Part shown: positions 1-52,898 of the stretch, in pieces
How positions within the stretch are numbered: position 1 is the stretch's first letter
Layout: the number at the start of each line of letters is the position of its first letter
Assembly: GCA_018698135.1 (NCBI GenBank)
Contig: JABINZ010000098.1
Coordinates: forward strand, 1-52,898
Length of the DNA stretch: 52,898 nucleotides
Source: Bacteroidota bacterium
Lineage (GTDB): Bacteria > Bacteroidota > Bacteroidia > CAILMK01 > JAAYUY01
Direction of reading: 5' to 3'
Notes under the pieces: generated by a model
The model's input: the letters and a program-made list of their open reading frames with translations, nothing else
Database searches by the model: none
What the model was told of the DNA's origin: nothing
Program-made: the position numbers and the translations under genes

Positions 1-497
1 GCAGGGGCCATAAAACCATCCTTGCTTTTAGCATATTTGAGAATGATAAAAGGTCTCTTTTTTTTGTGAAACATATAAAACCTTTTATTCAGCTCTTGAG
101 CCTCTTCTCGCAAAATACCGGATGTTACTTGAACACCTGCATCATTCAGCTTTTTAATCCCATTGCCTGCCACTTGGGGATTTGGATCACAAGCGCCAAT
201 AACCACATGCTGTATTTTCTTTTCAATAATTAAATCAGCACAAGGAGGTGTTTTTCCATGATGAGAGCATGGCTCAAGGTTCACATATAAAGTTGATTCT
301 TTTAGAAGATCCTTGTTCTTAACACTGTTGATTGCATTAACCTCAGCGTGTGGCCGACCATAGGCAATATGGTATCCTTCTCCAATAATTTCATCTTCAT
401 GCACAATTACGCAGCCAACCATTGGGTTAGGCATTACAGCTGGAAAACCATTTGCTGCTAGTTGTAAACATCTTTGCATGTAGATTTGATGCGGCAT
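1..497 (-). CDS. ribD: RibD riboflavin biosynthesis deaminase/reductase, N-terminal part
   Basis: Bifunctional cytosolic enzyme of riboflavin synthesis; the N-terminal domain deaminates the pyrimidine intermediate and the C-terminal domain reduces its ribose. Only 165 codons are present because the gene runs off the left edge, so the reductase domain is almost entirely missing from view. The deaminase zinc site is intact: HAE at residues 50-52 (His50 ligand, Glu52 proton shuttle) and PCSHHGKTPPC at 76-86 (Cys77 and Cys86). The ATG at 497 is the first in-frame start and precedes the usual beginning of the domain. It is divergent from prmC with a repeat element between. Riboflavin synthase lies separately at 14.2 kb, so the pathway genes are dispersed here. 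Confidence 0.93.
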   Translation of the reverse strand, partial: MPHQIYMQRCLQLAANGFPAVMPNPMVGCVIVHEDEIIGEGYHIAYGRPHAEVNAINSVKNKDLLKESTLYVNLEPCSHHGKTPPCADLIIEKKIQHVVIGACDPNPQVAGNGIKKLNDAGVQVTSGILREEAQELNKRFYMFHKKKRPFIILKYAKSKDGFMAP

Positions 498-543
498 ATT
501 ATGCTAAATTGATTCTAATTACTTTTGAACTATTAAATTAGTA

Positions 544-657
544 CCGTCAAAGCGAAGCCTGTCTGCCGACAAGGCAGGGAGGAACGACTGAAGCTATCTC
601 CTGAATTGAAACCTAGCAGTCAAAAACAGATTGCTTTGCTTCGCTCGCAATGACGCC
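544..657. repeat. Intergenic repeat with imperfect inverted ends (MITE-like)
   Basis: The left end reads CCGTCAAAGCGAAGC and the right end, on the opposite strand, reads GGCGTCATTGCGAGCGAAGC, so the two ends form imperfect terminal inverted repeats. A nested small hairpin, CTGCC-GACAA-GGCAG, lies at about 572-586. The local composition is richer in GC than the flanks. The GTCATTGCGAGCGAAGC type of end is, from memory, common between genes in environmental Bacteroidota assemblies. No second copy was found in this window. Confidence 0.55.
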
Positions 658-682
658 TACAAATTTATATTAGACAAATAAA

Positions 683-1540
683 TTGATTCACGAATTTAAT
701 CATATTGTAGCTAAACTTAGCAGTCTGTATGGAGAGCTAGAGGCACAGGCAATTGTCTACCTTTTGTTTGAAGATCTTCTTGGAATTCGTAAAACAGATA
801 TATTTACAAAAAATTCTGATGTCCTTTCCAAAAGTGATTTGATAAAATTAAAATATGCTGAAGCAGATTTGCTTCAACAAATACCCATTCAACATATAGT
901 TGGTTTTGCTTATTTCATGGATTTGAAAATTAAGGTGAATAAAGATGTATTAATTCCCCGTCCAGAAACAGAGGAATTGATTCAATTGGTTTTGAATGAT
1001 TTTAAAGATGCGTCAATACGGATTTTGGACATTGGAACAGGTAGCGGATGCATTGCTATTAGTATTAAAAACAAGCTACCCAAAGCAAATGTTCAGGCAA
1101 TTGATGTTTCAGAAAAAGCCTTGAATTTGGCAAAAGAAAATGCAAAAGTCAATGGAGTGGATGTTGAATTCACGCAAATTGATATTCTGAATGAGAGAGA
1201 ATGGCAAAAGTTTAGCAATCAAAAGTTTGATGTGATTATCAGCAATCCTCCTTATGTAACCCAATCTGATAAGCTCCAGATGCAAAAAAATGTTCTGGAA
1301 TATGAGCCGGAATTAGCTCTTTTTGTTCCCGAAGAAAATCCACTATTATTTTACAAATCTATTGCTGAATTCAGTAAGAGATATTTAGTCCCAAAAGGGA
1401 AAATCTATCTCGAAATTAATGAGGGTTTAGCCAATGAAACAAAATCGTTATACATCGATTCTGGTTTTTTCAATGTTGATTTTTTACAGGATATGATGGG
1501 GAAGAAGCGGATGATGGTGATTGAGAATAATGACCAATGA
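683..1540 (+). CDS. prmC: PrmC (HemK) release-factor glutamine methyltransferase
   Basis: Cytosolic SAM-dependent enzyme that methylates the glutamine of the GGQ motif in peptide-release factors RF1 and RF2. The N-terminal helical domain is followed by IPRPETEE (91-98), the SAM-binding loop DIGTGSG (116-122) and the catalytic NPPY (188-191). At 285 residues it has the normal family length. The start is TTG at 683: an in-frame TAG at 671-673 lies just upstream and no ATG or GTG falls between, so TTG is the only reasonable initiator. The repeat element at 544-657 ends 25 bases before the start and may carry or have displaced its promoter. Confidence 0.95.
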   Translation: MIHEFNHIVAKLSSLYGELEAQAIVYLLFEDLLGIRKTDIFTKNSDVLSKSDLIKLKYAEADLLQQIPIQHIVGFAYFMDLKIKVNKDVLIPRPETEELIQLVLNDFKDASIRILDIGTGSGCIAISIKNKLPKANVQAIDVSEKALNLAKENAKVNGVDVEFTQIDILNEREWQKFSNQKFDVIISNPPYVTQSDKLQMQKNVLEYEPELALFVPEENPLLFYKSIAEFSKRYLVPKGKIYLEINEGLANETKSLYIDSGFFNVDFLQDMMGKKRMMVIENNDQ

Positions 1541-1920
1541 TCTTTATTTGTAGCTCAGATGAGGTGCAAATAGAGCTCAAAACTTCAATGAATTTGAGCT
1601 TAAAAACGTATTCACTTGAGCCATAAATATTGTATTAGACTACATGCTTATTAATATTTACCCGTTTAGCGGTTAAGATTTTATAAGTCAAATCTAATTG
1701 GTGTTATATGTATGTTTCTTAATGATTCTTCTTCGTGAGTCTTTGTGTATTCTTTGTGCATCTTCGTGTCAGAAATTTTTGCATGAAGTTTTATAAACCC
1801 CCCTATTATCGCTAATTGAGTTTTATTCATCTAATACATGTTTCTACATTTCTTTTTCAAACGCAAAACAGGTTAATATTTGTAATTCTTTAAGGTTTGG
1901 AGGAGATGATCTATCCAAGT
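1541..1920. other. Intergenic gap downstream of prmC
   Basis: This stretch lies between two convergent genes and no credible ORF was seen. It holds an 8-bp hairpin, AGCTCAAA (1574-1581) with TTTGAGCT (1593-1600), which has no T-run and so is at best a weak terminator. It also holds the CTTYGTG repeat block described separately at 1731-1768. Confidence 0.6.
1731..1768 (+). repeat. Four-unit CTTYGTG short-period repeat
   Basis: CTTCGTG, CTTTGTG, CTTTGTG and CTTCGTG start at 1731, 1741, 1752 and 1762, giving a 10-11-base period close to one helical turn. A related block on the minus strand lies at 43774-43810. Both are intergenic. Confidence 0.6.
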
Positions 1921-2859
1921 CTATGATCTAAGATAATGTTGCATCAATGCAGCAGCCTCCATCATTAAGGCCAGTCCAATATGGATAAAAGCACCACCCC
2001 AGATGTTACGTAAATTCAATGCAAATACACCCAAAATATATCCCCCAAAAGCAGAGGAAATTGTTTCTGCTAATGGTTTTCCAAAATGAATGGCTACATA
2101 TAATGACACCATGGGCAAGATGGCATCCTTGCCTAATATTATGCTCATTCCGACAACCAAAGCACCTCTATAAATAAGCTCAACCGTAATGAAGTCAATA
2201 GTATATGCTGCTTCAAAAAGTATTAACGATTGCCAGTTGTTCAGGTTGAAAAGTTCTCCAAATTGCCAGGGTTTAAATATGGGGTATGTATATTGGAAAT
2301 CGGATTGAAAAGAGGCCCAAATAACCATAGGCAATATGATAAGAATCATTAACACAAAAGGTTTCATAAAAGCATTCTTTCTTCGAAGTCCGAAGAGTCC
2401 TTTTGCGTTTTTATCGTAAATGAGTTTTAGGATGTATAGTGGAATAAAATAAACAATAACACCTTTGAGGTTGCCTAATGTTTTGTAAAAGAAGAGTCCT
2501 TCTTCATATGAATTAAATGCTGATACAAAGTGCTTGTGCTGATAAATGCCACGTTCAAAAGCAATCAGAATCAGAAAGGACATACTTAATATCCAAAAAG
2601 CTGAAGATGCTAGGATATTGTGCTTTTTTCGGAGCAATAATAAGGGAATAGCAACCCCATAATAGGCAATCAAATTAATGCTTAAGTAGGCCAATATGCC
2701 TTTAAATGATCCAAAATGATGACCTATAAAAATCCTGTTTACATCATAACGATAGGCAATGAAAGTGATTGTTGCAATGAAAAACACTACATACAAATAG
2801 ATATTCAGTTTGAAATCGGATTTAATGTGATCGATTAAAAATTGAATTAGTTTTTTCAT
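1921..2859 (-). CDS. CPBP-family-like integral membrane protein, degenerate active site
   Basis: A 312-residue protein with about eight predicted membrane segments. The C-terminal third resembles the CPBP (Abi/Rce1) intramembrane glutamic protease family: VELIYRG is in the place of EExxxR, YVAIH in the place of FxxxH, and FIHIGLA in the place of HxxxN. Three consensus positions differ: the first Glu is Val, the Phe is Tyr, and the last Asn is Ala. It may therefore be a weakly active or non-proteolytic relative. It is convergent with prmC and separated from hppA by a terminator, so it is probably transcribed alone. The family call rests on motif order and topology, and the substrate is unknown. 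Confidence 0.6.
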   Translation of the reverse strand: MKKLIQFLIDHIKSDFKLNIYLYVVFFIATITFIAYRYDVNRIFIGHHFGSFKGILAYLSINLIAYYGVAIPLLLLRKKHNILASSAFWILSMSFLILIAFERGIYQHKHFVSAFNSYEEGLFFYKTLGNLKGVIVYFIPLYILKLIYDKNAKGLFGLRRKNAFMKPFVLMILIILPMVIWASFQSDFQYTYPIFKPWQFGELFNLNNWQSLILFEAAYTIDFITVELIYRGALVVGMSIILGKDAILPMVSLYVAIHFGKPLAETISSAFGGYILGVFALNLRNIWGGAFIHIGLALMMEAAALMQHYLRS

Positions 2860-2982
2860 TTGAATAGTTTGGAATTGGCGTAAACTTAATGAAAATATTT
2901 TAGCTATACACTTCTATATGTTCTCATACAACAGATGCTAATCTGGATCAAAATCAATTTAGAAATGCTTACTAAAAGTCCT

Positions 2983-3016
2983 AAAAAAAAGGTTGGCCTC
3001 TTTCGAAACCAACCTT
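2983..3016 (-). terminator. Rho-independent terminator of hppA
   Basis: On the minus strand AAGGTTGG (3016-3009) pairs perfectly with CCAACCTT (2996-2989) and is followed directly by a run of Ts (2990-2983). It begins 22 bases after the hppA stop. Confidence 0.85.
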
Positions 3017-3038
3017 AGTATGTATACTAAATAAAATG

Positions 3039-5624
3039 CTATGAATTAATTCTCATTTTGTAGAATGATCTCCAAACAAAATAAAGAGCAACTGCTAAAA
3101 ATGCTGCTCCAATATATGGAGCAATGCTTCTGAATTGTACGGAAATAGCAATTTCCATTGCCAATAAGCCAAACAAAGTAGTAAACTTAATAACAGGATT
3201 AAGTGCAACAGAGGATGTGTCCTTAAATGGATCACCTACGGTATCACCAACAACAGATGCATCGTGTAAAGGAGTTCCTTTTTCTTGCATATCCACTTCA
3301 ATCACCTTTTTAGCATTATCCCATGATCCACCTGCATTGGCCATAAAAATAGCTTGGTACAAACCAAAAAAAGCAATAGATAATAAATACCCAACAAATA
3401 AGGCTACTGGAGCGCTAAATTTAGTTATTTCAGCAATATCTGTCATCTCAGGTGTAAGTTTCGATGGAGCAGCCAAAAATGCAAATGCCAAAGCAAAACT
3501 AAAGATTGCTATGAAAATATTCCACATGCCTTTTTGTGCATAGACAGTACAAATTTTCACTACTTCGCGTGATTGTTCTACATCTGCTTTTTTAGGCGCA
3601 TTTGGATCAAGATTGATGTGTAACTTGATATATTCAACTGCTCTTGCAGCTCCTGTGGTAACTGCTTGTATTGATGCACCGGTAAACCAATATACAACTG
3701 CTCCTCCAAGCAGGAATCCCATAATTGTATAAGGATTCAACACATTTAGGATACTTTCTGGTTCTACACCTAATGTGCTTTGTATAACTAAAATCAAGGA
3801 GAATATCATGGTGGTTGCACCCACAACAGCTGTTCCTATTAATACAGGTTTTGCGGTTGCTTTAAAAGTGTTTCCAGCACCATCGTTTGCTTCAAGAAAA
3901 TATTTTGATTTCTCAAAATCAGGTGTAAAGCCAAAATCTTTTTCAATTTCAGCAATCGTTTCTTCTCTGTTTTCTTCAATTAATGATAACTCATAAATTG
4001 ATTGTGCATTGTCAGTAACTGGTCCGTAACTATCGACAGCTATGGTTACAGGACCCATGCCCAGCATACCAAAAGCAACCAAACCAAACGCAAAAATAGA
4101 TGGGTATACCATGAAGTTTTCCAAGCCGAATGTACTTGCATAATACGCAATAAACATAAGGAGGAAGAAAACCATTCCTTTCCAGAAAGCACTGAAGTTA
4201 CCGGCTACTAATCCTGAAAGTATATTCAGTGATGCTCCACCTTTCTTTGAGGCTTCCACTACTTCGGCAACATGAGTTGACTTAGGACTGGTAAATAGCT
4301 TGGTAAACTCAGGAATCAATGCGGCACCCAATGTACCTGCACTAATAATAACTGAAAGTGTTATCCAAATATTAATTGGAAGTGCTGCAAGTAAAATATA
4401 ACTGGCAATAAAGGTCACAACAATCGAAAGAATAGAGGTAATCCAAACCAGCGATGTCAGTGGTTTTTCAAAATCAAGATCTTCTGCATGCTGATATTTC
4501 ATTTTGGTAATTGCTCCATTGATCCAAAAGGCAACAACTGAAGTTACAATCATCAGTATACGCATGACAAAAATCCAAACTAATAATTTTACTTGTAAGG
4601 CTGAAGCTAAACTGCCCATGGCAACTTCACTGGATATTGAAAAGGATTCAATATTTAATGCGTTAGCTAATGTCAGAATAAAATCAGGATTGCTTAAAGC
4701 TACAGCTCCCAACACTTTATCTGTAATAGCAAGAAGTATAAATGAAATAATGGCTACTCCGGTTACTCCATAAGTTTCAAATCCATCGGCTGTTGGACCA
4801 ACACTATCCCCGGCATTATCACCAACACAATCGGCAATAGTACCTGGGTTTCTTGGATCGTCTTCTCCAATTTTAAAGATCACTTTCATGAGGTCGGAAC
4901 CGATGTCAGCAATTTTAGTGAAGATACCACCTGCAATACGTAAAACAGATGCACCCAAGGATTCACCAATAGCAAAACCAATAAAACTTGCTCCGGCATA
5001 TTTACCTGGAACAAACAATAGAATCATAAGCATCATGATTAATTCCAGAGAAATCAGAACAACACCAATACTCATACCTGCATTCAAAGGAATGTTTAAC
5101 AGTTTGATAGGTTTTTTTTCTAAGGAAGCAAAAGCCATTCTTGAGTTGGCCAATGTATTCATTCGAATACCAAACCAGGCCACACTATAGGAGCCTAGTA
5201 TACCAATAACAGTCCAACCTAAAATCATAAGAACACCTCCAGCACTGAAGGAGTTTTCGAGATGGGAAATTCCAGTTTCAGCGTCTATGACCTCGTGTTT
5301 AGATAAAAATCCAAAATAGAAAGCAACAGCTGCACCTATAAATAGAAATAGTATAGCTAGAAATTTACCTTGTTGTATAAGATAGGTTTTACCCGTTTCA
5401 TATATAACATGTGCAACTTCGAGCATAGACTTGTGTGCTCTGATTTTTTTAACTTTCATGAATTGGTATAAACCAAACATAAAACCGGCAAACGTGATTA
5501 AAAACCCCCAATATAAAATCCCCTGATCTTGAATTGCCTGAGGTATTACCAAATCGGCTTCACTCGCTAAAGCCAGTGTAGGTATAGCCAAAAGCGATAA
5601 AAATAATGCGAAGTACTTCTTCAT
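3039..5624 (-). CDS. hppA: Membrane-bound proton-pumping pyrophosphatase, divergent type
   Basis: Integral membrane enzyme that couples hydrolysis of pyrophosphate to cation export. Family motifs are present in order: GEDDPRNP (253-260), the Asp-rich DCVGDNAGDSVGPTAD (265-280), DSYGPVTDNA (531-540), GNTFKAT (584-590), GGSWDNAK and DTVGDPFKD near the C-terminus. At 861 residues it exceeds the usual 650-770, with a signal-like N-terminus and a longer loop before GNTFKAT. Lys588 sits where lysine confers K+ independence. Many motif positions deviate from canonical enzymes, which recalls the divergent H+-pumping clade described from Chlorobium limicola and Cellulomonas fimi; that placement is inferred. 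It is divergent from the isomerase gene and ends at a strong terminator. Confidence 0.92.
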   Translation of the reverse strand: MKKYFALFLSLLAIPTLALASEADLVIPQAIQDQGILYWGFLITFAGFMFGLYQFMKVKKIRAHKSMLEVAHVIYETGKTYLIQQGKFLAILFLFIGAAVAFYFGFLSKHEVIDAETGISHLENSFSAGGVLMILGWTVIGILGSYSVAWFGIRMNTLANSRMAFASLEKKPIKLLNIPLNAGMSIGVVLISLELIMMLMILLFVPGKYAGASFIGFAIGESLGASVLRIAGGIFTKIADIGSDLMKVIFKIGEDDPRNPGTIADCVGDNAGDSVGPTADGFETYGVTGVAIISFILLAITDKVLGAVALSNPDFILTLANALNIESFSISSEVAMGSLASALQVKLLVWIFVMRILMIVTSVVAFWINGAITKMKYQHAEDLDFEKPLTSLVWITSILSIVVTFIASYILLAALPINIWITLSVIISAGTLGAALIPEFTKLFTSPKSTHVAEVVEASKKGGASLNILSGLVAGNFSAFWKGMVFFLLMFIAYYASTFGLENFMVYPSIFAFGLVAFGMLGMGPVTIAVDSYGPVTDNAQSIYELSLIEENREETIAEIEKDFGFTPDFEKSKYFLEANDGAGNTFKATAKPVLIGTAVVGATTMIFSLILVIQSTLGVEPESILNVLNPYTIMGFLLGGAVVYWFTGASIQAVTTGAARAVEYIKLHINLDPNAPKKADVEQSREVVKICTVYAQKGMWNIFIAIFSFALAFAFLAAPSKLTPEMTDIAEITKFSAPVALFVGYLLSIAFFGLYQAIFMANAGGSWDNAKKVIEVDMQEKGTPLHDASVVGDTVGDPFKDTSSVALNPVIKFTTLFGLLAMEIAISVQFRSIAPYIGAAFLAVALYFVWRSFYKMRINS

Positions 5625-5664
5625 AATCGAATCTATTGATTTATTTAAGTGTAAAAATAGTTTG

Positions 5665-5672
5665 CAAAACTA
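5665..5672 (-). promoter_or_regulatory. Candidate -7 element for hppA
   Basis: The minus strand reads TAGTTTTG, matching the Bacteroidota -7 consensus TAnnTTTG, 41 bases before the hppA start. No clear TTTG -33 element was found at the expected distance. Confidence 0.4.
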
Positions 5673-5801
5673 TAAAAATTAGCAGAATAGTTATGCTGAT
5701 TCAGATTTAATTATTCAACAATTAAAATATGTTGTATTATCAGATGCTTAGTTGTTTATCGATTAACAGTTTCCTGCTCTATTAATTCGACAATTAAAGT
5801 T

Positions 5802-5809
5802 TAAATTTG
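5802..5809 (+). promoter_or_regulatory. Candidate -7 element for the isomerase-acn pair
   Basis: TAAATTTG matches TAnnTTTG and lies 20 bases before the isomerase start. The upstream -33 region is not convincing. Confidence 0.45.
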
Positions 5810-5829
5810 CAGTCTTTTAATGAACACAA

Positions 5830-6813
5830 ATGAAATATCAAAAAGCATTTCTTGCAAAGTTTCCTGATCAGATCGAATTTGCATTGAATAATTATGATCG
5901 TCATAATCTTTCTATTGATCAATTTAGTCATGTTGTAATTGGTGGACTGGGAGGCTCTGGTATAGCTGGTCGTATTGCAAAAAGTTATTTTCACGGAACG
6001 AGTCCTGTGCCAATTGAAATTGTATCCGACTACAATTTACCTGCTTATGTAGGTGAAAAATCGCTGGTTATATTAAGTTCTTATTCTGGAAATACAGAAG
6101 AAACCTTGAGCTTATATATTTCTGCAATTGAAAAGCATGCAACTGTTTTGGTTATTACAACCGGTGGCTTATTGCAAGAATTAGCACTGGAAGCAAATAT
6201 TCAGATTTTCGAAGCAGAAAAGGGTTTTCAACCACGAATGGCTTTGGGTTACTCCTTAACCTTTTTAGTGTTGATTTTCTCTGAATTGCTCAAACAAAGT
6301 TTGCACAATAACATTCGGAGTTTGATGATGCATCTGAAAGAAACAGATGTTTTTATAACAAGAGCAGAGAAACTTTTCGCCAAGTTTAAATTAGATTTTG
6401 AAAGTGGAAAATGTGTGATCAATACTGATCCTGCAGCCTTTCCAATAGGTCTCCGGTTTGCACAACAGTTACAGGAAAATGCAAAATGTGAAGCATTTGT
6501 GCATGAATTACCTGAAGCAAATCACAATGTAATCGAATCATATTATGGCGAATTGAATTCAAATTTTGTGTTTATTGATAGTTGTGAAAATCAGAAAGTA
6601 TGCAATCGTTTTGCCTTTGTTAAAGGCTTGTTGCAAAAAAATAACAACAATGTCATTGATGTTAATCTTTTGGGATTTACCCTGAGGGATTTATATGAAA
6701 TTATTTATACCCTTGATTGGGTTAGTTTGATGATTGCAGATGCCAAAGGCGTTAAATCAGACGATATTGCTAATATCAATGCATTAAAAGAATATTTAAG
6801 CACTAAATCTTAA
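5830..6813 (+). CDS. Bifunctional phosphoglucose/phosphomannose isomerase (SIS domains)
   Basis: Cytosolic sugar isomerase expected to interconvert glucose-6-P or mannose-6-P with fructose-6-P. Two SIS folds are visible. The first carries GGLGGSGIAGR (about 38-48) and SSYSGNTEETL (about 78-88), which bind the sugar phosphate. FQPRMALGY (about 136-144) is typical of the bifunctional PGI/PMI family rather than of classical PGI. At 327 residues it fits that family. The ATG at 5830 lies just after a TAAATTTG promoter element. Acn follows after 9 bases, so the two are probably cotranscribed. A pure SIS sugar-phosphate isomerase of other specificity is the main alternative. Confidence 0.85.
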   Translation: MKYQKAFLAKFPDQIEFALNNYDRHNLSIDQFSHVVIGGLGGSGIAGRIAKSYFHGTSPVPIEIVSDYNLPAYVGEKSLVILSSYSGNTEETLSLYISAIEKHATVLVITTGGLLQELALEANIQIFEAEKGFQPRMALGYSLTFLVLIFSELLKQSLHNNIRSLMMHLKETDVFITRAEKLFAKFKLDFESGKCVINTDPAAFPIGLRFAQQLQENAKCEAFVHELPEANHNVIESYYGELNSNFVFIDSCENQKVCNRFAFVKGLLQKNNNNVIDVNLLGFTLRDLYEIIYTLDWVSLMIADAKGVKSDDIANINALKEYLSTKS

Positions 6814-6822
6814 AGAATAACC

Positions 6823-9087
<2,265 letters not shown>

Positions 9088-9107
9088 TTGCTGAGAATAA
9101 ACATTGT

Positions 9108-9142
9108 AAAGCCAATTTGACTTGTTCAAATTGGCTTTTTTT
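9108..9142 (+). terminator. Rho-independent terminator of acn
   Basis: AAAGCCAATTTGA (9108-9120) pairs perfectly over 13 bp with TCAAATTGGCTTT (9126-9138) around a five-base loop, and further Ts follow. Confidence 0.92.
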
Positions 9143-9262
9143 ATGTCGATCGTTCAAATCTACCTAGTAAATTGAAAATCAAATTTACAGATTACAAGGA
9201 TAAATCTTGATGCAAAATATCATTTATGATTGGTAATCAGCAATATGTGGTTTGAAGTCTTA

Positions 9263-11395
9263 TTATTCACAATGTTTTTCTATTTCCTGGCCAGCTGCTT
9301 GAAATCCCATTTGATAAGCTCTACGCAAATCATCGCAAGTCCCTTCTTTTTGTCCTATATCCAGATTAGTCATTGCCCTGAGAAAATACACTTGTGCATA
9401 ATTTGGATTAATTTCCAAAGCAATATTAAAATCAGGAAGTGCTTGGTTGGGTTGACCCAAAGTTAAATAAGCAATTCCTCTGTTGCAATATGCTTTATCA
9501 TAACCGGGCTCTATGTCAATCGAAGTATTCAAATCTGCCAATGCATTAATAAAATCACCTAATTGTCCTTTTAAAATGCCTCGATTTGCCCATGCTTTTC
9601 CATTGCTTGAATCGGTTATAATTGCTTGTGTGAAATCATTCATGGCGGCATCGTAATCCTGCAACTTAATATGTGTTATGCCCATGCCATACCAAGTAGA
9701 TGAGAGCTTTTTCAAATCAAATTTCTCTAACTGAAGAGCTTGAGTGTAATCGGCCAAAGCTCCTTGAAAATCACCTTTTTTGTATTTTAAGGAGGCTCGA
9801 TTATAGAAGTTAAGCATGGTGTTTTGACCAGCTTCAATCGCTTGATCCAAATAGGTAATTGCTTTCTGGTAGTCTCCTTCCTTTTCTGCCAGAAGTGCTT
9901 TTTGTTCGAATGTTCGGGAGTGTTCTGCTGCCTCAGGATCTTCTTTTTCCATGATAGCCAGCGCCTTATTATAATATTTGTCGGCTGTTTTTGTTTTACC
10001 TTTTTCTAAAAATCCATCCGCAAAGGTGTCATAAGATTCATGTTTAGGAATGTGTTGAACCAACATACCACTGCTTATACTTGTTCCCAAAAGTAAAATC
10101 AACACAATATGAACTGTTTGTTTCTTAAAATCCTTTCCAAATTCTTGATAAAAAAGAATGGCAAAGAAAATGATTATAGGAACAGCTGTTAATCGGTATC
10201 TGAATGCATTGAAAAACAATATGCTAGGTAATAAATGAGCAATCAATAAAACAAGAAAAACCAGTAAAGAATTGTCGCGAATGATTTGTTTGCGTTTCAC
10301 AAATACATAAATCAAAGCAGCATACATGAATAATATTAGCGGAAAGAATATAAATTTTCCTGAAATGGAATTATTCAAATAGGAATTGAATTTCTTGTAT
10401 TCATATAAGTCATAATTCCGTGGTGTTTCGGAAGCATGAAAAGTAGCCAAAGTTTTTAGGAAAATATTTTTAAGCGGGATACCCAGCTTCAAATTGTCGT
10501 TCCATGTTTTTTTAAGCAGAAAGGAATTGATGAGATAGGGATATGTTTCGTTGGGATCGGTTTCATTCCTGAAAAACTGAACTCCTGCTTCATCATATAA
10601 AGAAGGAAAAAATTCTTCACTCCATTTTGAAGGTCGGATGTTTAATGTCTCACCTATATCATTGGAATTGCCAATATAAAGATTCATGGGGCCATTACTA
10701 GAAACTGAAATGAGTTTGCCATCTGTTTTTGCATAATTGTGCACCACAATAAAAAATGGAAACAGCAGGCCAATTGCTGCAAATGTGAGCACGTACTTGC
10801 GACTTTCTTTAAAACGAAAAATCAGTAGAAAAAACCAGGCAATAAAAAACAACAGGAATTGAGTTTTTGTAATAATTAGCAGCCCTGTAATGACAGCACT
10901 AAGAATTATATTAAGCCACTTATGCTTGACTTGTAATAAAACATATATCAAGGAAATTGATAAGAATATGTACAGGTTTTCTGAAAGAAATTTGCTTTCA
11001 ACAAATAATTCTAATGGATAAATAGCCCAAATTAGGGCTGTTATTAAAGCTGCCGTTTTATTGATTTTAATTAGTGCCAGATATAGAATTCCGCTGGCAA
11101 GAATTCCGAGCATAAACTGAACGATTACAATTCCTTTCAGAGAAAGGCCGATTGCGGTTAAAATTCCCAGAAAATATGAATATAGTGGAGGATGAAGAAA
11201 GTGATAGGGATAAAAAGGTCCGTTTTCTGCGATGTGTTTACCTATTCTAAGAAATTCTGTTTCATCCAATATTGGGTGAAGAAATAAGGGACTAGCTTTA
11301 TCCAATGAAAAGTACAACAGTCGAGCTAGCGTAGCAATAACAACTATAATAAGGGATATGACTAAAGGATTTTCTACAGGAAATTTCTTTTTCAT
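9263..11395 (-). CDS. GT-C family membrane glycosyltransferase fused to C-terminal TPR repeats
   Basis: A 710-residue two-part protein. Residues 1 to about 445 hold a multi-pass membrane domain of the PMT/ArnT-like GT-C type, with an early acidic DETEF in the first extracytoplasmic loop and HPPLYSYFLG at about 64-73. Such enzymes move a sugar from a lipid-phosphate carrier to protein or lipid outside the membrane. Residues of about 455-705 form roughly six tetratricopeptide repeats, visible as periodic NRG, A-L-DF and P patterns. The TPR part may bind acceptor proteins; that is inference. The sugar and acceptor are unknown. It is divergent from the T9SS protein at 11594. Confidence 0.8.
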   Translation of the reverse strand: MKKKFPVENPLVISLIIVVIATLARLLYFSLDKASPLFLHPILDETEFLRIGKHIAENGPFYPYHFLHPPLYSYFLGILTAIGLSLKGIVIVQFMLGILASGILYLALIKINKTAALITALIWAIYPLELFVESKFLSENLYIFLSISLIYVLLQVKHKWLNIILSAVITGLLIITKTQFLLFFIAWFFLLIFRFKESRKYVLTFAAIGLLFPFFIVVHNYAKTDGKLISVSSNGPMNLYIGNSNDIGETLNIRPSKWSEEFFPSLYDEAGVQFFRNETDPNETYPYLINSFLLKKTWNDNLKLGIPLKNIFLKTLATFHASETPRNYDLYEYKKFNSYLNNSISGKFIFFPLILFMYAALIYVFVKRKQIIRDNSLLVFLVLLIAHLLPSILFFNAFRYRLTAVPIIIFFAILFYQEFGKDFKKQTVHIVLILLLGTSISSGMLVQHIPKHESYDTFADGFLEKGKTKTADKYYNKALAIMEKEDPEAAEHSRTFEQKALLAEKEGDYQKAITYLDQAIEAGQNTMLNFYNRASLKYKKGDFQGALADYTQALQLEKFDLKKLSSTWYGMGITHIKLQDYDAAMNDFTQAIITDSSNGKAWANRGILKGQLGDFINALADLNTSIDIEPGYDKAYCNRGIAYLTLGQPNQALPDFNIALEINPNYAQVYFLRAMTNLDIGQKEGTCDDLRRAYQMGFQAAGQEIEKHCE

Positions 11396-11415
11396 AAGAT
11401 TATCAAATTATAAAT

Positions 11416-11423
11416 CAAAGTTA
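11416..11423 (-). promoter_or_regulatory. Candidate -7 element for the GT-C/TPR gene
   Basis: The minus strand reads TAACTTTG (TAnnTTTG) 21 bases before the start. No -33 element is evident. Confidence 0.4.
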
Positions 11424-11544
11424 GCTTGCTTTCCATATTAGGCCATAATAATTATTTATTTCGCTTGTAATTTTAAGGGATTAGTTTTTGCATATAAAAT
11501 AGCGCTAAAAATCCAGGCAACCCAAACGGATATAAATCGTTATA

Positions 11545-11574
11545 TTGTTGAGGATTCTTATTTTAGTATATTTG
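11545..11574 (+). promoter_or_regulatory. Promoter of the T9SS type B protein gene
   Basis: TTG at 11545-11547 and TATATTTG at 11567-11574 are separated by 19 bases, matching the Bacteroidota sigma consensus TTTG-N19-TAnnTTTG in both elements and spacing. The start codon is 20 bases downstream. Confidence 0.55.
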
Positions 11575-11593
11575 AACATTAGCTCCTTATTAT

Positions 11594-14242
11594 ATGAGAA
11601 TTGTAATAAAATATTTCTTGTTTCTTGCATTGCTTGCCATGTTTAGCAGTCATTTGTATGCTACTCATGCCAGAGCTGGAGAAATAATTTACAAACAGAT
11701 AGGAGTTCCAAATCAATATAAGTACGAAATAACAGTTGTTTATTACACAGAAACACAAAGCGCTGCTAATCGAGATGAAATTGATTTGTATTTTGGTGAC
11801 AATACTAAGGAAACTGTAAAGATCAATGACCTCGAGTATCTTCCTAACTCTACCCGTTTAAATACGTACACTACTGTTCATACCTATCCTGGACCAGGTC
11901 GATATATAATTTCCTTTTTTGATCCTAACCGAATAGAGAGTATTGTGAATATGTCGAACAGTGTGTTAACACCTTTTTATGTCGAAACAGAATTAATAAT
12001 TAATATATTTATTGGAACGAACAGATCGCCAATACTACTTCAACCTCCAATAGATTATGCAGAAGTGAATCAGGTGTTTAAGCACAATCCCGGAGCTTAC
12101 GATCCTGATGGAGACAGTCTTGTTTTTACATTAATCCCTCCTAAAATGGATGTAGGAAAAGATGTGCAAGGTTATTTCAAGCCTAATGCATTAAATGGTT
12201 TCACACTCAATTCTTATACAGGTGATTTGGTTTGGGATTATCCAGATAAAAGAGGAATCTACAACATTGCGATATACATTGAAGAATATAGGAATGGGAA
12301 ATATATTGGTTCGATCACTCGTGATATGCAAATTATAGTGGAGGTTGGACTTAATAATCCTCCATATTTTGAAGAGATTTCAGATACCTGTATTGAAGCA
12401 GGGAAAAGCATAACATTGAATTTTAAAGTCAAGGCGCACGATAAAGATGTTGGACAAAAACTTACGATGACTGCTAACGGTGGACCCTTTACTTTAGCCA
12501 CATCACCTGCTACAGTTAGTCCATCAGTTATTACAGGATACAAGGATGTAACTGCTACTTTTAATTGGACTCCGGATTGTAATCATATTCGAAAAGAGCC
12601 CTATTCAGTGGTTTTTAAAGTTGTTGATAATCATCAAATTCTGCCATTATCCGATTTAGAACACTTTTTTATTCGTGTAATGGGCCCCGCTCCAGAAAAC
12701 CTGAGCTTAAACAACACAATTAAAGGTATTGAGCTCGATTGGGATAAGCCTTCAGTATGTAATAATGTAAGAGGTTATAATATCTACCGAAAAATTGACA
12801 CTTCCTATTGGGATACAACGGTTTGTGAAAACGGTATTCCTGCTCAAGCTGGTTTTAAGCGAATTGCCAAAATTATTGGACAAGACAGCAGCAAGTTTTT
12901 TGATAATGATAATGGGAAAGGATTAACCCCGGGAATTACTTATTGCTATCGAATTACAGCCATTTATTTGAGTGAAGGAAATTTTGAATTAATAGAAGGT
13001 TATGCAAGCACAGAAGTATGTGGAACCCAGAAAAAAGAGCTTCCAGTAATTACACATGTAAGTATTCTTGAAACAAATGCTAGCAATGGAATCGTTTATT
13101 TGGATTGGTCGAAACCTACGCAAATTGATACAACTATTTTTACCGGACCTTACGAAAATAGAATTCTGAAGTCAAAAAATGGAGGGAGTTTTAAAGCTAT
13201 TTTTTCCTATTATTCAAATTCGTTTTTGGATTTGTCAGATACAATTTTTATTGATTCATTTGAAAATACCATTGAAAATAAAATTACCTATAAAATTGAG
13301 TTTTATGGAGCAGATAATGGTAATCCATTTTTACTGGGAAATTCACAAACAGCTTCATCCGTATTTTTAAATGTTATTCCTTCTCATCAGAAAAATACAC
13401 TTTCCTGGACAGTAGATGTTCCCTGGTATAACAGCTATTTTGCTGTTTATCGTCAAAATAAAGTAAGCCAGTTATTTGATTCAATTGGCTATTCAAAAAA
13501 TACCTCATTTGTCAATGAAGGCTTGAACAACGGAGAAGAATATTGTTATAAGATCAAATCCTATGGCTATTTTCTAACAGGAACAGGCTTTGTATTTCCT
13601 ATAATAAATTATTCTCAGGAAGTATGTGAAATGCCTATCGATACCATACCTCCTTGTCCTCCTGAATTGAAAGCCAATGCTTTTTGTCCGGAGCATCGTA
13701 ATGAATTAGAATGGGAATATACAAATGCAGATTGTGCATCTGATGTTATTGCTTATCAAATTTATTACTCAAGGCTACAGGAAAACAACTATAAGTTAAT
13801 TGATCGGATAGAAGGCTTTAGCAGTAAAGATTACAATGACAATCGCGCCTCTCTGGCATTTTCACTGGCTGGATGTTATGTGATTACCGCCATTGATTCC
13901 TTTGGTAATGAAAGTGTTTATTCAAATGAATCTTGTGTGGATAATTGTCCTTATTACATTTTGCCAAATATCTTCACACCCAACGGAGATGGAATAAATG
14001 ATTTTGTAGTACCATTGGATGGAAGCATGCACATCGATCATGTTAATATGAAAATATTCAATCGTTGGGGACAAATTGTATATCAAACTCACGATCCAAT
14101 GATCAATTGGAATGGAAAAGATTTTGAGTCAAACATAGATTGCTCGGAAGGCGTATATTACTATATTTGCGATATTTATCAGATATATCTGGAAGGACCA
14201 AAACAAGTCAGTCAGAGAGGAACGATAAATCTAATAAGGTAA
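11594..14242 (+). CDS. Secreted multidomain protein with T9SS type B (gliding-motility C-terminal) sorting domain
   Basis: A signal peptide (1 to about 24) precedes a mature protein starting near THARAGE, a common beginning in this class of Bacteroidota surface proteins. The body holds Ig/cadherin-like beta domains and several fibronectin type III-like modules (about 365-790). The last 90 residues form the type B sorting domain: ILPNIFTPNGDGINDFV, then FNRWGQIVYQT, WNGKD and GVYYY. The protein should cross the outer membrane by the T9SS and stay at the surface or be released. It has its own promoter, and ribE starts 4 bases after its stop, so ribE may be read from the same transcript. The ligand or role is unknown. 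Confidence 0.88.
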   Translation: MRIVIKYFLFLALLAMFSSHLYATHARAGEIIYKQIGVPNQYKYEITVVYYTETQSAANRDEIDLYFGDNTKETVKINDLEYLPNSTRLNTYTTVHTYPGPGRYIISFFDPNRIESIVNMSNSVLTPFYVETELIINIFIGTNRSPILLQPPIDYAEVNQVFKHNPGAYDPDGDSLVFTLIPPKMDVGKDVQGYFKPNALNGFTLNSYTGDLVWDYPDKRGIYNIAIYIEEYRNGKYIGSITRDMQIIVEVGLNNPPYFEEISDTCIEAGKSITLNFKVKAHDKDVGQKLTMTANGGPFTLATSPATVSPSVITGYKDVTATFNWTPDCNHIRKEPYSVVFKVVDNHQILPLSDLEHFFIRVMGPAPENLSLNNTIKGIELDWDKPSVCNNVRGYNIYRKIDTSYWDTTVCENGIPAQAGFKRIAKIIGQDSSKFFDNDNGKGLTPGITYCYRITAIYLSEGNFELIEGYASTEVCGTQKKELPVITHVSILETNASNGIVYLDWSKPTQIDTTIFTGPYENRILKSKNGGSFKAIFSYYSNSFLDLSDTIFIDSFENTIENKITYKIEFYGADNGNPFLLGNSQTASSVFLNVIPSHQKNTLSWTVDVPWYNSYFAVYRQNKVSQLFDSIGYSKNTSFVNEGLNNGEEYCYKIKSYGYFLTGTGFVFPIINYSQEVCEMPIDTIPPCPPELKANAFCPEHRNELEWEYTNADCASDVIAYQIYYSRLQENNYKLIDRIEGFSSKDYNDNRASLAFSLAGCYVITAIDSFGNESVYSNESCVDNCPYYILPNIFTPNGDGINDFVVPLDGSMHIDHVNMKIFNRWGQIVYQTHDPMINWNGKDFESNIDCSEGVYYYICDIYQIYLEGPKQVSQRGTINLIR

Positions 14243-14246
14243 TTAT

Positions 14247-14855
14247 ATGTTTAGTGGAATAGTAGAGAAATTAGGAAAAGTAGTAAGACTCGAATACAAA
14301 GGCACAAATTTCCAAATCAGAATTGAAACCGATATTATAGGCGAGTTACACGAGGATCAAAGTATTGCTCACAATGGCGTATGCATGACCATTGAAAAAA
14401 TACTCGAAGATTCATATCAAATTACTGCAGTTGAAGAAACCATGAATAAAACCAGCTTGGGAGAACTGAAAGTTGGTGGCATGGTGAATTTAGAGAGAAG
14501 CCTCAAAATGGACAGCCGATTTGATGGTCATATTGTTCAGGGACATGTGGATACAACAGCCCTTTGTACAGATTTCAAAGAGGCAGATGGTAGTTGGTAT
14601 TATACTTTTCAATATAAAACCGGTAAAAATTTATTATTAGTTGAAAAAGGATCTGTAACCATTGATGGAGTAAGTTTAACAGCTTTCAATGTTAATAATA
14701 AAACAGGTGAGTTTACTGTAGCCATTATTCCTTTTACATACGATCATACAAATTTTCAAATCATTCGTCCAGGCACTAAAGTAAATATCGAGTTTGATGT
14801 ATTAGGCAAATACATTTTTGCTTATATGGAAGCTTATAAGGATGCAATAAAATAG
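14247..14855 (+). CDS. ribE: Riboflavin synthase, alpha subunit type
   Basis: Cytosolic enzyme that dismutates two 6,7-dimethyl-8-ribityllumazine molecules to riboflavin. The two-barrel architecture is clear: MFSGIVE begins the first barrel, with HNGVCMT; FDGHIVQGHVDTT begins the second, with DGVSLTAF. At 202 residues it has normal length. The position before NGVC is His where Val is usual, a mild variation. It starts 4 bases after the T9SS type B gene, suggesting cotranscription with an unrelated gene. A strong terminator follows. Its 3' tail appears partly copied at 14990-15004. Confidence 0.95.
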   Translation: MFSGIVEKLGKVVRLEYKGTNFQIRIETDIIGELHEDQSIAHNGVCMTIEKILEDSYQITAVEETMNKTSLGELKVGGMVNLERSLKMDSRFDGHIVQGHVDTTALCTDFKEADGSWYYTFQYKTGKNLLLVEKGSVTIDGVSLTAFNVNNKTGEFTVAIIPFTYDHTNFQIIRPGTKVNIEFDVLGKYIFAYMEAYKDAIK

Positions 14856-14899
14856 AAATCTGTTGCAGGTTTCAGGTAAACATTTTCATTTAAAAGCAC

Positions 14900-14935
14900 A
14901 ATCAGTGTCACTCATAGAGGACACTGATTTTTTTT
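14900..14935 (+). terminator. Rho-independent terminator of ribE
   Basis: AATCAGTGTC (14900-14909) pairs perfectly with GACACTGATT (14920-14929) and is followed by a T-run. Confidence 0.9.
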
Positions 14936-14989
14936 GATTAGCAGTTTGCATCAGCAGAGTTCCTTAGCAAGAGACCATGTTGATGCATG

Positions 14990-15004
14990 AGCTTATAAGG
15001 ATGC
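14990..15004 (+). repeat. Partial copy of the ribE 3' coding tail
   Basis: AGCTTATAAGGATGC at 14990-15004 is identical to 14831-14845, the last codons of ribE. The similarity continues for a few bases, with ATA shared after one mismatch. It sits between the ribE terminator and the end of a broken gene. Confidence 0.6.
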
Positions 15005-15021
15005 GATAGGATAAGCAGGAC

Positions 15022-15873
15022 TTATTTATATGAATATTTTCTATAGTTTTTAATAATATAGATTACATCAAGCATTTCCTGGTAAGTATCAATACTCTCT
15101 TTTCTTAGATTATCAGCCTTTTTAGCGGAGCCATAAAGCAATAAGTCAATCTTTTCCTGATACTTGATTTTATAGGATATAAACTCGTTCATAGCATCAG
15201 CAGATCCTTGTGTTGCTGCAAAAAACAAATAATATTGACTTGAAAAAACATTAACGCTTAAGGCATCGACAGGATTATTAAAATAGTTCTGGATGCTTCG
15301 ATTGTATTCGTTAATTATTTTTTTAATTTTAATATCTGTAAAGGTTGTGCGTTTGAATACCAACACTGTATCAATTCCAATACTTTCATTATTTAATGTG
15401 TATTTATAATTAATAATGGGTGTTGTCTTGAGCATAACACCTTGAGAAATATAGTTTGGGATATGTTTAACCACAGATACTATCAATGTATCATGTTTTG
15501 ATTCAACCTGATATTTCTGTCCTGAATCTGTCTCGAATACAATTTTGTTTAGAGGACAACACCTTATATAAAACTCATATGGAAAGTTATAAGTAACACC
15601 AATTTGGTTTAGATCACCCAAATAGCAAATAATAAAGTCTTGATTTTCGTAGAAATTGGGTAATTGTTTAATGTAGGTGTTGCGATAATTTTTTTTGCAG
15701 TTTCATGTATCACCTAATGCATGAACTTCCTTGTTTTCGAATTTGCTAACTTCAGTCTGGTCATCAGCATGAGTTGTTTCTTTCTCACTTTTACATTGAC
15801 AATATGGAAAAATGATCAAAAGAAAAAGTATTGTAAGTAAACGAACTATATTAAGGTTCTTGTTTTTTATCAT
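15022..15873 (-). pseudogene. Secreted or lipoprotein-like gene interrupted by an in-frame TGA
   Basis: From ATG at 15873 the frame encodes a hydrophobic export signal (FLLIIFPYCQC, a loose lipobox) and a short acidic stretch, then meets TGA at 15705-15703 after 56 residues. The same frame stays open from 15702 to 15022, adding about 226 residues with no further stop: a cysteine-containing beta-rich part, then a C-terminal helical part. No ATG or GTG is seen soon after the stop; the first candidate is a TTG at 15621. The simplest reading is one gene of about 282 codons carrying a nonsense mutation. No family was recognised. It lies downstream of divIC on the same strand. Sequencing error, or a real two-part gene, are the alternatives. 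Confidence 0.6.
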
Positions 15874-15895
15874 AAATCCCAAGCTGAACTGTGCT

Positions 15896-16183
15896 TTACT
15901 CTTCTTCCACAATAAAAATCTCCTCACCCGGTTTTTTCATATAATAGGTTTCGCGGGCAAATTTTGCCAGGGTTTTGCGGTTGTTAAGCAATTCGTATTT
16001 AATTCGCTTGGTTTCTTCAATCTCGCTTAAATAATAGGCACGGTTTTGCTCAAGTTCGTTAATGGTCTGTCGTGTTTTATAGGTCAAAACCAAATTGTTT
16101 CGATCAATAAACCCAACCCAAACAATAAAAATGAGTGTCGTTAAAACAAATTTGTTTCGCACTATTTTAAAAACTCTTTTCAA
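15896..16183 (-). CDS. Septum formation initiator, DivIC/FtsB family
   Basis: A 95-residue bitopic membrane protein of the divisome. A short cytoplasmic N-terminus and one transmembrane segment (about 12-26) lead to a coiled coil (about 36-70), ending in the family hallmark ARETYYMKKPGEEIFIVEE. By homology it bridges early and late division proteins in an FtsL/FtsB/FtsQ-like complex. The best start is TTG at 16183, because the upstream codons in frame run into the end of eno without ATG or GTG. It lies 8 bases after eno on the same strand; eno-ftsB adjacency is widespread in bacteria and supports the call. Confidence 0.88.
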   Translation of the reverse strand: MKRVFKIVRNKFVLTTLIFIVWVGFIDRNNLVLTYKTRQTINELEQNRAYYLSEIEETKRIKYELLNNRKTLAKFARETYYMKKPGEEIFIVEEE

Positions 16184-16191
16184 AGCAAATA

Positions 16192-17484
16192 TTATTGTTT
16201 TAAAAATTTGAAATTTCTACCTGGATATTGGGCTTCCTCTCCCAGCTCTTCCTCAATACGAAGTAGCTGATTGTATTTTGCAATCCTATCAGACCTCGAC
16301 AAAGATCCTGTTTTAATCAAACCAGCATGCATCCCAACGGCTAAATCAGCGATGAAAGTATCCTCGGTTTCACCTGATCGGTGTGAAATAACAGATGTAA
16401 AATTATTTTTGTTTGCCAGTTGAATGGTTTCTATTGTTTCTGAAAGCGTTCCTATTTGGTTTACTTTAATCAGAATTGAATTTGCAGCTTTTAGTTCAAT
16501 GCCTTTAGCTAAACGTTTAGCGTTTGTTACAAAAAGATCGTCACCAACTATTTGAATTTTACCTTCAAGTTTTTTATTTAAAGACACCCAACCATTCCAA
16601 TCATCTTCATCTAAACCATCTTCAATAGATAAGATGGGGTATTTTTTGCACCAGTTTACCCAATAGTCAACCATTTCGTCCGAACTGATTTCCTTTTGTG
16701 ACGATTTATAAAATCGATAAACTTGTTTTTCTTTGTCATACATTTCTGAAGTTGCCGGATCTAATGCTATATAGAAATCTTCCCCTGCTTTGTATCCAGC
16801 TTTTTCGATAGCTGCTAGAACCGTTTCAATGGCTTCTTCATTAGAACTTAAATTTGGAGCAAAACCACCTTCATCACCCACATTGGTCGAATGATTCTTG
16901 CTTTTCAGATAATCTTTAAGGCTGTAGAAAACATCAGCCGACATACTCAATGCGTCACTAAAAGTTTCAGCACCAACAGGCATGATCATGAATTCCTGAA
17001 AATCTATTTTATTATCAGCATGTTTCCCTCCATTTAAAATATTCATCATTGGAATAGGTAAAGTGTAAGCACCAACTCCTCCTAAATATTTATACAAAGG
17101 CAAATCACATTCTTCGGCTGCAGCTCGTGCAACAGCAAGTGAAACAGCAAGAATTCCATTGGCTCCAAGATTCCCTTTATTTTCAGTTCCATCCAATTCG
17201 AGCATAATGTTGTCGATCATTTTCTGGTCGAAAACACTCATGTCCATAAGTGCGGGCTCAATTATATCAATAATTTTCTCACAAACTTTCAAAACACTCT
17301 TTCCTCGGAAATAACTCTGATTTCCATCTCTTAACTCCACCGCTTCATGAATTCCTGTGGATGCTCCGGAAGGAACGGCAGCACGGCCAATAATTCCATT
17401 TTCCGTAATAACTTCAACTTCAACAGTGGGAGTTCCCCTTGAATCCAGAATTTGTCTGGGTATTATTCCAATAATTGTACTCAT
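16192..17484 (-). CDS. eno: Enolase
   Basis: Glycolytic enzyme that converts 2-phosphoglycerate to phosphoenolpyruvate with Mg2+. Clear signatures are [14 protein letters not shown] at the N-terminus, [43 protein letters not shown] and the C-terminal [18 protein letters not shown]. At 430 residues it is full length. It heads a minus-strand unit with divIC 8 bases downstream, and has a TACATTTG promoter element 22 bases upstream. Nothing unusual was seen. Confidence 0.98.
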
Positions 17485-17506
17485 TTATAATATTTTTATA
17501 TTAGAG

Positions 17507-17514
17507 CAAATGTA
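17507..17514 (-). promoter_or_regulatory. Candidate -7 element for eno-divIC
   Basis: The minus strand reads TACATTTG (TAnnTTTG), 22 bases before the eno start. The -33 region is not clear. Confidence 0.45.
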
Positions 17515-17640
17515 ACCAATCAGCATTTGGATTGAAAAAATATTTATTAACTGAATACGTTCTATTATCATAAAATGACAGAAAGTTTGTAACTAATTAA
17601 TTCTCTTTGAATTCGCTTTCTGGAATTAATATAAAAAAGG

Positions 17641-17648
17641 TAAATTTG
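17641..17648 (+). promoter_or_regulatory. Candidate -7 element for ndk
   Basis: TAAATTTG (TAnnTTTG) lies 13 bases before the ndk ATG. No -33 element was found at 19 bases. Confidence 0.45.
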
Positions 17649-17661
17649 CAAAAATTTTAAC

Positions 17662-18078
17662 ATGTCAAATAGAACGTTCACGATAATTAAACCTGAGGTT
17701 GTAGCGAAGGGTTACGAAGGAAAAGTATTGGATGCAATCCATGAAGGTGGATTCAAAATTGTTGCATTAAAAAAGACACAATTCAGTGATGATCAGGCCG
17801 CTAAGTTTTATGCCATTCATAAAGAAAGACCATTTTTTCAAGGTTTGTTAAAATATATTACCTCATCAGCTGTTGTTGTAGCAATTTTAGAGAAAGAAAA
17901 TGCGGTATTAGATTTTAGAAAAATAATTGGTGCTACAAACCCTGAAGATGCAGCGGAAGGTACAATTAGAAAGATTTTTGGGACTAACATTGAGCAGAAT
18001 GCTGTTCATGGTTCCGACTCAGATGAAAATGCCTTATTGGAAGGTTCTTATTTCTTTTCATTATTCGAGCAGTATTGA
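17662..18078 (+). CDS. ndk: Nucleoside diphosphate kinase
   Basis: Cytosolic enzyme that transfers the gamma phosphate between nucleoside tri- and diphosphates through a phosphohistidine. The N-terminal RTFTIIKPEVV and the catalytic NAVHGSDSDENA (His in AVHGSDS) are intact, as is FERPFF-like KERPFFQGL. At 138 residues it has normal length. It is followed after 45 bases by a membrane coiled-coil protein and then a PpiD-like chaperone, ending at a shared terminator, so the three may form one unit. Confidence 0.97.
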   Translation: MSNRTFTIIKPEVVAKGYEGKVLDAIHEGGFKIVALKKTQFSDDQAAKFYAIHKERPFFQGLLKYITSSAVVVAILEKENAVLDFRKIIGATNPEDAAEGTIRKIFGTNIEQNAVHGSDSDENALLEGSYFFSLFEQY

Positions 18079-18123
18079 GGTTGAGGCGATTGGAAGTCAA
18101 ATTATCATACAAAACATAAGTAT

Positions 18124-19050
18124 ATGAGCGAAGTTGAAGTAGTAACAAAAAAGAAAAGTATAGGCAAACAATTGCTAGTAATTTTTCTGATCCTATTATT
18201 ATTATTCAATGCTTTTTTAATTTTTAAATTAGTTCGCAAGAATAATAAGGTGTCAAAAGAACTGGTATCAACTCTTGAACTGAAAGAAGAGTTAGATCTG
18301 GAGTTAGATAGTTACAAAAATCAAATTGTCGAATACAAAGACTTGCTAACCGATCAGGATACCTTGCTTCTTGCAAAGCAAAAAGAAATTGAGGAATTGG
18401 CTGAAAAAATTCAAGTCATGATTCGTGCTGGTAAAATTACACAAGCCAAATATGATGCTGCAAAAAATGAAATTGCTCAGTTAAAGTATTATACTAAAAA
18501 GTATCAGCAGCAAATTGAAGAGCTTCAGCAAAAGAATGAAAAGTTAACAGTTGAGAATGAAGGCTTGAAAACAGAAGTCACAGAAGTTAAACGCGAAGTG
18601 GATAAACTAACAGATGAAAATGTAAATTTAACGAATAAGGTTAGTTTAGGAGAAATGCTTCGTACGTCAACTATTTTGGTAGAAGGCATTCAGATTAAAG
18701 GTGGCAAGCAAAAGGTTACTGAGAGAGGAAACAGAATGACTGCGCTGAAAGTTATTTTTAATATTCAGGAAAATGCTATTGCCAAAGAAGGAGAACGTGT
18801 TTTCTATGTCAAAGTAATGAATCCAAAAGGTGAAACACTTTACATTGAAGAAAGAGGTTCAGGTCAATTCGATTATCAGGGAGAGCAATCTCTATATACA
18901 ATAAAAGAAACATTAGAATATTCAAATAATCCAACTAGCCCTTATACAATATATTGGGGCAAAGGCTCTCCATTTGAAAAAGGTGCATACAAAGTGCAGG
19001 TTTATAATGAAGGAGTTAAAATTGGTGAACAATCATTTACAGTCAAATAA
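18124..19050 (+). CDS. Membrane-anchored coiled-coil protein, function unknown
   Basis: A 308-residue protein with a short basic cytoplasmic start, one transmembrane helix (about 16-36), a long heptad-rich coiled coil (about 40-170, with E/K/L/Q periodicity) and a C-terminal beta-rich domain (about 180-308). The topology suggests a periplasmic rod ending in a globular head. No catalytic motif was recognised, although the architecture is familiar among conserved Bacteroidota hypotheticals. It lies 12 bases before the PpiD-like gene, so a role in envelope assembly is plausible but inferred. Confidence 0.75.
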   Translation: MSEVEVVTKKKSIGKQLLVIFLILLLLFNAFLIFKLVRKNNKVSKELVSTLELKEELDLELDSYKNQIVEYKDLLTDQDTLLLAKQKEIEELAEKIQVMIRAGKITQAKYDAAKNEIAQLKYYTKKYQQQIEELQQKNEKLTVENEGLKTEVTEVKREVDKLTDENVNLTNKVSLGEMLRTSTILVEGIQIKGGKQKVTERGNRMTALKVIFNIQENAIAKEGERVFYVKVMNPKGETLYIEERGSGQFDYQGEQSLYTIKETLEYSNNPTSPYTIYWGKGSPFEKGAYKVQVYNEGVKIGEQSFTVK

Positions 19051-19062
19051 TTAAAACAGAAT

Positions 19063-21162
19063 ATGGCAGCTATAGGTACAATCAGGAAATACTCAGGATT
19101 AGCAGTGGGGTTAATAGGTGTTTCCATTGTTGCATTCATTGTTAGCGATGCATTCCAGAACAACTCAGGCATGTTTAATAATAATAGCACGGATATTGGT
19201 GAAATTGATGGGGAATTAATTTCCTATCAGGATTTTCAGTATCGCTATGATATTGAACTTGAACGATACAAAAACAAAGTACAGTCTGACGATGTTGACC
19301 AAGGTACACGTGACCAACTTCGAAACGAGCTTTGGGAAAAAATCCAGGAAGAAATTATTTACGACAAAGAGTATGATGCAATAGGCATAACTTTTTCTTC
19401 GGAAGAGCTTACATACAAAGTGAGTGGCCCCGAGCCTCATGAAGCTGTTAAACAGTTTTTTGCTAATCCAGAAACAAAGGAATTTGATCGTAATCAAATG
19501 GTTGGCTTTCTCAAGAATATGGATGACTATCCCGAATACAAGGATATCTGGCTTGAGTTTGAAACTGAATTGGCTAAAGAAACCAAAAGAAATAAGTATT
19601 TCAACTTGATAAAAGCAGGCTTAAATATTACAGATATTGAGGCTAAAGAAGCTCATTTAAGTAGTAATCAGTTTGCTTCTTTTGAATACATATCTTTACC
19701 GTATAAAGATATTCAGGATTCAACAATCAAGGTTTCAGATGAGGATATTAAGAAATATTTCAATAAACATAAAGAAGATTATCAGATTGACGAAAGTCGT
19801 TCTTTTGATTTTGTAGTTTGGGATATTATCCCCTCATCGGATGACTCATTATCTTGGTTTACGAAGTTAGACAATATCCGTGCTGATTTTGCTGCCACTA
19901 CCAAGGACTCGACCTATGTTGAGCTTCATAGTGATGGTCATTTCGATACATTATACCGTAATCCTGGTCATTTCAATTCAAATATCGATCATGTTTTTAT
20001 CACATTGAAAAATGATGATAGCATTGTCGGTCCTTATTTTGAAGATAATGCTTTCAAAATTGCTAAGCTTATTGATCGCAAGCAGGATACTGTAAATTAC
20101 TACAAAGCCAGTCATATATTAATTGCTCCAAAAGGATCTACAGATGCAGATACACTGGACGCAATGAAAAAGGCACGTGAACTAATGGCAGAAGCTAAAG
20201 GTGGAGCAGATTTTACTTTATTAGCTATGCGAAATAGTGAAGATAAGAATTCAGCTATTAAGGGTGGCGACTTAGGTTGGTTCAAAGATAAAACCATGGT
20301 AAAGCCTTTCATGGATGCAGTTAAAAGATTGAAGAAAGGAGACTATACTGTTGTAAAATCACAATTTGGAGCACATTTAATTTATTTAAGTGAAAATCCT
20401 GACAATACTTTAATTAAAGTAGGGATCATATCCAAAGAAGTTAGTCCAACACAAGAAACGGCCAATAAGGTTTATGCTGAAGTTAATAAGTTCAGAAGCA
20501 AGGTCAATACAATGGACGAGTTTGAAGCCTATGTAAATGAAAATGGATTAAATAAGCAAATAGCAAATGAAATTCGCCCTGAAGAAAGGGAAGTTCCTGG
20601 TTTAATAAATGGATCAGCATTGGTATCATGGGCCTATAAAGGAAAATTAGGTGATATAAGTGATGCTTTTGAACTTGACGACCAATATGCTGTTGCCCTT
20701 TTAACAGAAGTGTATGAGAAAGGACCAGCACCTTTAGCAAAAGTTTCTGAACAGGTGAAAAGGATGGTTATATTGGAGAAGAAGAAAGTAATGCTGGAAG
20801 CTAAGCTTGTTGATATTGGCGGAAGTGATTTGGTTGCTATTGCTGAGGCTATTGGTGGTCAGGTAGATAAAATTACTGATGCAAGTTTTGAGAATGCACT
20901 GGTTGCAGGATTAGGTGAGGAAAAATTATTAATCGGTAACGTTTTTGGTAGCCAACCTAACCAGCTTTCAAAGCCTATTGTTGGCAAAAATGCTGTTTTT
21001 CAGTTTGTATTAAAAGAGTTTTCTGCAGTTGAAATGCCAGAAGATTTGACCACAATTAAAAGGGAAAAAACAAGCAATTTCCAAGGTATGGCTCAATTTG
21101 AGACCATGGAAAGTTTGAAAGAACTAGCAGATGTTAAAGACTGGAGATATAAGTTTTTCTAG
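19063..21162 (+). CDS. ppiD: PpiD-like periplasmic peptidyl-prolyl isomerase/chaperone
   Basis: Inner-membrane-anchored folding factor for envelope proteins. One N-terminal transmembrane segment (about 11-30) is followed by a SurA_N-like region starting with IGEIDGELISYQDFQYRYD, then a parvulin domain at about 345-450 (YKASHILIA, KGGDLGWF, VVKSQFGAHLIYL). The second half is a long chaperone-like tail. At 699 residues it fits the Bacteroidota SurA/PpiD proteins. It lies 12 bases after the coiled-coil gene and is followed by a terminator. Whether the parvulin domain is active cannot be judged from motifs alone, since many PpiD parvulins are not. Confidence 0.9.
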   Translation: MAAIGTIRKYSGLAVGLIGVSIVAFIVSDAFQNNSGMFNNNSTDIGEIDGELISYQDFQYRYDIELERYKNKVQSDDVDQGTRDQLRNELWEKIQEEIIYDKEYDAIGITFSSEELTYKVSGPEPHEAVKQFFANPETKEFDRNQMVGFLKNMDDYPEYKDIWLEFETELAKETKRNKYFNLIKAGLNITDIEAKEAHLSSNQFASFEYISLPYKDIQDSTIKVSDEDIKKYFNKHKEDYQIDESRSFDFVVWDIIPSSDDSLSWFTKLDNIRADFAATTKDSTYVELHSDGHFDTLYRNPGHFNSNIDHVFITLKNDDSIVGPYFEDNAFKIAKLIDRKQDTVNYYKASHILIAPKGSTDADTLDAMKKARELMAEAKGGADFTLLAMRNSEDKNSAIKGGDLGWFKDKTMVKPFMDAVKRLKKGDYTVVKSQFGAHLIYLSENPDNTLIKVGIISKEVSPTQETANKVYAEVNKFRSKVNTMDEFEAYVNENGLNKQIANEIRPEEREVPGLINGSALVSWAYKGKLGDISDAFELDDQYAVALLTEVYEKGPAPLAKVSEQVKRMVILEKKKVMLEAKLVDIGGSDLVAIAEAIGGQVDKITDASFENALVAGLGEEKLLIGNVFGSQPNQLSKPIVGKNAVFQFVLKEFSAVEMPEDLTTIKREKTSNFQGMAQFETMESLKELADVKDWRYKFF

Positions 21163-21180
21163 AATATACTGAACGATTAG

Positions 21181-21215
21181 AAACCGTAGTTCATTTTGAG
21201 CTGCGGTTTTTTTTT
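21181..21215 (+). terminator. Rho-independent terminator of the ndk-ppiD region
   Basis: AAACCGTAG (21181-21189) pairs with CTGCGGTTT (21201-21209) with one G-U pair, followed by a T-run. Confidence 0.85.
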
Positions 21216-21333
21216 GTTTAATAAAATCAACTCATCTTATTTTAATTAGTTATGCTTTTCGTAATTTTCATTTAATTGGGATTCGCTCAAACTACACTGA
21301 TGCATATTTCTTTGATAAATAAATAAAACACAT

Positions 21334-22731
21334 ATGGATTTTCGAATTGAAAAAGATAGTCTTGGAGAAGTTAAAGTTCCTGCAGAAAAATACTGGGGAG
21401 CTCAAACTCAACGTTCGCTACAAAATTTTAAAATTGGGAATATAGGCGATAAAATGCCTATTGAAATCATTTATGCTTTTGCCGTGCTGAAAAAGGCGGC
21501 TGCCCTTGTTAATATGGAATTAGGGGTTCTTGCAGCTGATAAAGCATCATTAATTGCAAAAGTTTGTGATGAAATTTTAGACGGTACATTAGACGATCAG
21601 TTTCCTTTAGTGGTGTGGCAAACGGGCTCTGGAACACAATCCAATATGAATTTGAATGAGGTCATTGCCAACAGGGGGCATGTCGTGAATGGAGGTTCAC
21701 TAAACGATGATAAAAAGTTTTTACATCCCAACGATGATGTCAATAAGTCTCAATCATCAAATGATACCTATCCAACTGCTATGCATATTGCATCCTACAA
21801 ATTGATTATTGATAATACACTTCCCGGTATTGAAGCGCTGTACAATACGCTTCTGGAAAAATCAAAAGCATTCAAGGAAGTTGTTAAAATTGGCCGTACA
21901 CATTTAATGGATGCAACTCCTTTGACAGTTGGACAGGAATTTTCAGGTTATGCATCTCAATTGGAACATGGCATAAAGGCCATTGAAAGCTCTCTGTTTC
22001 ATTTAGCTGAACTTGCTTTGGGAGGTACTGCCGTGGGTACAGGTCTTAATGCACCACAAGGTTATGCCGATTTAGTAGCCAGTAAAATTGCAGAATTAAC
22101 AGAATTACCCTTTGTAAGCGCAGAAAACAAATTTGAAGCCTTAGCTGCACACGATGCAATGGTTGAAATGTCAGGATCTTTAAAAACAGTGGCAACCAGC
22201 TTGATGAAAATTGCCAGTGATATACGTCTATTGGCTTCAGGACCTCGATCAGGTATTGGTGAGCTAATTATCCCTTCGAATGAACCAGGTTCTTCTATCA
22301 TGCCCGGTAAAGTAAATCCAACGCAAGCAGAAGCGATGACCATGGTTTGTGCTCAGGTAGCTGGTAATGACATGGCCGTGACTGTAGGGGGGATGACGGG
22401 CCACTTTGAGTTGAATGTTTTCAAACCCATGATGGCATTTAATGTATTAAACTCTGCCCGATTAATTGGTGATGCTTGTGTTTCATTTAATACAAATTGC
22501 GCGATAGGTATTGAACCCAACTATGCTAGAATTAAACAACATTTAGACAATTCATTAATGCTTGTAACTGCTTTAAATACGCATATTGGTTATGATAATG
22601 CAGCTAAAATAGCCAAAAAGGCTCATGCTGAAGGCACAACTTTAAAAGAAGCAGCTATTGCCCTGAATTTGTTAACAGCCAAACAGTTTGATGAATGGGT
22701 AAGACCTGAAAATATGGTAGGGAATCTTTAA
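21334..22731 (+). CDS. fumC: Fumarase, class II
   Basis: Oxygen-stable TCA-cycle enzyme that hydrates fumarate to malate. It carries the superfamily signature [11 protein letters not shown] (about 319-329), the substrate-binding [15 protein letters not shown] and the catalytic-His region [16 protein letters not shown]. At 465 residues it has normal length, and the iron-sulfur class I motifs are absent. A terminator just upstream suggests its own promoter. It ends 47 bases before the first Xaa-Pro aminopeptidase. The class II form and aconitase in the same window fit an aerobic or oxygen-exposed lifestyle. Confidence 0.96.
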
Positions 22732-22778
22732 AGAAGGCTTAGTTCAAGGCTTACATTATTTAAAAAATCCTGAGGAAT

Positions 22779-24068
22779 ATGTCACGTTACGATACAATTG
22801 ATCCCCAATTATTTATTAATAATCGGGCAAAACTGGCAGCTGATTTGGAAGCAAATAGCATGGCTATTCTAAATGCTAATGATCAGTTTCCACGTAATGG
22901 CGATCAATTGCACAAGTTTTATCAGAATTCAGATTTATTTTGGGCCAGTGGGTTGGAACAGGAACAATGCATCCTATTACTTTATCCGGATGCAAAGAAT
23001 CCTAAGTATAAAGAGGTTGTTTTCATCTTGAAGCCGAATGAATTGCTTAGCATTTGGGATGGTTCAAAATACACAATTGAGGACGTGAAGAAAATTTCAG
23101 CCATACAGACTGTGTTGTTTCTGGATGATTTTGAGATACTATTGCGGGAATTGATGAATGAGTGTGAAAAGGTTTATTTAAATGCCATTGAATATGCCAA
23201 ATTTCAAACAGAAGTACCTTATAGAGATTTGCGTTTCACCGATTGGATGAAGAAGGAATTTCAAAACCATACTTTTGAACGATTAGCTCCTGTTTTGGCT
23301 AAGCATCGTTTGCTAAAATCAAGTATCGAAATTGAGTTGATCAAGAAAGCAATTTCCATTACAGAAAATGCTTTTCAGCGGATTATTAAATTTGTGAAAG
23401 CAGGTGTTAAAGAGTATGAAATTCAAGCTGAAATTGATCATGAGTTTACAATAAGTGGTGCTAATGGACATGCCTACGACCCAATAATTGCTTCTGGCAA
23501 AAATGCACTTTGCCTTCATTATACGGAGAATAATGACAGCTGTAAGGATGGAGACTTATTGCTTTTGGACTTTGGTGCTCAGTATGCCAATTATGCTTCA
23601 GATCTTAGTCGTACAATTCCGGTTAGTGGAAAATTCTCAACACGACAAAAGGAATGTTATGAAGCAGTTTTGTTTGTTTATAAAAAGGCAATAAGCATGA
23701 TGTTGGTGGGTATTACCATCAACGAATTGAATGCGAAAGTGGGTAAATTAATGGAGGAACAAATGATTTTACTTGGCTTGTTTTCAGAAGAAGATGTGGC
23801 CAAACAGGATAAAGAGAAACCTTTATTTACAAAGTATTTTATGCATGGAAATTCTCATTTTATTGGACTGGATGTGCATGATGTAGGCGATAAAGATACT
23901 GTTTTTGAAGAAGGGATGATCCTTTCCTGCGAGCCAGGTTTGTATATTGCTGAAGAAGGATTGGGAATTCGTATTGAGACAAACGTATTGATTACACAAG
24001 AAGGACCAGTTGATTTAATGGCACATATACCAGTCGAAGTGGAAGAAATTGAGAATTTGATGATCTAA
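22779..24068 (+). CDS. Xaa-Pro aminopeptidase (M24B), first copy
   Basis: Two-metal peptidase that removes an N-terminal residue preceding proline. The N-terminal creatinase-like domain (1 to about 175) includes SDLFWASGLEQ. The catalytic domain shows all five metal ligands: Asp264 (LLDFGA), Asp275 (SDLSRT), His360 (NSHFIGLDVHD), Glu385 (SCEPGLYI) and Glu400 (GIRIETN). The 429 residues match PepP-like enzymes. No signal peptide is present, so it is cytosolic. A purine-rich GAGGAA lies just before the ATG. A paralogue lies at 25330, and a PepSY-like lipoprotein and Dabb gene lie between. Confidence 0.92.
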   Translation: MSRYDTIDPQLFINNRAKLAADLEANSMAILNANDQFPRNGDQLHKFYQNSDLFWASGLEQEQCILLLYPDAKNPKYKEVVFILKPNELLSIWDGSKYTIEDVKKISAIQTVLFLDDFEILLRELMNECEKVYLNAIEYAKFQTEVPYRDLRFTDWMKKEFQNHTFERLAPVLAKHRLLKSSIEIELIKKAISITENAFQRIIKFVKAGVKEYEIQAEIDHEFTISGANGHAYDPIIASGKNALCLHYTENNDSCKDGDLLLLDFGAQYANYASDLSRTIPVSGKFSTRQKECYEAVLFVYKKAISMMLVGITINELNAKVGKLMEEQMILLGLFSEEDVAKQDKEKPLFTKYFMHGNSHFIGLDVHDVGDKDTVFEEGMILSCEPGLYIAEEGLGIRIETNVLITQEGPVDLMAHIPVEVEEIENLMI

Positions 24069-24140
24069 CATAGGATTTTGTAAATTTATTCTTCAAATAA
24101 ATTTCTTCTGTGAATTGAGAACTACAAAAAAGAATATATT

Positions 24141-24920
24141 ATGAAACTTCAGAATTTGCTAGTCTTACCATTGGTTCTATTATTTGCCTGTCAGGGAAAT
24201 AAAATTTCCAAAAATGCAGAACGAGTATTTAATGAAAAATATCCTGATGCAACAAATGTAGAGTGGTTCAATAATGGTGCTGAAGGATTCAACGTAATGT
24301 TTAAGCTGAATGATCAGGATGTGTTTGCTGATTTTGATGCTTCAGCAAATTGGGTTTTAACTACATTTTCCATGGATATTGCTAGTGTTCCGAAAAAAAT
24401 GCAAAACTATGTTTATGTCTTTTATCCGTCAATAGAAGTCAAGTACGAACGAATTGATATGACCGAGCGCATTGTTTACAAAGCTTATTATGAAATAGAA
24501 GATGAAATTAATGAATTGGTATTTGATGAATTTGGTTTGTTGATTGATGATCCCCAAAATCAAATAATTAATAAATTTAAATTGAAATACCCTGAGGCTT
24601 CCGAAGTTGATTGGGAATTAGTGAAAAATGGAAATTATTTGGCTGTTTTTGAGCAAGATGAGACTCATTGGAAAGCTACTTTCCTGAAAGATGGAAACTG
24701 GATTTGCAGTAAAACTTCACTGACTCTGGAAGATATGCCCGACAAAGTTTGCGACTATTTAATGCGGATTAAGAATTTTGAGGTTTCAGAATACAAGGAA
24801 AAAACGAATACCGAAGGAACTAAATACCTAGTTGATGGGCAAATCAAAAATACACCTGTGAGTTTTGTTTTTGACAAGGAGGGTAATTTCATTGAAAAAG
24901 TAAATCTGGATTATAAATAG
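24141..24920 (+). CDS. PepSY-like (DUF2874-type) lipoprotein with two repeats
   Basis: The signal peptide ends in the lipobox LLFAC (Cys about 17), so it is a predicted lipoprotein. Two similar halves follow. The first opens with FNEKYPDATNVEWF and the second with FKLKYPEASEVDWE; each continues with F-ADFDASANWV-like and WKATFLKDGNWI-like strands and a later M-P-K turn. This periodicity is typical of the PepSY-like/DUF2874 fold common in Bacteroidota periplasms, whose exact role is unknown. Its stop is one base from the end of the convergent Dabb gene, with no hairpin between. Confidence 0.75.
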   Translation: MKLQNLLVLPLVLLFACQGNKISKNAERVFNEKYPDATNVEWFNNGAEGFNVMFKLNDQDVFADFDASANWVLTTFSMDIASVPKKMQNYVYVFYPSIEVKYERIDMTERIVYKAYYEIEDEINELVFDEFGLLIDDPQNQIINKFKLKYPEASEVDWELVKNGNYLAVFEQDETHWKATFLKDGNWICSKTSLTLEDMPDKVCDYLMRIKNFEVSEYKEKTNTEGTKYLVDGQIKNTPVSFVFDKEGNFIEKVNLDYK

Positions 24921-24921
24921 T

Positions 24922-25227
24922 TCAGATTCGATAATCAATAGCAACTCGCTCAATTCTGATTGTTTTTACATATTCGATAAATTCTAAATGTGCAGGATGA
25001 GTTTGATAAATGTGCAGGTCCTTTATGCTTGTAAAACAGCAATTCAAACAAATATCATAATTGTAATCGGATGCTTCTTCATCATTAATGCCAATTTCAA
25101 AATTTTTAATAACAGAGATTTGATCTTGTAGTAAATTCAATCTCTCCTTCATTTTGAGTGCAATCTCCACTTTTGATTGGCCATCTTTTTCTTCTTTAAG
25201 CGTCCATAAAACGATGTGTCTGATCAT
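24922..25227 (-). CDS. Dabb (stress-responsive alpha/beta barrel) family protein
   Basis: A 101-residue cytosolic protein beginning IRHIVLWTLKE, the family start, with NFEIGIN in the middle and YQTHPAHLEFIEYV near the end, which carries the conserved His-Pro. Dabb domains form dimeric ferredoxin-like barrels; some are enzymes and most are uncharacterised. It is convergent with the PepSY-like gene and divergent from the second aminopeptidase. A TAGTTTTG sequence on the minus strand at 25238-25245 may be its -7 element, which would give a very short leader. Confidence 0.88.
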   Translation of the reverse strand: MIRHIVLWTLKEEKDGQSKVEIALKMKERLNLLQDQISVIKNFEIGINDEEASDYNYDICLNCCFTSIKDLHIYQTHPAHLEFIEYVKTIRIERVAIDYRI

Positions 25228-25329
25228 TTTTTTAAAGCAAAACTAAGTCAAATGCTATTCTGAAATGAATAAAAATTAATCCTATCTTAGTTCCTTCATA
25301 TTTTTTATAATAGCTAAATAAATTACAAA

Positions 25330-26715
25330 ATGTTTGATAGTAGTGTTTATATAAACAGACGAAATAAATTAAGAGAATCTGTTGGTTCAGGTATAATTCT
25401 CATTTTAGGGAATAGCGAAGCTTCCATGAATTATCCTGCTAACACATATCATTACAGGCAGGATTCAAATTTCCTCTATTTCTTTGGTCTCGATCACGAT
25501 GGCTTTGCCGGTGTTTTAGATATTGATTCAGGGAAGGATTACATATTTGGCAATGATGTGGATATGGATGATATCATTTGGATGGGTTTTCAGCCCACTC
25601 TAAAGGAACGTGCAGTTAAAGTTGGTATTGAAAACACAGCTCCATTTGATAAATTAGACGATTTTGTTAAGGAAGCAACAAAACAAGGACGAAAAATTCA
25701 TTTTACACAAGCCTATCGTTACGATAATATCCTGACACTTGAAAGTTTAACAGGCATTCACCATTCTAAAATAAAAGAGAGTTTTTCTGAAGAGCTGGTG
25801 AAAGCCATTGTTGCTTTACGTTCAATTAAGGAAGATGTAGAAGTAAGCGAAATTGAAAAGGCAATCGATACAGCTTACCTTATGCACACTACCGCCATGA
25901 AAATGGCTATGCCCGGTATTGTTGAACAGGAAATTGCAGGTACGGTTGAAGGTATTGCTCTATCTAAAGGCGGTCCCGTTTCTTTTCCGGTTATTTTAAG
26001 CATGGATGGACAAACTCTACATAACCATTATCATGGAAATGTATTGAAAGAAGGACGCATGATGGTTTGTGATGCAGGTTGTGAAACAACAATGCATTAT
26101 GCTTCTGATATTACACGGACTGTGCCGGTTGGAGGAAAGTTCAATCAAAGGCAAAAAGAAGTATATCAGGCAGTTTTGAATGCTAATATGGAAGCTATAA
26201 AAGGGGCGAAACCAGGTGTTTTTAACAAAGATCTTCATTTGCTGGCAGCTAAAACATTGGCCAATGGTCTGAAAGATATAGGCTTGATGAAAGGCAATAT
26301 TGATGAAGCAGTTGCACAAGGTGCACACGCCTTATTTTTTCCTCATGGCTTAGGTCATATGATGGGACTGGATGTACATGATATGGAAGATTTAGGTGAG
26401 AAATACGTAGGCTATGATGATGAAGTTGAACGTAGTTCTCAATTTGGTTTAGCCTTTTTAAGAATGGGTAGAAGACTACAGAAAGGTTTTGTATTTACGA
26501 TTGAACCAGGTTGTTATTTTATTCCTGCATTGATTGACCAGTGGAAAGCTGAAAAGAAATTCATGGATTTTATCAATTACGATTTAGTTGAAACCTACAA
26601 AGATTTTGGCGGAATTCGGATTGAAGATGATATACTCGTTACAGCTGATTCTTATCGGGTTCTTGGGAAACCAATTCCGAAGACAATTGCTGAAATTGAA
26701 GATATAATGTCTTAA
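25330..26715 (+). CDS. Xaa-Pro aminopeptidase (M24B), second copy with full aminopeptidase P N-terminal domain
   Basis: Proline-specific metallo-aminopeptidase, cytosolic because no signal is present. The aminopeptidase P N-terminal domain is clear (NYPANTYHYRQDSNFLYFFG, about 34-53). Metal ligands in the catalytic domain are Asp248 (VCDAGC), Asp260 (ASDITRT), the His in HGLGHMMGLDVHD, the Glu in TIEPGCYF and the Glu in GIRIEDDI. The 461 residues fit PepP. Compared with the paralogue at 22779 it has a longer stretch between the His and the first Glu and aligns only moderately, so the two copies are old rather than a recent duplication. A bidirectional terminator follows. Confidence 0.94.
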   Translation: MFDSSVYINRRNKLRESVGSGIILILGNSEASMNYPANTYHYRQDSNFLYFFGLDHDGFAGVLDIDSGKDYIFGNDVDMDDIIWMGFQPTLKERAVKVGIENTAPFDKLDDFVKEATKQGRKIHFTQAYRYDNILTLESLTGIHHSKIKESFSEELVKAIVALRSIKEDVEVSEIEKAIDTAYLMHTTAMKMAMPGIVEQEIAGTVEGIALSKGGPVSFPVILSMDGQTLHNHYHGNVLKEGRMMVCDAGCETTMHYASDITRTVPVGGKFNQRQKEVYQAVLNANMEAIKGAKPGVFNKDLHLLAAKTLANGLKDIGLMKGNIDEAVAQGAHALFFPHGLGHMMGLDVHDMEDLGEKYVGYDDEVERSSQFGLAFLRMGRRLQKGFVFTIEPGCYFIPALIDQWKAEKKFMDFINYDLVETYKDFGGIRIEDDILVTADSYRVLGKPIPKTIAEIEDIMS

Positions 26716-26734
26716 ACTTTCTTCAAAAAAAATT

Positions 26735-26765
26735 AAGCCTGATGAAATTATCATCGGGCTTTTTT
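26735..26765. terminator. Bidirectional terminator between convergent genes
   Basis: AAGCCTGATGA (26735-26745) pairs with TCATCGGGCTT (26751-26761) with one wobble. A T-run follows on the plus strand, and an A-run just upstream gives a T-run on the minus strand, so it can end both the aminopeptidase and the transaminase transcripts. Confidence 0.85.
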
Positions 26766-27627
26766 ATTTGAGGTAGTCGCTTATATAATTTTTATATAAT
26801 TGTTGAATTCTTCGACTAAAAGGACCGCTATTGCCATCTCTTATTGTTTTTTCATTGAGCTGAACAACAGGCATAACTTCTGTAGAAGTTCCTACTAAAA
26901 ATAATTCATCTACATTGTTTAACTGCTCTTCTGTAATGGCCTTTTCGATTATTGTAATATCATTAGTTCGACAAAGGTCAATCACTATTTCTCGGCTAAT
27001 ACCTGATAAAATATGATTTGATTTTGGGTGTGTATATACACAATCATCTATTACAGCAAATACATTTGTATGTGAGCCTTCAGTTAATAATCCATCTCTT
27101 AAAAATATGGATTCAAATGCATCACAATCAGCTGCTTGCTGTGCCGAAAGAATATTAGAAAGTAAGGCCGTGGATTTGATATCACAGCGGGTCCAGCGGA
27201 AATCCTCCATCGTAATTACTTTCACTCCTTTTTGAAACAATTCCTCAGAATAGGGAGTAAATTCCCGAGCTCTGATAAAAACTGTTGGATCCACTTTTTC
27301 ATCCGGAAATGCATGCATGCGTTTGAAAACACCACGGCTAACTTGAAGGTAAATAGTGGCTTCTTTTTCGCCTAAATTGTTTTTTTCAATTAGTTGTTGA
27401 ACAGTAGGAATAATTCGCTCTACATTATTCATTTCTATCCGCAACTGCGACAAACTGTATTTTAAGCGAACTATATGTTCATCGGCATAAAAGAGCTTGC
27501 CTTTGTAAGAGCGAAATACTTCATACGAACCATCACCAAATACAAATCCTCTGTCGTTGGGAGAAATTTTCACCTCATACTCCGGCATGAATTCGCCATT
27601 GAAATAAACAGTTAATTGGTCAGTCAT
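26764..27627 (-). CDS. dat: D-amino-acid transaminase-like PLP enzyme (class IV)
   Basis: Cytosolic fold-type IV aminotransferase. RGFVFGDGSYEVFR (about 26-39) is the family start; the PLP lysine lies in RCDIKSTALLSNILSAQQA (about 147-165), a context typical of D-alanine transaminase rather than branched-chain enzymes; TEGSHTNVF and GISRE follow. At 287 residues it matches Dat. It would supply D-glutamate or D-alanine, though some Bacteroidota homologues are called simply class IV aminotransferases. Aminodeoxychorismate lyase is the main alternative. Its stop overlaps the bidirectional terminator. Confidence 0.85.
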   Translation of the reverse strand: MTDQLTVYFNGEFMPEYEVKISPNDRGFVFGDGSYEVFRSYKGKLFYADEHIVRLKYSLSQLRIEMNNVERIIPTVQQLIEKNNLGEKEATIYLQVSRGVFKRMHAFPDEKVDPTVFIRAREFTPYSEELFQKGVKVITMEDFRWTRCDIKSTALLSNILSAQQAADCDAFESIFLRDGLLTEGSHTNVFAVIDDCVYTHPKSNHILSGISREIVIDLCRTNDITIIEKAITEEQLNNVDELFLVGTSTEVMPVVQLNEKTIRDGNSGPFSRRIQQLYKNYISDYLK

Positions 27628-27697
27628 TATAGAACTTAGAATTTATTGAATTGAATCAGGGAGCGAATGTATGAAATATTTGAATTAGGTTGAGATT

Positions 27698-28288
27698 TTA
27701 CAAGACAATAAAACGACCTTTCAGGCATTTCTGATTTTCAAAACAAAGTTGAAACAGGTAATGACCACTTTTGAAATCTTCTTTTCGAATAATAATGCTG
27801 TTGGTATTGGTTTCAATTTTTTTCACCCTTTGGCCATTAAGATCGTAAACAATCAATACCAGTTTTTCATTAGCCTTGTTTTCAATAAATATGGTAGAAA
27901 CATCACCTATAGGATGAGGTGAGATTGAATAACCATCCTCGTTAAAATTAATGAAAAGAACTGTAATCGTATTGGAGTAACCACTGCTGCCAAGCTTTAA
28001 TCTGTAGTGATTTAATTGATTGGGTAGGGGTAAGCTATCGGTAAAACTAAATTCAATTGGTTCGTTAAAACTTCCGCAAATGCCTTCGATTTGACCTATC
28101 TTGTTAAAATTCAGATCCGTATGGCTTCGTTCAATAGTTGTTCCCGTACAAACAAAACCTTTTTCAAAAGTCCAATGAAGGTATACAACTTTGTCTATTT
28201 GTACAGCTGTGAAATTTCTCAGATTATTCTGTGCAAAACATCCGTATATAATACATGTATTTAAAGCTAACATCACAAAAAATCGCAT
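27698..28288 (-). CDS. Small secreted protein with T9SS type A sorting domain
   Basis: About 196 residues from ATG at 28288; a start 30 bases upstream is possible, but the signal peptide MRFFVMLALNTCIIYGCFAQ begins here. The middle is a single beta-sandwich-like region (LRNFTA, YLHWTFE, HYRLKLG) resembling the module that often precedes sorting domains. The last 75 residues are the type A domain: YSISPHPIGD, LIVYDLNGQRVKKIE, the F-SGHYLFQL turn and the terminal KGRFIVL. It therefore should be exported by the T9SS. It faces away from the beta-helix pair at 28484, and a shared role is only suggested by position. Confidence 0.83.
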   Translation of the reverse strand: MRFFVMLALNTCIIYGCFAQNNLRNFTAVQIDKVVYLHWTFEKGFVCTGTTIERSHTDLNFNKIGQIEGICGSFNEPIEFSFTDSLPLPNQLNHYRLKLGSSGYSNTITVLFINFNEDGYSISPHPIGDVSTIFIENKANEKLVLIVYDLNGQRVKKIETNTNSIIIRKEDFKSGHYLFQLCFENQKCLKGRFIVL

Positions 28289-28483
28289 ACCCGAATTCGG
28301 CAAGAATGAAGCCAGCACTGGATTTACATATCAATAAATAATGATATGAAAATATTTAAAGATTCGATTCAATTGGCTCTCAGTAGCTTAGGGTATTATG
28401 CTGAAAAAACATTTGCAAAGCCTCCTTGCCAAATCTTATTTTAGCTGTAGAATTCAGTATTAATCCACTAAATCTCGTAAGAA

Positions 28484-29986
28484 ATGAAAACTGTAAATGG
28501 TTTAATACTACTCTTTTGTCTTTTTTTTCTGTTCAGCCAAACTGCTGAAGCACAAAATGTTGGTATTAGTACCACAGCTGCCACACCCAATTCAAATGCC
28601 TTATTAGATATAAGTTCTCCTGCAACAGGACAAGGAAAAGGATTGCTTATTCCCAGAATCACCTATGCACAAAGGACTACGGCCGGTCAGGCTGGTGGAC
28701 TATTAGATGGTTCCAGTAATTTGCATGGTGGGGCAGCACAAGGTTTAATGATTTATCAAACGGATGGTTCGGGTGATGGAGAAGGATTTTATTACAATAC
28801 AAGTGCTACGTCCACCCCCAATTGGGTTTATATTTCAAATAATTCAGTTACTGAACGGAATAATCATGTAATTGTTAAGTCAGTATCGGATTTTCCTGAT
28901 GCTGTTAGCGGAGTTATAACCTTAGCAGATAATGTAACATACGAAATAAATGGAACCGTAAGTTTGGGAAGCACCCGGCTTGTTATGGGCGTTTCCAATG
29001 TCATTCATGGAATTGATAAATCGGATGATAAACTTGTTTATACGGGAACAGGTAGTATGATAACTTCTGTGAATCAGGACTTTACTATTCGAACAATAAT
29101 GCTATATGCCCCAACAACGGGAAGTCAGGTTTTTGATGTTACTGGCTCAACATATAAAATTCAATTAATGGATAATATTTTTTATGGTTGTAAAGATTTG
29201 GGAGATTTTAATGGTGGAGATTGTCTTGTCATTAATCTGAACCTGACCATTGCCTGTAGTGAAGGTTTTGAATTTAAAGGAACTTTAAACAAAGTTTTTT
29301 TTGTTAGCAATATGTATGAATCCAATTTGGCAGGAACAGCCATAAGATTTCCATCTGGATCTTTTGAAGTTGTTCAAATAACGAATAATTATTTTAGTGT
29401 AAATACTGGTTTAACCGGATTGAATATTACCGCTGCATCTGCTAGTGTGGCTGATGCTAAAATTACGCATAATTTTTTCACAGGATCAGGAACATATTTA
29501 ACTGGAGTATCCTCTGCATATGCATCCTGGTTTTTCTATGGAAATACCGAATTACCAGATAGTGAACCCTTTGGTACGTTAGAGATTCATGGCAATACAA
29601 CGGCTACTAGTATTGCTTCGCATAATACCTATTATAAAGCATCTGGCGCTAATTATACTTCTAGTGGCGAATTATTCGATACCAATGGTGTTCATAATCG
29701 ATTGCGATATAAAGGGGTAAAAGATATGAAGGCATCATACTCTGTAACTGGAAGCATAAAAGTAGCCAGTTCCGGCAATAAAGTAAAAATTGCTGTTTAT
29801 AAAAATGGAAGCACCCGCATAGGTTGGGCACAAATAACACCATCAAATACCACTGGTGAATTTAACTTTTCCATTAATGGCAACAGAACTTTGGAAACAA
29901 ACGACTATCTGGAAGTTTATGTTTATGCTCAATCAACACCATTTAATATTACACTAACGGAATTAAATATGAGTATTGAGGATTAG
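28484..29986 (+). CDS. Secreted fibre-like protein with predicted beta-helix, tandem paralogue 1
   Basis: A signal peptide (1 to about 23, ending AEAQ) precedes a head module (NVGISTT, NALLDISSP, GLLIPRITYAQRT, GLMIYQTD) common at the start of Bacteroidota surface proteins. Residues of about 125-385 contain repeated short strands and Asn ladders (ITLADNVTYEINGTV, DNIFYGCKDLG, ITNNYF, ITHNFF) that read as a right-handed beta-helix, like phage tail-spike proteins. The last 90 residues look like a jelly-roll domain (SGNKVKIAVYKNG, NDYLEVYVYAQS). There is no T9SS sorting domain, so the surface route is unclear. The next gene is a full-length paralogue. Function unknown; adhesion or glycan contact is a guess. 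Confidence 0.7.
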   Translation: MKTVNGLILLFCLFFLFSQTAEAQNVGISTTAATPNSNALLDISSPATGQGKGLLIPRITYAQRTTAGQAGGLLDGSSNLHGGAAQGLMIYQTDGSGDGEGFYYNTSATSTPNWVYISNNSVTERNNHVIVKSVSDFPDAVSGVITLADNVTYEINGTVSLGSTRLVMGVSNVIHGIDKSDDKLVYTGTGSMITSVNQDFTIRTIMLYAPTTGSQVFDVTGSTYKIQLMDNIFYGCKDLGDFNGGDCLVINLNLTIACSEGFEFKGTLNKVFFVSNMYESNLAGTAIRFPSGSFEVVQITNNYFSVNTGLTGLNITAASASVADAKITHNFFTGSGTYLTGVSSAYASWFFYGNTELPDSEPFGTLEIHGNTTATSIASHNTYYKASGANYTSSGELFDTNGVHNRLRYKGVKDMKASYSVTGSIKVASSGNKVKIAVYKNGSTRIGWAQITPSNTTGEFNFSINGNRTLETNDYLEVYVYAQSTPFNITLTELNMSIED

Positions 29987-30086
29987 CTATGTTCTTATGC
30001 AAAAGTAATGCTTAGTGTATGTTATTGTCATACAGGGCGTAGTACGAAATATTTGCATTAGCTATTCCCAAAAAAGTATTTTCGCT

Positions 30087-31622
30087 ATGAAAGGATTGAA
30101 TAAAAAGATAATGGTGAATGTTATGAAAAATTTGAAAGGAATAATACTACTAGCAGCTATATTACTAGCTGGATTCCAGATCACCTCCAGCCAGAATATT
30201 GGAATAAGTACAACTGGAGCAACACCTAATTCAAATGCAATATTAGATATCGTCAGCCCCTCAACTGGACAAGGAAAAGGATTATTAATTCCAAGAATAA
30301 CATATGCTCAACGTACTCTTTCCAGTCAGGCAGGTGGATTATTGGATGGTTCTGGCAATTTATATGGAGGGGCTGCCCAAGGATTAATGGTTTATCAAAC
30401 TGATGCTTCAGGAGATGGTGAAGGTTTTTATTTTAATACAAGTTCAAGTTCAACTCCTAATTGGGATTATATTTCCAGCAAATCTGTTAGCGAAAGAAGT
30501 AATCATGTGTTAGTAAAATCACTTGCGGATTTCCCATCCCCTGTAAGTGGCGAAATTATACTAGAAGATAATATTTCATATGAAATAAATGGAACTGTAA
30601 ATATTGGTAGTAATAGAATTATTATGGGTGTATCTAATACTATTTATGGTATTGATAAATCGAATGACAAATTGGTTTATACAGGAAGTAGTAATATGAT
30701 TAGTGGGAGCAATCAGGATTTTACAATAAGAACTGTATTTATATATGCTCCAATTGCTGGAAGTAAAGTGTTTAATGTAACAGGTTCTACAAACAAGGTT
30801 CAATTGGTTGACAATATTTTTGGTGGTTGTAAAGATTTAGGAGTGTTTGATGGAGGAGAAATGCTTGTAGTTGATAGAAATTTAATTGTGAGTTGTTCAA
30901 ATGGGCTAGAATTAAAAGGTGACCTAGAGCATGTTTTTTACGTCCAAAACGTTCATGAAGAAAACACAGGCAGTCTTTATACTATTCCTTCGGGTACTTT
31001 TCATGTTATCATGATTTCCGGGAATTATTTTGATATTGATTCGCCATCAATTGGTCTTGATATCGCAGCTTTTTCTGCAACTATATCAGATGCAAAAATT
31101 GTAAATAACTTTTTTGTAGGTGATGGTACTTACATTAATGGCGTATCTACCAGCTATGCTTTCTGGTTTTTCTTTGGAAATACCGAATTGCCTGATAGTA
31201 AGCCTTCAGGAGAATTAGAAATTCATGGAAATACTACGGCTACCAGTATTGTAACGCATAATACTTATTATAAAGCAGAAGGAGTAAATTACTCTTCCAG
31301 TGGTGAATTGTTTGATACAAATGGTGTTAGCAACAGGCTTAGATATACTGGAACAAAAGATTTAAAATCATCATATACAGTATCAGGTAGCTTGAAAGTG
31401 GCAGCATCAGGTAATAAAGTAAAAGTTGCTGTTTATAAAAATGGGACTGAACGTCTTCACTGGACACAATTAACGCCAACCAATACAAGCTCTGAGTATA
31501 GTTTTTCAATTCAGGGAACTGAGGAATTAGAAACCAATGATTATTTGGAGGTTTTTGTTTATGCTCAATCGACAAGATTTGATATTACTATTACTGAGTT
31601 GAATTTTAGTATTGAAGACTAG
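30087..31622 (+). CDS. Secreted fibre-like protein with predicted beta-helix, tandem paralogue 2
   Basis: It aligns end to end with the preceding gene: signal peptide, head module (NIGISTT, LLIPRITYAQRT), predicted beta-helix (IILEDNISYEINGTV, DNIFGGCKDLG, VNNFFVG) and C-terminal jelly-roll (NDYLEVFVYAQS, ending FSIED). The divergence is spread evenly over the protein, so the duplication is not recent. The ATG at 30087 was chosen; ATG at 30123 gives a signal peptide closer in length to that of the paralogue, and GTG at 30015 looks too early. No T9SS domain is present. It follows after 100 bases without a terminator and precedes a T9SS type A protein by 70 bases. Confidence 0.7.
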   Translation: MKGLNKKIMVNVMKNLKGIILLAAILLAGFQITSSQNIGISTTGATPNSNAILDIVSPSTGQGKGLLIPRITYAQRTLSSQAGGLLDGSGNLYGGAAQGLMVYQTDASGDGEGFYFNTSSSSTPNWDYISSKSVSERSNHVLVKSLADFPSPVSGEIILEDNISYEINGTVNIGSNRIIMGVSNTIYGIDKSNDKLVYTGSSNMISGSNQDFTIRTVFIYAPIAGSKVFNVTGSTNKVQLVDNIFGGCKDLGVFDGGEMLVVDRNLIVSCSNGLELKGDLEHVFYVQNVHEENTGSLYTIPSGTFHVIMISGNYFDIDSPSIGLDIAAFSATISDAKIVNNFFVGDGTYINGVSTSYAFWFFFGNTELPDSKPSGELEIHGNTTATSIVTHNTYYKAEGVNYSSSGELFDTNGVSNRLRYTGTKDLKSSYTVSGSLKVAASGNKVKVAVYKNGTERLHWTQLTPTNTSSEYSFSIQGTEELETNDYLEVFVYAQSTRFDITITELNFSIED

Positions 31623-31692
31623 TTTATGGTTTCAAAGAAAGATTAAATATATGGAGTCAATACACATTATTTACAAATAAACGATTCGAACT

Positions 31693-33444
31693 ATGAAAAG
31701 AATATTTATCATCTTAATATTTGTGAGTTTGCTCAGTAGCATGAATTCACAAGCTCAATTGAAGAACAATGGTGCTGTATTAACCCTTACTTCTGGCTCT
31801 TCTTTGGTCATAAGTGGTTTTGATTATGTGAATCAAAGTTCAGGGAGTAGTCATGGTGATATTAATCTTTCAGGAACTATATATTTGGATGGTGACTGGA
31901 CTAATAATGCAACAGCAGGGCAATTGCTGGATTCAACAGCAAGTACAGGTACAGTTGTATTTAATGGGAGTACTACACAAACAATTAGCGGTATGGAATC
32001 GCATTTCTATAATTTAAGTGTAAATTCTGGAGCTGCTGTAAATGTTTCAGCGGGTGATTTGGTTAAAGTATATAACGATTTTACAAACAATGGCGATTTT
32101 ACCTTGAAAGCGAGTTCATCAGCTATTGCCTCCTTAATTGATGCAGGCTCGTCATCGAATCTTTTGGGTTCTGGGAATTATAAAATAGAAAGATATATGC
32201 CCTCAGCAGGATGGCACTATGTGTCGTCACCGCTAACAAAAGCATCTAGCACAACCAATGTATTTTGGGGTGCTGCTGTTTATTCATATGTTGAAAACAC
32301 CAATAGTTGGCAAGCACATTATAACAACGAACAATTGGATGTGATGAAGGGCTATGATATTTATTACAAAACAGCTTCTCCCACGATTAGTTTTAGTGGG
32401 ACATACAATACAGGAAACCAGTCTATTGCATTAACAAAATCAAATGATGGATATAATTTTGTGGGTAATCCGTATCCTTGTACGATCGATTGGGATGCAT
32501 CCAGTGGTTGGACCAAAACCAATGTGTATAATGGTATTTATATTTGGGATGCCACTTTACTTTCAGGACTTGGTGATTACATGGAATATGTAGGAGGTGT
32601 TGGAAATAATGGAGGCACACGCTATATTCCCCCTACACAGGCATTTTTTGTTTTTGTTCCTAATGGTTATTCAAGCGGAACAATAGGCGTGTCCAATGCT
32701 GTAAAAGTTAATAAAACCTCAGTTCCTTTTAGAACTGCTAACAAAGGGAATTATATCCGTTTTAAGGTAACTGAAGGCACATTAACGAATTCAACAGTGC
32801 TAAGGTTACACGAGGCTGCAAGCGAATTGTTTGATGGGGATTTTGATACCTATAAAATTTTCCATTCCAATAAAATTGTTCCTCAGCTATATACAGAATT
32901 AGATGCAGTTAATTATTCGATCAATACGATTGGATATGTTCAAAACAATACCATCATTCCATTAAACTACAAACCAGGCCAATCGGGCCATCATAAATTG
33001 GAGTTTGATCTTGATGCTTTTGAGGATGCATTGATTAGTTACGATATCATTTTGGAAGATACTAAAACAGGTGCTATTGTTGATTTTAAGCAGCAAAAAG
33101 AGTATAGTTTTCAGGCAGAAGTTGGTGATAATGAGAAGCGTTTTCTGATTCATTTAGCTCAGGCAGGAAGCATTAAATCCGTTGATTTCAATAATCCAAC
33201 ATCTATTACAGAAACCGAAAAATCTGTTGTTTCGATATACGCATCTCATCATGAAATAGTTTTTAAAAGCAATAATAGAATCGATGGACAGTTAAGCATT
33301 TATGATGTTTCAGGTAAGCAGCTATTTACAGAATGGATTGAAAACTCTGCTTATCAAACCTTTGCAATTCCTTCACAAGGTGTTTATTTGGTTTCGTTTG
33401 AGAATAATGAAATAAGTAGCAATACAAAAGTTCTTATTCAATAG
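31693..33444 (+). CDS. Secreted protein with T9SS type A sorting domain
   Basis: A signal peptide (to about 21, ending SQAQ) precedes a repetitive Ser/Thr/Gly-rich beta region of about 120 residues (LTLTSGSSLVISG, IYLDGDWTNNA, VVFNGSTTQTISG). A second beta domain follows with GWHYVSSPL and FVGNPYPCTIDWD, typical of Bacteroidota cell-surface proteins. The last 75 residues form the type A sorting domain (SIYDVSGKQLFTEWIEN, GVYLVSF, KVLIQ). Exported and probably surface-attached; no catalytic motif was seen. It is the third plus-strand gene after the beta-helix pair and may be co-expressed with them. Its 3' end overlaps a convergent membrane-protein gene by 11 bases. Confidence 0.85.
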   Translation: MKRIFIILIFVSLLSSMNSQAQLKNNGAVLTLTSGSSLVISGFDYVNQSSGSSHGDINLSGTIYLDGDWTNNATAGQLLDSTASTGTVVFNGSTTQTISGMESHFYNLSVNSGAAVNVSAGDLVKVYNDFTNNGDFTLKASSSAIASLIDAGSSSNLLGSGNYKIERYMPSAGWHYVSSPLTKASSTTNVFWGAAVYSYVENTNSWQAHYNNEQLDVMKGYDIYYKTASPTISFSGTYNTGNQSIALTKSNDGYNFVGNPYPCTIDWDASSGWTKTNVYNGIYIWDATLLSGLGDYMEYVGGVGNNGGTRYIPPTQAFFVFVPNGYSSGTIGVSNAVKVNKTSVPFRTANKGNYIRFKVTEGTLTNSTVLRLHEAASELFDGDFDTYKIFHSNKIVPQLYTELDAVNYSINTIGYVQNNTIIPLNYKPGQSGHHKLEFDLDAFEDALISYDIILEDTKTGAIVDFKQQKEYSFQAEVGDNEKRFLIHLAQAGSIKSVDFNNPTSITETEKSVVSIYASHHEIVFKSNNRIDGQLSIYDVSGKQLFTEWIENSAYQTFAIPSQGVYLVSFENNEISSNTKVLIQ

Positions 33445-33829
33445 AAGATTTCGTTTTCCTTGTTTTCCTGATTATTCCTCCTAATATCATAGCAAAAGGG
33501 TAGCATACTAGAGGTAAAATTGAAAAAGGAAAAAGCGAATGGAGTTCAGATAAGTGAGTAGCTGAAAGCAACAAACAAATAATGAATAAGTCGATAATTA
33601 ATGCTACAAATACAATTGCGGAATATGTAATATAAGATGACAAATTCTCCGATTTAATTGCCAGAAAAGGATTGATCAGCACAAAACTATAAAGACCCAA
33701 ATTGCCAATTTGCCAAACCATACTTTTTTCAATCTGTATTCGGACAACCAGCATCGTAATAGTTGTAATTATTAATATAATGAAACCCTGAATCAAGATT
33801 TTGCCAAAAATGCTATGTTGATTTTCCAT
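33434..33829 (-). CDS. Small four-pass membrane protein, function unknown
   Basis: About 131 residues from ATG at 33829; the longer frame begins with TTG, which is less likely. Four hydrophobic segments are visible (about 11-29, 42-58, 66-88 and 98-116), ending in a basic RKTRKTKSS tail that should face the cytoplasm. No family motif was recognised. It is convergent with the T9SS gene and overlaps its end by 11 bases. It is long and hydrophobic in a consistent way, so it is probably real, but support is moderate. Confidence 0.55.
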   Translation of the reverse strand: MENQHSIFGKILIQGFIILIITTITMLVVRIQIEKSMVWQIGNLGLYSFVLINPFLAIKSENLSSYITYSAIVFVALIIDLFIICLLLSATHLSELHSLFPFSILPLVCYPFAMILGGIIRKTRKTKSSIE

Positions 33830-34137
33830 TGTACAAATCAAATATACATGAATTTTTTTCGTTTGAAATTACCTACAGACAAATGAAAAAAAATCATGTA
33901 AAAGCGAAACGATTCCGACTGAGAATATAGATGTTGTATTTTACTTTAAACAAATTTTATGTTTTTTATAGGAGAAATGTAACTTCAGTAAGCAGAATTA
34001 CTCCATTTGTATTTTCATGTTTTATTATTATTCCACAACAATCAACACAAGCAGATTGTTTGCTGTTAGCTAATTAATGAGTCACAATTAATTTTTATGC
34101 TTAAATTGCTCTTAAATAAGTAGAGGGTAAATTATAC

Positions 34138-34959
34138 ATGAAGAACTCGCAAAAGTTTGCAGACGATAGCTGGAGGTGTAAACTTCACACAATCATTTTT
34201 GAAGCAGATACAAAAACAGGAAAGTTTTTTGACATATCACTTTTCATTCTTATCATTATTAGTGTTTTTATTGTCATGTTGGATAGTGTTCCCAGCATTC
34301 GAATTAAGATTGGTCCTTTTCTAACTGCTATTGAATGGGCAGTGACTATTCTTTTTACTATCGAATACATCCTGCGTATTATAACTGTTAAAAAACCAAT
34401 TAAATATGTCCTTAGTTTTTTTGGAATTATTGATTTATTAGCCATTCTTCCAACATACATTTCCTTATTTTTAATTGGTTATAAGTATTTACTCGTTATC
34501 AGGGTATTGAGACTTTTGCGAATATTCAGAGTACTTAAGCTGGTTCATTTTTTAGGAGCATCCAAATACCTCATCATTTCTCTTAGAGGTAGTTTGTATA
34601 AAATTGCTGTTTTTTTGGCTGCTGTATTAATAATGGTTATCATTTTTGGCTCTTTGATGTATATTATTGAAGGGAGTGAAAGTGGATTTACCAGTATTCC
34701 AAGAAGCATTTATTGGGCAATAGTAACACTAACAACAGTTGGTTATGGAGATATTGCACCAGTTACAGTTCTGGGGCAAACACTTGCTTCCATTATTATG
34801 ATAATGGGTTATTCCATAATTGCTGTTCCGACAGGTATCGTAACTGCCGAAATGACGAAAAAGAAACTTGAAGTTAATACGCATGTTTGTCAAAATTGCA
34901 ACGAAAACAAGCATGATGACAATGCGGAATTCTGCAAGGGTTGTGGGCATGAACTTTAA
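34138..34959 (+). CDS. Voltage-gated potassium channel with C-terminal zinc ribbon
   Basis: A six-helix Kv-type channel subunit of 273 residues. The voltage-sensing S4 is clear (IRVLRLLRIFRVLKLVHF, about 121-138, Arg/Lys every third residue) and the selectivity filter is TVGYGD (200-205). After S6 (about 215-238) a short cytoplasmic tail carries four cysteines in two CxxC pairs (251/254 and 266/269) and ends KGCGHEL, a zinc-ribbon pattern. It should form tetramers in the inner membrane and pass K+ on depolarisation. The ribbon may aid assembly or respond to metal or redox state (inference). About 300 bases upstream hold no gene. Confidence 0.93.
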   Translation: MKNSQKFADDSWRCKLHTIIFEADTKTGKFFDISLFILIIISVFIVMLDSVPSIRIKIGPFLTAIEWAVTILFTIEYILRIITVKKPIKYVLSFFGIIDLLAILPTYISLFLIGYKYLLVIRVLRLLRIFRVLKLVHFLGASKYLIISLRGSLYKIAVFLAAVLIMVIIFGSLMYIIEGSESGFTSIPRSIYWAIVTLTTVGYGDIAPVTVLGQTLASIIMIMGYSIIAVPTGIVTAEMTKKKLEVNTHVCQNCNENKHDDNAEFCKGCGHEL

Positions 34960-34991
34960 AAAAGAATTAAAACCAATTCCACATTATAGAA

Positions 34992-36737
34992 TTAGAATAA
35001 AATATCCCAGTCTAATTTTTTTCCAGCTTCCCCATATTTTTCAGGAATAACTTTCCAATTGTTTAAGGTTTCTGGATTTACCGGACTATTTTCTTCAATC
35101 CATTTCATGACCAAATAGCGTAAATCTACTTCGGTAGATGTAAGAATTCGATCAGCCAGCGAATCTTTTTGTATTCCAGATCCAATAGTCAAGTGCCCAC
35201 CACCACCTTGTCCTCTGTAGGAGTTGATTGCTACTTGATAGGTTTCAGTGGGATCAAATATTCGCTTATCTGTAAGTGAAAGAATTTGAACGCGATGACC
35301 AATTTCTTTGGTTACATCTACAGTATATTGAATTCCAGCTGCACTTTCAAAATTGTAGAATGCATTTTTCAGTCGTAGTTTTTCATTCTCTTTATCTTCA
35401 AAAAGCATCAAATGATCTTTCCTTTTTTTCATTACATCGAATCGCAAACCATAAGCATATTCTAAAGCATCTTTAATTTCCTGTCCACTAAGCGACATGG
35501 TATAAAGCAAGTTTTCGTATTTGTATAGCCTGAACATGTCTCTGATGTAAATTTCTCCTGAATCAATAACACTATTGTAAGACAATGGTGCTGTAAATGA
35601 AATATCCGCATTTGTTATTTCAAGTTGAATTTTATGAATCAGATCGGTAAAGGCAGCTGGACCAAAAAAGGATTCTTTGCTGTCAATGCTTTTGCTAAAT
35701 ATCCCAATTTTAGTCGAAACAAAAGATTTAACTTCCTCGAAATCCGATTGAAATGTGGCCATGAAAGCCGAGTCGGCTATAAAGTTATTGCTGGCAATTA
35801 AATTACCCGATATTTCTTTTTCATATTCTTTTGAATCTTCATTATACGTGAAAACAATAGTTGCTTCTGCCATGAATTTTGCTGAATTATCTGGATCAAG
35901 TATCAAAACGCTCTTTTTATTTGGTCCTTCAATAAACTTATTTACTGCTTGATGATCATGTCCTGCAAATATGATATCAAAACCAGCTACTTTCTGAGCC
36001 ACCAGTTCAACTGCATTTTCATTTTTATAGGTGTGCTCATCTTGATTATTATTGGTGTAATCCAATCCTGAATGAAACAGTCCAATAATCAAATCCGGTT
36101 TCTCATTTTTTTGAAGTATTTCCATCCAATCGCTAGCAGATTCCAACATATCTGAATACTCCATCCCAGACCATATTTGCTCGGGCAACCAATTTGGAAT
36201 AGCTGGTGTTATTAAACTTAAAATGGCAATTTTAAATCCTTTGCGTTTGATTATGTGATAGGGCTGAAAGTAAGTTGTCCCATCTTCTTTCATGGCATTG
36301 GCTGCCATCCATGGAAAATCAAATTCATGAACTAGTTTGTCATATACATCATGTCCGGCTTCAATATCGTGATTGCCAACCGTAGCCGCATCATAGCCCA
36401 TGTAATTCATTACTTTAGCACAAATATGCTCTTGTTTTGTTTTTACAAAATTGGAGTAATAAACGATGGGCTGACCTTGAAGAATATCACCATTATCAAG
36501 CAGGATTACTTCCTGTTCTTTATTAGCTCTTTCTTGCTTTATATAGGTCATTAATTGAGCTAGCGAATGATCAACTTCTTTGTCTGTATTGAAGTCATAA
36601 GGGAAAATTGCCCCATGAACATCGCTGGTTTCAAAAATCTTAATGGTAACTGTTTCCTGCTTTGAACAACTCATAATGATGATTGATAATGGAATTAACA
36701 ACAAAAATTTCAAGTTATGCGTACTTATTTTTCTCAT
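34992..36737 (-). CDS. 5'-nucleotidase / 2',3'-cyclic phosphodiesterase family lipoprotein
   Basis: A signal peptide ends in the lipobox IIMSC, so it is a predicted lipoprotein. The metallophosphatase domain has the dimetal motifs in order: ETSDVHG, LDNGDILQG, VGNHDIEAG, GLFHSG and FAGHDHQ. The second half is a 5'-nucleotidase C-terminal domain (SFTAPLSYN, SYRGQGGGGHLTIG). At 581 residues it matches the UshA/CpdB group. It would dephosphorylate extracytoplasmic nucleotides for salvage, with specificity not readable. It is convergent with the K+ channel and transcribed in the same direction as the transglutaminase gene, 86 bases apart. Confidence 0.9.
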   Translation of the reverse strand: MRKISTHNLKFLLLIPLSIIIMSCSKQETVTIKIFETSDVHGAIFPYDFNTDKEVDHSLAQLMTYIKQERANKEQEVILLDNGDILQGQPIVYYSNFVKTKQEHICAKVMNYMGYDAATVGNHDIEAGHDVYDKLVHEFDFPWMAANAMKEDGTTYFQPYHIIKRKGFKIAILSLITPAIPNWLPEQIWSGMEYSDMLESASDWMEILQKNEKPDLIIGLFHSGLDYTNNNQDEHTYKNENAVELVAQKVAGFDIIFAGHDHQAVNKFIEGPNKKSVLILDPDNSAKFMAEATIVFTYNEDSKEYEKEISGNLIASNNFIADSAFMATFQSDFEEVKSFVSTKIGIFSKSIDSKESFFGPAAFTDLIHKIQLEITNADISFTAPLSYNSVIDSGEIYIRDMFRLYKYENLLYTMSLSGQEIKDALEYAYGLRFDVMKKRKDHLMLFEDKENEKLRLKNAFYNFESAAGIQYTVDVTKEIGHRVQILSLTDKRIFDPTETYQVAINSYRGQGGGGHLTIGSGIQKDSLADRILTSTEVDLRYLVMKWIEENSPVNPETLNNWKVIPEKYGEAGKKLDWDILF

Positions 36738-36823
36738 AATAAATAAAATGATGGTAATGCAATATCAGATACTCAGCACTCTGATATGAATAGCAATTGA
36801 ATGATCTGGATAAATAGAAAAAT

Positions 36824-38455
36824 TTATTTTGTTAAGATGGCTTCCCAATCTGCATAATTTTCGAAAACAACCAATGTTTTTGGCAAAGTCGACCAAAATT
36901 GGTGAGAATTATAAGTCCAGTCCAAAGTCTCCGATCCACCACCACTTTCGGTGGTTACCAAATAGCGATTGTTTAAATGGCCAAAATAGTTTGCCTGATG
37001 TTGTGGTGAATCACTATCTCCGCCACTAGGGTCAACAGGTATCCAACCATAATTTGGTAAATACACTTCTACCCAACGATGAAAAACATCATCCATGGCA
37101 TTCATATCTCCTCGAATAACAACAGAACCCACATAGCGGGCAGGTATTCCTGCTGCGCGGCACATAGAAATGTAAACAAAAGTATATTCGGAACAACTTC
37201 CATTGCCTCGTTCTAGAACAGTAGGAGCTGTATTCCAGCCACCAACCATCTCATAATATAGCTTTGTCATCAAATATTGATAGATTTTACGTGTAATCCA
37301 ATAGGGATTTTTTTCATCTCCAATTGCCTCATTTAATGCCGACTTAATGAGGGGATGATTAATCTGGTATTTGATATCATCTTTTAAATAAAGGCTCTTT
37401 ATCTCTTTTGGAATGCTGCTCATTGAACCAACATTTTCCGGATAAATATAATACCTGACATCAAAAATAGAGGCTCGAGTGATCAAGGATATTGTTCTGT
37501 TTTGACCTGCGGCCAAATTCATGTATAAAAACCTTGCGGTGTTTTGTCCCCACTTATCAGTGACTATGGTGGTGGGTGAGCTTGTATATTCAAAGTCCTG
37601 CTCAATAATTTGATTGTCTCTGTTTTTAGGCAAAGCCAAATGAATGTTTAGCTCCTTTACTTTTCCGGGCCCAAAATTAGTTGTTTGATGGGTGTAGGTA
37701 ATTTTAGCTCTCACGGGTTTTGTGCGACTGAAATTTACCCCATCATTGATTTTTAGTTTAAATATTTCTTTTTTCTCATGATCTGCCGCCCATATAAATT
37801 TTCCATCGAAACACAAATCAACAGTGAATTCACCCGGAGCATCGGCAACAATTAATACCCATCCGGTTTTTGGATCTACCATATATAGTTGGTTGGAAAC
37901 ACGATCGCTTACCCAAAGATACTTGCCATCAAAAGTAATTCCTCTCGGATCAGAGGCAGGAGATTTGAATGACTTTATAGTCGTTCCATCGTTTGGATCA
38001 AACTGTATTATCTGATCTTTTTGACTATCAACACACCACAAAAACTTACCATCCCAGCAAAGTCCGCGAGGAGAATTAGTTGGAGACTTTATCGTATGCA
38101 ATATCATTCCATCATCTGGATTTATTTTATAAATACTCCCATCGTAATTTTCAGCCAATGGCAATCCTCCTTTGATATCAACATTCCATAAATATTGACC
38201 ATCCCATGCGAGTCCTTCAGGCCAGTATCCGGGACTTGATATTTTACGGATAATTTGTCCTGTTTCTCTGTTTAGTTGATAGAGTTGATCCGTTCCACGA
38301 TCTGCAATCCAAATATTGGTTCCATCAAACGTAAGTCCTGTTGGGAAATTACCAGGTGTTTTAAAGCTTGAATGCACCTCTCCAGTATATGCCGTTAGTA
38401 AAAAGGGAATGAAGATTCCTAACAAAAATGCGATTAGTTTTTCTGTTCTTATCAT
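36824..38455 (-). CDS. Secreted propeller protein with transglutaminase-like domain
   Basis: A signal peptide (1 to about 22) is followed by five to six repeats of about 45 residues (33-240) of the form GLTFDGTNIWIADRGTDQLY, read as an NHL/SMP-30-like beta-propeller. A beta-sandwich linker (250-345) leads to a transglutaminase-like core with a complete triad: Cys421 in GNGSCSEYTF, His459 in HRWVEVY and Asp475 in VDPSGGD. Such domains act as peptidases or crosslinkers; the target is unknown. It is exported, with no T9SS or lipobox. The gene lies 27 bases upstream of the lptB stop and may follow its own promoter. Confidence 0.85.
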   Translation of the reverse strand: MIRTEKLIAFLLGIFIPFLLTAYTGEVHSSFKTPGNFPTGLTFDGTNIWIADRGTDQLYQLNRETGQIIRKISSPGYWPEGLAWDGQYLWNVDIKGGLPLAENYDGSIYKINPDDGMILHTIKSPTNSPRGLCWDGKFLWCVDSQKDQIIQFDPNDGTTIKSFKSPASDPRGITFDGKYLWVSDRVSNQLYMVDPKTGWVLIVADAPGEFTVDLCFDGKFIWAADHEKKEIFKLKINDGVNFSRTKPVRAKITYTHQTTNFGPGKVKELNIHLALPKNRDNQIIEQDFEYTSSPTTIVTDKWGQNTARFLYMNLAAGQNRTISLITRASIFDVRYYIYPENVGSMSSIPKEIKSLYLKDDIKYQINHPLIKSALNEAIGDEKNPYWITRKIYQYLMTKLYYEMVGGWNTAPTVLERGNGSCSEYTFVYISMCRAAGIPARYVGSVVIRGDMNAMDDVFHRWVEVYLPNYGWIPVDPSGGDSDSPQHQANYFGHLNNRYLVTTESGGGSETLDWTYNSHQFWSTLPKTLVVFENYADWEAILTK

Positions 38456-38482
38456 TGTTTGAATTAGGTTTAACTTGTTTTA

Positions 38483-39220
38483 TCAATCAAATACTTTCCT
38501 TTTAAGTTCAAAATTTTGGCCTAGATAAACCATTCTGACCTGTTCATCTCTGGCTAATTCTTCGGCAGTTCCTGATTTAAGAATTTTTCCTTCAAACATA
38601 AGGTATGCACGGTCGATGATTGAAAGCGTTTCTTGTACATTGTGATCGGTAATTAAAATGCCAATATTTTTATGTTTAAGATGCGCTACAATTGATTGGA
38701 TATCTTCAACCGCTTTGGGATCTACTCCGGCAAAGGGTTCATCCAGCAAAAAAAAGTTTGGTTCAATGGCTAGAGCTCTGGCTATTTCTGTTCTTCTTCG
38801 TTCACCTCCCGAAAGCAAATCGCCTCTGGATTTACGTACTTTTTGTAAGCCAAATTCTTCCAACAAACTATCCAGTTTATAGTTCTGCTCTTTTTTTGTC
38901 ATTTTCGACATTTCCAACACAGCTTTGATATTATCCTCAACGCTTAATTTTCTGAAAATGGATGCTTCCTGAGCCAAATAACTGATTCCCATTTGCCCAC
39001 GCTTATACATAGGGAGCTTGGTGATGTTTTCATTGTTTAGATATACATTTCCAGCATATGGGCTAACCAATCCGACCATCATATAAAAAGTAGTTGTTTT
39101 TCCGGCACCATTCGGCCCAAGTAATCCTACAATTTCACCTCTGTTGATTTCAATATTGACATGGTTAACAACCTTTCGTCTTCTATATATTTTAACAAGT
39201 CCTTCGGCTTGAAGCTGCAT
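38483..39220 (-). CDS. lptB: LPS export ABC transporter ATP-binding protein LptB
   Basis: Cytosolic ATPase of the LptB2FGC complex, which extracts LPS from the inner membrane. Walker A is GPNGAGKTT (35-43), the signature is LSGGE (136-140), Walker B is FFLLDEP (156-162), and the LptB-typical EPFAGVDP and TDHNVQETL follow. At 245 residues it has family length. The partner genes lptF, lptG and lptC are not in the window. It lies 35 bases after recJ on the same strand, so it may be read from the recJ transcript. Confidence 0.95.
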
Positions 39221-39255
39221 AATGGGTTCTTTTAATGAAATTAAAGATAATAAAA

Positions 39256-40968
39256 TTAACTGGAGACTTTAATATCCTTGATGTTGAGTTGAACATTTTT
39301 ATATGAATTCCATTCATTAATCTCTAGCGTGTAGCATATATCAAATGCTTTGCCGTTATTCAGTGCTTCTAGCTGATAAGCTTGCTTAAATGCAATGGCA
39401 TTGAACGTTAGTTTTTTATCGGATTGAATGGCTAGTTTAAGATGATCTTTGCCAACTACTCTGGCTGTTTCAGCTAACTTCAATCCTTTGCTTACAAAAC
39501 GAGGTTTCATGTTGGAAGGGCCAAAAGGACCTAAACGGTCAATAGTATTAATAATTTTCATATTAACAAATTCCAAGGGCATTTCAATATCATAAAGGAT
39601 GGAAGGTGTTAAGCATTCTTCCAGTATGGTGGAAGAAACAACTTCTTCGAATTTTTTGCTAAAAGCTTCAAAGTTTTCTTTTTTCATGCTTAATCCTGCT
39701 GCAAATTGATGTCCTCCAAAACGGTCTAAATATTCAGAACATTGACTAATTGCCTGATAAAGATCGAATCCAAACACAGATCGTGCTGAACCCACCAAAA
39801 CACCTTCCGATTCAGTTAACAGAATAGTAGGTCTGTAATAGGTTTCAATCAATCGGGAAGCAACAATGCCAATGACTCCTTTATGCCATCCAGCGTCCCA
39901 TAATACAGTAGTTTTGCGCTTTTTGAGTTCCTCATCATTGTCAATTATTTTGAGCGCATTTTCAACTATTTCCTGATCAAGTTCCCTTCTTTGTAAATTT
40001 ATTTCATTTATTTCACCAGCAATTTTTCTAATCTCATCAGCATCATCTTTAATAAGAAGGTCCACAGTATTGGAGGCATGAGATAAACGACCTGATGCAT
40101 TTAGTCGTGGGCCAATTATAAAAACTAAATCGGTAATATTTAACTCTTTTTTTAGATCGAGATTTTCCAACATAATTTTAAAAACTGGCAAGGGATTTTT
40201 GTTGAATTTACGAAGTCCCAAATAAGCCAGAACTCTGTTTTCATCAACTATAGGTACGATATCTGAAGCGATGCTCACTGCTACTAAATCTATTAAATCA
40301 AGTGGATCAACACTTGAGGCCGATTGGCTTGAATAGGCTTGAATAAGTTTATAGCCAATTCCACAACCCGACAATTCTTTGTATGGATAACTGCAATCGA
40401 TTTGTTTGGGATTTAAAATGGCTAATGCATTGGGAATATCAACACCGGGCGTATGATGATCGCAAACAATAAAATCAATGCCATTGTCTTTCGCAAATTG
40501 TATTTCCCTATTATCCTTAATACCACAGTCAATAGCAATTATCAAACTTGCTTTTGTTTCAATAGCCTTTTCAACACCTAGGTGTGATACCCCATATCCT
40601 TCAGAAAAACGGTTTGGAACATAATATTGCAAATGATCTGAAAAATTTGAAAAATAGCGATAAAGCAAAGCCACCGATGTGGTTCCGTCTACATCATAAT
40701 CTCCGTAGATCATTATATTTTCCTGATCAACAATAGCTTTGTGGATTCTTTCAATGGCATTATCCATGTCCTTCATTAAAAAAGGATCATGTAAATTTTC
40801 GACTGTTGGGTTAAAATATTTCTTTGCCTCTTCAAAAGAATCGATTCCTCTTTGAGCTATCAGCGTGGATAATACTTCATTCACATGTAGGTCGGTAGAT
40901 AATTTTTGTATGATTTCCCGATTTGGAATTTCTTTTGGAATCCATCTCTTTTGGGGAGCTTGCTGCAT
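39256..40968 (-). CDS. recJ: Single-stranded-DNA-specific exonuclease RecJ
   Basis: Cytosolic 5'-3' ssDNA exonuclease of recombination and mismatch repair. DHH-family motifs are intact: DYDVDG (about 90-95), [15 protein letters not shown], and DHHA1 features FGGHQFAAG later, followed by an OB-like C-terminal domain. At 570 residues it is full length. Its ATG shares one base with the stop of the sirtuin gene upstream (TAATG), a classic sign of translational coupling. It is the last gene of an exonuclease-sirtuin-recJ set. Confidence 0.96.
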
Positions 40969-41657
40969 TATACTTCGTTTAATAATTCTAAAACTAATTC
41001 TTTCACACCTTCAGTTGCAGGTTTCTCAATAAAATGCAGATTGGGATATGAGGATATTTTTGGGATGTCTTTATCGATAATATATTTTTGAGCTTCTTGT
41101 GGAACACTGCCAATTAAACTGGCTGCGGGGTAAACTGTTAATGCAGTGCCTATGATTATAAAAATGTCTGCTGAAGAAGCAATTCGGGCAGCTTCGGAAA
41201 TCATAGGAACCATTTCGCCATACCACACAACATGTGGACGAAGTTGGTATCCTTGTTCACATAAATCGCCCATTTTTATGTCTTTATCTCCTAAATCATA
41301 AACCAAGTTATCGTCATGTACACTTTTTGCCTTCATTATTTCACCATGCAAATGCACGATATTCGATGAACCAGCCTTTTCGTGTAAATCATCTACATTT
41401 TGAGTAATTACGGTAACATCGAATTTTTCTTCCAGTTTTTTTAGATAAGTGTGTGCATCGTTTGGTTTTGCTATACGAACTATTTTTCTTTGTGCTGTAT
41501 AAAAATCAAGCACTACTTCTGGGTGTTTTGCCCACCCTTGTGGGGAGGCTAATTCCATGAAATCATATTGGTTCCACAAACCATCACTGTCGCGATATGT
41601 TTGAATACCGCTTTCGGCACTTATTCCGGCTCCACTTAGTATAACAACTTTCTTCAT
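40968..41657 (-). CDS. cobB: Sir2-family NAD-dependent protein deacylase, zinc-free type
   Basis: NAD-dependent lysine deacylase of 229 residues. The start at 41657 (MKKVVILSGAGISAE) matches the family; a GTG 15 bases upstream is less likely. GAGIS (9-13), QNVDDLHEKAG (86-96) and catalytic His104 in HLHGE are intact, with RPHVVWYGE at 140-148. Only one cysteine (133) lies in the region where classical sirtuins hold four zinc ligands, so the zinc ribbon is missing, as in other Bacteroidota sirtuins I recall. In the class III Tyr-x-x-Arg acyl-pocket motif Tyr53 is kept but Arg is Gln56. Its stop overlaps the recJ start, so the two are coupled. Confidence 0.9.
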   Translation of the reverse strand: MKKVVILSGAGISAESGIQTYRDSDGLWNQYDFMELASPQGWAKHPEVVLDFYTAQRKIVRIAKPNDAHTYLKKLEEKFDVTVITQNVDDLHEKAGSSNIVHLHGEIMKAKSVHDDNLVYDLGDKDIKMGDLCEQGYQLRPHVVWYGEMVPMISEAARIASSADIFIIIGTALTVYPAASLIGSVPQEAQKYIIDKDIPKISSYPNLHFIEKPATEGVKELVLELLNEV

Positions 41658-41675
41658 TGTATTAAAATTCACCTG

Positions 41676-42407
41676 CTATGAATCAATTATTTCAATATCT
41701 TCCTCTTTCAGTAAGGCTATCCCTTTAAATCGTTGAAACAGACGAGCGATAGCGACTACATCTTTTTCGCAATAGTTTACAATTCTTTTGATATTCTTTT
41801 CTTTCCAATATACTTGCCACACATCCTTGCCTTCAATGTCGTCTTTGGGCGTAGGAATATCCATGATATTGCACAACAGATTGAGCCCGGTATAGCTTTT
41901 ATAATCGCCAAATCGCCACAAATGCATTGTGTCTAGTAAATGCTCAGTTTCCCAAGGTTTTTTCCCCTGTATATCCAATGCTTCTGGAAGTGTTAAGCCA
42001 TTAATAATTAATCGCCTTGAAATATATGGAAAGTCAAATTCTTTTCCATTGTGCGCACATAAATAGTTGCTTTTGATATTAAAATAGGTCGACATTAACT
42101 GATTAAAGCTTTGAAGAATTTCTTTTTCATCATCACCATAAAAGGATTTAACCCTAAATTGAAGCTTGCCATTTTTGAAAGAAAACAATCCAACTGAAAT
42201 GCAAATAATTTTACCAAATTCAGCATAAATTCCAGCCCGTTGATATATTTCTTCCGGACTTTGATCCAGATCTTTTGTTTTGATGAATTCAGCTTTATGA
42301 TCCCAAAATTTTTTAGAATTTTCAGGAAGATTTTCATATCCATTGTATTGAGGCACGGTTTCAATATCTAAAAAGAAAACCTTCTCATTTGAAATATTTT
42401 CAAGCAT
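41676..42407 (-). CDS. DEDDy-type 3'-5' exonuclease (PolB-like, RNase H fold)
   Basis: A 243-residue cytosolic nuclease with the DEDD motifs: FFLDIETVP near the N-terminus (Asp14, Glu16), AHNGKEFDFPYI in the middle (exo II) and YCEKDVVAIARL near the end (exo III, Tyr form). This matches the predicted PolB-associated 3'-5' exonuclease family (PF10108). ATG at 42407 is preferred over TTG at 42413. It heads the set with the sirtuin (18 bases) and recJ, suggesting a DNA-maintenance role. A TAACTTTG promoter element lies 22 bases upstream. Confidence 0.85.
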   Translation of the reverse strand: MLENISNEKVFFLDIETVPQYNGYENLPENSKKFWDHKAEFIKTKDLDQSPEEIYQRAGIYAEFGKIICISVGLFSFKNGKLQFRVKSFYGDDEKEILQSFNQLMSTYFNIKSNYLCAHNGKEFDFPYISRRLIINGLTLPEALDIQGKKPWETEHLLDTMHLWRFGDYKSYTGLNLLCNIMDIPTPKDDIEGKDVWQVYWKEKNIKRIVNYCEKDVVAIARLFQRFKGIALLKEEDIEIIDS

Positions 42408-42429
42408 AATCAAGAGGCATTAGTCCTCT

Positions 42430-42437
42430 CAAAGTTA
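42430..42437 (-). promoter_or_regulatory. Candidate -7 element for the exonuclease-sirtuin-recJ set
   Basis: The minus strand reads TAACTTTG (TAnnTTTG), 22 bases before the ATG at 42407. No matching -33 element was found. Confidence 0.4.
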
Positions 42438-42512
42438 TGTAAAAATGAAGAAAATTAGTGAAGTAAGCTGAGGTATTGAGTGAAAATGAAACTAAAGGAA
42501 ACTTTTATGCAT

Positions 42513-42562
42513 TCAAGTCTGTAGTCCCCAAGCTGCAATGCCTCACAACAGACTACAGATAG
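42513..42562. repeat. 50-bp intergenic direct repeat, copy 1
   Basis: It matches copy 2 (42594-42643) at 42 of 50 positions by hand alignment. It contains a perfect 9-bp inverted repeat, TCTGTAGTC (42518-42526) and GACTACAGA (42551-42559). Confidence 0.75.
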
Positions 42563-42593
42563 AGTGAGAAACGAAAGAAAATTATTTTTGCAA

Positions 42594-42643
42594 TCAAGTA
42601 TGTAGTTCCTAAGCTGCAATGTCTTGCAACAGACTTCAGACAG
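42594..42643. repeat. 50-bp intergenic direct repeat, copy 2
   Basis: It is the same unit as copy 1, 31 bases further on. Its internal inverted repeat is eroded (TATGTAGTT against GACTTCAGA), so copy 1 is closer to the intact form. Confidence 0.75.
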
Positions 42644-42662
42644 TAAGTGTTAGTAAAATTCG

Positions 42663-42693
42663 GTTGTAGCAAGACTTATAGTCAGCCTACGAC
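42663..42693 (-). repeat. Hairpin downstream of menB
   Basis: GTTGTAG (42663-42669) pairs with CTACGAC (42687-42693) with one wobble, and an inner GACT-TAT-AGTC can also pair. On the minus strand it follows the menB stop; only a short T-run (ATTTTA) comes after, so termination is possible but weak. Confidence 0.45.
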
Positions 42694-42704
42694 TAAAATA
42701 CACA

Positions 42705-43529
42705 CTAAGGAAACTTTGGAAACTTACTAAAATCAGGATCTCTTTTTTCAAGAAAAGCATTTTTCCCTTCTTTGGCTTCATCTGATAAATAGTAAAGCAA
42801 AGTCGCGTTTCCTGCTAATTCCTGTATGCCAGCTTGTCCATCGAGGTCTGCATTAAAAGCTGATTTTAATGCCCGAATAGCCAAAGGACTTTTCTGTTGA
42901 ATCTTTTTACACCATTGAACAGTTGTTTCTTCAAGCGAAACTAGTGGAACAACTTTATTGACCAATCCCATATCTTTAGCTTCATGTGCATCATATTGAT
43001 CACATAAAAACCAAATTTCACGTGCTTTTTTCTGGCCTACAATACGCGCTAAATAAGAGGCGCCAAAACCTCCATCAAAACTTCCAACCTTCGGTCCTGT
43101 TTGTCCAAATTTAGCATTTTCAGCGGCAATGGTTAAGTCGCACATAATATGCAACACATGGCCTCCTCCAATTGACCAGCCAGCTACCATGGCAATCACA
43201 GCTTTTGGAATAGAACGAATCATTTTCTGAAGATCGAGCACATTCAAATGAGGTGTTCCTTCGTCTGATATATAACCTCCATGTCCACGAATTGATTGAT
43301 CGCCTCCACTACAAAATGCTTTGCCTCCTTCACCCGTTAAAATGATTACATCTATTTTGGGATCAGTTCGGCAAATGTGCATGGCATCAATCATTTCACT
43401 AACGGTAAGTGGCGTAAATGCATTGTGTTTTTCAGGTCTGTTGATACTGATTTTAGCAATACCTTCATGAAATGTGAAAAGGATTTCCTGATACTTTTTA
43501 ATTGTACTCCAATTGATTTGTTGGTCCAT
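42705..43529 (-). CDS. menB: 1,4-dihydroxy-2-naphthoyl-CoA synthase
   Basis: Cytosolic crotonase-fold enzyme that closes the naphthoate ring in menaquinone synthesis. MenB-specific features are [29 protein letters not shown] and [19 protein letters not shown], with the C-terminal [10 protein letters not shown]. At 274 residues it has normal length. No other men gene lies nearby. It has a TAAATTTG promoter element 23 bases upstream and repeats downstream, so it appears to be transcribed alone. Confidence 0.96.
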
Positions 43530-43551
43530 GAAAATGATTTTTTTGTTGCTA

Positions 43552-43559
43552 CAAATTTA
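43552..43559 (-). promoter_or_regulatory. Candidate -7 element for menB
   Basis: The minus strand reads TAAATTTG (TAnnTTTG), 22 bases before the menB ATG. The -33 region is unclear. Confidence 0.45.
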
Positions 43560-43773
43560 GCAAAGCTTTTTGGATGGAAAGAGCGCTATTTATGTACAAT
43601 GATTTCATCTACAAAAAGTACATCTGAAGTTTATCTTATCAGCATAATTAAACGTGAGTTCGAAAAATGAAATACTGCTTTTCCACTTTTTCCTGATATG
43701 CTTGGTAAATTCCTGCCTGTAGCAAGAAGGAATCGAGTCTTAGAGTCATTGTGGCATAAAACATAATAAAAAT

Positions 43774-43810
43774 AGTCACTAAGACACAAAAACTCAAAGA
43801 ATCACAAGAC
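43774..43810 (-). repeat. Short-period CTTNGTG-like repeat, minus strand
   Basis: The minus strand reads CTTGTG, TTCTTTGAG, TTTTTGTG and CTTAGTG in succession at 9-10-base spacing, closely related to the block at 1731-1768. Confidence 0.55.
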
Positions 43811-43886
43811 TTATTTCAGTTTAAGACAGTAATTCAATTAATGTAAATACAATATTATCGATCTCATGTAGTATTAAAACGATCGA

Positions 43887-44561
43887 TTATATTTGAGTAC
43901 AAACCAAGTGAAAGGAAGTAGTTGTATTGATAGGAACCAACAAGTCGCCTTTTCCTTCATAATCGTTACTACCCGAAACAAAATTGGAGCGCAGGTAATA
44001 GCGTGCAAAAGGTAAGTAGTCGAAAACAGCACCATCTATATTTGGATTAATGCTGGATGTATTACTCGACTGCAAAGGATTTGTAGCAGCATCCTGATCT
44101 GCTTTGCTTGTGTAGAGGTCTACAGTTATTCCACCCATATAAACTCCGCTAGGAAGATCTTTTCGTATAAAAACCTTCAGGTTGCCGGTTGGCTTTTTAG
44201 TACATACAATTTCATAGGTAGTCGTTTCATTTAGAGGTACGTAATACTGTCCGCTACCTTCGAATGAACTCAATCCATTAGAAAAATTAACCTTCATATA
44301 GTATGTTTGTGAAGTCAGATTTGGAAATTTTGCTCCAATGGTTTCAAAATTTGCAGAAGGTGTTACCTCTGACATAAATAAGCTATCTGCTGTTCTACCT
44401 GCTTCGCTACGATACAATTTTACTGTCACATTCGCTGTCCTTTGTCCATCTGCTTTGACAAAAACTTCAAGTATGCCGGGTGTGCTTTCTTTTTCACAGG
44501 AAATGCTCGACAAAATAAAAATTGAAATGAGAAAGAGTAAGGATATTTTATATGTTTTCAT
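43887..44561 (-). CDS. Lipoprotein with two tandem beta-sandwich repeats, function unknown
   Basis: A signal peptide ends in the lipobox SSISC (about residue 22). The mature part is two repeats of about 95-100 residues: GILEVFVKADG...VTVKLYRSEAG...YYVPLNETTTYEIVCT, then GNLKVFIRKDL...ITVDLYTSKAD...LLVPINTTTSFHLVCT. Each has the layout of a prealbumin-like beta domain. Without a catalytic motif, a structural or binding role on the periplasmic or outer-membrane face is likely. It lies alone, with more than 100 bases on either side. Confidence 0.7.
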   Translation of the reverse strand: MKTYKISLLFLISIFILSSISCEKESTPGILEVFVKADGQRTANVTVKLYRSEAGRTADSLFMSEVTPSANFETIGAKFPNLTSQTYYMKVNFSNGLSSFEGSGQYYVPLNETTTYEIVCTKKPTGNLKVFIRKDLPSGVYMGGITVDLYTSKADQDAATNPLQSSNTSSINPNIDGAVFDYLPFARYYLRSNFVSGSNDYEGKGDLLVPINTTTSFHLVCTQI

Positions 44562-44687
44562 CAGTTTTAATTATTTGTTGTAGATATTTTCGTTTATAGC
44601 ATGCTTGAAATAATAAGTCGAAGTTAATAAAACTCGTGTTTATGTGAATAAGTCAATACTAATCTCTTACTCAAGCAAAATTGTTTA

Positions 44688-47471
44688 TCATTGAATAAGC
44701 ACAGTTTGATAGCTTAGAACGCCTGCATCTTCAATTCGAATCAGGTAAATTCCACTACTAAGTTTGGCGAAATTAAACTCTTTAAAGAAGTTCGAGTTAT
44801 TGACCTCACAATTCTCAGTATAAATCTGCTGTCCTTTTAAATCCACTATTTGGATGGAAATATCTCTGATTTCAGCTGATTTAGTATGATAGGAAAGACT
44901 AAATTTTCCATTTGATGGATTGGGGTAAACCTGAATAGCTGCATTTGTTTTTTGTTCCTTTATTCCAATACTGTAAACGGATAAATCTATTACTATGCTA
45001 TCTGTAAAACAGGAGTTGATGGCAAATAACTTTACTTCATAATTCCCGCCTGTTGGGAAACTATGTGATGGATTTTCACTGTTTGAAAAGTTTCCATCTC
45101 CAAAATCCCAATAGAAAGAATCTGCATTAATACTGGTGTTTTGAAACTGCACATCCAGGAAGTTAATATGCTTACTAAAGGATGCAGTAACCCAAGCTTC
45201 ACTCGAATCACAAAGCACAAAATCCCATATTCCCCGTCCGTAAGTTCCAAATCTCACTGTATTGATAGCCGGAATATAGTCGACTGACCAATAGTTTTGA
45301 TCAGGAGCTATTCCTTCAGCTAAATCATACCATGTATTCGTTTCCAAGGCAAAAACAAAAGGTCCGACTTCAGTAGCTGCAAAAAGATATTTTTCTTCTT
45401 TATCCGTAACAATTTTATAAAATAAGGTAGATGGAAGGTTAGAATCAAGAGCTGTGAAAGTTTTTCCATAATCGTGTGACACATAAACCCCAGGATTAGA
45501 ATAACCGCTTCCAGCAATATAAACAGTTGCAGTATCTTTAGTTGAAGCCAAGATATCTGCTCCATAAAAATAATGTGCACCAAAATCAGGTGTAAATGAT
45601 TGAAGTGTCCAGTTTATGCCAGCATCAGTCGACAGGTAAAAATCACCCTTACTGCTTACAACATAACGAATATCTGTATTCAAGGGCGAATATTCCATTG
45701 CTGAAATTTTCGAATTGTTACGGCTAAAATTAAAGCTTCCTTCTATAGCACTAACAGAAACACCATTGTAACTCAAATGAAATATGTGAGATCCTGAACC
45801 TGAGCTACCACCTGCTAAATATACTTTTGTAGGATCATTGGTATCTTCTAAAAGTGGAGGAATCCAGAAATTGCCTGACATGGCAAAATCCCAACGTTTA
45901 CTACTGGTGCTCAAATTAATATTGGGATAATAAATGGCAAATCCCGGGTAGACCATCCATATGCTGGATCCTAAATCTCCTGATACAATATGTCCATAAT
46001 CGCCACTGATGATTTGTTTGAATGAAAGTATATTACCTGGATCCAGACTTCGCTGATAACCCTGATCCTGACTTCCAGCATGTACTACATTGGGATCAAA
46101 GCGGCATGTATAGGTAGAGTAATATTGACTGACATTATGATTTAGCAAAGAAAGGTTCTTAACGCTTTTCAGCGAATCATTTGAAACATATAAACCGCCA
46201 TCGGTGCTTATAAACACTTTTTCTTTATCGAGTATAACGAAAGAGTTAATGCCGGGAATGTCGGCATGCAAAAGATTTTCAGGATCTCCATAATATTGAG
46301 ACCACAGATTAACTTGTGTCCAGCCAGCACCTCCATTGTAACTGCGGTAACAATTTACACCTCCGAAATATAAATTATTCGGGTTGGTGCTTGAACAACA
46401 AAAACTACTTCTTCTAAATGGACTTTCAGATACATCTGATTGGTAGGTCCATACAGAACCTCCATCAGCGGATTTGTAAATAGCGGTTCCACTTGATTGT
46501 TTGACAGCGATATATAATACAGTAGCTGATGCATCTTGATAGCCGCATAAGTAAACATTGCCATTTTCATTATAGCTTGCACTTCCAACAGTTGATAACT
46601 GATTATCTGCTTGAATTATATTGATTTCATTATTAATGAGCAAGTATGGATTGGAGGAATTATAGTAGTTGCACCACAAATCAAATTTGGAAACACTTCC
46701 ATAAGTTGCAGATGAAAAACTTAATATTTGGGTGAAACTATCACCACTGCTTGTTGATTTGTAAATGGATGTGATTGCTTCCCAGTTTGTTGCATCCCAC
46801 TCCTGAGCAAGTAAATAAATGTGGTTCGGTTTTTCTGAAGGAATGACCATGCGGTGGATATTTCCCCAATTTGCAATGTTTGCCAGACCATTTGCCATTT
46901 GCCAGTTTTTCCCATCATTATCGGTATAATAAACTCCTTCGATACCAAATTTACCGGAAGAAACCAATATTCTACGGTTATTATTCACATACAAAACCCT
47001 GACAGAAATAATATCTGGAATTTTGAATTGATCATTGATATTTTTCCAATTACTACCATCCAAATTTCCTATCCAAATGTTACCCCCGGATGAAGCTGAA
47101 ATAATTTCATTTGTGAAAGTGTCGTATTCAGCTAAATGAATTCGTCCTGATTGATTTTTACTGCCTTTCTCAAACCACGATCCTTTTACCAAACCATCAG
47201 CCAGACTAATCGAATTTGATGATCTTCTAAAGGAGGATGCATAATGTCTACTTCGATTTAATCTATAATTAATATCTTGCATTTGCCAGTTCAAACCTGC
47301 TTCTGCCCGATGCATTTCATCAAACCAGCTTAAGCGATCTTTGTAATTTCCTTCTTTTTCCTCGACAATTTCAGTGGGAGTGGGTACTTCTTGTTTATCT
47401 GTGTAGATGTAAATACACAAATAGCCGACTAGAAAGAGTGTGAAAATACCGCTGAAAATCCAATTTCTCAT
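44688..47471 (-). CDS. Secreted BNR/VPS10-like propeller protein with PKD and T9SS type A domains
   Basis: About 927 residues from ATG at 47471; the longer frame adds 17 residues before a better signal segment (WIFSGIFTLFLVGYLCIYIY). The main body has many BNR/Asp-box-like strands (YYTDNDGKNWQ, YKSADGGSVWTYQS, ISTDGGLYVS, LSTDAGINWT, VSHDYGKTF), as in sialidases and VPS10 propellers. A PKD domain follows (FYWDFGDGNFSNSENPSHSF) and then the type A sorting domain (VYPNPSNGKFSLSY, SSGIYLIRIED, VLIQ). It should be exported by the T9SS; the enzymatic role is not shown. It is divergent from the next T9SS gene at 47745. Confidence 0.85.
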   Translation of the reverse strand: MRNWIFSGIFTLFLVGYLCIYIYTDKQEVPTPTEIVEEKEGNYKDRLSWFDEMHRAEAGLNWQMQDINYRLNRSRHYASSFRRSSNSISLADGLVKGSWFEKGSKNQSGRIHLAEYDTFTNEIISASSGGNIWIGNLDGSNWKNINDQFKIPDIISVRVLYVNNNRRILVSSGKFGIEGVYYTDNDGKNWQMANGLANIANWGNIHRMVIPSEKPNHIYLLAQEWDATNWEAITSIYKSTSSGDSFTQILSFSSATYGSVSKFDLWCNYYNSSNPYLLINNEINIIQADNQLSTVGSASYNENGNVYLCGYQDASATVLYIAVKQSSGTAIYKSADGGSVWTYQSDVSESPFRRSSFCCSSTNPNNLYFGGVNCYRSYNGGAGWTQVNLWSQYYGDPENLLHADIPGINSFVILDKEKVFISTDGGLYVSNDSLKSVKNLSLLNHNVSQYYSTYTCRFDPNVVHAGSQDQGYQRSLDPGNILSFKQIISGDYGHIVSGDLGSSIWMVYPGFAIYYPNINLSTSSKRWDFAMSGNFWIPPLLEDTNDPTKVYLAGGSSGSGSHIFHLSYNGVSVSAIEGSFNFSRNNSKISAMEYSPLNTDIRYVVSSKGDFYLSTDAGINWTLQSFTPDFGAHYFYGADILASTKDTATVYIAGSGYSNPGVYVSHDYGKTFTALDSNLPSTLFYKIVTDKEEKYLFAATEVGPFVFALETNTWYDLAEGIAPDQNYWSVDYIPAINTVRFGTYGRGIWDFVLCDSSEAWVTASFSKHINFLDVQFQNTSINADSFYWDFGDGNFSNSENPSHSFPTGGNYEVKLFAINSCFTDSIVIDLSVYSIGIKEQKTNAAIQVYPNPSNGKFSLSYHTKSAEIRDISIQIVDLKGQQIYTENCEVNNSNFFKEFNFAKLSSGIYLIRIEDAGVLSYQTVLIQ

Positions 47472-47744
47472 GTTAAACTGTTTTATAATTGAATACAATA
47501 TACGGGCGAAATCATAAACCATATGGCGTCTATTTGAATTTATTATGACTATTTCATTTATATAATTGACACTGCAATTCTCATGGATGGATTTTTAATA
47601 ATGAATTAATTTGTAAGGTTATAAATCCTCCATCGTCTAAGAGGGAAAATAGGATATGAAACGAACATGAGTGAAATATTCCTCACATAAAGGGATGATT
47701 ATCATGTGAGTTCCATCTGACCTTAAAAAAACAATTATAAACAG

Positions 47745-48728
47745 ATGAAAAAGACAGTATATCTAATTTTGCTTGCACTCATGAGTATGCGTTTGCATGC
47801 TCAAACAAATCAAAGATCAATTGTAGAGCATTTTACCAATAGCTGGTGTAGTGTATGTGCCAGTAAAAACCCAGCCTTATATTCACTTCTTGATCAACAT
47901 CAGGATGTGATACACATTGCTTATCATCCGAGCAGACCTTATCCTGGATGCATTTTTTCGATGCATAATATGGCTGAAAATGATGCAAGAACAAACTTTT
48001 ATGGCATTTATGGAAGCACGCCAAGAGTTGTTGTCAATGGTAGTGTCATCCCAATTCAAAGTCCTACAATAAAACCAACTGACTTGGATGCACACTTGGG
48101 TCTTTATTCGGCATTTCGCATCAATGTGATGCAGGAAAGAGATGGCATAGATTCAATTAATGTTAAAACCACTATTTCTAAAATTGATACCAATCCTTCA
48201 AATATGTTGGATTTATATGTACAATTGGCTGAAAAGAAAATCAATTATGCATCTCCAAATGGAGAAAGTGTTCATCATGATGTTTTTAGAGCTTCACTTT
48301 ACTTCGGTAGTATTTCATTAATGAACATGGGTGATTCGCTAACTATTAACAGAAAATATGCTTATCACCCCGACTGGGAAAAGGATGAAATGATAGCAAT
48401 TTCCTTCATTCAGGATCAGGCAACAAAAGTTATTTTACAAGCTGAAGAGTCAAATTTATTAGAGGATCTGCCAGCAACTATTTTTGAAAATGAAGAGAAT
48501 GATTTTATGCTTGTATATCCCAATCCTGCCAGTCATTTCATTTATTTAAAGCCAGAATTATTGAATGGTTATGAAAATATAGCATTTATAAATACACAGG
48601 GTGAGATTGTTTTAAATAGTCAAGTAAACGATCGCCTTAATATCGAAACATTATCAAGGGGTGTTTATATTTTGAAATTGAGTGGTGAACTGAATAAACC
48701 CATTTATACCAAATTTATTAAGCAATAG
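47745..48728 (+). CDS. Omp28-like thioredoxin-fold protein with T9SS type A domain
   Basis: A signal peptide (1 to about 19, ending LHAQ) precedes a thioredoxin-like domain with the redox-type motif WCSVC (about 34-38) and YGIYGSTPRVVVNG, which carries the cis-Pro region. This matches Omp28-related surface proteins of Bacteroidota. The last 75 residues form the type A sorting domain (VYPNPASHFIYLKP, GVYILKLSG). The protein should reach the cell surface by the T9SS; the disulfide-active site suggests a redox or folding role outside the cell (inference). It is followed after 89 bases by the lpxD-type gene. Confidence 0.85.
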   Translation: MKKTVYLILLALMSMRLHAQTNQRSIVEHFTNSWCSVCASKNPALYSLLDQHQDVIHIAYHPSRPYPGCIFSMHNMAENDARTNFYGIYGSTPRVVVNGSVIPIQSPTIKPTDLDAHLGLYSAFRINVMQERDGIDSINVKTTISKIDTNPSNMLDLYVQLAEKKINYASPNGESVHHDVFRASLYFGSISLMNMGDSLTINRKYAYHPDWEKDEMIAISFIQDQATKVILQAEESNLLEDLPATIFENEENDFMLVYPNPASHFIYLKPELLNGYENIAFINTQGEIVLNSQVNDRLNIETLSRGVYILKLSGELNKPIYTKFIKQ

Positions 48729-48780
48729 AAAGAATACATTTTTGTAATCAGATTCTGTTTCAATCTTCTTAAAATTCATG

Positions 48781-48788
48781 TAGGTTTG
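48781..48788 (+). promoter_or_regulatory. Candidate -7 element for the lpxD-type gene
   Basis: TAGGTTTG (TAnnTTTG) lies 29 bases before the ATG at 48818. No -33 element was found at the expected distance. Confidence 0.35.
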
Positions 48789-48817
48789 AGCTTTAAATAA
48801 ATGATATTTATAGAGCA

Positions 48818-49771
48818 ATGAAGCTGAATAAACCTATTACTGTTCAAGAGGCAAGTGATATTCTTGACATATCTTTTGTGGGTGATGGCCAACGATTGAT
48901 TCATGGTATTAATGAAATTCATAAAGTTGAAGCAGGCGATTTAACCTTTGTTGATATTGAAAAATACTATACAAAATCACTGACTTCAGCGGCCACCATT
49001 ATTTTAATCAATAAAGAGGTTGACTGCCCGGAAGGAAAATCTTTGTTGATTAGTGATAATCCGTTTAATGATTATAAAAAGCTGGTGAATAAATTTTGGG
49101 TGGAAGAAGACGTTCCACAAAATGGTGAACTTATACATAAGCAAGCTGAAATAGGAGCTGGAACGAAAATTTTTCCGGGCGTTTATATTGCGCCTGATGT
49201 AAAAATTGGCCAAAACTGCATAATTCATCCATTCGTTAGTATTCATAATGGAAGTATTTTAGGCGATAGGGTGGAAATCAAATCAAATACGGTTATTGGA
49301 GGTGATGCTTTTTACTATAAAGGCGATGGAGTTCAATTTGAAAAGTGGCCTTCCTGTGGGCGGGTTATTATACATGATGATGTTCATATTGGATCAGGAT
49401 GTACGGTAGATAAAGGCGTTTCGGGTGATACGATCATCGGAAAACATACTAAAATTGATAATCAGATTCATATTGCTCATGGTGTAGAAATTGGTGAGCG
49501 TTGTTTGTTCGCAGCCAAAACAGGTATAGCCGGTAAAACAATTATTGAAGATGATGTAACTGTTTGGGGTCAGGTTGGCATTATTAAATCCATTCGAATT
49601 GGAGCCAAATCAACCATATTGTCTTCCTCTTTGGTCACAAAATCTTTAAAAGGAAATGCAACTTATTATGGGAATCCTGCTCGTGAGGTAAGTGTTGTCT
49701 ATAAAGAAATGGCGGCAGCTAGACAACTACCGGAATGGATGAAAAAAGTGGATAATGAACTGACCGATTAA
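48818..49771 (+). CDS. lpxD: LpxD-type UDP-3-O-acylglucosamine N-acyltransferase
   Basis: A 317-residue acyltransferase of lipid A synthesis. The N-terminal uridine-binding domain (1 to about 100) is followed by a left-handed beta-helix of hexapeptide repeats (IGAGTKIFPGVYIAPDVKIG and onwards to about 290), with the catalytic-His region IHIAHGVEIGE. A short C-terminal helix ends the protein. It is a little shorter than E. coli LpxD and has QFEKWPSCGRV in a loop. Bacteroidota often carry both a standard LpxD and a second related acyltransferase; this one could be the second. The fit to the family is good, the exact substrate less so. Confidence 0.78.
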   Translation: MKLNKPITVQEASDILDISFVGDGQRLIHGINEIHKVEAGDLTFVDIEKYYTKSLTSAATIILINKEVDCPEGKSLLISDNPFNDYKKLVNKFWVEEDVPQNGELIHKQAEIGAGTKIFPGVYIAPDVKIGQNCIIHPFVSIHNGSILGDRVEIKSNTVIGGDAFYYKGDGVQFEKWPSCGRVIIHDDVHIGSGCTVDKGVSGDTIIGKHTKIDNQIHIAHGVEIGERCLFAAKTGIAGKTIIEDDVTVWGQVGIIKSIRIGAKSTILSSSLVTKSLKGNATYYGNPAREVSVVYKEMAAARQLPEWMKKVDNELTD

Positions 49772-49834
49772 GGCTGTTTTACAAACATTAAAAAAACTAC
49801 ATGTTTGGCAATATAATTGAGGTAAGTAAGTCTC

Positions 49835-50209
49835 ATGATTCTAAAAAAAATTGCATACATAACATTAGCCTTATTGATTCTCGTAATCACCACTGGTTTT
49901 ACTATCGACCTGCACTATTGTCATGGTGAAGTTGTAGACGTTTCTATGAATTGGAATGCTAATTCATATAGTGGTGAAAAGAAAGCGTGTTGTAGTGATG
50001 CTATTCTTTACCTGAAATTTGATCATGATTTCCTTAAAACTATTGTCGATTTCAAGCAAGTTATAAATAATCCTACTCTTCATAAGCCTGATTATCTGAT
50101 ATTTGAAGAGTATCAAGGATACATTAATTCTTCATTTATAAAGAATAATAACAAGTTAGCACTAGTTAAGCAGGATAAATGTGTCATAAATCAGGTATTT
50201 CTAATTTGA
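49835..50209 (+). CDS. HYC_CC-type cysteine-motif exported protein
   Basis: A 124-residue protein with an N-terminal membrane or signal segment (about 5-23), then DLHYCHGEVVD (HYC at 27-29) and KKACCSDAIL (CC at about 52-53). The C-terminal QVFLI matches the end of the Bacteroidota HYC_CC_PP family. The Pro-Pro that gives the family its third name is missing here (NNNKLALVKQDK in its place). Such proteins occur beside TonB receptors with a CC plug motif, as here, and a role in thiophilic metal handling is inferred. A 53-residue peptide gene and the receptor gene follow on the same strand. Confidence 0.75.
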   Translation: MILKKIAYITLALLILVITTGFTIDLHYCHGEVVDVSMNWNANSYSGEKKACCSDAILYLKFDHDFLKTIVDFKQVINNPTLHKPDYLIFEEYQGYINSSFIKNNNKLALVKQDKCVINQVFLI

Positions 50210-50284
50210 AAAGATAAGCTTCTTGCCTATTTAGCATAGATGCTTTAGGTAATTCAGATCTTTATTCACAACAAAAAAAATTGA

Positions 50285-50446
50285 ATGTTAGTAAAATTAA
50301 TACTTGTTTCCATAGTTTTGGTGGCTATTGTGATGGCTGCTATGGGAATAAGATTGCTTCTTGACAAAAATGCTGAGATGAAGCATTCCTGTGGAGGTGC
50401 AGATTGTGGATGTGATACTGATCGAAACAAATCTTGTAATCATTAG
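50285..50446 (+). CDS. 53-residue cysteine-rich membrane peptide
   Basis: ATG at 50285 opens a short frame ending in TAG at 50444-50446. The protein has one membrane helix (about 4-26: KLILVSIVLVAIVMAAMGIR) and then a soluble tail with HSCGGADCGCD and KSCNH, four cysteines in 20 residues plus two histidines. Small one-helix Cys-tail proteins of this kind occur in Bacteroidota metal loci. The gene sits 75 bases after the HYC_CC gene and 14 bases before the TonB receptor gene, with the codon use of its neighbours, which favours a real gene. The function is unknown; metal delivery at the inner membrane is a guess. Confidence 0.65.
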   Translation: MLVKLILVSIVLVAIVMAAMGIRLLLDKNAEMKHSCGGADCGCDTDRNKSCNH

Positions 50447-50460
50447 ATAATTATGTATTA

Positions 50461-52734
50461 ATGAAACAAATATTACTACTTATAATAATAAGCTTTATAG
50501 CCCATGACTTAGCAGCTCAGAATCCTTCAAAATCAGAAGAATATCTGAAAGGTTATGTCTATGGTGAATTGGAAGGGAAAAAAGAAGCTCTGGTTGGCGC
50601 TAGTGTCTATTGGATGGGAACAAACAAAGGAACTGCTACCACAAACAATGGAGCATTTTCGATTCGATTTTTAGAGAATAAAACAACGACATTAGTTGTC
50701 AGTTTTATAGGCTATCAATCTGATACTTTAAAGATTAAGAATGGACAAAACAATTTGGAAATTGTTCTAAAAGCGATCATTAATCTGGATGAATATGAAG
50801 TAAAAGAAAAACGAGGAAGTTCATTTTATGCCAATACAAATCCAATAGCAACTCAAATAATTACCAGTTCCGAGCTGACCAAAGCTGCTTGCTGCAATTT
50901 GGCTGAAAGTTTTGAGACAAATGCTTCTGTGGATGTAAGTTATTCAGATGCAGTAACCGGTGCCAAGCAAATTCAACTGTTGGGTTTGTCGGGTGTTTAC
51001 ACACAAATGCAGTTTGAGAATATTCCTGAAATGCGCGGTATTGCTGGAGTTTATGGATTAACTTTTGTACCTGGACCTTGGTTGTCATCAATATCCATTA
51101 GCAAGGGAACAGCATCTGTTCGAAATGGTTTTGAATCAATAACTGGGCAGATTAATTATGAATATAAAAAACCAGATACGGCAGAACGCTTTTATTTAAA
51201 CTTATTTGGAAATAATTTTAAACGTGTAGAAGGTAATTTATATTCTGCCTGGAAACTGAATAAGAAATGGAGTACGATGGTATTCGTCCATGCCAATGAA
51301 TTTCAAAATAAGATTGATCTTAATGGAGATGGTTTCTTAGACATTCCAACTTCCAGACAATATAATGTGTTCAACCGCTGGAAATACAAAAGTGAAAAAT
51401 TAATGACACAATTTGGTGTTAATTACATCAGCGAACAAAAGGGTGGAGGTCAGCTTGGATTTAATGAATCAACTGATTTGGGAACACGAAATGCATACGG
51501 AATTGGAATCGATACCCGTAGGCTAAGTGCTTTTTGGAAAGCTGGTCATGTGTCAAAAAAGAAAGCAAATACCAGTTTGGCAATGATTCATTCATTTCAG
51601 TTGCATGAGCAAAACTCCTATTATGGTTTAAATAATTTTGATGCCAAGCAAAGTAGTTGGTATAGCAATTTTCTGTATCAATCCTACATTGGAAGCAGTG
51701 TTCATAATTATACCCTTGGTGCTTCTGTTGTTTATGATAATTATGATCAGAAATTGACTCAGGATACACTCAATCCTCAGGTCTTCCAACGCGAGGATAT
51801 TATTCCGGGTGTTTTTCTGGAATATACTTTTAAGCCAAATGATAAATTCGCATTAATAGCAGGTATAAGAGATGATTATCATAATCATTTTGGCAATATT
51901 TTCACACCCAGATTGCATGTTCGTTATAAATTAAATGAAAATACAACAATTCGGGCATCTGGAGGAAAGGGCTATCGTTTTCCAAGTATTTTAACTGAAA
52001 ACACGGGTTTGCTATTAACCAATAAGCAAATTATTTTTGAGGATGAACAAACCATGGAGGAAGCATGGAATTATGGTTTATTTCTCTCCAGAGATTTAAT
52101 GGTTTTTGGTCGTAAAGCTTTATTGAATATTGATTTCTATCGTACCAATTTTATCAGGCAAATGATAGTAGATATGGATGTTTGTGGCGAATTGATCCAT
52201 ATTTATGAGTTGAATGGCATGTTAAACTTTTACGATGGTAAATCCTATGCCAATAGCGCACAGGCAGAGTTTTCATTTGAACCACTTGAAGGATTGGATG
52301 TGCTTGTGGCTTATCGTTTCAATGATGTTAAAACAACTTATTTAGGAGAGTTAAAAGATAAGTTGATGAGTAAAAAGTCAAAAGCATTATTGAGTTTATC
52401 TTATTCCACTAAATGGGAAAAATGGCAATTCGATTACACCTTACAATACAACGATAAAAGTAGATTACCCATAAAGATAATTTTTACGGATACTGCTGAA
52501 ATAATCATGCCTCAGGAATACAGTCCTTCATTTTTTATTATGAATGGGCAAGTAACCAGACGATTCAAGAGTTGGGAAGTTTACTTGGGAGTTGAAAATG
52601 CGACCAATTTTACGCAAGCAGAACCTATTGAGTTTTATGACGAACCTTTTAGTTTGAATTTTGATGCCACCCGAACATGGGGTCCAGTAATTGGCCGTAA
52701 GATATATTTAGGTATAAAAATGAAATTATTTTAG
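50461..52734 (+). CDS. TonB-dependent outer-membrane receptor, candidate metal transporter
   Basis: A signal peptide (1 to about 19, ending LAAQ) is followed by a carboxypeptidase-D-like domain (about 28-105: GASVYWMGTNKGTATTNNG), a plug (about 120-235) and a 22-strand-type barrel to the C-terminal Phe. The plug holds KAACCNLAESFETN (about 140-153) and the conserved TGAKQIQLLGLSGVYTQM and ISISKGTASVRNGFESITGQI. At 757 residues it fits the copper/heavy-metal-linked group of Bacteroidota receptors. The paired cysteines, with the two cysteine-rich genes just upstream, suggest Cu or another soft metal; siderophore or other substrates remain possible. The next gene is beyond the window. Confidence 0.88.
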   Translation: MKQILLLIIISFIAHDLAAQNPSKSEEYLKGYVYGELEGKKEALVGASVYWMGTNKGTATTNNGAFSIRFLENKTTTLVVSFIGYQSDTLKIKNGQNNLEIVLKAIINLDEYEVKEKRGSSFYANTNPIATQIITSSELTKAACCNLAESFETNASVDVSYSDAVTGAKQIQLLGLSGVYTQMQFENIPEMRGIAGVYGLTFVPGPWLSSISISKGTASVRNGFESITGQINYEYKKPDTAERFYLNLFGNNFKRVEGNLYSAWKLNKKWSTMVFVHANEFQNKIDLNGDGFLDIPTSRQYNVFNRWKYKSEKLMTQFGVNYISEQKGGGQLGFNESTDLGTRNAYGIGIDTRRLSAFWKAGHVSKKKANTSLAMIHSFQLHEQNSYYGLNNFDAKQSSWYSNFLYQSYIGSSVHNYTLGASVVYDNYDQKLTQDTLNPQVFQREDIIPGVFLEYTFKPNDKFALIAGIRDDYHNHFGNIFTPRLHVRYKLNENTTIRASGGKGYRFPSILTENTGLLLTNKQIIFEDEQTMEEAWNYGLFLSRDLMVFGRKALLNIDFYRTNFIRQMIVDMDVCGELIHIYELNGMLNFYDGKSYANSAQAEFSFEPLEGLDVLVAYRFNDVKTTYLGELKDKLMSKKSKALLSLSYSTKWEKWQFDYTLQYNDKSRLPIKIIFTDTAEIIMPQEYSPSFFIMNGQVTRRFKSWEVYLGVENATNFTQAEPIEFYDEPFSLNFDATRTWGPVIGRKIYLGIKMKLF

Positions 52735-52787
52735 TATTATTGAACCTTAATAAATATTGAAGTTGTTCAAAGTCGAATGTTGATAAA

Positions 52788-52827
52788 ACACCAATGATAC
52801 CAAAATAAAGATTAATATCATTGGTGT
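52788..52827. repeat. 12-bp perfect hairpin downstream of the TonB receptor
   Basis: ACACCAATGATA (52788-52799) pairs with TATCATTGGTGT (52816-52827). On the plus strand an A-run, not a T-run, follows, so it is not a standard terminator for the receptor; on the minus strand TTTT follows, so it may end a gene coming from the right. Confidence 0.5.
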
Positions 52828-52898
52828 AAAAAAATATATGTTAAGTAAAGGTATAATAAAAAAGAGATCTGTCCAAGACTGAACTTTGGAAATTCACA

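Follow-up and report, generated by a model that had tools for sequence, protein, structure and literature searches.

A candidate copper-import cassette with a genus-specific small peptide gene in a Bacteroidota genome

Results

Gene content of the locus

The window, i.e., the whole stretch of DNA analysed (52,898 nucleotides), is the complete contig C98 of the genome and carries three neighbouring genes on the plus strand near its end, each rich in cysteines. The first gene (49835-50209) encodes a small protein of 124 amino acids that matches the HYC_CC_PP family (NF047658), the second (50285-50446) a peptide of 53 amino acids with a single hydrophobic segment and a cysteine cluster, and the third (50461-52734) a TonB-dependent receptor of 757 amino acids. 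The intergenic gaps are small, at 75 bp between the first gene and the peptide and 14 bp between the peptide and the receptor, and rechecking of coordinates and motifs confirmed this arrangement as it had been described in the original prediction. The contig ends 164 bp after the receptor, and this remainder includes the probable end of an insertion element (52758-52898, no strand assigned) with the terminal repeat TGAAGTTGTTCAAAGT. Two genes for proteins with type IX secretion tails lie near the locus, one of the Sortilin-Vps10/PKD type (44688-47522) and one thioredoxin/Omp28-like (47745-48728); in the sister genome G001, the locus is flanked by similar genes in the same order.

The first protein scored 55.1 bits against NF047658 (curated cut-off 28) and contains both family motifs, H-Y-C at residues 27-29 and CC at residues 52-53, and its gene, as is typical of the family, stands before a metal-type membrane gene. 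Despite the family name, however, the PP motif near the C-terminus is absent from the window copy. In the family this motif is not terminal, lying 9-27 residues before the C-terminus, and its distance from the CC motif is nearly constant (median 54, IQR 53-55.5), as is that from CC to the C-terminus (73, IQR 71-76), whereas the distance from HxC to CC is more variable (IQR 27-46). Family members frequently end in FLI or FRI; the window protein ends in ...VFLI, 71 residues after its CC, and so keeps the FLI end. An AlphaFold2 model, which is shallow and of low confidence (30 sequences, pTM 0.41), has an ordered N-terminal core at residues 1-60 (block pLDDT 69-95) that contains both HYC and CC, and a low-confidence C-terminal half (48-65). 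Searches with this protein returned no Pfam match up to an E-value of 1, DUF2946 included, and no related solved structure, and there was no strict match to the consensus Bacteroidota promoter near the gene. No published function for NF047658 was found in the literature searched. At other loci, HYC_CC_PP genes precede RND efflux genes (PF00873) and MbnP genes (PF20243), the latter followed in one case by a di-haem CCP_MauG-type gene. The genome of the window holds a second HYC_CC_PP copy (C227:230-2500, L055), upstream of an RND efflux pump gene.

The receptor was assigned as TonB-dependent on its Pfam domains, namely an N-terminal CarboxypepD_reg-like domain (PF13715), a plug (PF07715) and a barrel (PF00593). 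Its plug carries the motif AACCNLAESFETN with AACC at residues 142-145, and C144, C145 and H277 are invariant among 49 receptors. In a Foldseek search the receptor model matched BtuB3G3 (E 1.6e-24), its nearest folds being generic TonB-dependent transporters (BtuB, siderophore receptors), and no solved structure was a close sequence match. The copper site of OprC, CxxxM-HxM (PMC8610252), is absent, as C144-C145 is followed by NLAESF and lacks a methionine at +4. Around the CC the pLDDT of the plug falls below 50, so a metal site cannot be placed in the model, and a placement of CC and H277 was dropped as uninterpretable.

Conservation of the receptor cassette

A ten-receptor alignment, run against genome contigs, gave 80 receptor loci (41-47% identity). 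Scan loci with enough upstream sequence, together with those of related genomes, formed a set of 72, which was examined with a purpose-built profile of the HYC-like gene. This gene lies directly upstream and on the same strand at 47 of the 72 CC-plug receptor loci, with only three profile matches elsewhere, and the co-occurrence of HYC_CC_PP proteins with such receptors, stated in the original prediction, therefore holds as a conserved pair. As just 37 of 67 upstream proteins matched NF047658 at an E-value of 0.01, these counts probably underestimate a fast-evolving family.

A heavy-metal domain gene, which the prediction had advised looking for downstream, does stand beside most receptors: the HMA domain (PF00403) was found in 49 of the 63 small proteins neighbouring them, and in G001, G002 and G003 an HMA gene begins within about 30 bp after the receptor. 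The gene order is leader, receptor, HMA and oxidoreductase in G002 and G003, and HMA, peptide, receptor, HMA and oxidoreductase in G001, the oxidoreductase genes being TPP-dependent and resembling indolepyruvate:ferredoxin oxidoreductase. The G001 locus is without an HYC_CC gene and an HMA gene occupies that slot, which indicates that neither HYC_CC_PP nor the peptide is obligatory in the cassette.

The 53-residue peptide

The four cysteines of the peptide (C36, C41, C43 and C51) are spaced C-x4-C-x-C-x7-C, not C-x5-C-x-C as first read, and the terminal Cys-Asn-His is as described. An orthologue with 57% identity lies directly before the receptor in G001, the one further genome of this genus that was searched. 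For this pair dN/dS is about 0.17 (NG86; dS about 2.1, saturated), and nucleotide changes by codon position (19/10/30) are concentrated at third positions; with its conserved copy and these substitutions, the peptide is a real gene under purifying selection. Of the 76 related CC-plug loci that were scanned, however, 75 lack it, and no orthologue was found outside the genus, the rest of the order included. The original prediction had suggested that the peptide could be a missing component, and had named a lack of conservation beside such receptors as a reason to give up the relay; as far as the peptide goes, this is what the scan shows, and a general role for it is not supported.

Against the FeoB-associated family PF12669 the peptide scored 23.6 bits, under the cut-off of 27, and its cysteine spacing departs from the FeoB-associated motif Cx3-5Cx2-3Cx6-8C (PMC8749426). 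Its neighbours are an HYC_CC_PP or HMA gene and the TonB receptor, not feoB, and the window has no apbE gene beside it. The profile built from both peptides of the genus retrieved small membrane proteins that often adjoin ApbE genes (E 2e-5 and weaker), with aligned cysteine columns and 29-39% identity to the ApbE-type members. The peptide shares with these and with FeoB-associated proteins a single hydrophobic segment at the N-terminus and, behind it, a cysteine cluster, but it adjoins neither FeoB nor ApbE and lacks the middle loop of the ApbE-adjacent proteins. The same genome also holds a full-length, separate copy of the peptide's family beside an ApbE-like gene. Given this homology and the full-length copy, the peptide is best interpreted as a shortened and relocated paralogue of an ApbE-adjacent small cysteine membrane protein. 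A known small membrane protein of this setting is NqrM, which is co-transcribed with ApbE in Vibrio and acts in iron-sulphur maturation (PMC12174285). A reading of the peptide as a RiPP precursor was rejected (TIGR04149, 13.1 bits; cut-off 25).

The contig end

An orthologue of the HMA gene is found in the same genome at the end of another contig (C273:5548-5922), next to the same oxidoreductase genes as in the sister genomes. What lies between this gene and the end of the contig looks like the last part of a transposase-like frame, and its terminal repeat recurs, inverted, at position 52758 of the window, just past the receptor. The simplest reading is that an insertion element separates the receptor from its HMA gene and broke the assembly, so that the two contigs, C98 and C273, would join here. 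Contig C123, which starts with a truncated HMA gene, was considered as the continuation and rejected, since it has no overlap and lacks the expected neighbours, while C273 fits. C123 holds a second HMA locus (C123:1-1993, L089), where a truncated and a complete HMA gene lie close to a gene for cation efflux (CDF); of the two, the complete one resembles the HMA gene preceding the peptide in G001.

Discussion

The locus is most likely a member of a widespread Bacteroidota candidate copper-import cassette to which a genus-specific small gene has been added. Gene content, conservation and synteny, as well as the orthology of the peptide and the selection on it, are direct observations. The explanation that we find probable for the whole is a copper-acquisition cassette of receptor, HYC_CC protein and HMA protein, with the peptide as an accessory and with a later insertion element. 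Of the interpretation originally proposed for the three genes, the pairing of HYC_CC_PP protein and receptor, the HMA partner and the copper neighbourhood are supported, and the peptide as a general component is not. In its strict form, an obligate relay of a thiophilic metal through all three proteins with the peptide as the inner-membrane step, the idea can draw on the close linkage of the peptide gene to the receptor gene, seen in each of the two genomes of the genus, and on the purifying selection, but it is highly improbable in view of the many CC-plug loci without a peptide, its restriction to one genus and the missing HYC_CC gene in G001, the only other genome that bears it. A relay requiring the peptide is therefore not supported.

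Which metal the cassette serves is suggested by the company that its genes keep. MbnP is known from methanobactin, i.e., copper-chelate, loci. Because HYC_CC_PP genes stand before MbnP and RND efflux genes at other loci, the likeliest metal is copper, to which the HMA proteins point as well, and on these sequence neighbourhoods we would hold it to be the metal of the cassette with reasonable but far from full confidence. The two heme-copper oxidase genes of the genome are a plausible copper sink. Against copper counts that neither HMA domains nor RND pumps are exclusive to it, and, with the receptor fold generic, copper stays something that we infer. The receptor resembles OprC, CrtA/BfrG and MbnT in being TonB-dependent and in its apparent copper gene neighbourhood, and shares a plug cysteine with OprC; it differs from OprC in having a CC plug motif in place of CxxxM-HxM, and from all of them in its partner genes. 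The same generic fold, with BtuB and siderophore receptors as best structural matches, and the likeness of the peptide to the iron-linked NqrM and FeoB-associated proteins would suit a substrate other than copper, such as a cobalamin-like chelate or an iron or zinc complex, with the cysteine proteins serving in the defence against metal stress or in its detection. We regard this as unlikely, because HMA genes adjoin most receptors and HYC_CC_PP genes adjoin MbnP and RND genes.

A different role for the first gene has to be weighed. In Bordetella, a copper receptor operon begins with CruR, whose CXXC motif senses copper and keeps a constant distance to an arrest motif (PMC9426467); the translation arrest of CruR was confirmed in vitro (PMC12992588). 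The HYC_CC protein is likewise a small exported cysteine protein encoded by the first gene before a TonB-dependent receptor, and its family likewise keeps a fixed distance from cysteine motif to proline motif. HYC_CC_PP could then be a copper-sensing leader, in which HxC and CC of the nascent chain sense copper and a tail of fixed length controls the downstream copper genes. The first-gene position before varied copper-type genes, the near-constant spacing behind CC beside the looser HxC-to-CC distance, the recurrent FLI or FRI end and the ordered core with its low-confidence tail are all consistent with this. Furthermore, the slot before the orthologous receptor in G003 is taken by a DUF6769-like open reading frame, below the cut-off of that family, which ends in LRAPPIVLV, a CruR-type arrest motif. 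Together, the fixed spacing, the precedent of CruR and the G003 frame make leader function a serious rival. However, CruR belongs to another family (DUF2946), which the window protein does not match, and has CXXC and a C-terminal RAPP where the window protein has HYC and CC, with neither RAPP nor PP; the PP of the family is itself remote from the C-terminus, constant spacing is equally expected from a folded domain, and the structure model is shallow. We therefore consider the leader possible but doubtful.

The broader proposal, that HYC_CC_PP is a sequence-unrelated Bacteroidota counterpart of CruR that gates uptake receptor, MbnP and efflux operons and is interchangeable with DUF6769-type RAPP leaders, would be tentative at best. 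The DUF6769-type frames themselves look like CruR-type RAPP arrest leaders in Bacteroidota, a phylum for which PMC12992588 lists no arrest leader of the copper class. Frames of DUF6769 (PF20558) and similar small, histidine-rich ones, ending in RAPP plus 3-5 residues, were also seen at L047:6173-6565 (minus strand) and at L204-L207, where they stand immediately before a metal-type efflux adaptor-like gene or a TonB receptor-like one. A PF20558 search was tried as a test for RAPP leaders and set aside, because few genomes of the class have the family (6 of 119). If the leader reading were true, post-transcriptional copper sensing by a nascent chain would extend to a further phylum, by means of a protein family unrelated in sequence.

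To return to the cassette as a copper importer, we infer its direction of transport and the role of each protein as follows. The CC-plug receptor would take in copper through the outer membrane, either as the free metal or as a chelate, and the upstream HYC_CC protein and the normally downstream HMA protein would handle Cu(I) through periplasmic cysteine and histidine sites. The shortened paralogue of the ApbE-adjacent proteins, specific to the genus and encoded directly before the receptor, would be an accessory, and an insertion element would later have parted the receptor and HMA genes in this genome. Copper uptake in Bacteroidota is poorly known, and it becomes directly testable with this receptor family, whose plug CC is invariant and which usually occurs together with HYC_CC_PP and HMA proteins.
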